Source of the DNA: Polytrichum commune
Taxonomy: Eukaryota > Streptophyta > Polytrichopsida > Polytrichales > Polytrichaceae
Direction of reading: 5' to 3'
Assembly: GCA_950295325.1 (NCBI GenBank)
Contig: OX485805.1
Location: 33,281,501 to 33,345,500, forward strand
DNA: 64,000 nucleotides
Shown: positions 1 through 64,000 of the stretch, in pieces
Position numbering within the stretch: position 1 is the first letter of the stretch
Layout: every line of letters begins with the position of its first letter
Made by a program: the position numbers and the translations under genes
The notes under the pieces: generated by a model
The model's database searches: none
Told to the model about the DNA's origin: nothing
Seen by the model: only the letters and a program-made list of their open reading frames with translations

Positions 1-457
1 AAAACTTAAGAGTACCTTTATCTATACCAAGGTCCATTGATCTAGAAATGCCCAACATTCCTTGAATGTTACTTGAGGAACATTCAGAATCAAATATCAT
101 GACAAATTGCAGAAACAAATTGCTTACAAATTGTATAATTACAACACTTATTCCCTATGGGGCGATCTACTGAAAAGATAGGGAGTTGGTGCTAAATACA
201 AGAACCTCGGCAGTTCCAGTCTTAAAACAAGGCAGTGAAGCGTTGTCCACAGCTGCTCTTGAATGATTTGTATCCTGAAAGCTGCCAACTCTACTTTGAC
301 TTCAGGAAGAGATTCCAATTGCAGCTCCAAAGAAGCCAAACAGAACTGAGTTTTAGCTGGCTTATGACTAGTCTAAAATACATTTAACTGCATTGATATT
401 GTATAGTACATGTGTCTTTCATGGTGCAATGTCGCTATGCATGACCTTTCTGAGCAA

Positions 458-3400
458 CTAGGCTAAAGAGGCCTCTAAAGAGGCACGAGCAAGCCATAGT
501 AATCCCGGATCAGAGCTCTTCAATACTAGGCAATCAGAGCCGCTGGGACTTTGTACTCCATCAGAAAAGCCCACCAATCGTAAAACTTCCACGGCCCCTG
601 CTACCATAAAAGTACAAAGAGAACGTTGACATGTAAGTTATTACTGATGCTCCATGAATATAGCATCATGCAGATGTCACTGCTCTTTAAATATGGGTCA
701 AGTGATCTTCCCACTTTGTATAGCTATTCCTGTCCTGAGGAGGTTCATGATCAAGTATCAATCATGCTGGCAAGGCATTCTCTATGTAGGGGACACACTT
801 TCTTCAAAAGATGTGACAATTTGAATTAGAGAAGAAATCACTACATCACATAATATATCTACAAAAATGGAGACTTCTTCATCAAGAAGATGTCAGAGTG
901 ACACTGAGAAATGTCAGCGAGACATTTGCCAAAAGGTAAAATTCCAAATAAACAATTGAACCCAACAAAGAGTCAATCACCTCTAGAGAAACAAAACCCT
1001 AGATTCTGAATTTACATGAATGGGTTCGATTGTTTCTTGCAATTTTAAATTTACAAAACAAGGTTCACAGAAATCACACCTTCATACTTTGCAACCCGAT
1101 GCTGAAAGTTGGAATTACCCTGCATAGATTTAACAAGACAAAAAATACCAAATCTATCAAACCAGATCCTCTATCTGGGAATGCACAATCTGTACCTGAA
1201 TTTTTACTTCCAAAAGATTACAATACTCCATTGACTGGTGAACCAAAAAGCAGGTGCAATTTCATGCTACTACGTTCTCAGGATGTACTCCTGACCAAGT
1301 CGTGCCAACATATTCATATGCAGCACAAGCCAATTCCCTGCTGTATGTTTGCATAGTATTGTAAAGAGGTCATATGGAAATAAAAAGACATAAATGTGCA
1401 TAATGTACCTTGCGAAGACGTCGGTATCTATCTTCGTTTGGGTGTTCAGTGACATTCCTACAACACATTAAATTAACCTTACATTCAGACACAGGTGCTC
1501 TACATTAACAATCAAAAGACTAGAAAGAATTACAAAGGCTGATAATTATCATAACAAAGAATTATTATAATGATCTGTAGGTGCTTATGCAACTAAAATA
1601 TTCATATAGTAAGGATACAGTGAAACATTCAAGCTTCTATGTCAGATATGAAAATTTCTTGCAAATGTAACCACATTACAATCTTCTTTGACAAATGAAG
1701 ATCATCTACAATACTTATCACGTTACTACAGGATATTGTAGTTTACTGCATGTGACGCACAAGATTTCTTACATTCAAGTAACATGATCTTTGAAACAGC
1801 ATCCCACAAACCATATAGGTATGGCAATTTTGGATGGAGAATACATCAATAGTCAAGATGCGTGCAAAAGCAGTCAGAAGAAGGGAAGAACATTAAGGCT
1901 GGACCAATCATATGACTTATTCAAAAACTTCCCACTTCTGAAGTATAATGTCAACTCTTACCTCAGGATAGTGAACAAGGTCTGAATAGCAACTGTTGTA
2001 TCAGCAGGGCTAGCTTGGTTCTTCAGTGTAGCTATAGCACTCTGCAAGCGGGAAAGGATGCCAGCTGTCGCATTCTGTATCCTCACAAGCTCATCATCTA
2101 CAACATCAATATCCATGCCTTGAGAATTAAACTCCTCCCTGCCACTTTCGATTCCTTCATCAGGATCAGGTTCTTGATCCTTATGGATGCTAATGAGAGC
2201 TTCATCAGGATCAGGTTCTTGATCCTTATGGATGCTCATTAGAGCTTCATCAGGATCAGGTTCTTGATCCTTATGGATGCTCATTAGAGCTTCATCAGGA
2301 TCAGGTTCTTGATCCTTTTGGATGCTCATTAGAGCTTCATCAGGATCAGGTTCTTGATCCTTATGGATGCTCATTAGAGCTTCATCAGGATCAGGTTCCT
2401 CATAAGAGCTTGGAGTACAGAGTCCTTCATCTGGATCTGGCTCTTGGATGTTTCCCACACATGCAATATTATCCTGGGTCGCCATTGGGATATGAGCTTC
2501 GTCAGGATCAGGCTCAGCTCGCAACTCATCTGGATCAGGTTCATGCTTCTCAGTCAAAATGTGCTGAGATCTTTCTGTATACCTTTTTGCTTTATCCACC
2601 AGATCATGAGGGCCCGACTCATCTGGGTCTGGTTCCTTGCCTTTCAGAGCTGCTTCATCTGGATCAGGCTCTGCTCTTCCACTCTGCTCCATTATGTACC
2701 AAATCAATGGTCACTTTATGGTTGAGAAACTTGGCCAAAAAAAATTTCAAAAAGAAATACGCAGATAGAGATACATAGCATACATTCATCTCACCTAATG
2801 TCGATGTCATCCCTATGACCAAAAGATTCAGAATGAATGCAAAACAGGATTTCAGAAACTAACAAGGCAAGTATCCGCACACATGGTAGATTGCAGACAA
2901 AAATTATGTGCTTCAACTTACTTTGACCCAACAGCAGCTTTGGCCTTTACAAAAACTTCTCATTACCTTAATTGCATCCACATCCTTAATGACAGATTCA
3001 TTTGCTGTCAATTGACCCTCTGCTATGACCACAATAGCTGTTGATGTATCATCTTCGTCCAATTCACTGTACCCCTGTTGACCTGCTGCTGAAAGCACCT
3101 TTGTCATATCATAGTCCATCGGGTCTAATGAATCATCTGGGTCTGGCTCCACTTTACCAGTTGATGGCTTGGCTTTTTCAGATACAGCATTTTCAGATGC
3201 AACAGTTTCAAGTCTTTTTTTTTCCGTCCTGGCACATTGACCAGAATCATCCAGCTCAACCCATGATACAAGAAAGAATTGTCTCATAAGACTAAGTATT
3301 GTGAACTAAAGTCCTCATACCAGAAGGTGTTTTTTGTAACTCTTATTGGGTGAATGGAAATCTTTCTCAAGATAATATAACAATTCAACTTGGTAACCAA

Positions 3401-5847
3401 ACACACCTCAAAAGCGCTGCTTCAGCAGCAGCTCTTCTAACTTCATGAGGAGAGATTGAGATTCCACCCAGTTTATGACCAGTTTTTACACCACCTGTAT
3501 CCATTGGTGCATCACCGTCCTCTACAAAACTCTTTGTTGTGCTCAATGTGTGCCCCCCTGTGCCTTTTGTCCAATCAAGAGAAACAGCTTCCTGATTCAG
3601 CTGTACCACATCCACAATTTAAATCCCAATCAGTATCACTAAAAATGCATCTTTGCCTTATAAATGACTTGAAGATAGTTAGTGTTTGGTGATATAATAA
3701 CACCTCTGTTTACAAGAAAGTAGTTGGAATGCAACGAAAAGAAAACAACTTTCTTTTTATGCAGGAAATCACAGATTTGGAATGATCACACACATTTGGC
3801 ATAATCCCCATGACATGCTACTCTTTGTCTCTACTTAGGCACTTAGAAGAGTTTCTCACCTGCTTATCCAATGCATTGAACTTTTCATCGTGTTCATCAT
3901 GGACCATATGAGCCTGCAGAAACATTGTTCTCCAAGTATCAGTGCAATGCTAGCCTTTGAGCTCAACTACTCTTTTAAGTATTTAGGTGATATCTAAATA
4001 CACACACCAGTTAGGAGGTTGCATAATATCTTGCAAGGAAAAAGTTTCCGTAGTACAACGAGCTTCATCCTCGCATCTACCATGGTTATCCAGATCACAA
4101 TTACCAAGTGAAAGAAGTAAACAAGGAATTGTCCATCCGTGCATATACCAGTTCATGTAACAAAGTCTTCTTGATGCTCTCATACTTCCGAAAGCCTCGT
4201 AAGTCATCAGTCCGCAATCGCAGGGAAATCTCCTCTCCTCGATTCTATACATAAATCCAACAGATACCAACAACTTAAATAATCTATTAGATTTTTGTAG
4301 AATAGGGCATTTCTCACTTTTCGCTTCTAGAGTGGTCGGACTTGCTCAACTGTATACTCCACAACTTTGCCAAAGTATGTCCTAAACAGCAGAACCATAG
4401 TTGCTTTTCTGAGCTCAAGGTGCACTAAAACATAAACCCACACACACAAACATGTACTCCTGAATTACTATTGCTTAACCATACTAGATCCTCCTCAGAT
4501 CACAAGGCCCCATCCTATTAACCTTAGAGGTCAGAATAACTAAGGCCATTTAATGCTAAACAGAATAGTGCTTTGTATTCTAAGCATTATCTGCACGTGT
4601 AACTTTCAGAAAGCATGTGTTCAAAAAGAAAAATTCAAAGGCAATGCTAGTAAGAGATGAATCATCTTCTCGGCAATACCTTGTTGAACCCAAGAAGACA
4701 CTTAGGACTCACACCAACATAGCCTACAGGAGCCAGCTCTGTCATCACTCCCACCTGCCAGCGGTGCTGCAGAAATAATATCCAGTCAATTTTCTGACTG
4801 ATGACTATAATGTAAGATTTACATCAAAGCGGTTTGAAGAATCAAATTTATCAACAGATATAGATATCCAAGATCGAGGAAACAACACAACACAACACAA
4901 ACATCCATTCCCATCATAGTTTGGTAAGGATTGTTCATACTGTTTTCATGATAGCCACTATGCCTGGATCACTGGCAAGCTTGTGCAAAACAGTAAGAGC
5001 TTGAGCTGGTGGCGGATTCAGCTGCAAAGCAAGAGAGCATATTAGGAAACACGTTGATGTAGACCTAAATATAAGACTACAGATCGTGAACTTTCCTGAT
5101 CGAGTCAAAGCTGGTCTAAATACACTATTCTAGAAGCAAACAACACTCTCTCTAAAGGCTACCATTTCATAATTAACAACGAGCCCACAAATTCATCAAA
5201 ACCCTGGGGCTCAGCAAACATGTCCCCAAGTATTACCTCAACACCGGGTAGCTGAAGGGTTCGAAATGCAGAGAATGTGTAAGGCCCTGATGGAAGCGAT
5301 GATGTCCTCTTGCCATCTCGCACGGCTCGTAGTTTTGCCCTCTGCTCCTCCTCTTCAAACCCTATAATCCGACTGCCCACTTGCTTGTTAGCTGTCTGAG
5401 AAACTTCCCTAATTTCCTCAGGCAGTGCTCCCGACATTCTTATAAGAGTGTCTGTGTCCTGTTGCACAAATAATTTCATCAGCTTCTTCCAAGTGCTCGG
5501 ATGCAAGTACGGATTTCTTCATCAATTTGAGAAAAATATATAACAGAGATATAGAATGGAATCTTTCTCATATTTAAGGCAAAGGTGTTATATGGACGTA
5601 CCACTGAGAAGCCTGGGTTGTTGAAAAGCAAAAGAGACTGCTGGTTCGATGATGCAGGCAGGAGAGCCGTCGCAGGGAATCCTCTACGAGGCGGTACCAG
5701 CAATTTCATGTTAAGAAGGGCCACCCCAGTCATGTGGTTCATCTGCTTCCCAAGCTCACCCACTGTTGCATCGACCGGCAAGTCCACAACATATGTCTTA
5801 CCTCTAAATAACACCCTTATTGTCATCTTCTCCCTCACCACCTCCAT
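458..5847 (-). CDS. Ubiquitin-like/WLM/PUB-domain metalloprotease (Wss1/SPRTN-like), 12 exons
   Basis: Spliced model, with exons at 5847-5602, 5485-5237, 5021-4941, 4766-4680, 4244-4149, 3913-3860, 3600-3407, 3282-2967, 2683-1962, 1457-1409, 1119-1080 and 600-458. All introns are GT-AG and phases agree, giving 758 residues and a TAG stop. Domains in order: ubiquitin-like (about 9-80), WLM zinc protease (about 165-300), acidic linker with twelve EPDPD(E/D) motifs, and a C-terminal PUB domain ending near GLLWLARASLEASLA. The zinc site HELAHMVHDEH (residues 251-261) is intact, with the HExxH glutamate at 252. Known for the family: WLM proteases of the Wss1 type cut DNA-protein crosslinks, and PUB domains bind the tail of the Cdc48/p97 ATPase. 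Inference: a nuclear Cdc48-linked protease that removes crosslinked or SUMO/ubiquitin-marked proteins. The weakest junctions are the exon 2 and exon 8 acceptors. An alternative start lies at Met8. Confidence 0.92.
2155..2400 (-). repeat. Coding 45-bp minisatellite (EPDPDEALMSIHKDQ units)
   Basis: Starts recur every 45 bp at about 2155, 2200, 2245, 2290, 2335 and 2380. Five full units are nearly identical (ALMSIHKDQ, with single variants ALISI and SIQKD), and a sixth begins EPDPDEGIE. The period is a multiple of three, so units can be gained or lost without breaking frame. It lies in exon 9 of the WLM/PUB gene. Further single EPDPDE copies lie outside the array in the same exon, and one EPDPDD is in exon 8. 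Confidence 0.95.
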
Positions 5848-6800
5848 TGCTGCACTTCAATTTTCTCACTTCAACGCCCACAATGTATCTCAACCTTTCT
5901 GCTGTTGCACACAAGGTTCGCATTATTAAGTAACCGGCGAGGAAAGAAACAAAGCATTACGGAAGAAGGCCAGCCATCGCTTGAATTCATAGAGACCAAA
6001 TAGAAACCGAAGAGAGCTACCGACACTGAAGAACTAAGAAACCGTTGGATTAGACCGTGTGATTCTTTCTTCAATTTGCATGCCCCAAACAACGTAATTA
6101 CCGGCTTTTTTATTGACTACCGATCTTCAAGATTAAAATCCAGTTCTTGATTTTTGTTGAATATGACAGAAAAGCCAATACCAATCGCTAGCCTCGTATC
6201 GATCGCCTCATTGGAAACAAAAAAACAAGGAAACGATGAGAATGTTACGAAGCGTGAGTTAGAACTAAGCACTGGGAAAAATTCAAGAAAAAACAACCCA
6301 ATACCTCATTGTTCTGAGGAACAACGTCCCAGGAAAAATTGCGGTGCCTTAAGGAAACCCAGAAACCCTTCGCACCCAAGAATCTTGGTAACAACCACCT
6401 ACTCTCCACAAAGTAGGGGTAAGAATTTTATATTGAACACTACGGTGGTGGGAAGTGGGAGAGTCTGGCACGAGCAGAGCAAGCAAATCGAATTGTGCAT
6501 ACAAAGTGTTGTCTACACCGACGAGAAATAGAGCAGAATGATTAAATTGCGGCCAGTCAAGGCCGATTGAGATGGAAGCCAGGGGGCAAAATGCGATGCA
6601 ATCGTGTGTGGGAGCGATGGAAAGAGGCGGGGGCGACTCGCTTGGCACGCAAGCGCAAGTGATCTGGAAGCTTCCATTCCTATAATGCGACTGTCTTCGA
6701 AGGAGATGGACGGAAACAGTCCATCTTTCTTTCATCCATTGCTTCACAGGAGGATCGTCCTGCGTATCCTACTTTTTGAATGATCTACTAAGAACTATGG
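5848..6800. other. Upstream flank of the WLM gene; no gene recognised
   Basis: This is 5' to the WLM/PUB start and should hold its promoter and leader. Open frames exist on both strands (6154-6531 plus, 6349-6747 minus), but they overlap and show no recognisable domain or convincing splice signals. I saw no clear TATA box. Confidence 0.4.
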
Positions 6801-7350
6801 ACAGCGTTTATGGTTTTGGTGTCACGTACACTAACTTAACTTATATGCGAAGGGATGCCTACAGCTCTAAACTGTCACGCCCGCCAAATGCCAATATGAT
6901 TCCACCTCTATGGTCAACATACAAGAAGTAATGTCTTCCAGTCAAAAAAATATTATTTGCATCATGACATTTAGAGTTGTACATTAGGATACTTTACATG
7001 ATAGTCTTGTGTTTTAATATGCAAGGGAAAATATTATCGAGTGTACTAATGGCAACTGCATGTGTTTACTTATTAATATGCATGAGGAAGAATATTCTTG
7101 AGAATACTAATGGCAAGTGTCATTTGTATACACTTTAGTCAACTTGTAAACCATTATGTAACATAGGCATGCACCTCATAACATTATTGAACATACTCAT
7201 GCCAAAATATTAGTAAGCACACTTGAACGCCAAGTGTCATGAGGTGACACTTGTCATGAAGTTGTTAGTCATCAATGTAACCTAGCATATGCTTCAAAAT
7301 AGAGTAAGCCACACTATTACGCATTTGACACTAAATACCATAAACAATGT
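6801..7350. mobile_element. MITE, copy 1 of a two-copy family
   Basis: The left end (acagcgtttatggttttggt) is an imperfect inverted copy of the right end, which reads acattgtttatggtatttag on the minus strand. The interior shares phrases with 18219-18556, such as 'gatagtcttg...atattatcgagtgtactaatgg' against 'gatagttctt...atattattgagcgtacaaatga'. There is no coding capacity. I could not identify a clear target-site duplication. Confidence 0.55.
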
Positions 7351-7989
7351 ACCCTGAAGCAATGATAGAAAAAATTGGTGAAAAATCACCAATTGACAAA
7401 TTCCATAAATAAATAAATAAATAACAACACACAACGATTAGCAGTAAGGGTAAAAAAAAAGGGACTGACTTGCCCATTATCACCATATGCCACCTTGGAT
7501 CATCCGACCCCTCACTAGATGAGTTGATTGTCACCTATCGGATTCGCCATATATGTCATTATCGCATCACGAGGAGATCGCCTCCTTCCACCAACGCCAC
7601 TTTTAAGGTTATCAGTTGCACCTCTTTCCAAATCTCCATCGCCATCATAACCCTCAACCTATTTATCGATGATCGCCACCTTCATCTTCGTCCTTTCAAC
7701 GCTCTTCACTTCCAAATTTACCCCATTCATCCTCTGATTTTGTATGTTGTCTTCATTTTGCCAAGCGCATGTTCACCTACATCGCAGCCTACTTGCCTCA
7801 ATTAGCCATTGCAAGCGCAAGGAGGATGAAATTAGTTGCATGTTTCATTGGATTAATAGCTTTCATGGTTGCTCCCTTTCTACACATTTCTACTTATCCC
7901 CCTCCTTGCTTTCAATTCAATGTGCTTGTGATTGAGGTTTGGTTGTGGTATTTCTTTTTTCTTTTTTCTTTTTTCTTTTTTTTTGCTTT
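7351..7989. other. Intergenic, with a polypyrimidine tract
   Basis: No gene recognised. A run of T with scattered C occupies about 7961-7985, and short ATAA repeats lie at 7408-7424. The plus-strand frames 7470-7805 and 7769-7996 have no known domain. Confidence 0.4.
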
Positions 7990-9600
7990 CGTTTGATTTG
8001 ATCCCCATGTTTATTGACATGGCTCCATTGGTCCCTCCCACAAACTTTCGCTTCCAGCAATTATGAGAATTGATGATGTGTCAGTGGTTGAGCCCCCTAT
8101 TGTGCTCATGCCAAAGGAAACACATAGGCAAAAAAAAATCCTATGACCACAATTGTACCTTCCAGGATGTGTGGGATGTGAAACGTCCTTGGACTCAAGT
8201 TGTCATTGCACTCGATGGGAAAATACATCAAATTATATGTATGATGTCTACCATGATAGAAGATAAGGAGAAGTTGTTGGCCCCTAAGATGGATGGTCTT
8301 TGGAAGCATGCAAGGCGTCAAAAAGCAAGGGTTGACATTGTTGGTGTTTATAAGAGGGGAGAGTATTATGTCAACAAGAAATGCATGCATGTGAAAATGA
8401 GGTTTTGTTCTTGGCTATTAGGCAAGACATTGTGCTAGATCACTTGAACCATGGAGTTGCTTTTGAGTCAGCTACAAAATGGTCGAGTTCATAGCCTTGT
8501 TTGTCATGTTTTGAGATGGCAAATCAATGTCCAATTTCACCACCTTGAAAGACTTGATGGATTTCTTGCATGTCCCACACTTCCCCCACATGCATCAATG
8601 GGAGAGTTATGGATGGGGATGGTTGAATGTCTCTATAGGCAAGTCACTAATAAGGTTAAGAATGTGGTGCGGGGAGGTCAATTCATCAACATAAATTGAA
8701 ACAAAGCTATTGTTGTAGAAACCACTTTGTGGGTGCCCATTCATGTGTATGTTGTGAAGGATTGGGATCGCTACCCACTCCTCTTGTCCATGCAAAAGTT
8801 CTTGGAGGGTGCTACATCTTTGTACCTCAAGGAGGTCATCATTGGAACATTGGCAACCAATGTTGCTTTGCATTGGAGCCAAATGGCTCATAAATTGGTG
8901 TCCTTCACCGCATGCGGGATGCCCGTCTTTCAAGGAGTTTGGATTGGAATGAATGTCCATGTTCAAAAAAATAACACACCCTTCATGTCAAGGATTCATT
9001 GTATGGCTCACAACACCAATATGCCCATTCAAACCTTGTCCAAGGTTGCAATTGTGAGCAAGATCGAAAATACACTCCAACACATGTACTCCAACTTTTC
9101 TCACTCACTAAAACGCGTTCTTGAATTCAAGGAAATGGGTGACATTGTGGAAACATAGAGAAATCATATATCTTGAGCAATGTGAGCACTAGATGGACAA
9201 GCACATTGAGCCTAACGAAAGTACTTGAGGAGTACAAGTTGTTGCTCCTCAAGATGCACATTGACCGACATGATAATAATGCACAAGCAAAGCCAATCTT
9301 AGGCTTCTTTGCAACTTGCAACTCTTGCTCAGATTGGCATGCATAATGCCCCTGCTACAATCTTTGAACAACCTCATAAAACTCTCTCAATATCCTCAAG
9401 CATTTGTTTGCGATTTTTTTGTTGCACTCAAGTTTTGGCAAGGATATTTATTTCTTGGTATTGTGATCATGTATGTGCATCCCAATCACATGTTTTCCGT
9501 GGCTTTGATAATTTGTGTAGCAACAACTCTGAGCATGTGACCTATGAGTGGGTGGAGGATCTCAACATTGGGGAAAGAAAAAAACCTCTCTTTACATGAT
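7990..9600 (+). pseudogene. Dead hAT-like transposase ('zinc finger protein 862-like')
   Basis: Segments in different frames line up in the order of one transposase. About 8130-8390 is an N-terminal BED-like part (TFQDVWDVKRPW, then KLLAPKMDGLWKH). 8727-9158 is the core, with FQGVWIGMNV, RIHCMAHNTNMPIQTLSKV and HSLKRVLEF. 9316-9460 has IKLSQYPQAFVCDFFVALKF. The family is known from hAT-like elements annotated as zinc finger protein 862-like. Frameshifts and in-frame stops separate the parts, for example near 8440, 8700 and 9160, and the C-terminal dimerisation domain is absent, so it cannot make a working transposase. The missing C-terminal type occurs separately at 34590-35560. Terminal repeats were not found. 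Confidence 0.8.
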
Positions 9601-11196
9601 GGGTGTGCCATCATCTTTGTGCAAGTAAAGCATGTTGAACAAGAAAACGGTAGAACCGTGAGGCTCTGTCCTTTATTATGAAAGACTACAATTGTAGTTG
9701 TCCACTTTGCTCATGCCAATTCATGGCTATTCACTATACCAAACCTTTCCTGGATTTTGTGCACCTTCTTCTCAAATACAGGTCAAGGATTGAAGCTACT
9801 CATTTATCACCCAAAAATTTTAAAATAAATAATCAAGAACTACCGAAATAACTATAGTTAACTAGATTTCTTTCAATGCATTTTAGGGAGCACCTATATA
9901 TATAAAATCTATAGTTAACATCCACATTACATAAAGTGGACCAAAAATAACAAGAACAAGTAACGTCCAAGTGTGAACACAAAGTGGTTAGGAAATTTGC
10001 TCTTGAAACGAAGAAGTTGATGCATAGTCTCTGTCCTATAGACAGAGCCAACAAATGCTTGGGATGTGTTGACAAGGGAAGGGTTGGCCGGATGAGTGGT
10101 CTCTATTTGGATAGAATGTGCCAATGCAAAATCGGAGGTGATTGGCAAATTGTAAAAATGTTTTCCAAATTCCAATATCAATATCATAGATGCCATGTGC
10201 ACAATCTACCCACAATTTTGGGTTGTGGATTCATGTGAAGGAACATTTCCTTTTCACATGGGATTTTCAAAGTGCACTTCATAGCGCACATGACCATTGT
10301 CATGGACACAATCCACCCCAAGAGGCATGACTAATGATTCCGGCTCTTCTAAATGCCCATGATCTTGATTGTCAATTATTTTTCTTAAAGATGATATGTG
10401 AGCAAATTTTAACTGGGCCATAGACCATGGCTCTCACACAAACCATGTTTTGGTGTTGTGGCATAAACTTGGATCTTAATATGACTCGAAATATTTATCT
10501 GTTGAAGATAAGATTTATTAAGGAAAAAGGTCTTTGAAAATGTCACCATTTGAAAGTCCTAAATGATGGAATTTTGGAATTCAAACCTGCACAGATTTGT
10601 TGTTTGGATTTTGAGTAGCCTTAGGAATCCGTGGAGAGACTAGTAGATATGAGAAATCAAAATCGGCTTCCATTCTTTCCCTTCTTCTATCAATAAACAA
10701 ACTTGACAATGATCAAAGCGATTTAGCCAATGTCCCTACCTGCTGGATATCAAAGGGTAGCCAACTAGAAATTCCTGTTGAAAGATTGGTGAACATCACC
10801 ATTCTGATCACCACTGTAGTGCTTGATGAATGAGTGAGCTTTAGCTCCACAAAAAATTCCCAAGCAAAATGATGTGCTACTTAAACCTAGGAAAGTCAGT
10901 CTGCTTAAAAATTTGACTCCTTCCAAAACTAAAGATTTCTATCCATCAAAACTGCGTAAATACTTGGCATCCAATGATCTCATCTCCCTCTCTTGCAATT
11001 TAGAAAAAGCCTGCACTCAAAAAGCAGCTACTGTGCTTCTTTCGTAGCAAAATTTGTGCAAACTATGTGTCTAACCAAAAGCAATTAGATATAAAATTTG
11101 TGGAATATAGACGGTAACCGAAGCAGGAGCCTCAGATTCAGCCTCTATCCATCTTCATGAGAAGGTTTCACAGGGAAACCAAATTCATGTAATATC
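9601..11196. other. Intergenic; no gene recognised
   Basis: AT-rich DNA between the dead hAT element and the 3' end of the FBPase-like gene. Open frames at 9833-10075, 9927-10202 (minus) and 9984-10238 (plus) are mutual shadows without domains. The stretch next to 11196 should contain the 3' UTR of the FBPase-like gene. Confidence 0.4.
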
Positions 11197-13822
11197 TTAG
11201 TCATCGTAATGACCGTCATCGTCATCATACTCACGGTTGATATTGATGACTTGCTGGACATCACCATAGCTTTCCAGCTCAGACACGTCGGCTCGACTGC
11301 CAAGGAACAGTGGCATGCGTTGATGCAAGTGAGTAGGCTGGATCTCAAGGATTCTTCGTCTTCCATCAATGGCCCTTCCACCACCATTCTCCACCAAGAA
11401 ACTTAATGCATTTGCTTCATGCACAAGCAGCAAGTGTGCACGGGGGTTCATGGCAATGCCGCCATAAAGGATTGTTCTGTGCAAGTCAGCCACTAGTGAA
11501 GAGATATATTTAGCAGAATACCTTCTGGGATTCTGTCCTCTCCCTTGCCGGATAGAATCAACATAGTGGCGTAACCCAGGCGGCCAGTCGAAATACCTCC
11601 CATCGTTGACAGAGTAAACATTGCCTGATACATATAATAAAAGCACACAAGCAATCGTGAGGAAGGGTATTGTCCATGAACCCCACCGCAGTTCCCGTTG
11701 TTCACCTCTTTCACATATCCTAATTAAACTTATCAATTCCCAATGTTTGTGTGAGTCTTTAACATCCAATGGTACATCATCAAATCAAAGCACCGCAATG
11801 ATAGGTCTTAGCAAAAGAGAAACCCTATATAGTTAACCTAAGGATGTGAAGGGCATGAGCACCGACCTCGTTCAGGAATTCGAATGTCTGGGTGGGTCAA
11901 GACAAACTCTCCAACTTCACTGTCCAATGTAAATCCATGCAAGCCTGTCCCTACAGAGAAACACATCATGGTCGCCGAGGAATAGATGGTGTAGCCAGCC
12001 GCCACAAGCCTCTCCCCTCGTTGCATCACGTTGATGGCAGCTTTTTGTCCCAAAGGTAGATGGTCAGCCTCCCGTAATCGATAGTAAATGCTGAACATGG
12101 TGCCTGTTGGCGTTAGTTCATCGAAGCCTTGGGATCCATCCAGGGGGTCAAACACTACCACAAAGGGGCCTCCGTCACCAAACCAGGTAGGGGCATCATC
12201 TTCCTCGGAAGAAATAGCTGACACTTTGCCTGAACTTCTGAGGGCCATGTGGAGTATATTATTCTGCCTGCCAACAAAGTGTGAGCATTGTTAGTTCAGC
12301 TTATTCTCGACCCGTTACCCTGGTTTTCACAGTATATTATGCGTAAACCCGGCTTCAAAAACAGCAATGCTTGCATTTCCCACTGGCCACATTAAACATC
12401 CATTTGTGGAAAAATCCATCCAATTGTGTGTGTGGAGAAAGATCTCGTGATAAGATCAGCTGTAGAGGCTCATAAATTGAAATGACTTCTGAAAGTGTCT
12501 GGTTCCACTATGCCACCCATTCCAAAGTATAGGAAGACTCGAAATCAACCAATCCTGGCCTATCAGTATGATTTACATTCCTTGATTTGACAGAACCATA
12601 TTTACGATCCACCCAGGAAAGATGATCGCAAGATGGCTTCATGATTGTCAGAAATGAATGAGAATGGATTCAACAACAACAACAAAACCCTAAAATCTAA
12701 AATGGAGTTAAAGTCAACGATGATGGAATTTTCCAGATTCGTTAGATTCACAAACGATGAAATGATGTTTCTTTATGTACTACAATCCAACGCAAGAATA
12801 ACGACTGGTTACAATTAACCAATTAGTGCCAGAAATCCCTCAAGATATAGAAGTGCTCCATGCGGTAAACACATTAGCTGCTAACAAAAGGGGTAGGATG
12901 ATGCTTCTCATACTGGAGCTTCTACAGAAACGCCGTTATAGCAGTGAAAAACAAATTTTGAAACGTGTATATATGACGTACAAATGTGCACAAGACTTTC
13001 CTTGACATGCGCCATTAGCGATTGCAGGTTGTCAGTAAACCACAAATTCATTTTAGGGATTAGGTGTGTTTAACGTGGGGAAATATGAAACCAGTTACTA
13101 AGCTCCACAAAATAGTACAAACAAATTCAGACAATAAGTGAAGTTGAGAAACAACCACAAGTAAAAAGGGGGAATGCACCCACCGAAAGGATTCTTAAGG
13201 ACCTCGGGTCGTCGCGCTCGCGTCCTCCTAAGGACGATGACTCGTAATCTGAGGACGAATATTGCATTTCCTTGGGAGATGACAACACAGCGGCGATATG
13301 TTTGCACGCGGCCTGTAGATGGGCCATGAGCACCACCATGTCTACGTCCACATTCGATCCTTCTGTGCCCAGAAACGCTGTCAACGTAATGACCCCCTGG
13401 GCATTGCGCGCTGCAGCATAAGAACTGAGGGGCGCTCTTCGGTAGTACGTCTGCTTGGGCATTTGGGGAGGTGGTCTCCGCTCTCGTTTGGACGTGGAGC
13501 TGCTCAACCAGCTGCGCGGGGCAGGACGATGTGGCCGTTTCACCACTGGAGGTGAGGCGAAGTAGATGTATTCGGAGGTTGGAGGGGGATGGGGAGGCTC
13601 AGGGTAGGTATAGGAGGAGTAGGAGTACGAAGGTGACGGTCTCTTCATGTAGGAATAGAGGCGGTAGAGGAGAGAGAGAATTGAGGCGGGTGGTGGCGGC
13701 GGTGGCTCTGGTGCCCTGAACAACGATGAGAAGATTGGTGTTGTGTGAGGTTTGGTTCGTGCATAGCGGTGCGTGGCCAGCGGGATGAAGCACATTAGGA
13801 AGAGGAAGAGGTAGCTGTTCAT
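11197..13822 (-). CDS. Fructose-1,6-bisphosphatase family protein, divergent, 3 exons
   Basis: Exons at 13822-13184, 12263-11867 and 11624-11197. Phases 0 and 1 match and introns are GT-AG, giving 487 residues. Homology to FBPase starts near residue 145 (ITLTAFL, then HLQAACKHIAAVL). It continues through SSEEDDAPTW, VVVFDPLDGS (252-257), AAGYTIYSSATMM, LVADLHRTILYGGI and IQPTHLHQRMPLFLGS. The family hydrolyses fructose-1,6-bisphosphate in the Calvin cycle or gluconeogenesis. Metal ligands look intact (E233, E234, D252, D255, E415). By comparison with animal FBPase, the substrate-contact lysine 274 is His409, Arg243 is Lys384, Tyr215 is Arg355, and Asn125 is Gly259. No cysteine-rich redox loop of the plastid light-regulated type is seen. 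The first ~140 residues are odd: a hydrophobic stretch at 4-16, then Pro/Ser/Tyr-rich sequence. The C-terminus is acidic (EYDDDDGHYDD). Family membership is secure, but activity and location are not. Confidence 0.88.
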
Positions 13823-16800
13823 GGGGGAGTCTTCGTCAATCCGAGATGCTCATGCAACCTTCCCTCCTTGTGTCAATTTCCAACGGTACATTCAATGTAG
13901 CACTTTATGAAGGTTGGTTTCTAGCTGTCTAAGGATTAATCTCCCTTGATGCCTTAAATCCCCAAGACTGACGTCCGTCCGGCTTGAGTGTTCTCAAGAC
14001 GACGTGTGAGACATCATGTCGACGCTTCTCTGTCCACATTGCCATTCAACTAGACTCTGAACTCTGCTGATCCTGGTCTCCATCTTGTGGACTTCAGCCT
14101 TGTTAGCAAATGCAGATATCCAGTCCCTCTGTGTAAATATGACTCTGCATTCCAAAACAGTGAATTTGATTCTCTCCAAGGCACAACTGAACTCGTTAAA
14201 TCTCTCACCCTTTGGAGAGGGAGCACGCGGAGCACATCCACATAGGGCAAGAGAATTGGTGTCAACGCTTTCTAATGGGAATCACCCACCATCAGGCATC
14301 AGCTGCCACTCGGAAACCACATATTCACGAGCTCCACCCAATCCAAATAAGACCGCCACTTTCCTTCCTCGTTTTCTCAACGATAACAGGCCAAGACAAA
14401 TCCCAAGAGAAGTGCACCTCGCCTCGCTTCCCAACCACCTAACTTATGACACTACAAGCTCTAACACTCTTGCTCCAAAAACAGCAACAACAAATCCCAA
14501 ACTGCCACTTTGCGCCTCAACGTTGTAATAGATGAGTAGCAGGAATAAATAAGAAGCGCGAAACACAAACAATTCCAACCACTCCTGGATGGATGGAGGA
14601 GTCGATCAGGTGCCGCCTTCGGTGGTACACACTTGGCAAGTGCAATGTAGAGTGATTCGTCGTCAGCAAAGAAAGTTACGTGAAGTTAGGGGTGAATGTG
14701 TGTGTGGGCTCCGTGCTGAGTAGTAGTTATTACACAGGGCGTGAGTTTCAAAATGGTGATGTGAGAGTGATCTTGCACACTTGAAGCTGCAGTGGGGGTC
14801 TTGTTGAAGCGACCAATGCGCGGCAGTGGTGGCACTGCGCATATTCATGGCCACTGTAGCCCAGGGTGCAGTACTACTCTAAAGACGGCGCCATGCTCAT
14901 GCATGCATGCATGTCTGTATGTATGTGCCGTGTCCATGTGCCATGTGGGAGGATCCCCACCCCACCCCCATCCCATCCCATCCGGGGGGTGTTAGGGAAC
15001 TCCCTTAAGTTACTACTTGTTAATTAGGGCAGCCTCCTTCCATGTGCTGGCTGGAGCAAAACCACGTTCCGAATTGCGTCAGTACGTTATAGTTATGTTC
15101 AAGCATTTTGGAGGCCCAGCATTTTCCTGTGCTGTAGGGGGCCAACATATGAGAATGTAGCTACATTTGTCTTGTTGTCCAACATGTAAAGTAGGAATAT
15201 TGACCGTCCTTGCACACACTCACCCCATTTGGAATGTTGCATGACTACAATTAATTCAACTATGTCTTCACAGGCTATAAAACCAAAATGAAATCCACAT
15301 ATTTGAATCTTTGGGCAACGTTTGAATGCTAAGAATACGGCATCATGGAGGTATAAATCAATGTAAAATCCAACAATCTCATATCCACACCACTACATTA
15401 TTCAATTGCTATCAGCCACTCTGTTCAAATAATATCGGCGACATTGCTTCATCCAAGTTTATCAAGTTGAATTTGCTGAGAGAATAAACATAGTATAAAT
15501 TCAAATGAATATGGCTCATTCCCGGCCCCACCTAGTCTACAGACTCAACTAGATAATCTTAAGGCCAATAGGGATGGAAATCAAGTTTTTCCCCCTCAAA
15601 TGAAAGTGAATTTCCAAGCTCCATTATAAAAATAAAAATAAAATAAAAAGGTGGTCAAGTCCCCCTCCTTAAAACTTCAACTTCCCGTACAATCTGAAGT
15701 TTTTAACTTTGCTACACAAAATTAGCGCACACTTCCATGTGGAAGGGGGCCCAAGTTTTTGCCAACTTTGCCATCACATAAATGTGTGCTCTTATCATAA
15801 ACGAGCATAACTTACCTCTCATCTATCCAACATAAAAATTTGTCCCCCTAGATGCTTGTGGCCGATTCATTTTAGATGACTTGGACTAGACTAATCTGGG
15901 GTATTTGAAGATAATTCTTGTGTCACGTAATTAAATACAGGAACATCCAAGTTGCATATCATTTCAAGGATTTTATCATTGATGAATGAATAGTATATTC
16001 ATATGCAATAATTCTCTCGCACCCATCATGTGTAGGTTAGTGCATTTAAATGACCGAAAGAAGCATTTGCAGACAACTACATGCTAATTAAAGTGGTCTT
16101 TGTGACTTGTTTTGTAGTAGCAAGTGTCACGTGGCATATTCTTCAATTGCCACCCAATGATTGTAAGACAATTAACTTGGGTTGATGACAAATAGGTAGT
16201 GCGGGCAAATTGTATTTAGAAATGTTTAGTGTACTTGGGTGGTTGAGGTGCAAGTTCAATACTTTAAAGTACAATTATGAATTTTTGGTTTACACACAAG
16301 GTGTAGTTGTAATTGAAGAGTGGATCCGGCCTCAATTATCATCCTTCTTGTTGTTGAAATATATGGAGTGAAGACAAACAATTCATAGATTCTAATGGAA
16401 ACTTTGTCAAAGAATAATTGCCTTCCAATCATCATCTCCCATACTTTAGCCTTGAAGTTCTCTCTCGGCACCACATAGTAACATACCAAGGTGGTGGTTG
16501 TGTGTAAAAAGTATGTAAACACTCCTAGGGGATTACTACACTATTTATTTTATTTTGAGTTATTACATCCTTTGTGATATTTAATGTCATTAGCTCAATA
16601 TTGTCCCATACCCCATTTCGAAGCCTATGTATACCAATTGCTTTAGATGCTCTTAATTAGTGTCTCAACGAGATAAAAACAACATTGGATTAAGAATGAG
16701 TTAAGAGCTTGTAACAAACCCAATGTATAAGTGGAACACTCATGGGTAAGTAGCTCATTGGCAACTCACGTGGCATAATATTTTGTAAATTGAAGATTGT

Positions 16801-18218
16801 TGGTGACAACACCCATGTATATCAAGAGTAAGATTGTTGAGATGAGTAATGTTAATCATGTGAAAAACATGATTGCCAAAAGTTTGAGGGCTTTTGTGTT
16901 CAGTGTATCGATGCATAGTGAATCATTCCTTAAGGATCCCATGGAAAGGGCTTAGTCAATTGAGTAATCTGTGAAAATACCCAATAAATTGTAAAAGCCT
17001 AATATGCAAGGATCATTGGTAGTAAAAACTCATTTAGAGGATTGCGTTTGTTCATTTCCTTGAAATGTACAAAAATAAAAGCTCCAAAAAGTTGTCTTCA
17101 TTGAATTTGAAAAGTAAACCCCCCCCCCCCCCCCCAAGCAATTTTATTATGTTGACTCAACAAAGTAGAATGTCAATAAGGGTCCTAGAGTTCAAAACAT
17201 GTACAACATCCCTTTCAAGAGGTGAATACCAAAAAAAAAATTGGTATAATTTTGTTGAAGCCCTTGAATAGTTGGGTAGTTTTCCCTATGAACTCTATAT
17301 TCAAGAAATCCCCTATATTTAGTTTTGATAGAAATTTGTCTCAACGAGAATTTATCAATTTTCTTAGAAAGATGTATTTGGAATATTCTATGCAAGGACT
17401 ACAAAAATTTACCAACCTATAATATTTTACAACACTTCATGTTGCCTTATAATGCCTTAAAAGTAATTAAAACATGCACCACATGGTATGGAAGTGGCCT
17501 ACCCAAGAAACACTAATAAAGGCATAACATGGTATTTAGATTGATATCAAAACATGAAAATGAATTCATTTCATTCAAGTTAAACAAAAAATAAAGAACA
17601 AACATGTTTTGAGTTAATCATATACACAAAAAGAGATATAGAGACGACACCAACCTCTAGTGTTGGCATGAAGAAGGGACGCTTCACCGTGATCATAGCG
17701 CAAGCTCGTATGTGAACCATGTTAATCATAGAATATATTAGATAAGTTTTTTAAATTATCTAAACCACACATGAGGGGTTCTTGAATGTGGTGGATAAAC
17801 TTTAAGTTGCCTCCTTACTCATGCCTTCGTTCTTTATTGGCTCTATCCCATATCATGGGATGTAGGCATTGTTTAAATTGCCTTTGAGTGGTAATAGGGC
17901 CCGTGTAATGCATGCCAAAACTTAATGAAGGTGGTTTGGTGAAGCTTAGTGGAAGCTTAATGAAATTTCCATTTTGGATATGAAAATAGCCAGTAATTAA
18001 AATTTTAATTAATTTTAAAATGTCACATTAGGACAAAGCCACAATCCTTTGTTTCACACTTCTTTACACTAAATGGAAAAAATGTTAAAAAATATTCATC
18101 CAAAAACAATTATGTTAATCACAAGCCTTATGACGACAAATGGACGTAACATTTCTAGAGTTGTAGACACCTTTTGCAAATCTAATGTACATGACAATAA
18201 ATACCGTAAACATCATGC
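13823..18218. other. Long intergenic stretch; no gene recognised
   Basis: The part next to 13823 should be the promoter of the FBPase-like gene. I see only a weak TATA-like TTCATAAAG on the minus strand near 13905. The plus-strand frame 14085-14528 (147 residues) and the minus frame 13994-14179 have no domain. A run of 17-18 C lies at about 17119-17136. The rest is AT-rich with no element ends that I could pair. Confidence 0.4.
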
Positions 18219-18556
18219 ACATTGTTTATGGTATTTAGTGTGACATGCACTATTTGCGAAGGGCTTAAACCAAATGCCTAAAAGTCTAGTAGTGCCATGT
18301 TTGCCATTTGTCAACATGACGTTATTTGTTAAGATAAGTAGCTATTTGAAATGTAAAATTATTTACATTCTGACATTGGGATGCTTGAGATGATAGTTCT
18401 TACAACATAGAAAGATATTATTGAGCGTACAAATGACCAATGTGATTGGGTACACTAATTGTTAACCTTGTTGCCCATTACCATAACCTATAATAGACCT
18501 CGTAATAGGATAAGTGACAATATTAGCCATGCAACACTAAATACCATTAACAATGT
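18219..18556. mobile_element. MITE, copy 2 of the 6.8-kb family
   Basis: The left end (acattgtttatggtatttag) is inverted at the right end (ctaaataccattaacaatgt). The right end of copy 1 is almost identical to this terminus. The interior is shorter than copy 1 (338 against 550 bp) but keeps related phrases. No coding capacity. Confidence 0.6.
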
Positions 18557-19299
18557 AGACACTGAGTATATGGTTTAAGATAGTGACCTTCTTCCCCGGC
18601 GACAAAGACTTTCAAAACTCAAGTGTGAACACATAGAAGACGGAGTGCACTGCCAAGTTACCAATTCACCTCGACATTCTCTTCAAATGAGTTAGATTTG
18701 GGCAAACCCACCCATACAGTCGTTTCTTGTTGGATGCCAAAACTCTTGCTTGCAATGAACCAATGTATAGGTTGGTTCGCCCAAGCCAAATGAGTTAGGT
18801 TGTAGCCAAGTCTTCAATTGAAAAAAGCAAGCATGAATGAAGAGCCTTTTCACTTGCAAACTCTTGCCCATTTTCAAGTGGGTTCTAATTTGGTATCTAG
18901 GGAAAACGTAACAAAGTTGATAGCTGTGGTGGGAAAAGAAAAATAAAAATGGTTGTGAGGTTTAGACACCTCAAATGTGTGTGTCCATATGTTGGTTTGA
19001 AATATTATTCATGTATTTATATTGAGGACTTTACATTTTTCGAGACTAGTATCAAATGGACATTCAAGGATATTCTTGTTTTATCTACCATTTGGGTGTA
19101 TAAACCATGCAAGAACTTTCATGCCGGGTCCATGCTAGGTAAAAATTTCCTTAGAATAAATATAATTTAGAATGGTATTGACCCGATCAATAGTTTTCAG
19201 TATACTAAGATTCTCTCAAGCACTTCTCTCAATTGTCATCAATGCACTTCAAAATATATGCATTTATTAACCTTCAAATAAACTACAAAAAACATACCT
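18557..19299. other. No gene recognised
   Basis: AT-rich sequence. The short plus frame 18949-19170 and minus frame 18692-18877 have no recognisable features. Confidence 0.35.
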
Positions 19300-19710
19300 C
19301 TTGTGCTTCAAGATATGCATACAAAATCAACATCAACAAACCTACACCTTCAAAATCTTAAAACCTACAAAAATAAAACTCTTATGGTTCAAATATGCAT
19401 CAAAATTTGAACATCAATATACCTTTGACCTCCTACACCTTCAAGAAGCCAAAACCTACAAAAATAAAACTCTTAGGGTTCAAATGTGCATCAAAATTTG
19501 AACATCAATATGCATTTGACCTCCTACACCTTCAAAAAACTAAAACCTACAAAGACTAACATTTGGACCTCAAATCTATGTAAAAAATTGAACAACAACA
19601 CATATTTGACATCCTCCACCTTCAAAAAATCAAAACCCACAAAAACATAGCACTTGGGTTTCAAATATAGATCAAAAATCAAACATCAACATGCAATTTA
19701 CCTCCAAAAT
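19300..19710 (+). repeat. Tandem array, about 91-bp unit, 4-5 diverged copies
   Basis: The phrase 'ttcaaat.tgcatcaaaa.ttgaacatcaa' recurs at about 19388, 19479, 19568 and 19659. Each copy is followed by 'gacctcctacaccttcaa' and 'aaaacctacaaaaa'. The middle two units are nearly identical and the outer ones are decayed. The small plus-strand frame here (19301-19501) simply reads through the repeat. Confidence 0.85.
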
Positions 19711-21002
19711 CAAACGCAAAGAACCAAATAAAACCCAAACAAAACCCTCAAAGATTTTACCTTGAAGATGTAAATCTAAGTTCATTGATTTTACCTTGAA
19801 GATGCTTCTAAGTTCCAAATGTGCGCTTGTACACCTCTAATGCTCTAAATCTCCAAACCTCCAATCACCAACCAATGGACCTCCAACACAACGCACCCAA
19901 AAATCTCTTCCAAACACTTGAATAACTCAATATCCACTCCCTTATCAACTAGCATTCAAATCTTTGATTCCACGACATGCATGAAGTGGGCCTATGACCC
20001 ATTGAAGCAAAATAAAACTAGAATTCATATTGAACAAGCACATACACATATACAAAGGTATGTGAATAATGTTTAGAGTGAGGTAATCACTTGCATGCCT
20101 TGCCTTGACTTGTATACCACATTTCTTCCTTAGTTCATACAATACATATGAGATATCGCAAAATCCCACTTCTCCTAAACCACATGAGATTATTCATTCA
20201 TATACCTTTAATCTTTACAATCTTATGACTACGAGCAATCTAATGCTCTAACCTCAACACCCTCCCTTCTTTCCTTGCTGCACATGGTGTTGGTGAGGTT
20301 GGTGATCTTTGTTGTGTTAGTTAATGTGTTGGGTGCTCTTGGTTGTAGTGTTAATCGTGGTGGCCATCTTCAAGGCAAAATCTCATTTGAATTGAAGAGG
20401 GCTTGATTTGAGTGGATCGAGGGTGCGAAGGCACGTTTAAAACCAAGAGAACCTCACTATTTTCAGCCCACGCTTTACAACACTAAAGGCTCTTTCTAAA
20501 GACACCAAGATCGCATGCTAACCTTGGCCATTTGGTTGCAATAATATTCAAAGATTACCTACATATATCATCAAAAAAGACATGCATGTCAATTTTTTAT
20601 GTTATATCCCTTGATACTTGGACTTAGAGTTGAGTTTATGCTCTTTGGATTTGCATTCTCACCTGCCTTCAACTGATACATCACCCACAAGTAAAGGTGA
20701 AAGAATGAGAACATAATGACTATGAACTTACGAGTCCTTGGCAATCGGCCCCGATCATAGGAAGAAATATGGAAATCTATGATTAGGATAAATTTGCATA
20801 GTTTTGAATGACATAAGACAAATTTGTAAGAACAACGGTGAATTACCCAAGACTCATATGCTTGTAGTGAATGAGTGGATGGAAAATTGAAATGTAAGTA
20901 TTCCAATGCGTGATGGTGTATATTGTGAGGCACACTATAAGGATACAAAAAGTAAGTGACAACATACATGTGGGGCGAGTAGATACCAGAATGAGTGTAG
21001 AC
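19711..21002. other. No gene recognised
   Basis: AT-rich DNA. The minus-strand frame 20589-21005 (138 residues) has no domain and runs into the end of the hAT-type element. Confidence 0.35.
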
Positions 21003-22133
21003 CAATGTCCGGGGAGAACCGGTATTTAGTGTAATGGCGGCCGGTTGGTTTTGTGAAAAGTCCGGTTGAATTGGGAAAGTGGAGGATGTGAAACCGGTGC
21101 TTTAAAAAAAACGGATTTCAACCAGCAACCATTTTGAGGAGGAGGATTTTTACCTGGATGAATTGTGAAATAGGCGGATTTCATCCGGTTTGATTCATCT
21201 AGGGCTTGATATCATCTGGTTCTAGGGTTTAGGTTATGTGTTTGTTGTAGGCTTGTAGAGATTTGGTGAATGGCGGATAGGCAAATCTTTTGCTTCATTA
21301 TTGCATTTCATTAATAATACATTCTATATTCAATAATTGGAGACTTTTCCATGATTTTGAGACTACTTAAGGACAAAGTTTTCAAATAAAGAACAAGGAA
21401 AACACAAATATATATTCAATGTGACTTAATAAACCGATTCACATGGGCTTCACTAACCAATTTGGCACAAATACATGTCATCAAAATAAGAAATTGGACC
21501 AAATATTAAATCATTTGCATTTATTTTTAGACTTTTCAAAGCCTCCAATTAACGAATACAATGATTTATGCGTGTGTCTATGAAAGACCTTCGTGGTGAT
21601 CTTGATAATGTACTAATGGAAGCCATAGCTTTATGGAGGAACTCTGCAAAGTTTAGATGGTTGTTTTCACATCCACAGAGATACCTTTCAAGTGTTTTCC
21701 TCTTGAAGGTGAAGATGATACTGTTGATTTTGACTTATTTCAGGTTCAAAAACCTGCTATGGATAAATTGTTGATCATTGTTGTTGTTTCTTGTATGTAA
21801 TGAATTGTTGATCATTGTTGTTGGATGTTGATATCATTACATATTATTGTTATATGTTAATATGTTCTTTGGACGTTGTTGTAGAATGGTGTATGTTGTT
21901 TGTAGATATAATTTTGCTACATTGGAAACCGGCTTACTTATCAATGCCCAAGTTTTTGGCTGGTTGTCATTACAATGAAGAGGAAATTAGGCAACCCTTG
22001 AAAAAAATATAGGATATTGGCCGGTCCAAATTAATGGCAACAAGTTTGCAACCGGTCAAATCCTGAAAAAACCGGTAGAAGTTGTGAAGAGGTGGATTTT
22101 AGCTGGGTGAGCTCAAAAATCTCCCGAACCCTG
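21003..22133. mobile_element. hAT-type non-autonomous element with 8-bp target duplication
   Basis: GTGTAGAC occurs at 20995-21002 and again at 22134-22141, directly outside the element. The left terminus is CAATGTCCGGGGAGAACCGG. The right terminus read inward is CAGGGTTCGGGAGATTTTTG. They are related and begin with CA, as hAT termini do. AACCGG-type motifs cluster in both subterminal parts (21020-21110 and 22020-22080), as expected of transposase-binding repeats. No transposase is readable inside. Established: hAT elements make 8-bp target duplications. Confidence 0.8.
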
Positions 22134-22944
22134 GTGTAGACGAGTAGTGAAAGAAGGCAGGAAAACACTCCCCCCCTCCCTCCCTTTAATTTCCTCCCCC
22201 CCTCCCTCAAACTTCAGACCCAGATTGACACACAGGTTAGGGTAAGGTAGGGAGGGTAGGTTAGGGTGGGAGTGAGTTGATAGAAGGCGCTCATAGCTAG
22301 TGGAACTGACTGCAGAGATTTGAAGTCATCCCCAGAGGATTGGCGGCCTGCTGTGGGAAGATTCAGTGGTCAGCCCAGTACGTTACAATATATCCTCCAG
22401 ACGCATCTCCGACCGAGACGCACACATAACATATATATATATATATATATATATATAGCCTCCCTCCTACCTACCTAAATTACATAACGTAGAGGCTGCT
22501 TTAAATATGTAACACTCACCCAAAACCAACACCCATAAATGCTTCCCAATTGTCAACACCTACTGCTCTCGGTTGTCCCCCTGCTGTAGGAGTGTCCAAG
22601 TCCATGGAGTGACGGGTTTTAGGTGCCATCAGTGGCGGCCAACACCCTCATAGTCACCTCCACTATCTCCATGACTATGGATTGGTTTAAGGAAGCTAGT
22701 GCTCTTGACTTTCAACATTCACCAAATACTCAAACGAGGCTAAATTTTCTTTTTCTTTCTTTCTACCTATGTTTAGCCCAAAGGCTAATATGAATTTTTT
22801 ATTTTTTTTATGTCAACCACATAGCCATATGTATCAGCACTAGCTTGAAGTGTTGGTTTAAGTGTTGAACATGCTTAGTGCCATCATCCACAATAATTAA
22901 GTTAAGAAAATGTTGGAAATAGTGAAAATTGACTTTTGGTGTAG
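22134..22944. other. Low-complexity intergenic DNA with a TA microsatellite
   Basis: C-rich runs (ccctcc) lie at 22169-22205 and G-rich 'ggtagg' repeats at 22232-22275. An uninterrupted (AT)n tract runs from 22431 to 22457. No gene recognised. Confidence 0.6.
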
Positions 22945-23845
22945 CAATCCCACTTATCAAAGGTTGGGGCTAGAGTTCCTGCCAAACCCCATGGGCCCCG
23001 CTCTGCCGAGTCATGACCCTATCATATACTTATAAAACTCATGTTGAGTGCACTTCACCTTCGAGATCCAAATTCCAATATATATGTACACTTCCCGCTA
23101 GTAAATAGACAATTGATTGGGATTTATATTCCCAAAGTGAAACCGTTAATAAAGCATGTAATTAACTTGGAAGTCAAAAAGCTTACAAAATCCTCATTAG
23201 CATTGTGGACCTTGTAATTATGTGAATTACCATTTGAAAGGGTCTTTGTCATCCTAAAATAAAACTTAATTTCAAGTTCTATTCTTAATTTTATAATTTT
23301 ATAATATTTTAGTCAATTCCTTCTACTTACACAAGTATTTGTACACATTCAAACTATTTAAGCGTGATCATATTTAATTAAGTGTATTGATTCTAATTGA
23401 AAGTAAATGAACTTAATCAAACCGCATTAAGCTTAATGATAATGATAATGAACGATAGTCAATAATAATGAACCTAGTCAATCAATTAAATGCTTTATTG
23501 TTGGTTTCACACTGGGAATAAAAATCCCAATCAATTGCTTATTTACTAGGGGGATGTGAATATATATATAGATGGACCTTGAAGGTGAAGTGCACTCAAT
23601 GTGGGTTTTGTGGATGAGTGGCCTTCAAGAATGTAAGGGTTTTTTCTTTTTCCTTGAAATAAGGTGATAAGCAATAATTTTTGGTTGGGATCAAAAAAAT
23701 TATGCCCAGGGGTGCTAGATCGCATGCCCCGGCCATGGCACCCCTCCCCTTCAAAGTTTGTAAATATACAATGGGATCATGACTTGGCACATTTGATTTG
23801 GCATGAGCTCTAGCTCCTCCCCTAACCCATTTCTTATGGGATATG
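22945..23845. mobile_element. Fold-back element related to the 37-kb element
   Basis: The outer ~250 bp on each side are inverted copies, for example 'ttgagtgcacttcacctt' at about 23044 against 'aaggtgaagtgcactcaa' at about 23582. 'caattgattgggattt' at the left matches 'aatcccaatcaattgctt' at the right. The same arm phrases occur in the element at 37125-38408. The ends are ill-defined and I found no clean target duplication. No coding capacity. Confidence 0.6.
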
Positions 23846-24289
23846 CAATTTGAGATTAGCACAAAAGTAATTAAATACCCAATCCATATTGATGTCCATA
23901 TTCGGACTTATGATTGAAATATAAGTTTCATGTTAAGACTTATGATTAATTGAAGCAAGCTACAATATTTGTGACTCGCACATAAAGGTGGCCAACTTCA
24001 AACGATGACCAACAAGTAAATCAATGTTTGTCTCTTTCTATTTTGGGTCAATGGTGATTATTTGATGAAGGACCACATGATTGCTTTTTGAGTGTTCCAA
24101 CTTCCACCAAATGCTAATGTAGGTGGGTCACCACCCAATGAGCTTCTTAATATTCGGGGCTACTAAACTTGACACAGTTAACGGTGAGGGTGAACAAGAA
24201 GAGAAATATCATCAACTCTTCATTGGTCACGATATCAAGTTAGCACACCCTCTTATGGGAGTCCTACACACCTTACCTTCTACTTTCAT

Positions 24290-24720
24290 TTTACCACAAC
24301 ACATGTTCAAAAATGATTTGTATTTGGTTTCAAACAATAATTTCATGGCCTTGAGTATGTTTGGCTTGAGTTTTTTGATATTTCTTGAGTTTATGATGAA
24401 GTGGAGGCTTTGTTAAAATGAAAATGCAATAAAATTTCAAATAACAAATGTGTACACATTTCTTGTTGTGATACAAATCAATTTTTTATTTATGTTTTCT
24501 TTCCAATTTCAACTTATTTTCAGATATATTTTCCTTTGGAGACATGGATTTTACAATGTGTAAATTCAATCAAGGTGAAAAATTATGCAAGCTAGGCAAA
24601 AAATCACAATATCCAATTTTAGCATGCGGTTTCAAAGCCTCTGTTGTTGGACCTTCATACAATACACTATTGGTCCAATCTACCATGCTTGCATCCAAAT
24701 GGATTACTTGATAAAGGATG
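24290..24720 (+). repeat. Diverged duplicate, copy 1 (partner at 25640-26055)
   Basis: Shared in order with 25640-26055: 'ttggccttaa/tggccttgag', 'gagtttatgatgaa' against 'gaattcatgatgaactcgagggctttgt', 'aaaatgcaa', 'tttcaa(t)ttcaactta', 'atcacaa', 'gcaattttgagcc/gcggtttcaaagcct', and 'atcatgcttg'. Looks like two old copies of one non-coding element about 1.3 kb apart. Confidence 0.5.
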
Positions 24721-25639
24721 CAAGTGATTAAGTCACATTTGACTCTAGAGAGTTGTTGTTTAGAAAAGTGGAATGCTTTAATATGTTGCCCCCCAAAAAA
24801 GGGCCATCATGACCCGAAGAGAGAGAAGCACATGATGGAACTACATAATCTCAAGGAGGGAGTTCTACTCCAAGCACGATGATCTAAGTTGATATACAAC
24901 AACATGACAATGCAAGAAAAATTGGAATTAGATTGTCGGTAGAAGAGGTTGTTGGTGCCCATTGTACTGTACATTGACCGCTCTCAAGAACCTTGTCATA
25001 ACAAAAGGCCTTATCCATATCTCCCACCATATTTTCCCATGGAATTCTTGCATACCAAACAAACCTTGCACATGCAAGCATGGCAAATTGGACCATGGAG
25101 TTGCTCAAGTATAATGAAATCCTAAAATTCTTGGTCAAATGGCTATCAAGTGGTATGAAAATTGCTTCTACATTGTTTTGTTTATTTTCTCCCCACGGAG
25201 CCCTCCATTGTTGTTATTACTCAAATGTACAATTAGAATATATCATATAAAATAATATCACTAAAATGCATGTACAAACAAGTAGATTGTATTTCAGCAA
25301 ATTTGGACATATTCTCAAAATTTTGATTTTTCGATTGCTTCAATTCTAAGGCGGATCCGTTGATGCACTTCTAATAAGTTTCATGAGAGATATGTGAGTA
25401 TGTAGTGAGTACTTGAACATTAGTGATTGAGATATGTTGGAAAATAAGAATATTTATTTTGATGTTAAATAAAATTTATTAATCATTAAGCACTAAAAAT
25501 ACGATTAAGAAATATTTTATATATTTTCAAATCAACTATGCATATTCTATTGGAAGATCTTACCATCCAATCCTATTGGAAGATCTAAAAACTAGAATCC
25601 AAGATGTCATGATTCAAGATTTGGACTTATTCCAATGTT

Positions 25640-26055
25640 ACTTGAATACCCGGTAAAAGAGTTGTATAGGTTTCCAAACAAAAATTACTTGGCCTTAATA
25701 TTTGATCTGGAGTAATTTTTCATTATATATTGAATTCATGATGAACTCGAGGGCTTTGTCTAAAAGAAAATGCATGTAAAAATAAATATTAATGCATTTT
25801 TACTCTATCATGTACAAAAATTCTTAGTATGATGTAGAACGATGTTTTCAATATCAACTACTTTTACCATCTTCAAAATAATGCACATAATTATTCTTTT
25901 GATATAAATAATAATCAATGTTTTAAAAGAATACCACTAGAAAAGAATCACAAAAATTACACTTTGTATGCAATTTTGAGCCTTCTATTGTTGTCAAACC
26001 TTCACGAGGTACAAAAGTGATCCACTTTATCATGCTTGTACCCTACTACATAGCG
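25640..26055 (+). repeat. Diverged duplicate, copy 2 (partner at 24290-24720)
   Basis: Same order of shared phrases as the copy at 24290-24720, with many substitutions and small gaps. No open frame is shared, so the origin is unknown. Confidence 0.5.
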
Positions 26056-27290
26056 TGATGAACTTGTTGCCCTTCTTGAGGGTAACATCATACCTTTCTA
26101 GCCAAAATTTCCAATGCCTCTAAGATAAAGCCAAATCCTAAAAATGACGAAAAAATTTCACCAAATATCCCATGGTGCAAGTCAAGAGGTCTCGAAGAAT
26201 CATCATATAAGATATATTTGCACTTTGAGGAGTCTCAAATCAATTATGTTAATATATGAACTGTGATGTTTCTTTGCAAATATTGTGGAATTGGGATACA
26301 ATACCCTAAACATGAAACATGCATAGGGAACAACCATTGGATGCATAGATATCATCCTATACACAACCACATTCAAATTGTGGGCCCATTAACATTAATG
26401 AACATTGTACTGATATAGAGTAACAACAATGAGATCAACAAACAATTTATTTATTATAAGTAATACATAATGAAAGGTTTAACACACACACATGTATTTA
26501 CCTATGTGTGCAATATACAAGCTTTAATATCTATAACACATAATTACACCTATGAAATACTCTACATGATTTCTCTTCCCGATGTGCAAGGTATTTCTAA
26601 ACACCAATCTAGTCTCAATACTATTCTAAACAAGAAATTGGGCCACCTTGTTTAGCCTCATCCTCATGTAACAAGTTATCCTTGGCATAAGCTAAATTTT
26701 GCTTCATTGGAATTTTCATGTGGCCACTTTGGTAATGCCATGGCCTCCAAGATGCCAAAATGCAATTTGTACGAATCCATGTAGGTTCATACACAATGTC
26801 AACTTTCCACTTGAAAGTTAACTTTGTCTCCCACCAAGTGTAATTGTCTTGAACGTCTTTGCTTGTTAATGTCGGTGTGTACTAGTATTGTATTTGAATG
26901 TGTTTGAAATGTTCGCTTGATGGGAGGAAACATGACTCAAATAAGGCTTTCATCAACCACATGGATTTGGGACTTCCTACAACTTTTCACCCAAATGCAC
27001 AAAGGTGAAGTACCCTTCATGTGACAATCTATTGCAGTTCGATATGAAGTTGGGCGATCACAAAAATGTTAATGGGTTTTCACACTCCTTTCTTGCTTCA
27101 TTAACTAGGTAGCTGCTAGTCACATCCGAACCTTGCCAATACATCTCCCAAGCTAATCCTTCATCCCTAGAATGCTCCTTTTGTGCATACTATCTTAAAA
27201 CTTTGCTTTGAACACTACCTAGAAGCTCATGATTTTGGCATGATTGGCTAGGTTTTGGAGTTCATTTCCACAAACTAAGCTTGGATATGG
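26056..27290. other. No gene recognised
   Basis: AT-rich DNA with only short frames (such as 26470-26655) and no domain or paired element ends. Confidence 0.35.
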
Positions 27291-28215
27291 CTCCTCTAAC
27301 CTTCTACCCACGTACGGTACTAGATTTTTCAAGTCGTTTTGGACCATCTACACAATTCCAACCAATTGACTTATTGGTCAAATCGACCAACTTCGGAAGG
27401 TAATTTTTGCAAGTAGGATCTAGATCTAGCCTCTTTGACTTTCTACCAACCTATGTTAGAATTTTCAGGTCATTTTGAAGGTGCAACCATGGTCAAGTAC
27501 ACAACTCCATTACCTTGCATAAGTTTAAGTGAAAGTGATTCAAAAGTATATACCAACTTTGAATTTTATGAAGGAAAAACACATTGATCTACAAAGCCAA
27601 GTAATTTATGTAGACATTTTTTTCAAGAAAAATCTACATATTTCAAAAGATGGTGAAGTAGTGTGCAAGTAGATACAATGAACATGTAATTGTCATAGAG
27701 TTGTTTAAAACATGATAAATTACGTTAAAGTGATCTTTTTTCTACAAATTTTTGTGTGAAGGCCTCAAGTTTTTAATGAATTCATGGAATTTGAAAAATA
27801 ATCCAACTTCAAAATATTCAAGGTCAAGAAATCTACGTCTAAACCAAATTTAGCAATACATTTGATGATAAGTTTAAAAAATCTCATATTAATATTCTAT
27901 ATTTGAGTACCTAACACAACAATAGAGGGCACCATGAAAAAAATATCCAATTTAAACAACACTTTGCTATTATTTCTAGAAGTTTGACCCCAAAAATGAT
28001 GGTATTAGTATACCGGAGCACTTTTTCCATAATCCTGACTGTGCTTGCTCCGTGACCACTTTATATTGCCGACCATGTAACATTTTTGCTCAGATTGGCC
28101 AACTTCCGGAGATGGTTTTGGCAAACCGAGTCCAAATCGAGCCTCCTACCACCTTATGGTAATGTTTCCAGGTCATTCCGACCACTTGCATTGCACATCG
28201 ACCATGAGCATCATA
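27291..28215 (+). repeat. Scattered copies of a ~100-bp unit
   Basis: Related blocks lie at 27300-27350, 27385-27500 and 28088-28210. The common order is 'ccaacttc(c)gga..g.t..tttt.gcaa', 'tc.a.atc.agcctc', 'ctaccacctta/ctaccaacctatg' and 'tt.caggtcatt'. The copies are diverged and non-coding. Confidence 0.5.
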
Positions 28216-29814
28216 TCCACACATACACACCCTAATTGATTCTTAATGCATCTCCAGGTTACGCAACACGAGTTGACCGATGCGCACTTTTCCTAACACA
28301 TTCACTACTTGAGCCTTGTCACCCTTAAGGAATATGATAGCTTGCTTTAAAAACAACAATAATATGATATCAACAATGAGTTTACCCTTTAGATCCCTTT
28401 TTTAACACTTTCTTGCTTCTTTTTCAAGGATTGTCATCCGTCCGTACTGCCATATATTTATGAGTTCGTACATGTCCAAATCTAAAATTCACAAGCATAT
28501 ATACATACTCTAATCTATCAAACATAGTGGTAAATCCTACCTTAGCAAGATTTGCCCCACAAATGGCTTGTCCATAGCATGTTCTTCATGAATTGCATCA
28601 TTATCCAACTGCATGCCAATATTTGTACCTACGATTCTTGTTCGAGGCCAGAGATTGTGCTTCAAAGTAGTTGTTGTATCTATAACAATACTCTTCAAGG
28701 CACCAAGAACCCCCTTCCAATACAAAATTATAGATACCAATTGCCATGCCACCTGGTCATTGGTATCCATGGAACCTATTTCACCCAATGTTGTATAAAT
28801 CCACATAATCCCTTGAGGATTTTATCTAGATCTTTCATAGGAATATGCTTCACATGTAGTGGATCACCATCAAGTAGGGCAATTTTCCTCCACCATTTTC
28901 AATGCCCACCCAAATTTAGGGGATGAGTTGCTTTCAAGCGATATCCTTTCAATGTCAGCTGCAAGAATGTAAAAAAAAACTAGTCTAACTGGATGTGGAG
29001 GGCTCCATTCGATCGCATTTAAATTTCTTTACTATTGATGTTGCATTTGCAGTTGATTATTCCAAAGGAGGGATTGGTGATGATATTGTAGACAACATGC
29101 CTAACAAGATCCCAATGCCATTGAAGTCTTCATCTCCATCACTATTGTGAAAACTTTTGGAAAAGCTACTTCATCAAGATATATGGGACATCCTCTCATA
29201 CTAGGCTTGGCCTCTTGCAGAAGGCGACTTCAAATGAGAATATGTATGAATAAGGGCGATACACATAAATTAATGGTATGTGCAAATCTTCCACAGTTGG
29301 AAGAAATGCTTTCAATGACCAATGAAATTGTTATTCATGTAAAATGTATTTTAACATATGGCTATTTTACTTGAACACTTTTATATGTTTGTTTGGTTTT
29401 CTTCCAATGACGTTATCATGCAAAAAATTCCCGAGGTGATCCATCTTATGTATGTCATCCTCGTCTATTTCAAAGATCAAATTGGAATTAGCTAGCCAAA
29501 TATCTTCAAGCACAAAGACCGGTTTATAAACCTTGGGACCAAGAACAAGGACATAGACAAAAATAGACAAACCTATAGAGATGCCATCGATGAATTTAGC
29601 TTGGTCAACTAGATCCCATTCTATGTCAAAGAATTCTTGCCTCTCTAGTTCATGCCGGATGGAAAGGTATATCCCAAGTGGTTATAGTCATAAGGATGTT
29701 GTATTAGAAGTGTGGAGATCATGAAGCATGGAAAACATAATAGTTAGTTTTTGTTCCATTACATTAGGAGATAATGACATCTTGAAGTAGTCGGAAACGA
29801 TATCTTTCTTACGT
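28216..29814. other. No confident gene; a weak minus-strand frame
   Basis: The minus frame 28806-28537 (89 residues) and its opposite-strand shadow overlap. Neither has a domain I recognise. The frames 29147-29374 (plus) and 29367-29570 (minus) are likewise unassigned. This may be the remnant of an old element. Confidence 0.3.
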
Positions 29815-30195
29815 ACTGTAATGATTTTTGGCAACAAAAATAATTGCAATCTCATTAATTAAGGGAATATATCTTATTAAAGAAAATAAATACATCCATG
29901 TTTTTAACTCTCATTGAGGATGATGTACATTTGTATATTGCTTTGGGTTTTATGTTGGCTATTCCCATATTATTTCTTTCGAATAGTCATGAATGATATC
30001 TTCAAGGTTGTCAATGTTGTAAATGAGTGTTGGCAACAAACATAATTGCCTTCTCATGTATTGAGGGAAAATGTCTCATCAACAAACCTTAGTTTCATCT
30101 ATGTTCTTGATTGCAATGTAAAAGATGTACTATTGCACTATGTGGCATTGTGGTTGTGTTGGGCACTCGCACATTATTGATGATGAATAGCAATT
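29815..30195 (+). repeat. Tandem duplication, about 198-bp period, two copies
   Basis: Both copies read 'gtaa.tga.t.ttggcaacaaa.ataattgc..tctcat.tatt.aggga.aat.tct.at'. They continue with 'catc.atgtt.tt' and 'gatgtac.att'. Copy 1 starts near 29818 and copy 2 near 30022. Diverged, non-coding. Confidence 0.65.
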
Positions 30196-32112
30196 AACCT
30201 TTTATATTCTTATCATTATACACTTGTCAAATGTGTGTTTTTTAAGATGATTACTTCCATTAATCATATGAATTTCTTAAATCAACAAACATCAACAAAT
30301 GTGATGTTAAAGGCTTCTTTTGGTTAACTTGATGCTTCACCCTTCATCATTTGCATGCCCACATGCAAACTCATAACGGGTTTATGAAGCTTGGCTATGG
30401 GCCAAGTGCTATTGCCTCATGTCGGAGGCGGTCCCTTTGTAATGTAGCGAAAACCCCAAAATCTATGGTCTCAGGGATGCCACAACTACACATGTAACAT
30501 TTGTCATCACTCTTTGGGAATTAACCGCAAACCACTGTGTGTCACAAAGACCAAATGAACTCAAATCTTCCTTCTATTGAATCTACTCAACTTTTTTCCT
30601 TTTTTAATTTATTTCCTCCCTCTTTTGTTTTGGGCCTTTTTGCTCATTTTTCGCTTTGTAAAACTGTACAAAGTAGCTGAGAGGGCCACCAAGATGAAGA
30701 AATTATGTGAGCCACCTTTGCTACGTCTCTTCAAGCAAAGGCCCAGGAAGGGCTTCCTACTTACATATCCAAGGATGCCGAATCTCCACTTAGCATATGA
30801 ACACCTGCAATGTATCTTGGTTGCCATTCATTGCCAAGAGAAAAACTGCCGTACGTTAGCTGGGGTGATATGTACTGTAATGAAGTACAGTACGTTAGAC
30901 CCTGGTCCTCTGCTCACGATCCAATGAATCTAGTGGATCTCCCTTTTTCGCGGGAATCGAGTCTGCTAAGGCTTAAGCAGCCTAAGCTTATATAGTAGCT
31001 GATGAGTTCGTTCACCTTCGCATATTTAAAATGACCCTCACACAGATTTTGTGAAGGTACCGCTTGACTCTGTCATTTGTGAACAAATCTCAACAACACA
31101 ACTGCCATATAAGTACTTCCCAATAAATCTAGATCTCTATCTTGCAAAAAACACATATATACACAGATCTTGAGCTTAATGGCTGCACTGTCAGAAAATT
31201 TGTGGACGGCTCACCCATACAGCGTGATGATGAAATTAATTTAGGGTTTTGGATTTTCAATCGAGTTCCACTTTGAAGCGGTGCAGTGACAATCTTGTGA
31301 ATGCAATAAGCTTAAGCTGTGCAGATCTTGGCAACTGACCATTTGAAGAAGTTGTTACTAACCCTTGACTAACCTCCTTGCAATCTTTTAGAAATTCGAA
31401 GCACACACTTGCAGAAATAACAAGTAACTGGTTGATTGCGCATCCTTAGAGACAGGTACTATTCTTGATTTTGCAAGTATATAAGTTCACTTAATTCAAT
31501 CCCTTTTTCACTACTGTATCCTTCTTCAATGCTCTGCCAACATTGCAATAAACCTAGAACTTTGTTCACAGTGAAGCAAAGCAATGACGTAGATTTTGAC
31601 TTCATTTTGGTTTTGATACGAATCATATTCCTGGGCTGTAGTTTTTTGGGGCTGCAAGATTATTCGCAAGCTGTTATCTAATGCCCAATATCCTCTTTGA
31701 ATTACCTACACCACCCAGCTTGCAGGTGCTTTAAATTTTTGAAGTTGAGAGGATTAGAAATATTATGTTGAAATGTGAATGTCTCAGGTTACATTCTAAA
31801 GATATTTATATGTTGCTTCAAACTAATTTAATGTGCATCAATGACAAACTTATAGGAAGACATATATCTTTCAAAATGGATGGATGAGAGGTATCCTTGT
31901 ATGAGTTAAATTGGGGATAATTTTCTTGCACTGTGAAATAATGAACAACACTTCATATGGTAGTCTTCATTGTGATGTTCTTGCAAAAAAACTTGCACAA
32001 CTTTGTGAAAGGCTCCAAAAGAAAAGGCTTTCTTTAAAAGCTAAGTTTGCATTTGATAGCCACTTTAGCTTGCAAAGTATAACACAACTTGTATATACTA
32101 TATGAATTGCGG
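30196..32112. other. No gene recognised
   Basis: The plus frame 30577-30927 (116 residues) starts with a hydrophobic stretch (FFPFLIYFLPLLFWAFLLI). It has no other feature and its opposite strand is also open, so I do not call it. The rest is AT-rich. Confidence 0.35.
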
Positions 32113-32230
32113 GGTCTTACCACCGATTCTCTTCCCCTCTATCATTATGATGAATGTGAATATGAATTGAAAATTTAATGTTATAGCAGCTCACGAAACC
32201 ATATAATGGAAGAGAACCTTTGGTAAGACC
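32113..32230. mobile_element. Small MITE-like inverted repeat, 118 bp
   Basis: The left arm ggtcttaccaccgattctct and the right arm read inward ggtcttaccaaaggttctct match at most positions over 23 bp. The centre is AT-rich and no target duplication is obvious. A run of about 19 A follows at 32357-32375. Confidence 0.5.
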
Positions 32231-32589
32231 ATGTGATCCCCATAGCGTAGGTACTCAATGCTAGCCATAATCTATGGGAGGTTAGAGAGGAAAAAGGCAT
32301 ACCCCTATTAGAGGTTGTGCCTCTTGGAGCGACATCCTAAGAGATAAGATTTGTTGAAAAAAAAAAAAAAAAAAACATAAATGGGCCTTTTCTTTGGCCC
32401 TTGGCTCATCTATTGGCTAGCTTTTGAGGCACTTTGAGTGGGCTTCAAGGAGCCTCAATTGGCCAAGTGGGATGACTTAACATATGCAAATGTGACTAGA
32501 GGTCCTAAAAGGTTTGAGTATGTGGTGATGTATAATTTTTTTGGGGGCAAATGCCATGATGTTATGTCAATGTGGACTTCTGTCGTGCA

Positions 32590-33960
32590 CCTCTCCATGA
32601 GGAGTGCCCAAAACACCATGGGCAAAAGGGGGACCCCGGAGTGACACCCGGGACTTGTGACGCCGTTGGTGAGAGGGCCCAAGTGATCCTAGTGTGGGTG
32701 AGGGCCCCGGGCGTTGGGAACGCCTCCCACCCACAGAGACTATATAGGAGGCATGAGGGTAAGGCCATGAGCTATGCGTAGCTTATGGCGTGTAGATTCT
32801 AGAATGCTCAAGAACACCTCAATCGGAGGTGTGAGCTAGGAGTTATGGCAATTTGAATGAGGCGCTGTCCCGGGACAACGCCCTGGTACAGCAGTGGCCT
32901 GGGAGTGGCTCTCGGGACTGCCAAGGTTTGAACAGGCATAACTTCCTCAAGACCTGCCCAAATGGGGCAAGTGATGAGTCCATCGATATCTACATGAAGC
33001 GTAGATGACGATGGAGTGGGTGCTTGTTAGCATCAAAGATCACATAAGGAAGTTATGATGGTTTGAAGATGATGGGGGCTTCTAGGCCCAACGGCTAAGG
33101 GAAAATGTTTACTTGGCCCCAACTCTTGGTAAAGAGACAAAAGGTTTTCTGCCAGTGGGGTAGGGGCCCCGCCTAGAGTGCTAGAGGCTTAGAGCATCCT
33201 CAGTCGGTCTAGGTAAAGCTCACTGCAAACCAAAACCTATCTTTTGACTGACCTAAAATTAGAAACTGAAATTACCATCATTAGAAGCACACCTAAATAA
33301 ACGTGAGATATTTCTCAAGAAAAAAGAATTGTAAAAATTTGACGTAGGTGAAATCCCTCATTGAAAACACCACATTTTCAAAATTTAGAGGGAGTGCACC
33401 AAATCTTGCTTAAAATGGAAAGATCCTCCCACACTCCCTCCAAATTTTTGACATTTAGAGGGAGTGTGGGAGGATCTGTCCATTTTTAAGCAAGATTTGG
33501 TGCACTCCCTCTAAATTTTGAGCAATTTTAAGCAAGATAGGTCTTGGTTTGCAGTGAGCTTTACCTAGACCGACTGAGGATGCTCTTATATGGGTGAGGT
33601 GGTGTGGCCTCATCCACCCGAGGCCGAACGGCAGAGCCTCCATGGGCATTGGCCCAATGTGAGGCCATAGTTGCCTAGTATGGTTCAAGTTGTTGTAGTG
33701 TTGCTCCGGCAACGCGATGATCAACATAAGATTGAACTTCCATGTATGGAAGTCCACATCTAAGAATTGGTTACTGATTAAGGGGTGAGTCCTGAAAGCA
33801 AAGTAGGAGGGTTGGTTCCCCTCCTATGAACTATAAGGTCCGGGGTAGGAGGAGCTAACCATTAGCATGGTAGAATGCGAATGGTTAGCGCTCGTAACCT
33901 TTGCTAGAAATGAAAATTGGCAAGATTGTTAAGGGGCCTAGCAAGGGTTGCGACAACTTC
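32590..33960 (+). repeat. Dispersed repeat copy A (possible solo LTR), interrupted by a MITE
   Basis: From about 32840 to 33955, leaving out the nested MITE, this matches the reverse complement of 47950-48655. Shared phrases include 'gttgctccggcaacgcgatgatcaac', 'ttggccccaactctt' and 'ggaagtccacatct'. A TATA-like 'actatataggagg' lies near 32740. The match stops at 'gttgcgaca'. A long non-coding GC-richer repeat with a promoter-like motif fits an LTR, but I found no neighbouring gag/pol or primer-binding site. Confidence 0.6.
33192..33585. mobile_element. PIF/Harbinger-type MITE, 394 bp, TTA target duplication
   Basis: The flanking TTA sits at 33189-33191 and at 33586-33588. The ~53-bp terminal inverted repeats start GAGCATCCTCAGTCGGTCTA and are almost perfect. 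A second near-perfect hairpin fills the centre (about 33370-33530), so the whole element can fold on itself. The related copy of the host repeat at 47950-48655 lacks this insert, which acts as an empty site. Established: PIF/Harbinger and Tourist-like elements duplicate a TTA/TWA trinucleotide. Confidence 0.88.
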
Positions 33961-34059
33961 ACATATGGCCCCCAGTTATGTAATTGATGTTATAAATGTG
34001 GCTACTTAAACCCAAAGTACATTAGAATTTGGTTACATCTATGAAACCTTGTACAAAAA

Positions 34060-34155
34060 GAATTGTTTCATGGGGGAATCAAACTCCGGTCTTTTGACCT
34101 TGCCCACTACAACGTGGAACAACATGCAATACCATATATTAGCACAATCCATCTA
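34060..34155 (-). mobile_element. Candidate tRNA-derived SINE fragment
   Basis: The minus strand has a Pol III B-box-like 'ggagtttgattcccccatga' (about 34072-34091). Upstream of it is 'gttgtagtgggcaagg', resembling an A box. The phrase 'tttgattcccc.ccatgaaa' is shared with 50690-50720. No target duplication was seen. Confidence 0.4.
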
Positions 34156-34589
34156 TCATTCATATACAATTAGTGAACTAAAAGCCTGACATGCACTGCA
34201 AGTCAGGCCCCACCAATATATTCAATCCAAATATTGCAAGTTCTTGCACAAATAATCTTGAGGACTTGCACCCTCAAGCATGCCATACATGCTTCAAAGA
34301 GGACAACATACTCTTGAGGTATAAATTCATGCCCTCCCTCATCATGTTCCAAAAGTTGAGTATAGGTTTAGTACATTGGGTACCTCTCATAGAACTACAA
34401 TTGTATTGGTTTTTCATTTTCCAAGCCACTATTTAGCCACCCTTGACCTATGCATACATCACCTACCACTGCATTTAGAAACTACTTGTAACATGATCCA
34501 TTAGAACTAATCTACTCCTCCCCTCCACAACAAACCTTCTAAGCTTTCAAATTTGGTATGGCCATTTGGTAAGGGAATGGCTTCAAAGT

Positions 34590-35560
34590 ATAAAGTCTTA
34601 CGCAAACATGTCTAGTATCACCAAGTCTAGATGGATTGTGAGTTGGTTCCTTAACTTGCTCTTCATGAATGACAAAGATCGGAATGTTCTCTCATTTTCC
34701 ACATTACCCAACACTTGAACATGAACAATCTCAATGATCTTCATGAACTCAAAGAGCTTCGCAAAAGTGACGGCATTGCTAGAAAACTTGCACCAAAGTT
34801 GGGACATTGGGTTCTCGATCATGAGTAGAGTCATGGCAACTTGGGCATTTCATATCATGGGATGTTGAAGAAGGAGGTTTGGAGCTTTACGTTGCGGATG
34901 TCAAGGGGTGGAAACACTCATTCCTCAACATCCACAAATACTTGCAGCTTTTTAAAGTTAGATTCAATGTTGCAATATGCCCGTGAAATGTAGCATTCAA
35001 TGTATCGATCAACCGATATTGGGGGTAGTATATGCCAAGGGAACACATCACCTCTTGGTGAGGGAACCACTTCTCTACCTCCACTATAAGATGTTTCACT
35101 GCACTAGCTAGTTGCCTCTACACCTTGTCAAGGATGGCATCCTCATGGTCAATCTCGTTCACTTCTTCCCACTGTCATAGAAATGGCATTGGTCTCATGG
35201 TTGCCATTTAATTGGCACGTGCAACATTTCAAAACCAGGTGACCTTCCTCACGATTGTAGCAGAACTACCAAATCTTGTTCAATTACCATGGATGTGTCA
35301 TTTGCTACCAATCAAAAGGTGTTGAGCTTCTCTTTGTTGAAAGCAAGAATTGGATTTACAAAGAGTTGATATATATTGCCTTGATATATTAATACCACAA
35401 AAATGAAATCAACAATGGAACATGTTGGCCTTTGTGCAAACTTGATGAGAGATTTTACAAAGTGCAACAGGGCATCAAGCAAGGTAGGGTCTCCCAATAA
35501 GAGAATGTTCAAGTTCTTGTTTGTTGTTGCCTTCTTGGGCATGTCCACTGCCATTTTTTT
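34590..35560 (-). pseudogene. hAT transposase C-terminal fragment
   Basis: 34834-34598 encodes a hAT C-terminal dimerisation domain, with LGNVENERTFRSLSFMKSKL then RNQLTIHLDLVILDMF, matching the family pattern 'NAENERTFS...KNKLRNRL..HLDLVV'. Just upstream, 35099-34887 has FPHQEVMCSLGIYYPQYRLI. 35554-35312 has LLDALLHFVKSLIKFAQRPT, the counterpart of the 9316-9460 segment of the other hAT remnant. Stops and frame changes separate the blocks, so it is dead. Element ends were not found. Confidence 0.75.
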
Positions 35561-35639
35561 TTGTCACCAATGCATTTGTCAAACACCGTCTTTGCATGTC
35601 CAAACATAGATATCCATCTCAAGGGGAATGCTTGTGTTT

Positions 35640-35995
35640 TAATACACCCTATCAGTAATTATGTTTTTTTGGGGAATCATTTCAAAATACCCTATTTTAC
35701 TTATACTGTATTTTTCCTTATACCCCAAATAACCATTTTTTTTACTATACCCCATTTTCTTTCTTTCTTGGAGCCCAACTACTGTCCATTTTTTTTCTTA
35801 CACCGCATTTTGTTTCTTACACCCCTTTTTATTTTGGTTATGTAAGTATCATTTTTTTCCATGAAGGACATTTCTCTTCTTACAACAAAAAATCATCTCT
35901 TTTCATTCACTAGCACATATCCTACCCTAGACCCGCTATCCTTAGTAATTGTTTTCATGTTATTTTACATGTATTGACTAGATAAAAGATATCAT
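35640..35995 (+). repeat. T/C-rich degenerate repeat
   Basis: Repeated phrases of the type 'tta.accccatttt.tttctt' occur about six times between 35645 and 35835. Low-complexity DNA; the plus frame 35561-35845 reads through it. Confidence 0.6.
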
Positions 35996-36151
35996 TATAT
36001 GTGATGGTAATTTACATGTAAACATGTTTCATTATTTAAAAACCCCCTACATTATATGTAATTTTTTTTCCAAAATTTATCTACAATGAATATATTAGAC
36101 CCTATTTTTTTATTGCACGTTGTTTCTACGATGTTTGCCAGTGACCCCTGC
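35996..36151 (+). repeat. Dispersed repeat, partner at 50084-50233
   Basis: About 150 bp, with about 85% identity by eye to 50084-50233. It includes 'aaccccctacattatatgta', 'aaaatttatctacaa.gaat' and 'gcacgttgtt..tacgat'. Same orientation in both places. Unknown class. Confidence 0.75.
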
Positions 36152-37124
36152 AAGATATCCATCAAGTATTGACATTCCTAATTATCTTGTTTTCTTTGGA
36201 TTCCAAACAAACTGCTAGCTATTGGAACTAAAGGGTGCACTTGGGAAAGGAACCGATTAAAAAATTAAATGTTGCCAAGACATCCTCCACATGACTTACC
36301 ACCTCGAACTCAGAGAGGTATGGACAATAATATTAATGTGGTGTGCATGCAATGGACACCTAACATGAATGATGCATGCTTGTTGATAAATTGGATAGTA
36401 GTACTTGATTTTGGCCATTAATATTTAGAACCCCAATCACCCCAAATGTGATTAATTCTCCCCTAATCTTTTGCTTGGATAGACCTCTATAAGCACAAGT
36501 AACGTTCACATTGACAACAAATAAGGTTATATGTTGTATCATCCTCAACCACTCTCTCTAGGGTAAGGAGCAGAGGAATCCGTTTTCAATCTATCACAAT
36601 GTAACCTTGGACATTAATCCAAAAAAACAAAATAATGTTGCTCATGATATTTTTGCACATTTTAAATAACATAACCAAATTGACCATATTCACTAAATAT
36701 CTCCAATGCACTATACTAAATAAGATATTTAGTTTTTGATTATATTTAATGTTGTTACCACCCTACCCTGCTCAACACTATTTTAATTTTATTTTTTATA
36801 ACTAGTGTTAGAAGATATGCTGAAGATATCCTGGATTTCTCCTTTTATCATTGTTAATTTTTTTCATATCCTTACTAACACTAAATTCAAACATGTAACT
36901 TCCACATATTACCATAGTTGATATTTAGTGTTTGAGTTTACATTTAATGTTACGTACTTTCATAGGGTTATTGAAATTTAGTGTATGCATTCGTATTTAG
37001 TGTATCAAACACTAAATATCCTATTTAGTGTACCTGTTTGCCACCTTCTAATAACTTAACCCACTAAGTATAGTTTGTGTAATGCAAACACCATCAACTA
37101 TTTAAAGGTATGGGATTGCTGTTG
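36152..37124. other. No gene recognised
   Basis: AT-rich sequence in which 'atttagtgt' phrases recur (about 36720, 36920, 36980, 37020). It ends at the 9-bp target duplication of the next element. Confidence 0.4.
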
Positions 37125-38408
37125 GGAGGACGTTAAGTACCCCCCCCACAAACTTTTCGGGGGGGGGGGAATATTCTGTCAAGGGCAGCCCCCGACATTT
37201 TTTCTGCACTCAACCGAAAACTGCTGCCCGCCCGCCCGCCCGCCCGCCCGATTTCAAAAAAACTATTATACTTGCATTTTTGAAGGCTACTTGTCCACAA
37301 ATCCCATATTGAGTGCACTTCATTTTCAAGGTCTCAAATGCAATATATATATTCACTTCCATCGAGTAAATAAGCAATTGACTAGATTTCATTTTCAAAG
37401 TAAAACTGCCAATAAAGCATGTAATTAACTTGGAAGTCAAAAATATTACAAAATCCTCATTAGCACTGAGGTTATAATTTTTGTCACTTACAATTCAAAA
37501 AGACTTTGTCATTCTAAAATGAAACTAAAAATATATTATAAATGATATATTATAATATAATATAATATCTAATACATATTTAATACCTTCTACTATCACA
37601 AAGTTTTCATACGCATTTAAACTAGTTAAGTAAGATTGAATGCAACTAAGTCTAATAATTTATGATTAATCCTAATTAATCCTATTTAAGCCCAATTAAA
37701 TCAGAAAATATGCATACCAAATTAATTAACCCTAATTAATTATAAAATATACTTACTGGAATTAATCATGATTTAAATGGAATTAACTCCAGTAAATATA
37801 ATTTATGATTAATTAGGCTTAATTAATTTGGTAAGCATATTTTCTGATTTAATTGGGCTTAATTAGGATTAATCATAATATATTAGACTTAGTTGCATTC
37901 AATCTTAAATGCATATGAAAACTTTGTGATAGTAGAAGGTATTAACTATATTATATATTATATATCATATTAAACTATTCAAAAATAAAATATAAATCAT
38001 TAATTTTAGTTTCATTTTAGAATGACAAAGTCTTTTTGAATTGTAAGTGACAAAAATTATAACCTCAGTGCTAATGAGGATTTTGTAATATTTTTGACTT
38101 CCAAGTTAATTACATGCTTTATTGGCAGTTTCACTTTGAAAATGAAATCTAGTCAATTGCTTATTTACTCAATGAAAGTGAACATATATGTTGGATTTGA
38201 GACCTTGAAAATGAAGTGCACTCAATATGGGATTTGTGGACAAGTAGCCTTCAAAAATGCAAGTACAATAGTTTTTTTTGAAATCGGACAGGCGGGCAGC
38301 AGTCTTTGGTCGGGTGCAGAAAAAATGTCGGGGGCTGCCCCTGACAGAATATCCCCCCCCCCCGGGGAAAGTTCGTGGGGGGGGGGGGGGGGGTACTTAA
38401 CGTCCTCC
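37125..38408. mobile_element. Large fold-back element with 9-bp target duplication (MULE-like)
   Basis: TTGCTGTTG at 37116-37124 is repeated exactly at 38409-38417. The termini GGAGGACGTTAAGTACCCCC are inverted copies, and the two arms of about 600 bp each match over almost their entire length. This makes a giant hairpin centred near 37770. The arms carry G/C homopolymers and a (CCCG)n run (37226-37251) on the left. A 9-bp duplication fits Mutator-like elements. No transposase inside. The two near-identical short ORFs beginning MTSKLITCFIG, one on each strand, are just the two arms. Confidence 0.88.
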
Positions 38409-38422
38409 TTGCTGTTGTTGCT

Positions 38423-41400
38423 CTAGAACCGATCATAGATGCTCTCAATCTCTTCTATGATATAGAGCTTTCTCCATTAAATTTTAAAGAAAGATTGCAT
38501 ATCTCACCCTGCCAATCCTTGATGTATGCCATCACCTCATCTGTGACATCTTGGTTCTGTTGATAGCTTGCATACAAAATTGATCGAATCTGTGGAGAAA
38601 TGTCCAGTGAATAATTTTAATCAAAAGCATATACTAGCCACATTATTATAATTCATCAAGAAAGGATCAGATTATTGTGAACCATCTGAAATGATTTCTA
38701 CATCTTATCATGATCATCTTTGACTTACTGGGCCCACATCACCAACAAAGTATGAACTTACTAAAACCAGTGCAAAAGTAATTCTAAACCTTCACAACTA
38801 CACTCTAAACTCCTTAATGTCACTCCTTGTTATCACATTTCCCTTCCATATATAATGGGCTTTGACATTAAAATAAACCACCAAAGTATTCCAACCACAC
38901 GCTCGCACACATCGCGTTGTCATCCTTGTAATTATTGCCCTTATTGCAATGTCGACTTTGTGTTATTCCATAATGTCACATTGTACATTAATTCTTCTTT
39001 ATCATGCATCCATGTCAACACTACAAAACTCCTTAATATGACGTGCACTTTGATCACATTCTATTGCGGAGTTTAGAGTGTATGTGCCTTAGGGGGCCCA
39101 CAACTGTGATATTCCTGAAGGGAGTGTAAACTAACTTAGTGTCACAGGTCCTACACCTTATCATTTACATCTACAATTTTATGGGCCCATATATATTGGC
39201 TGAGGTTATGCATGTCAAGTTCTTTGGGACCAGTTCAGAGAAAAATTCTACAACCAAATCTTCACTCACAGCTTCGACGTAATGTGTACATATACTCCTC
39301 AACAGAGCATCAGCTTAGTATTTTGTACCACAACAAAAGGATTTCAACACTTTATCATGAACATCTACGACTTTAAAGCCCACAGATTCATCAAAAGACT
39401 GTCAGCTCATAAGGACCAGGTAACAAACAATTTGTGCACCTTATCCTCAACATCTTGGACATAATAGGCCCATGTATTCATCAACAGACTATCAGCTTAT
39501 TACAACCAGTTCAGAAACAAAGCAACTGCTCATTCACATCTTCGACTTTTCATGTGTATACAGATTCCTCATGTTGGCTTATTTTGTACTGCAACAAATT
39601 GATTTCTACACCTCACCATGAACATCTTTGACTCAATGGGCCCATATGTACATATTCATCAACAGCGTCACAAGGAACTATTTAAAATATCCCCTTGTAC
39701 TGAAATGGGACAATCACAAACCTTCCCATTCGTAGAGTGCAAGGGAATGGAAATAATAAATATCCCTTCAACATTGGAATCATAATGAGGGACATTATGA
39801 AGACTTGTGGGACTAACCTTTGAGTTCCCAATATTGCTCATATTATTCACCCAGGGACATGGGTGTATCAAGTTTAGGTCTTCAAGGAATTATTTTCAAA
39901 ATGACCCTAACAATTAGAATTTAATGTGTCTCATGTCAAAATTCTAATAAACGTTGTATGGCCATCCAGAAAGAATTCAAAGCATAAGAGAATTTTATCC
40001 AAAGCTATGAAAATAATCTATATGCCCAATGAAATTACCAATGATCAACTTCAGGGACTAACTCACTCTCACTTGAAAACCAACTTGATCAACTGAAGGT
40101 CTGTTGGCCTAATTCGGTCTAGGATCTGAATCAGACATCTACTATTATGTGATGTGCATTGCTAAGTGTGGATCTAAGAATGGGTATGCAATGGAGGTCA
40201 ACCGACGACTTCACGACTTCCCAGAGGTCCTATTGTCGTTTCTTCTTGGTCATCGATAGACCTAACAACTCCATGTGTGATGTTTGTACATGTCAAGTTT
40301 GCGCGTTGATCATTTACCAACATAGCATGTCCCACCTCTGGCCATGGGGGGTCGATGCAACCAGGTCGGTCTGGGAAAAGCAAGTGCTTTCTTGGTTGTC
40401 CGTCAGCCAATTCATATGCTACCGTTAGCTTCTCCCTCTGCATTTGATGTTGCGAGCTGGAAATACATATATAGAACTTATGTGCCAGTTGTGAAACTGG
40501 TCTAATGTCATCTACAATGCTCTCTAAGGCTGTGGAAGGACCATACACGCGACCTAATGTTGTACTAATTCACTACTTGATGCTGATACAAATCTAAGGC
40601 CATTGTGCTTTTCTTGGAAACATACCTGCACATTCATCTGCAAATTATAATTTTGTGATGCTGATGATGACCGAAGTGGGGTGATGCATGACTGTGGATC
40701 AGGGATTACAGCAACTTCTTCACCTTCGCAATATAAAGATTCGTCTACTATGACAGGTCTTCTAGTAAGACGTATCGGGCATTGGAGTGTATGTTGTAAC
40801 ACTCAAGACCCCTTCCCTAAGCCAATATTCTTCCACATATTGACGTCGTGATGGAGTTGGCATAATAGTGACATTGTGTTTATGGGGAGGGGCCACTGTT
40901 ATTCCCTTTTTCTTGATCATTGAGATGCAGGTACAGCCGTTAGGAAGATTCAAGACTTGGTCATTCCAGAGTTGTAGAGCTGCATCCTGTGAGGAAGCCA
41001 TGCAAATCATGCTACCATGCCCCTCCTTGCAACCAAATCTGTTTCAAAGGAGGTTGAATTAGAGTTGATGACGGTTTCAATGTGGCAGGAACTTCAGCCA
41101 ATTCTCGTTCACGTGGAAAAAGCCCATCCATATCTATCTGCAAGGTCTTGAACAACATTGTTTTGATGTTCATGAAAGATGAAACCTCTTCCTCAAAAAA
41201 CACCAAAAGACGTCATGTGACTCATGTCGTCCAAGATCATCTAGAAGGTAGAAGGTGTATTGCACCTGTATCCAAAAAATTTGCACTAAGGTGGGGACTA
41301 GTCCTATATGAATACCAAGTCAGAGTTCTTTAAGTAATTCACGTGATGTCTTACTCGGTTAGATAGAATCACTAACAAGGGTGGCCGCTCTCCCTTTAGA

Positions 41401-43683
41401 ACAATTGTTAATAAATCACTCTAGCACCTTCAATGATTTGGTGAGATGTTAGTTCATATAGAGGAGCCACAGGCTCGGAATGAGTGCATTGAGAGGAATC
41501 AATTGATAAATTGTGTGTCTAAATTAGGAAAGGTATGCACTTCCAAATGTCATTCTTAGAACTTATTAGGATAGATTTTGACAGCACAGTCATGTATCAC
41601 CATCCAAACTCACTAGGTATTGAATTTCACTTCTACGAAAGTTTATAGAATTCTTACTATTTATAATGTCAATAATGCTCATAATGTGATAGCAACTCCA
41701 AAATAATGCCTCTTAAAATTGGTTTAGCAGCTCCAAACCAAGTTTTAAAGACAGTGACCTCTGCGAGTTCTATAGACAGGTGCCACTCAAAATAGACTTC
41801 AATCAAAGATTGATTAATCCGTGTGACACATTAAATTTCAAACCTTTCATAAATTTTATGTATCCACTGCAAAAGGCCAAAGCATATTGAAAGGTGTAGA
41901 TATGCTCAAGAATTGAGGAACTTGGTCCATAGTGCTCTTCTGTCAGAATCCTCCAAGCCATTACCGATTGTCTTGCAATTTGAAGTCATTTCTCCGTGTA
42001 ACCATCGGCTCAAAAATGGGAATAGAATAGACAGATATCTCAATGAGAATGAGTCCAAGTTTGAAAGGACTTGCATTTGTTCGTGTACATTGAACCAACA
42101 TATAGGGTAACACTCACATAACAAAATGTTGGTACTCTTCGGCTTTGAAATATCTGCTGGTTGGCTCCGAAGGCCACCTAGCCTTGCCATTGTAATAAGT
42201 TTTAGTGCAGATTCAGTTTCAGCTTTCGTCCTACTTGAAGACCCCTGAAATGCTATGAAATTGTCCACGCCTTTTTGGAAGAGACAATGGGAAGGATGTG
42301 AATTGCATTGAAGGTCAAATCAGTGCACATGTCAAATGCATATAATCTGCATAACCGCCAGAGTATGGTATCATCAGTGATACCCCCAAGTTTGTCATCG
42401 CTCTTGATCACTGGATGATTCTCCATGTTTTCTCATGAATTTATGCATTATTTCCACAGTTCTCTGATGAAGTGGGAATCGACCTTGCTTGTGATTATAA
42501 CTACAATGAACAAATGGTCATTTCCAATCAACTCTGTTGAGGTGTAACAAAGCCAACAGCCCGCATAGCCTCCCTCTTTAGGTGCTCCAACTTCCCATTG
42601 GGCTGGATGGTTCCCTGTAAAAAGCATCAAAGCAGCACGATTCTGCAAGTTTAACCTAAAGCCATAAATCAGAAATGCATACCTTATATCTGCATGAAAT
42701 GATGAAGTTCCAGCAATTCAATTTGGTTCAAAATACAACAAACTCCAATTGCCTCACCAAGCCTCTTTGTAGTTGATGGCAGGAATCTAATGTTGGACAG
42801 ATCTGTCCTTATGGTCAAGTAATTTCCTAGAGATTGGAGGATCAAATAGTCAAGCTAGTACACGCAATCTCAAGTGAATTTCACATAATTATTATGAGTG
42901 GTTGTCATGCTGGGAAAGTAACCTTATTTCCAAATATGTAAGCTCCACGTTGTAGATTGAGGTAGTAATGTAAATCTGCTATGACAACAAATTGGATGCC
43001 ATACCTTCTCGTGGTAGACTGAGTATTGCAGTTTATTGTTGGAAATACAGCTTCAATTGGATACCCAAAGTCAACATCAAAGGCATGTACAAATGCCATC
43101 ACCAGCTCCTCTCCCTAAGTGGTATTCAAAACCTTCTCAATATATTATTACCACTTTTGGATGTCTTAAACATCTTCTTAGAACTAGGGGGAATAGAAAA
43201 TATAGATATGGCACCCAACTTTGATGACTTTTGTGCGTGTAAGACTAGGAGATCAACAATCCAACAATCCTTTGTATGAGTTTCGATGAGCTTGAAACCC
43301 GTCTCCAATGGCACATGAATGTAAAAACAATTGGAGGTTTTCCTGTCAAAATCAACATAACCACATATGATCATAAAAACTATAAAGAGTTCAATTTGAT
43401 TTAAGACATCATCTCTAAAAATTGTGGTTGATTATCCTATATATTTGAATGTACTTGAAGTTTATTCCACGTGCCCTCCCCGGTCACCTTGAGCACAGCT
43501 CTTCCTTGGTGTTCCATTCTCCAGGTTGCATAATTTGTGTTCATCAATGCAATGTAAATCCAATTGTTTAAAAATAATTTTAAAAATAGAAAACAAAAAA
43601 ATATGAATACAAATAATGTACATATTCTTCCACATACCTTCATTGTTTGCTTCTTGCCATTGACTTGTATTGAGCACTCTGGA
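38423..43683 (-). CDS. Candidate multi-exon gene of unknown function
   Basis: A chain of minus-strand exons with GT-AG borders and agreeing phases: 43683-43638, 43518-43488, 43342-43152, 43110-43005, 42807-42758, then an exon from 42614 containing NHPAQWEVGAPKEGG. Coding-looking blocks follow near 42268-42110, 41190-41040 (LFPRERELAEVPATLKPSS), 41015-40830 (CTCISMIKKKGITVAPPHKH), 40790-40635 and 40530-40205. The last pair may be about 38588-38500 (ILYASYQQNQDVTDEVMAYI) and a short exon with a TAG stop near 38423. I recognise no domain. Splices after 42614 are not settled, the start is not found, and some blocks carry stops if read through. It may be a host gene, a decayed gene, or a transposase of an unknown element. 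Arrays of one repeat family lie on both sides. Confidence 0.45.
38685..39670 (+). repeat. Diverged tandem array, about 95-105-bp unit
   Basis: The core 'atcatgaacatct..gact.....gcccata..attcatcaacag.ct.tcagct.a' recurs with changes near 38705, 39165, 39250, 39355, 39450, 39535 and 39625. A non-repeat stretch interrupts it at about 38790-39140. It lies inside the candidate gene region, probably intronic. The same unit, inverted, is at 43855-44060. Confidence 0.7.
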
Positions 43684-43854
43684 CTTGACAACACATATTT
43701 TTAAATATCTTCCCTCCTAAATATCTAAAGAGGTTCAATTTTGCAGCTTGGAGAGACTATAATCATAATATAACAATATTTGAAATATGGTTCTCTTACA
43801 ATACAAAGCCACAAGTTTGATAAGCTTACATAACATAGGTGAGGTTTAGATTTT

Positions 43855-44060
43855 TTAATTTTTTAATTTTTTTGCATTGGTTGGAATAAGGTGACACTCT
43901 ACTGATGAATATGTAGGTCCATTATGTTGAAGATGTTCATAATAAGGTGTAGAAATTGTTTGTTACCTAGTTTTAATAAGTTGACTCTCTTTTGGTGAAT
44001 ATGTTGGTCCACTATGTAGAAGATGTTCGTGAACATGTTTCAAATTTGTAATGCATTGGT
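43855..44060 (-). repeat. Two inverted copies of the 38.7-39.7 kb repeat unit
   Basis: Two units about 92 bp apart read 'gaatatgt.ggtccattatgttgaagatgttcat' on the plus strand. That is the reverse complement of the array unit. They lie beyond the upstream end of the candidate gene. Confidence 0.65.
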
Positions 44061-45270
44061 TCTAAATAATGTGACATGCAAGATCCAATGAAGGGAGAAA
44101 TTTAGCGCTCCATAGATGACTCTAGATGGATATTCAAGCAAACAACAACCCATCATTGTTCTTTGCAAGTGGCTCACCTAATCAACATGCGGGTCTTTCA
44201 GGACCTATCACTATTAACAAGAACGCTTTAATTGTGGTTGGCACACATAGCGAGGAGCCAACGCATTCTAGTGACACACTCAAAGCCAGGAAAGCAAGTG
44301 CATTCTCATCCCCACCCCCCACGTTGCTAATTCTGTCCAAGTTGCTCGGTCCTTCCTTGTAGGCCTCCCAAGCTTTAGTTTTTTTTTTTGGTTTAGTAAG
44401 AAAGTAACATGAATTTAATTGGTGATTCCTAAGAAAATGTAATGGAAAGAGAGACGGGTTGCCTTGATCTACTCTTAATCTAGTGGAATGCAATTGAAAC
44501 ATTTTCACAAAATATAACTTAGGGAGTGTCACAAGAGTGAGATTGCGGCATGCCAAACACCATTGCCCATGATTGGTTTTGGGATTATGGAATTGTCAAT
44601 TTTGCCACAAGCATTGTCTAAGGTACCGAGGCCTTAAAGCGTCACCTTCCTTTTGTTTTTTGTTTTTTTGGCACAAATTGAAAATTCAATTGCAAAGAGA
44701 ACCCAAAAGCATCACCTTCCTTTTGGAGACACATATTTTTTTAACCTTAAGTCATCAACAAGTGAGTGCAACTTGACCATCAAGTAAGTCATAATTAATC
44801 ATATGCAACCTTAAGTATAAAATAGCACCACTTTGACCATTCATAACAACAATGTAAGAAGGACGCAAGAACATTTTTAAAAGAGCACCAACTTTGGCCA
44901 ATCATAATCGTTGATTAGGGATTCATTTGCTCAACAAGGTGGTGTAAGAAGTCATCCACAAAAGGGGACAACACCTTCACTTCACAAAGGTTCCTCACCC
45001 ACAATAAGGTTGATTTTGTGATGATTCTCACTTAGCAATCCAACATCTATAGACCCATGTAGTGGAAAGTAAAAGGCTCTTTCCTTAAGACAACTTTGAG
45101 AATTATTGTAGGTTTCAGATGAATTTATTTTTGAATTTAGTTTGTAAACTTATATTGACTAGCTTATTTATATTTGTTTTTTTTGTTTTTTTTAAATGCC
45201 AAGCTATCTAGCTTGCTTGAAATAGAAAAGTCTCTTAAAATGACACTTTTAGGCCTCAATACCTTATAGC
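44061..45270. other. No gene recognised
   Basis: Opposed short frames at 44126-44362 (plus) and 44182-44556 (minus) shadow each other and carry no domain. 'cagcaccttccttttg'-like phrases recur near 44640 and 44710. Confidence 0.35.
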
Positions 45271-45657
45271 ATGAACTTGGTTGCACCTTTGTGGAAAGGA
45301 CCAAGCCAAACTAGAGCTCTTGATTGTTACCATGAAATATTTGGGAAGAAAATTGTCCACTCAAAAAGTTAGTAGTTGTATTAGAATATGGCTCCTACTT
45401 AGGGGATTACATTTTGGACCATTCAGATTGAGAGAAAGGATCTTATTCTTTTTGAACTAACTCAAGATGGGAAGAGGGTGCACCAAACCATTTGGCACGG
45501 GCTCCTACCTTACACAAAAGTTACATGGGATAAGGTTGTTAAGGAAGTTGAAGTTGTTTTCATATGTGACAAAATCTTCGAAAACTTCAACAATGTGATA
45601 TGGGAGGGCCAACAATCCCCGGCCCTCTTCCATAGACCAAACTTTATGATTTCTTGA
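45271..45657 (+). pseudogene. Remnant of an unidentified protein-coding element
   Basis: A short frame (45271-45372, MNLVAPLWKGPSQTRALDCY...) is followed after stops by an 84-codon open frame without a start (45403-45657). That frame contains IERKDLILFELTQDGKRVHQ and WHGLLPYTKVTWDKVVKEVE. Its composition is protein-like (balanced, with W, H and E/K pairs), unlike the neighbouring noise. I do not recognise the family. Perhaps one decayed gene or transposon ORF. Confidence 0.4.
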
Positions 45658-46441
45658 AATATTAAGCACGTGCCTACTGTGGGTTTAGTTGATCATGCTT
45701 AGGTGTGTCACCCTCTTGAGGTTGTTTGTTTCTAATGCGTGCACCTTGCATAATTGCCTTGCCCTCTATTCCAGGTCACGATGTCATTGTAGGTTTTTTG
45801 GATAATGAATTGTTTCATTGTTTCATTTTCCCCCCAAAACAAACAAACATGAAGTTGGTCTTGTACAACCCCTTTGCCCATGACAAATGATTTTACATAG
45901 GTGGAGGAATAAGCTCTAGCCACTTGGACTGATGCACGTAATGCATGCTTTAGTGAATGGGTGCACCCCTAAAGGAGCAAACCTCCTCTTTTAAAGTCTT
46001 TCTAAGATGATTTTAATAAATAATAATTATTTTTTTAATAAATATATATACATATATAAACAACACTAAGGAAATATGATTTGATTTTATGAAAAAACTA
46101 GTTAAATATTTTTTTGAGACAAAATCCAAATTATGTTCAAAGTTTCAATCTAACATGATGCTTGGAGAGGGAGGTATCTACCTTCCTCTCAAAGTACTAC
46201 AAGAGCACAACACGATCTCCATTTATAGTCAATACTTTGCATAATGTCTACTAATATTCATTATTTGTATGACATTCGTACATTAGAAGTGAGATATCAT
46301 GAGGCTTTGGATAAATGTGTTTTTGTAGGAGAGAAATAGGTAGAATGATACCTACAATCCCTCCAACAAATGTTTGATCACCACAATTCATGTGGTAGAT
46401 AAATTATGTCTCAATCAAACGTCTGTGAGGTCGACCTCCAA

Positions 46442-47010
46442 CAGTAATCTCCCGCTTAAGTGCGCACTTTGAACCGGAGTCGTTGGTGCGCATTTAGTTG
46501 GTAGGTGCGTACTTTCCAAATTTCTATCGAACCAGAAGAAATGAGCAGTTTTAAAAATATCGATGATGCAAACAACGAAGAATATTGTGTTGTTATGTTG
46601 GAGGAAGTTGATGAAGTTCTAGAAATGATGCAAATTGAAGAAGAACTACCTATCGATGACAAAATTCAGCCTATCAAGACATTTATGAATCTAAAAGTGC
46701 TACCAACTTCAAAGGCTTTGAAGCTCTACACAGCATTGTCCTCGATATTGATGACCAGTTGCTTTGTTATAATGTTCAAACGGAAGTTGGACAAATGTAT
46801 GATGAATTGCGACGATCATTTGAGATGTTTCATTGAAACGTTAACAAACTGACATTGAATGTCAAGCATAACAAATTCATGCGTTTGCGACAAATGACTC
46901 TGCATGACATGTTCAAACACTAAAATATGAACCCTAATTTTTGTCAAAAAATTGCGCACTTAACCGGGATTCGTACTTAAACGGGTGCATACTTAAGTGG
47001 GAGATTACTG
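46442..47010 (+). mobile_element. Short pogo/Tigger-like element, 569 bp
   Basis: The left terminus CAGTAATCTCCCGCTTAAGT is inverted at the right end (acttaagtgggagattactg). TA follows the right end, and the left flank is AA, probably a mutated TA. Inside, a plus frame (46505-46852, 115 residues) contains EVDEVLEMMQIEEELPIDDK. A C-terminal piece in another frame reads KFMRLRQMTLHDMF, similar to the 'RQ.(T/S)I.DFF' tails of Tigger transposases. It looks like an internally deleted derivative keeping the transposase C-terminus. Confidence 0.65.
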
Positions 47011-47949
47011 TAGCTGCCTCATAATCTAATAACCACACCATGTAGCTAGCACACAAGTGAAACAATGATCAAGGCTAAACTCTTAATATGCCCTTTCCCT
47101 TTGTGTTTTGCACACGTTTTATTTGCAAATATACAAGCATGTATTCCTTCCAACATCTGCAATAACAAAATTCCACATTGATTTGGCATGTTTATTCATT
47201 TGTCGGCGCCTTTTTAGTCCAGAACTTACATTTATTCAGAGGGTAATATGAAATTCAAGTTCACACAATTCCATGAAATAATGAAGGAATTGTTGCATAT
47301 TGAACAACATGTAAAGTCAAAGGAAAAACCTTCAACACTCAATTTGGTTGCAAGGAATTGTCATGAATATGCAAATCTCTTGTTTAAGGTTTGCACGATG
47401 TGTAAGATATTTGAAATAATAAGGAATGTTTTTGTTCATGTTTGCCAAATAACTATTAATTTTTAATTGATTTATTGGATAATCAACATATTTATTTCAT
47501 TGCCAAATGATGTACAAGGAGCAGAGAGTGGGGCAACTTGTTAAGGTGCACATGGTGGGTGCATGATGGGTTCACGCGGTGGAATTACACAACCCCAAGA
47601 AGGATTAGACAACTATTAAAGAATGAACAACCAAAGGGCAATCAAACCAACATTAGGCACCGTAATGCTCCAAGAAATCCCAGAATGCAATTGGTGATAA
47701 ACAAGGTTGTTTGACTTTGTTGTGAATGTAAGCATTAGCTTAGGCCTCTTTCACAACCTACTCCCACGAAATTTTTGCATACTAAAGAAGCTATTGCCAA
47801 ACAGTTTGATGCACCTTCTTGTATCCTACATAGTGTTATTGGGTGTTGTTGACAATGAGGTCATTCATTCATTTCTCACAAATTCTTTATCAATCCAAAG
47901 TGTAAATCTTCTTAACAATAACCTTATTCCTAGAGAACTTATGCAAGGA
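47011..47949. other. No gene recognised
   Basis: Plus frames 47248-47466 and 47707-47970 have no domain that I can name. AT-rich flank of the dispersed repeat. Confidence 0.35.
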
Positions 47950-48655
47950 GACTGTCGCAACTCTTGCTAATATCCCTTAACTATCTTGATCATTTCTCAA
48001 TTCTAGGAAGGGTCATGAGTGCTAACCCTTCGCATTCCACTCATGTGAATGATTAGCTCCCAATATCTCGAACCTTCAAGCTCATAGGTGGGTGATCAAT
48101 CCTCCTACCTTGCATTTGGGACTCTCCCCTTAGTCGGTAGCCAATGGTTAGATGTGGACTTCCATTCATGAAAGTCCACTCTTTAGTTGATCATCGCGTT
48201 GCCGGAGCAACACTACAACAACCCGAACCATACTAGGCAACTATGCCCCCATGTTGGGCCAACGCCCGTGGAGGCCGTGCCGTAAGGCCTTAGGTGGTTC
48301 GGCCAGCATGTAGGACTTTGGGCAGGGCCTCTACCCCACCATCAATAAACATTTTGTCTCTCTCCTAAGAGTTGGGGCCAAGTAGACATTCTCTCTTAGC
48401 CGTTGGAGGTGCAGTCCCTGAGCAACTTCAGACCTTCATAACTTCCTTGTTTGGTATCTGAATCTACCAAGCAACCACTCCATTGTCATCTACACTTCAC
48501 GTAGATGCTGATAGACACCTCACTTGCCTCATTACGGCAAGTATTGAGGAAGTTATGGCTGTTCTAACCTCGGCAGTCCCAAGCGCCACTCCCAGGTCGC
48601 TGCTGTCCCTAGGCAGTGCCTCACTCAAATTGCCATATCTCCTAGCACTACCAAA
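47950..48655 (-). repeat. Dispersed repeat copy B (inverted partner of 32840-33955)
   Basis: Its reverse complement follows copy A from 'gctaggagatatggcaatttg' to 'gagttgcgaca'. It lacks the 394-bp MITE present in copy A. The plus frame 48483-48695 is only a chance reading through it. Confidence 0.75.
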
Positions 48656-50083
48656 GATCAAGCTCTATAGTTTCTTGGAATATCAAGGCACCTAATGTGG
48701 GCTTACTTACCTACTTATGCTTGGGTATCTCATCTAGGTTTTTTGTTTTCCCGAGGGGTGGACTCTTCATTGGAAACCTAAATGATTGCGTGGGTTATTA
48801 TGAAATTGAACCTCGTATATATAAGAATTTTATAAAGAAAAACAAATGTAAACACACTAACGACATCCTAAAATATGGACTCATGTATTCATACTAAGCT
48901 TTTCATTTTAGTGTGATAAATGCCTCCACTACATGTGTAAAATATGTATCATGGATTAAATAAGTTTTTATTAGAAATAAAATGCACTTTTACTTTCCAA
49001 TGATAAAGTCACTGAACATTTTTCATCCATAGCTTGTAACTCAACAATTGCATCAAACAAACAAAGAGAGCAAAACTCAAGGAAGCCATGAGTACTACAG
49101 AGGCCTCTAATTTGTGAAAACCTAGAATCCAAATGGAAACATTAACAAGAACATAGATGTTAGTCATTAAGAATCATGATTGTGTGACAATAATGGATGA
49201 AAACGTGAATTGGATGAAACTAACACAACTATTGTCAATTTTTTCTCTAAACCTTGGGGGCCCCTTTTGTACATCTACCTTAACTTCAAAAAAATGATAG
49301 CCTTTCTAGATGTACACAAGAGAAAAATAATGCTTCTCCCTCATATACACTATGTACACAAATGCCTCAAATAACACCCCTTCTTACACTCACATTAGTT
49401 CATACGTGAAATGAGAGTCCACCCCCTTATTTTGTTTTCAACACATGTGTGCACCCTACATAGTTGCCCTACTCTTTATTCTGGGTGGCGGTGGCCTTGT
49501 ATTTTTTGGATTTTTTTTGATAAAAAAATGTTTAATTTGTCTAAAAACCCTAAACTACTAGGATTAAAGAAATGTGGAAAAGTGTTTGTCCAAAAATAAT
49601 AATGAATATGTGACTATTTTTTGTTGTTCAATGTCAAGACATGCATCTTACAAAACAAAATACATGGGTCGATGAATACGATGGGAACCTCAAAATGTAT
49701 GTCACACTTTGAGAAGAAGAAGGAAAAATGTGTATGGAAGATTTTGGAATTTCCAAGATTTTTGAATAAGATGTTGAGATTAATGTGCCCAAGTTGCCTA
49801 TGTACTATGATATGATCACATAGAGAATATATGTGGGTTGTATGTGGTCACTTTTCTCAATTATACACCTAGAATATGTGAGTGGTATATGGCCCAGAGC
49901 TTGACGTAGTTACAAAGGGACACCCAAAACATCTGTCATGTTGAGATCCCATGGGGTACTCACATAGTCTCGGGGGGTTCACTCCCTCTTATATTTTGCA
50001 TACACGTGCGTTCAGGACCTATTTATTGGGGGGCCATTTACCTTGCAGAAAAGATTATAAGGTAAGGTGTTTTTCAAAATAAA
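48656..50083. other. Repeat debris; no gene
   Basis: 48670-48765 ('ttcttggaatatcaaggcac..aatgtgggc') resembles 45650-45725. 49440-49530 ('gtgcaccctacatagttgcc') resembles 45737-45800. These are pieces of one dispersed element split by about 700 bp. No coding capacity recognised. Confidence 0.45.
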
Positions 50084-50233
50084 GGTGTGATGGTATTTTA
50101 CATGTAATCCATTTTCACTATTTTAAAACCCCCTATATTATATGTAAGTTTTATACAAAATTTATCTACAACGAATATATTAGACCCTATTTTTTATCGC
50201 ACGTTGTTCTACGATTTTCGCCAGTGAACCCCC
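50084..50233 (+). repeat. Dispersed repeat, partner at 35996-36151
   Basis: Same order of phrases as the partner copy, ending at 'cgccagtga.cccc'. Direct orientation, unknown class. Confidence 0.75.
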
Positions 50234-50599
50234 CGAGCACATAGTTAGAGTAAAGAATGATGTATGTGTGTGTCGCCCCTAAATAAATACCCCTACATAC
50301 AAAGTTTCAAGTCACAAAAAGGATAAACATACAAACTTATAGGTAACAAGTATTTACAAAATATAAAGTATTACATAAGTATTTACAAAAGTTGACAAAA
50401 TGGTACATAACAAAACGCTTAAACATATACATATAACCCAAGAACATGAAGCCTATAACGATTACTATAGGTTTCCAGCTCTTAGTGCATTAGGAATAGC
50501 CCTTTTGTGCATCCACGTGGGTAAGTAAAACCAATATTGTGTACACCCCTTGGGGATGAGATTGGACTATGCACTCAAATATAGACAACATTCTAAGTT

Positions 50600-50765
50600 T
50601 AATAATAAACGTGTTTGGGAAGGTCTACCGGATGATAGTGGAGAGGTATCCTAAACCAAATGGAGTGTTGGTGGTTTGATTCCCCACCATGAAATCTTCT
50701 CTCTACTTGATGAAAAAACTAGCTAGGTGGTCATGGGCCTCTTGTGTTCCAAAAAGAAAAGAGAA
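50600..50765 (+). mobile_element. Candidate tRNA-derived SINE
   Basis: An A-box-like 'ggatgatagtggagagg' (about 50631) is followed about 60 bp later by a B-box-like 'ggtggtttgattccccacca' (50670-50690). The right end is A-rich ('ccaaaaagaaaagagaaaag'). The 'tttgattcccc.ccatgaaa' core recurs at 34060-34155. The full tRNA fold and target duplication were not shown. Confidence 0.45.
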
Positions 50766-50986
50766 AAGGGATATCTATGTGATAATTCTAAGAGAGGAAA
50801 TATCTTCATTTGGATCTCTAATAATTTCTACATCTAAGCTTTGATTGTGAAACTTGAAATGACAGTCTTTGTGATTTGGAAATGCTACATGGATGAAAGA
50901 ATTCCCATTTCGTTCCCAAACTTGTCCATGAAGTTGGAGGTCTCCCCATTTGGATCGCATACCTTATGAGACAAAGTAGTAACAAA

Positions 50987-51080
50987 ATAACATTATTTAG
51001 ATCCATAACAATGTTCACTGGAACTGACAGTATGTTATGTCAGTCCCACATAACATTGTTATAGATCTAAATAATGTTAT
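50987..51080. repeat. Near-perfect hairpin, about 43-bp arms
   Basis: The left arm 'ataacattatttagatccat...ggaactgac' pairs with 'gtcagtccc...atagatctaaataatgttat', with only a few mismatches, around a 7-9-nt loop. It could be a tiny MITE or a small-RNA precursor. Confidence 0.75.
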
Positions 51081-54011
51081 GAGTTTAGTGTAACATACAA
51101 TACTAATATTCTAAGGGCATAGATATCCTTTAATGTCCATTCCTAACTATTGTAAGGATTGCCACATTGCAAGACCTTAGATATGGATACACTCATGTCC
51201 CTTCCAATCTATGAGGACCAATCTTCAAGATTAGAATTATAAGACTTGTTAGTAACTGCAACAATCAAACACTAATCAAGATTCTCAATTTGCTGGATAC
51301 TGGAATTTGTATTCTTATTAGTACATTTGTAAAACCCTTTAAAATGCAAATGAAAACTTTATTAAATTAATAAAAACAATTATCGATTAATTGATTTAGT
51401 GTATCATCAATATAATACACTAGCCCATCTTGATGACATGGGAAAGTTCTTATACGGTATATCTAGTGTATAATTACATAAGAGGTCTACATCTCATGGA
51501 AAATTTCTAAGCAAAGCTTCAATGAAATTTTACATTGTACATCTATATACAATGGACACCATCATGATGGTGGCGAGGTTGTCACATTGCTATTCCCCAC
51601 CGTTACTTTCTAAAAGTTTAAATGTTTTCCAAAAGGGGGTGGGCGGTTGGTAAGAATACTAGTTTGCAAAGAGGAAGAATTGGCGAAAAGGAAGGTGGGG
51701 TACCTGGCCCTTGATGTTGGTGGTGGAAAGTTGGGTGGATGGTTGGTGTAGTAGGGGTGTAAGGGTTGGGGCTAGGTGTAAGCCTAGCTCAATAGGGAAG
51801 ACAAGTGACGCTTAGGGGTAGTACGCTAGGAGGACCTAGGGGTTGGTTTTACTAGGGGCTAGTGAAGGGGCTAGGCTAGGTTATGGTGTTTGATGTCCAC
51901 TTTGTGTTGTAGTCTCCAATTATGATTTTTTATTTTATTTTATGGTTATTAATTTAAGAAAAATGTAGTGCAAAGCTAGAATGCACCCCCTTGCTTACGA
52001 AAATCTCAATTAATATTTATGAAGTGTCATAATTATAATATTAATAGTACTTTCTTTGCAAGTTATATCTTATGATCAATATGGATGCAAAATTTCTCAT
52101 GTTAAACATTTGTATTTTCAATTGGATATTACTATTATAATGTTGAGTTATTGTATTCCTCTTGGAAGTTAGAAACCAAATGAGGCCTACGTCATATCCT
52201 TATGAAGAATTTTTTTAATCATTAACAAGGAGTCAAGGATCAAATTCGTCCTCGGTTTGGTAAGGAGTCTTAATGTTGTTGGTCTCATGTCAAATAAAGT
52301 GTCTTTCATGACTTCTCTTGTAGTTGCAAATGTCCAATACATTTTTTATGGTTGTCACCCTATGATTGTCAAATCATTTATATGGTTTGATGCTAAATAT
52401 TCTATAATCTCAAGTTTGTAATTTTACACGAGATTGGGACATATTAACATCCTTGATCTTGCGAATCTAATCTACATCTCAAACCTACCAAATTCCAACA
52501 CCTTGAATTTGAGCCCTTTTATACTACTGGAAGAATGAGAGTTGAAAGAATTGAGCCCTCTATTGGTGGGGAGCCTCTTACTTTACCCTCATTGGTGAAC
52601 AAGTGTGGCTAAGAGGTTATGGGATAATGGACAACGATCCATTGAGCTCTCAATAAATATGGTGTAAGGTATGCATGCCTAAAGCGGAATGCTATCATGT
52701 GAGCGATGTGGTCTAAGTGTGATTTATTGGCAATGTCTCACAATCTGTATCATCACTAGAGCATTGCCCCCTCTACCTTCCTTTGCCTCTAAGTCTACAT
52801 ACAAGAAAATTATGGAATCATAAATTAACCCACCTTAGACTAGATGAAGCAGACAAAATATTGCCCATTTTGGAAGCTACACACTCCATGTAGCATGGGA
52901 ACGTCATAGGTCTTGGAGGAGAAATAATAGACTCCATCATTATGCACACAAATTCATATTTGTTAGTCATACCTTACTTATTAATCTCATCCAACTCAAA
53001 CGAGTCATGCGTAAATGAATGGATAATAAGAATACAAATTTACGCTCTATTGGCGTTGCTTTCATACAGGTTGCAGTGCTAATTCACCATCATATTTGAA
53101 CATAAAAGGATGCAGGTTGCTCATTGGGCATAGGATCATTTGTTGAGTCTTCAAGCGTGCTAACATTGTTCTAAAAATGGTTGAGCCAACCTTCAAAGCC
53201 ACCACTTGTTGTTTGAGAGCTTGACACACACATATAGAAGCACCTAATAATGAACGACGCATACCATTCTTAGATGCAAAGCCATATGCCATATATCAAT
53301 TTTATTTCTACTTGATGTATATGAACATGTACATGTAGATGTGTTGACGTCAAATACCATACCTTTGGGCTTTGTTAATGACTCAATTAATATTTGCATC
53401 AACAATTGTGTCCTTTACCTTAGCTCTTTGCCATAGAAGTGATTAATCTATAAGTTTGAAACTCTATGTGATGTAGTTGAACAATACTTCATCTTCAGAA
53501 GGCCGCAACCCAACGTTAGTAGCCTCCTACTTTGTATGGAAGGCGAACTATGATACAAATTTGGAGTTATGTGCTATAAGCAAGATGCAAAATCACCAAG
53601 TCTAAAGGGGGGGGGGACATCCAAGTTAATATCCATAACACAAATATATTTTATGCCAATACCTTTTTCTATATCCATTATTATTTATTTATTTTACTTT
53701 GGAATAGTTCTAGAGCATCATTATTCTTTTGGATTGGAGGACATGCTAGGTGATGCTTGTTTATACACCACCATTCCTTGATTCCTTTGGAATAATAACT
53801 CGTCACATAAGTCCGCACATCTTTTATTTACTTTGGTGCTCTCAAGAACAAATAGCATAACAACAACACCATCGTGCATGTGCCAAGTAAGCATCACCAA
53901 ACTTAAATATGGCCTCCACATTGGGCACATCGTGTTTGTTCCACTTTGGAATGGCATGGGGCGGCCTTGATGGATGTGGTACGGAAGAGCCTCTGGAAGA
54001 ACAACAATGAT
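51081..54011. other. No gene recognised
   Basis: About 2.9 kb of AT-rich DNA. G-rich 'gggctagg' phrases recur at 51760-51890. The minus frame 53292-53062 is unassigned. Confidence 0.35.
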
Positions 54012-54049
54012 CACCCCCCCCCCCCCACACACACACACCCACCCCCACT

Positions 54050-54088
<39 letters not shown>
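54012..54088. repeat. Compound microsatellite: poly-C, (CA)n, (TA)n
   Basis: A run of about 14 C (54013-54026) is followed by (AC)n and then (TA)n from about 54055 to 54087. The minus-strand frames across it are artefacts of the simple repeat. Confidence 0.9.
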
Positions 54089-54089
<1 letters not shown>

Positions 54090-57000
54090 TTCAACAAAAT
54101 GTAAGATCCAAATTCTAGCTACATAGTTTAGCACGAAATTTTCAGCCTTCAACAAGAACATATGACCTTGCTCCATTATTTAACAATTTGCATGGATTCT
54201 CAATCATAACATCTTGGTATTAAGGATTCTGGTAGTACCGATATCGTGGTCTTGCACCATTATGGAGAGGTTGAGATCTTTGTGCAAGTTGGGAAAACAT
54301 AGTGGGATTCAATTTGAGAGGGTAAGAGCAACATTAACAAGTTGTGGGACTGAGTCTAGCTGTGATGGTTTCTTACGCTTGTTATTTGAGGTGTGCCAAC
54401 ATGCATTGCACTTTGTGGAGCATTCAAAGAGTTAGGTATTGTACCCGACAACTCATGAGATGAAATAGGCTCCCCAAAGGAATCTCTTTCGTCCCCTTCT
54501 TCCATGGGAGTAAATGTAAAAGAACAATAAATAAACCATGGACTGTGCAAATGCCCAAACTACCAAAAATCTTCTAGAAAATGGTGGAGTTGCAAATTAT
54601 GGAACTCTTATAAGTCCACAAAAAAAGATAAGCCATAAAAGCTTGTTTGCAGTTAGCATTGTTAGACACCAACACCCTACAAAAGTACCTAAAAAATGCA
54701 AGAAGGTAAGAAATAAATTGCCAACAAATGATTGCATTTGGAATACAAAGAATGTGGGTGTGGATTGGAATATGTAGAGAATGCATTTAGTGACCAACAC
54801 TCCATTAGGAATATCTTTCAACTTCAATCACTTAGTGAAAGAGAAGCATTCTTGATATTAGAGATGAAGGCTTTTACCCCATGCTAGAATGCCCACTTCT
54901 CCACAAAATCATATGGTTGTGGAACACCTCTAGGTACGTCCCATGTCACCTTTCCTAGCTCTCCTAAAATATCCTCAAATTTATTGACAATGCCACACTT
55001 CAACCACAAAACACAATGTTTAATGTGAAGATTGAGGGAACATGGAACAATTTCTCGTTTAAAATCCCACATGCTGCATCTGGACGTGGAATATTGCTCA
55101 ATGTGCCCTAACCAATGATCTTGACAAGGGCATATTAAGCTAAAAAATGATGGTGCTTGAGTGGTGGGTTGTATGATGGTTAGTACTAGTGACAACATAG
55201 GAGGTTGAGTGAGTTAAGGTCTTGCATGTCAATCCACGGGTAGATCACTTAGTGCATTTTAAAAACGACATGCGGCATAATATAAAGAGGATTAAAATAA
55301 TTTGAAATAAAAAATTATAAAGGAATTCCAAATAATGAAGGGGCCATTAAATTTAGACAATCCCATTATAAGTAAGTTAGATGCACATAAAACGTGGGCC
55401 ATTATTTTTTTGTAAAATTAATATAAGGACTGAAGATAAGGATCCTAAAAGGTATGTTTAGTATGGTATGTAAATGGGTTTAGGACTCACGGGGATGGAT
55501 GATAATTGGGATTTCTGTCTGTCCAAAATTACTTAAAAGGAATATAGAGTACAAAAAATTGCAGTGACTTGGACAATATAAGTAATGGAAGGGTGCAAAC
55601 AAATGAGCCATTTTTGAAATTTAAGTAATTATAGGGAGGCTTTAATTAAGCCCTTGAAGGTAAATAGCCCCAAAACCAAAAACCCCCAGCCGCACGTGGT
55701 GCACAAAAATGCCTTAGAGTGATCTACCCGTGTGTCAATCTTGATGCTTATGTTCGGGAGCATGAACATTAACTTAGCATGATCGTTGGAGCACATGACT
55801 GTTTGATTCCGATAGCTTGGAATTTCTCTCAATGAGACCACCTCATATGAATTGAGTCATTTGCATATTAATAAATCACATAAAATCTGGGCATGTTCTA
55901 GTGGATTGGTTGTTGAGATGACATGACTACATTGTGTAGTGATACTTCAACATCTGGCGGTCTTTGATGTCCATGAATGCAATCGATATATCAATAGAGA
56001 TGTCCATTTTCAAAGATTCTTGCACATAATCATGATAGATATATATATATATATATATGATACCTACACATGTTTAATCATAGTTTTCATTGGAATTTAT
56101 ACCAAATTCACACCTAGAAGCTTGAGGTCTTATCAAGCACTTGGGATTAACAGAATTATTATCTAGGCTTCAAGTTCCAACACTAGATTGTGAGGGATTT
56201 TTCCAAAATTGATATACACAGAACGCACGATTGATAGTTGACCACATTCATATGGTCTTTTCTCTTAAATCAGTGCACCCTCAAATCTCAAAATAACTGG
56301 CATGCATTGAATAAACAGAGATGCTATAATACTTGGAAGCAATAAAATTGTAAATCGTTTGTGAAAGAGTTTAGGCTGACTTATGTGGAATCATATGGAT
56401 GCGGCGGTTATGTGTAAGTAGGCTATTGTCTGACACATACACATACCCCTTTCGATCTCAACGTGTAAACATGACAACTTACAGCATTTATCCTCATCGT
56501 AACTTGCTACTGTTGAAGATCAGATACCAACTCTCGAACTTCTTACCAGAAATATGTAAAGTTGACACTGAGCCCTCATTTGAGAAGGGTTTGGGAATGG
56601 GAGATGAGTGTGATGCATTCCTAACTCCACATAAGTTATTAATCAAAGTGCAGCCACCCACTCCCACTTTATTGAATCCCGTACAGAAGGCCACGACAGC
56701 CCAGCCCAGCCCAGCCCAGCAGCAACAGCCGCTTGTTGAGTGCATTATGAGCTCCTCGTGTACGTCTCCAGTTTTGTAAAGTCCGGTAGCTGATTGCTTG
56801 CGAGGTTTTAATGGAGTGTAAGGAAGGGAGTATGTGACTTGTCGGTGTACAAATATGTGAGCGAAACAGACTTCACCAAAAACTTGTCTCCAAATTAAAG
56901 CTTAAAGTCGCATTGCACACCCACCCCATCCCACCCCTTCCGTTCAGACACAGTCACAGGCCAACTTTGGACCCGGCCCTGCTAAGTTACAGCGACATCC

Positions 57001-59726
57001 TTCCTTCTTTGTACGTGGAGGAGGGACGGGGGTTCTTATCTAAGTTGCGTGTCCAGACCGGCCTACCCTCTAGAGTCCACATGTATATCCGTAGAGGCTC
57101 CCTATCCCGCAATTAAGTTATTAGTTCCTCCTCAAATTATGCCGCGTGTCATTCTTACATTCGCTGCGACCACTTGAATCCCAAGTGGAAACTGCACTCC
57201 AACAATAGTAAAGATGAAATAGAGCGCTCTCTATGGTAGTCATTGTTGAGTTTATGGGCAGCAACAAGTCGTTGGCAAGTCATTCTAAAGTAGTCCTTTA
57301 GAAACTTTGGCATGGGCTTGGCGTATGTGAGAAAATCATCTGCAACACCTTTATAACAGAAGTTGTAATTATGGTCAAAATTGTTCAGCTAGCCATCAAA
57401 TCAAGTGGTCCTATAGAGTCGTGTTCCCCGATTACACGTGTTGTGGCCATTCATCAACCCAATTATCATGAACTTTTAAATAATAGGTATCCATGTACTA
57501 CTAAATAAAATAACACATCATTATTGATAGTATATGGCCCATACATGTCTCAAATGAGATGTTGTTATTGATACCCTTTTTGTTGTGGAGATATAAATGT
57601 TGATAGTTGTTACCTCTGAAACTTTGCAAGCGTAAAATAGTGTATACCATAAGGTCCGTCCTGTGAGCATATTATTTAAGAAGTAGAAGTCTTAACTCAA
57701 AGACTCAAATTTGAAATTTATTTATTTAAAAATGGGATTTGGAATTGTCATCCGAGATAGGAAACCACTAGTTGTTGGTCGTACAATATGCTCATAACCG
57801 TGGTTATGAATAAGAAAAAAATTGTCTCCATAACTTGAAATCTCCATAACGTTCACAAATTACATGTTGTAAATGTGATTAGAATAGAGAATTGAAAATC
57901 AACATGGATTGATTTCATAGAATATAGTCCTTCTCGCAGGCTTGGCGTCTTCTTGGTGTGGGATTAAAGTTGGTGTGTTTGCACTACAAATATGATTTAG
58001 TGTGGAATTGAAATTGGTGTGCCATGTTGATTAAAGTGGTCTCCATGACTCATCGTGCGCCACATGCTGTAGATGCCACAAGCCAATAATTGCACACGAT
58101 TAATGTGGATGAATGGTGAATAGTGTGGGCCACACTAACTCAGACGTGCACTGTAACTTATCGCTAACTAGTGAGGCTTGGAGCCCACTGCAACTACATC
58201 AATTGGACACAGACTACTTTACAAAAATCGCTGAAATGGACATGCATGTGGTTAGAACTTTGTGGGCAGCAAGCAACATGCAGGTCACTGTAACTTAGGC
58301 CCTTTAGTGAGACCCTTGGAATATGCGAAAGATCATTCATGGAGACAGGCCAGCAACTGCAAAACTGCTTAGTCAGCCACAAATTTACTCCACTCACCAG
58401 CTGCAAGCACACTGCACCTGCTGGTTAAGTTAGCCCATTTCTTTCTGGAATGAGTAATGAACTAAGTTAGCCAGCCACAATGTAATTGTTCAATTCGCTT
58501 AAGCTTATTCCTCACTTTAAATTGCAACTAAGTTAGAAGTGGAGAGATTGCACCTCTTGAATGTTGAATGGTCGTCAACTTTTTGACTCCATCATAAACT
58601 GAATTTGTGGAGGAGCAGGGTATAATCAAATCGACCAGGGTACAAATATGGGCATATGCAAGAAGATCCACTTTGGCATCGGCAACAATTGTGGTGATAA
58701 CCTTACCCACCAATCGCTCAAGCTTCAAGGACATTGCAGGATGTGAAGTGATAAGTTAAATGGATAACTCAGATACCACATAATTTGCACCCATGGCACT
58801 GCTACAGTCATGGCAGGCAGCCCTGACTTTTGTGTCTTGGGCAGCACTGCACCTGCTTGTAACGTTGTTTTTTTTCCAGTGGATCATAATCAACTCTTTT
58901 TGTAGAGCTGCCCCATGCACTCACCGTAGCTGAGCTTCAAAAATTTCTCATCAGCCGAAGAAAAAATGTCAACCTGTGACCTGTCAGGCTGCTCAGTGGA
59001 GACACTTTGAAGATGTCAACTCTTGTTATGCTTCATACATACGTTACGTGTGCACTGCAAATTGATACTCTGAAATGACTTCAATGTAACTACATTCATT
59101 GGTTTGGGAGGCAAATTGGCGTGGAAATACTTAACGTGGGTCACAGCCACCTTGGTATTAATACATTGAATATTGGTTTCACAAAGAAAAAACAGTAGTA
59201 CAAAATTAAATTATCACCCACATTGATTTTTTAGAAAACCAATTAATGTGGGCAATGTTGATTCTCTATTAAAAATTTAGCATGGGTTGAAAATCACTGT
59301 GGTTCATATTGATTTTCAATATGAGAATTAGTGTGGGCTCTAGAAAAGTATTGTGACCCATAGTAATAGGATTATTTAATGTACTTCTTCATTGATGAGA
59401 ATATCTTTGAGTTCAAGTGTGAATCTACATGCCAAGGAGCAGGAAATGTCCAGAAATAATGTTAACATCTACTACTTAAATTACAGTGGGGATACATTAT
59501 GTTGATGATCAAAGAGCCTACTTCTCTAACTACATGAGGGATTGATTGAAATTCCTACAAAATAGACATGGCATAAATAATACGTCAATCATTAATGCTG
59601 GAATTTGTCTCTAGACTTACTCCATAGAGCATGAGCATGAACTGAAATTCCTCTGAGGACTTACAAATACATTCTCCTCAAAAGATATGATAAGTGATTG
59701 AATTATTCTAATTGAATTTTAGTTGT
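54089..59726. other. Long stretch without a confident gene
   Basis: Frames such as 55198-54884 (minus, 104 residues), 56399-56779 (plus, with a CAGCC repeat at 56698-56720) and 58734-58528 (minus) have no domain I recognise. (AT)n lies at 56038-56058. The 58.1-58.9 kb part is GC-richer and less repetitive, and might hold an unrecognised exon. Confidence 0.35.
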
Positions 59727-59875
59727 ACATAACATTACTCAACACTCACTATTTGTTTTGTGGGCCCTCAAAATATATTAGTCGGATGTTCAGAAGAGAC
59801 TCAAGTTTCCAAGTATCAAATTGTTATATTTTGAGGGTCCACTAAACAAATAGTAGGTGTTCAGTAATGTTATGT
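59727..59875. mobile_element. MITE, 149 bp, inverted repeats of about 45 bp
   Basis: The left arm 'acataacattactcaacact' and the right arm read inward 'acataacattactgaacacc' match well and extend to 'tttgttt.gtgg.ccctcaaaatat'. TA flanks both sides if the ends are set at CATAACATT, which would fit a Tc1/mariner (Stowaway-like) element. Confidence 0.7.
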
Positions 59876-60815
59876 ATTGAAAGTACCAATAATTTATATA
59901 CTTCCGAGAGATCTTGACAATGATGTTTATTATCTATCTTGAGTGAGTTCTTGGCTGATTAAGCCATCAATTTTTAAAAACTTAAATATTATAAATGAAT
60001 TAATTTCATGAGGATTAGTCATGAATAAATATAGATTAATAGTGACATCTTCGATTCAAAATTGAGGTATTTTCTTCTTTCATTAGAACTATGTTTCAGG
60101 TCAATCTAGGCTTATTAAATGAATACAAAATGAATACATGAATTTTGGACAAAATGAAATCCTATATGTGCATATATGTTGGCAGATCCTATGATAGAAA
60201 TGACAATATGTACTCCTAGATGTGGACTTAGATTTCTTATTGTAACACATGTTAGTTGCATGCACACTATGTCATTTGTGAATAAATACACAACTAGAGG
60301 GAATATTTTATTTATATTTCTTCTCAAAGTAGGTATAATTGGGATTTTCATCATGTTTTTCTAGTTTCTTTCTTCAAATACTTTGTAGTGCAATGTGCAT
60401 GTCTCAACTATGCAAGAAATACTCTTAGATGCATTATCAATTGTGAACAAATATTTTGTCCAAAGTTACTTAAATCCTACTTTAAGGTGAAAATAGGGAA
60501 TTTATTGTTCTCCCACTTTAGTATGACACATTTGATCACAAGAGAAAATGTCGTATTATCTAATTGTTGTATTTGGCCTCAAATGTTGTACTATTGAGGC
60601 TTTTCAAGAAAATGGCCTATTTCAATTCAAAACCAACTAGGCCATATTGAAGACATATATGTATAGACCTAGTTGGTGAAAATAGCCTATACACAATGAA
60701 GACATATATGTATGAAAGAACATTTTTATTAGAAGAAAACATGCTCATAACGTCACGCAATATGGAGTTTGTAAAAATACATAGTCCCATGATGATGTCT
60801 TCACCATATCACACA

Positions 60816-62576
60816 CTATGAAAGTAAGAATTTATTGTCTTCTGATGATATTTGTTGATGTTGGAAATTGATATTGTTCAAATTATCCATGAAATATTGC
60901 ACGATCATCACATCTACAACTGAAAACTCTGAAGGATGCTCCATTACAAAATTTGATAGTAGTTGGGCATACTCATAGGCTTGAGGAAGCTTGACTATTG
61001 GTGTCGGTTGGTCATTGACATCATTCACCTTCATTGGCTCTTCATTCAAATATAACCCAAATAGATTTCTCTACCCCATACCAAATCCACCAACTAGGCC
61101 ATATTGTACAATGCATCAACAATTTCCTCTCTTACAAATTGCACATATTTTTCAATAGGAATTTCTTCACTCCAAGATTCAAAGAGAAAATGAGACTTAC
61201 CAATTCATTTGTTGTTTTTTTCATTCTCAATTTCTCACATTCATCATTCATGGCAAAATCAACACTTCAATTTACAGGTAAAATCTCGGACATCCTCTGG
61301 TTATTTCATATGATTTGGGGATTCATCTCTTTCTACACTTGAGAGCACCATATAACAACATGCATTACTTAAGCATTGGTTTTCTCAAGTCTTGGTGAGT
61401 AATAAAAGAATCGAACTGAGAGAGAATCCATTCCAAAAGCTTCTTCTTATATTGAACTTTGAATGAACCAAATATTCCTTGATCCAAGGGTTGTACCACA
61501 CTTGTAACATTAGGCAGGAAGAAAACAATAATAATATTGTTCAACTGCATGTTGAAAATCCAAATGATTCATCCCTGCCAACATGCTTAAGGAATGAGTA
61601 GCAAAATTGTCCATAATTAAAACTACACCTTCCACTTTGAGATTTGAAATGTACATCGAGGCTCATCATCCAACTCTCAAATACATTTGATATCATCCAA
61701 GTTATTCAGTTTGCAAACCATCACACGTAATTTGTTGGCAACCACCTTCCAAAGCATCTTGGGCATCAAGATTTGTGAATAATCACATGTTTCAACTTGT
61801 CAGTGCGTGTAATATTTACAAGAAGGGCAAGAGTAACACAGTCCTTTTAAATTTTTCGCCCATGAACTTTTCCTTCCGTTCAATGTGTTGTTTGGTTGGG
61901 CCGATAAAATAAATCAATCTCATTCATATTGCAAACATCTTCCGTTGCCATAACCAATGCAAAGGTGGTCAATGCTTACCAATTTGTGTGCAAGTTGCTT
62001 TGTGTGCAAATGTGCTCATCAACATCAAATTGTTGAAATTATAAACGAAATCAAAAGCATCCACCACTCAAGACTACCGTCACCTTTGGTACCAAGAAAT
62101 TGAAGAGTAACATGGACAGATCTAGGAGTATAAGTCGACGAGAATTGAAATTTCTAATCCAAAAGATATGTGAGATTTAGGTGTGAGGAAAAAAAATTAA
62201 TCAAGAAGAGAAATCCACAACTTAAAAATCATAGTTTGCAAATGTAGCATTCCTTAAACCCTTCAACCTCCACCCAAATCCAAAGACTCAAAAGTGCAAC
62301 ATATGTCTTACAACCAAAGTTTAAAACAATTAACTTGAGTTAACTTAAGATAAGCCATTGATGAATTCACCATGTACTCCCCGATCTTGGGGCAGATCAT
62401 TAGTATGGGTCCCACCACGTCCATGCATTAATTACTTATATCACATGACAAATCGGGCCTAAAAATATCGTATTATGAGCATCATGGTCATAATATCGAT
62501 GTAAATAACACTAGAAAGTTTGATCAATGAGAAATGCGTTGAATAATCAAGGTGTAGTATTATCGGGGTTAGACTG
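60816..62576 (-). pseudogene. Dead Tigger/pogo-like DDE transposase gene
   Basis: Reading down the minus strand, 61930-61720 gives NMNEIDLFYRPNQ, EGKVHGRKI, KDCVTLALLVNITRTDKLKH and CPRCFGRWLPTNYV. About 61610 has IMDNFATHSL, 61535-61440 has LPNVTSVVQPLDQGIFGSFK and VQYKKKLLEWILSQFDSF, and 61010-60830 has LPQAYEYAQLLSNFVMEHPS. This order is that of Tigger/Jerky-type transposases. Several stops and frame changes break it. The first catalytic aspartate (usually NMDET) reads NMNEI, while the second (MDN) remains. The 5' terminus at 62576 reads inward CAGTCTAACCCCGATAATAC, followed outside by TA, typical of pogo/Tigger ends. The other terminus was not found. Confidence 0.85.
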
Positions 62577-64000
62577 TATTTATCTCTTTATTGGAGAATC
62601 TCCACTTGAGCTTTTGTAGGTGGTATACTATTTGGGGCCTCCAAATCATCCCCCCCCCCCCCTCCCCCAAATGGGTCCTTCATCTTCCAAATCAAAGGTT
62701 TCAACCCATAACGAATCTTAGCTCTCTTTCAGTATTAGTTTGCATAAGATAACAAGCTTGAATGGCTTCAAATTTACCTTAAAATGAGGTGACCGAACTA
62801 GGACCTTGGTAGAATAACAACTATTCGAGACCGATAAATGGATGCCAAAAGGGTAGTACCCACCCACAACACAACATAACACCTAAGTTACATGATGCTT
62901 GTAGGACAAACCTTCCCAAGTTGGTAGCATAGCATCCTACTATTTTTGTTTTGAATTTTAGAGTCCATGTAGCTGATGGTTTTGTTGCCATGGTTGACAC
63001 CGGCGACACACTTTCATCTTGATTTCTTTGTTCAATGTCTACTAAATGAGTCTTATTATTTGGTTGAGATTTTTTTTTTACTATACATTACTGGAATTCG
63101 AGGCACGCATTTTAATTTCAACATCCCACTAATTTTTTATTTTTTATTTTTACTAAATATCACAGTTCAAACAACAACAACAACAAGTTTCGCACATCTT
63201 ATCTTCACGAACAACGATCTATCGCATATGTTTTCAGATAGTATTGTCAGAGTTGATGTACGTCATGAGTCATTATACAGTTTGATGAGTTTGGATGCTC
63301 CTAGACACCGGTATCCTACACAACTGTAGCAATAATTTGTCGCTCTTCGAATATCTTGTGATTTGTACCGCCGAGTGTTTAAAAGTGGGCCCACAAAGGG
63401 ACGACCGTAAACTATTTCAACATGGTTCAACCAATCAATTTTTCTTCTTCTTAATATCACAAGAGTGCGGTGCTACTTCATCAACCTCTAAATTAGATTC
63501 AGTGTGTTCCTTGGGAGACATCTCTCTCATTAAACAACAACATTATGTACTAGAATTATCTCTCTAGAACTCTAACACTCATAGACTCACCGCAAACGCA
63601 CCAAAATGTGAAGTAAAATTCCGACCCTTTAGTTCCCCAAGCTAAAGGTAAATTTCTACATATTTTCAAGTCATAAAGAACTACATTAAGGTTCAAATAT
63701 GTTTGAGAATGAAACGGATTTAATTAGTCGTATTAAATACCTAAAACTTCAATTTTAGCTTATTTATTGTAGAATAAACTACTTAGACCCTTTAAATGTA
63801 TTCTAGTTACTACAATACATTCAAATATGGTCCAAAGTCCATTATAAATTTTTATAAGTAATAAAATATTTTATTGAGAAAGATTAAAAAAAATGAAGAT
63901 TTTGGAGCTACTTCACGAAAACTTCTATTTTCTATTTTTAGATTTTAGAATAAAATGAAACTATTTGAAATATAAAGAAACCCTTAAGACCTACAGACTT
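62577..64000. other. No gene recognised
   Basis: Contains a poly-C tract (62649-62662) and short frames (62976-63329 and 63295-63567 plus, 63460-63263 minus) without domains. The last 400 bp are very AT-rich. Confidence 0.35.

Follow-up and report, generated by a model that had tools for sequence, protein, structure and literature searches.

What does an acidic hexapeptide do when it is repeated twelve times between the protease and PUB domains of a plant protein, and is it kept for its own sequence, for its charge or for the length it adds? This question is raised by a gene that occupies the first part of the 64-kb stretch of DNA analysed here (the window). The gene was assembled from 12 coding exons whose splice sites were picked by hand; in this hand-spliced model GT..AG borders are present in 11 of 11 introns, and a single frame stays open from ATG to TAG over 748 codons.

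458-5847, minus strand: WSS1B-like gene, 12 coding exons, 748 aa plus stop, spliced by hand
5847-5602, 5458-5237, 5021-4941 and 4766-4680, minus strand: exons 1-4
4244-4149, 3913-3860, 3600-3407 and 3282-2967, minus strand: exons 5-8
2683-1962, 1457-1409, 1119-1080 and 597-458, minus strand: exons 9-12
5602-5847, minus strand: exon 1, probable ubiquitin-like domain, aa 1-82, sub-threshold Pfam matches
3282-5021, minus strand: WLM metalloprotease domain, aa 157-327, exons 3-8, Pfam PF08325, E 1.1e-42
503-1996, minus strand: PUB domain, aa 662-734, exons 9-12, Pfam PF09409, E 1e-18

Judged from sequence, this layout, in which a UBL-like exon and a WLM protease are followed by a long acidic linker and a PUB domain, is probably of the WSS1B/Wss1-UBL type. 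A PUB domain after the protease is a feature of this family, and Arabidopsis WSS1B, which we take to be At5g35690, may have similar acidic motifs, a point that plays no part in the argument here. In the available part of its description, WSS1B/Wss1-UBL occurs in plants and some fungi as a second homologue of Wss1 and combines an N-terminal UBL with a WLM protease (PMC6747210). The protein here shares the WLM domain and probably the UBL-like N-terminus, and the nearest solved structure for its protease is S. pombe Wss1b (5JIG, SPCC1442.07c; E 3.6e-25 to 2.8e-24), with Wss1p (5XBN; E 5.3e-07) ranking behind. Its HELAHMVHDEH (aa 242-252) aligns with HELTHNVHGEH of 5JIG, so that HExxH and the third His are present. 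The same protein scores 146.7 bits against the WLM model of Pfam and 14.4 bits against the SprT-like model, which fails the cut-off of 25.6. For exon 1 the matches to OTU1_UBXL (E 0.0013) and ubiquitin (E 0.038) are both under the Pfam cut-offs, the best PDB match is weak (a chain named Hydra-1ubq, E 0.11) and a single-sequence structure model is of low confidence (pLDDT 56). The nearest solved structure for the PUB domain is a PNGase homologue (2CCQ; E 2.5e-07 to 2.8e-06). As to function, the available parts of two studies report no detected role of Arabidopsis WSS1B in DPC (crosslink) repair (PMC6747210, PMC10118267), and in the portions of the literature available we found no established function for plant WSS1B, which is mentioned once among QTL genes.

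The initial annotation had placed twelve EPDPD(E/D) motifs between the protease and the PUB domain, and the spliced model bears this out: the linker, with WLM and PUB placed on either side by Pfam, holds 11 copies of EPDPDE and one of EPDPDD, starting at residues 372, 437, 449, 480, 489, 513, 528, 543, 558, 573, 588 and 603. On the DNA they fall in the interval 1962-3282, which consists of exons 8 and 9 and the intron at 2684-2966.

3132-3149, minus strand: motif 1, EPDPDD, aa 372, exon 8
2426-2671, minus strand: motifs 2-6, with diverged codons and irregular spacing; singly at 2654-2671, 2618-2635, 2525-2542, 2498-2515 and 2426-2443
2156-2398, minus strand: coding minisatellite of five 45-bp units plus a terminal 18-bp motif (motifs 7-12), in frame

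The even spacing that had been described holds for the last seven of the twelve copies, which follow one another at 15 residues (six intervals), but not for the earlier ones, at 65, 12, 31, 9 and 24. The repetition is specific to this gene within the window, where a degenerate DNA pattern for EPDPDE has 11 matches, every one inside the WSS1B-like gene, against a mean of 0.00 in 100 shuffled windows. When residues 328-655 were shuffled 5,000 times, 4,995 shuffles lacked EPDPD[ED] and five had one copy. Compared with EPDPDE, the 6-mers of these residues comprise 11 that agree at 6/6 positions, one at 5/6, none at 4/6 and one at 3/6 (ELDEDD), so that no decaying copies surround the twelve and these are not a choice from a larger set.

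Half of the copies lie in the minisatellite, which Tandem Repeats Finder reports at 2155-2398 with a period of 45 bp, 5.4 copies and 97% matches. Units 1, 3 and 4 are identical; a single substitution sets unit 2 apart from them, and unit 5 differs by two. One unit has CAT changed to CAA (His to Gln) and another has CTA changed to CTC and ATG to ATT (Met to Ile), so that the three differences, two non-synonymous and one synonymous, are all outside the motif. The units are thus as nearly identical as had been claimed, but five of them are complete and the sixth copy is the 18-bp motif alone. Near-identity is consistent with the recent expansion or homogenisation proposed for the array, which is a likely origin on sequence grounds. 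The array also begins and ends at motif edges, and its flanks match the linker part of the unit at 7/27 and 9/27 bases (shuffle fractions 0.52 and 0.20), as exchange between neighbouring 18-bp motifs would leave it. On this view, slippage or unequal exchange between adjacent copies of the 18-bp motif would recently have raised the copy number in a single stretch.

A rival reading is that an in-frame 45-bp repeat spread by slippage and the motif has no function. The five near-identical units, differing only outside the motif, fit such a neutral minisatellite, and tandem repeats are liable to assembly error, as stated in the part of PMC6868369 available. We nevertheless regard it as very unlikely, given that motifs 1-6 lie outside the array between unrelated flanks and differ from the array at half of their third positions, with the peptide kept but for one E to D.

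Across all 12 copies, none of the 12 first- and second-position columns varies and all six third-position columns do. The six array copies are alike in the motif and were excluded from the count of outer copies, as recent copying accounts for their identity; among the six outer copies, 18 of 36 third positions but 0 of 72 first and second positions depart from the array consensus (Fisher p 6.5e-11), and the 18 differences comprise 17 synonymous changes and the E to D of motif 1. A lower-bound count by column gives six synonymous changes against one non-synonymous (P 0.0003, 0.0008 and 0.0018 at kappa 1, 2 and 4). Such p-values overstate the case, since the copies are related, the sites are treated as independent and comparisons with the array consensus are star counts; the scope is one gene in one genome. 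Outside the motif little is shared: the nine residues that follow it have a mean identity of 9% over the 28 pairs drawn from seven outer copies and one of the array, and the copy at 513, which sits in the same 15-residue register as the array, has a linker that agrees with the array unit at 7/27 bases, like shuffled sequence. Third-position drift within the motif beside unrelated flanks suggests, from within the gene, purifying selection on the hexapeptide itself. This codon test of selection on the peptide is new here and goes beyond what the initial annotation observed.

On this evidence, we propose that EPDPD(E/D) is probably a short linear motif in an acidic linker, repeated for multivalent, avid binding of a partner. 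The linker would be disordered; the single-sequence model of exon 9 is of low confidence (pLDDT 58.5, pTM 0.19). Some partner would bind the motif, and the avidity would come from several copies engaging a single partner or several of its protomers. For the multivalent docking surface that had been proposed, this means that a docking motif gains support from the fixed first and second positions, the drifting third positions and the unrelated flanks, whereas the multivalent display of the motif is our inference. In the same single-sequence model, short low-confidence helices appear between the motifs of the array (2156-2398, minus strand). A Pfam match to PYNP_C on the array was set aside as chance, being under the cut-off with no passing stretch, and a PDB search with the array sequence returned a sole match, a designed protein at E 0.14.

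The acidity of the linker suggests a different role, in which the charge of the motifs binds histones in bulk, like the acidic disordered region of GCNA, and so retains the protease on chromatin. Residues 372-608 carry a net charge of -54 over 237 residues, and the human GCNA disordered region is reported, in the part of PMC10250205 available, to be sufficient for core-histone binding. Charge alone, however, leaves the fixed places of E, D and P under synonymous drift unexplained, and in the available portions of the WSS1B literature we found no placement of the protein on chromatin; we consider this role unlikely. A finer point concerns Asp and Glu, which a single third-position transversion would exchange. 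Third-position changes in acidic codons are nine transitions and one transversion, against none and eight in proline codons (Fisher p 0.0004, on star counts); column minima give four and one against none and two, which is weak. Proline codon preference could be a partial cause of the contrast. Since Asp and Glu stay put although they are one such change apart, recognition by a pocket is favoured over bulk charge; that Asp versus Glu identity is maintained beyond what charge alone would require is only suggestive on these counts.

GCNA/ACRC is the closest parallel that we found. In the available parts of two papers it belongs to the same protease group as Wss1 and Spartan, is linked to DNA-protein-crosslink repair and, in human and mouse, has a large, acidic, repetitive and rapidly evolving disordered region (PMC5098910, PMC13092972); GCNA, Wss1 and Spartan are described as having in common minigluzincin proteases, large disordered regions and SIMs (PMC5098910). 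It differs from the protein here in being SprT-like rather than WLM, in its repeat sequence (the human cluster is Asp/Ser-rich) and in that its acidic region precedes the protease; the parts of the GCNA papers available hold no mention that we found of a PUB domain. In zebrafish the GCNA disordered region is described as lacking strong charge and gave no rescue of lethality, and the protease domain alone gave partial rescue, 50.9% compared with 95.1% when the full protein was supplied (PMC13092972, available in part). If our reading is borne out, the protein here would join GCNA as the second protease of the crosslink-repair group known to carry an acidic repetitive linker, and it offers internal evidence on which residues matter.

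Which partner might read the motif? From the domain context, a protein of the Cdc48 complex, of the SUMO/ubiquitin pathway or of chromatin is the most plausible candidate. The initial annotation had suggested docking, perhaps for Cdc48/p97 cofactors, SUMO or a nuclear partner; for the motif itself Cdc48 and SUMO are not supported, as none of the PIM, VIM, SHP and SIM patterns that were run falls on EPDPDE. A PIM was rejected because the motif lacks tyrosine and the PIM pattern matches nowhere in the protein, and a SIM was rejected as the kept core because hydrophobic residues (ALMSI or ALISI) follow the motif in only five of 12 copies. The elements of these types that were found in the protein are as follows.

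3282-3438, minus strand: VIM-core match RRAAAEAALLR, aa 317-327, pattern RX5AAX2R, spanning the intron 3283-3406
3024-3035, minus strand: SIM-like core IVVI, aa 410-413, after ELDEDDTSTA; number within chance
2099-2110, minus strand: SIM-like core IDVV, aa 624-627, followed by DDE; number within chance
1962-1996 and 1409-1457, minus strand: PUB residues with the pocket change at Ile671

Such Cdc48- and SUMO-type candidates are doubtful, and they adjoin the array and are not on the motif. SIM-like cores occur at 177, within WLM, and at 410 and 624 in the linker, with none within EPDPDE; the latter two flank the array, and at least two such cores arise in 685 of 5,000 linker shuffles. The VIM core is also found in 64 of 5,000 shuffles of the whole protein, and its last Arg hinges on a single hand-picked splice acceptor. 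The fuller consensus Rx2h3AAx2Rh (PMC5389986, available in part) has no match in the protein, with Glu322 and Gln328 replacing its hydrophobic residues, nor does the SHP box h(x)1-2F/W(x)0-1GxGx2L, even without its leading hydrophobic residue. For the PUB pocket, defined as YxxN(x)9Y plus K/RxxN in the part of PMC6995525 available, an ungapped PNGase alignment finds four of five residues kept (Asn674, Tyr684, Arg688 and Asn691) and the first Tyr replaced by Ile671. That first residue is Tyr in PNGase and UBXD1 and Val in SPATA2, according to the excerpts available; given Ile671, it should not be taken for granted that this PUB domain binds the Cdc48 tail.

These elements bear on a further possibility, a tether tuned by length, in which a VIM would sit on the Cdc48 N domain, the PUB domain on the C-terminal tail, and the repeats would set the span. 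To our knowledge, UBXD1 (UBXN6) is not a protease and has no EPDPD array. It does combine a VIM and a PUB domain in a single chain, as the protein here may do; in the available parts of PMC5389986 and PMC10716044 the two contact the p97 N domain and C-tail. It differs in adding a UBX domain and in its canonical PUB pocket (PMC6995525, in part). Yeast Wss1, which is described as having SHP, VIM and two SIMs, contacts Cdc48 through SHP and VIM (PMC4559962, in part), and in the protein here the VIM core and the start of the PUB domain have 334 residues between them. A spacer, however, has no need of a fixed hexapeptide; the missing SHP consensus, the Ile671 pocket and a VIM that is a loose core within reach of shuffling and dependent on one acceptor further count against the tether, and we hold it to be quite unlikely.

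The preferred reading of a linear docking motif can be extended. EPDPD(E/D) may be an undescribed motif that is general to WSS1B in this lineage and has one specific pocket as its receptor, with copy number adjusted by a minisatellite seeded on motif copies so that the avidity of the protease shifts in single mutational steps. We put this forward tentatively, as possible though doubtful; in a bolder form, the receptor would be the protein's own non-canonical PUB pocket. Under the docking reading, a kept and repeated peptide could serve as a direct bait for the partner of plant WSS1B.

With known coding minisatellites the array shares an in-frame tandem unit in near-identical copies; here the motif of the unit is also kept outside the array. 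We found no mention of the EPDPD motif in the available portions of the WSS1B literature, and the strings EPDPDE and EPDPDD were absent from the literature searched, a body that leaves out most subscription papers. Of the papers that hold EPDPD, PDPDEP or PDPDDS, one has it in a designed PP2A-B55 peptide and the others were judged unrelated by title. Searches with aa 1-328 against prokaryotic contigs (13 pattern matches) and with a 131-aa WLM query against viral contigs (10 pattern matches) confirmed none, in collections without plants. A WLM DNA pattern had no match in prokaryotic and viral contigs, nor did a two-motif 45-bp pattern in viral contigs, both being exact queries with no bearing on plants.

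In the whole 64-kb window we found no tRNA and no Rfam family. Two frames at 11200-12290 (minus strand) match fructose-1,6-bisphosphatase, one its C-terminal domain (Pfam E 2.7e-31) and the other its N-terminal domain (4.8e-31), and eight other long frames match no Pfam family at E 0.01. The intron-rich protease gene and this neighbouring match are compatible with a plant origin without proving it. Other repeats are also present: a 61-bp direct repeat in two copies lies at 7014-7131 (81% matches), about 1.2 kb upstream of the protease start codon, and a tandem array at 19283-19705 has a period of 91 bp, reported by Tandem Repeats Finder in two overlapping rows, one of 2.6 copies (81% matches) and one of 4.0 copies (77%).
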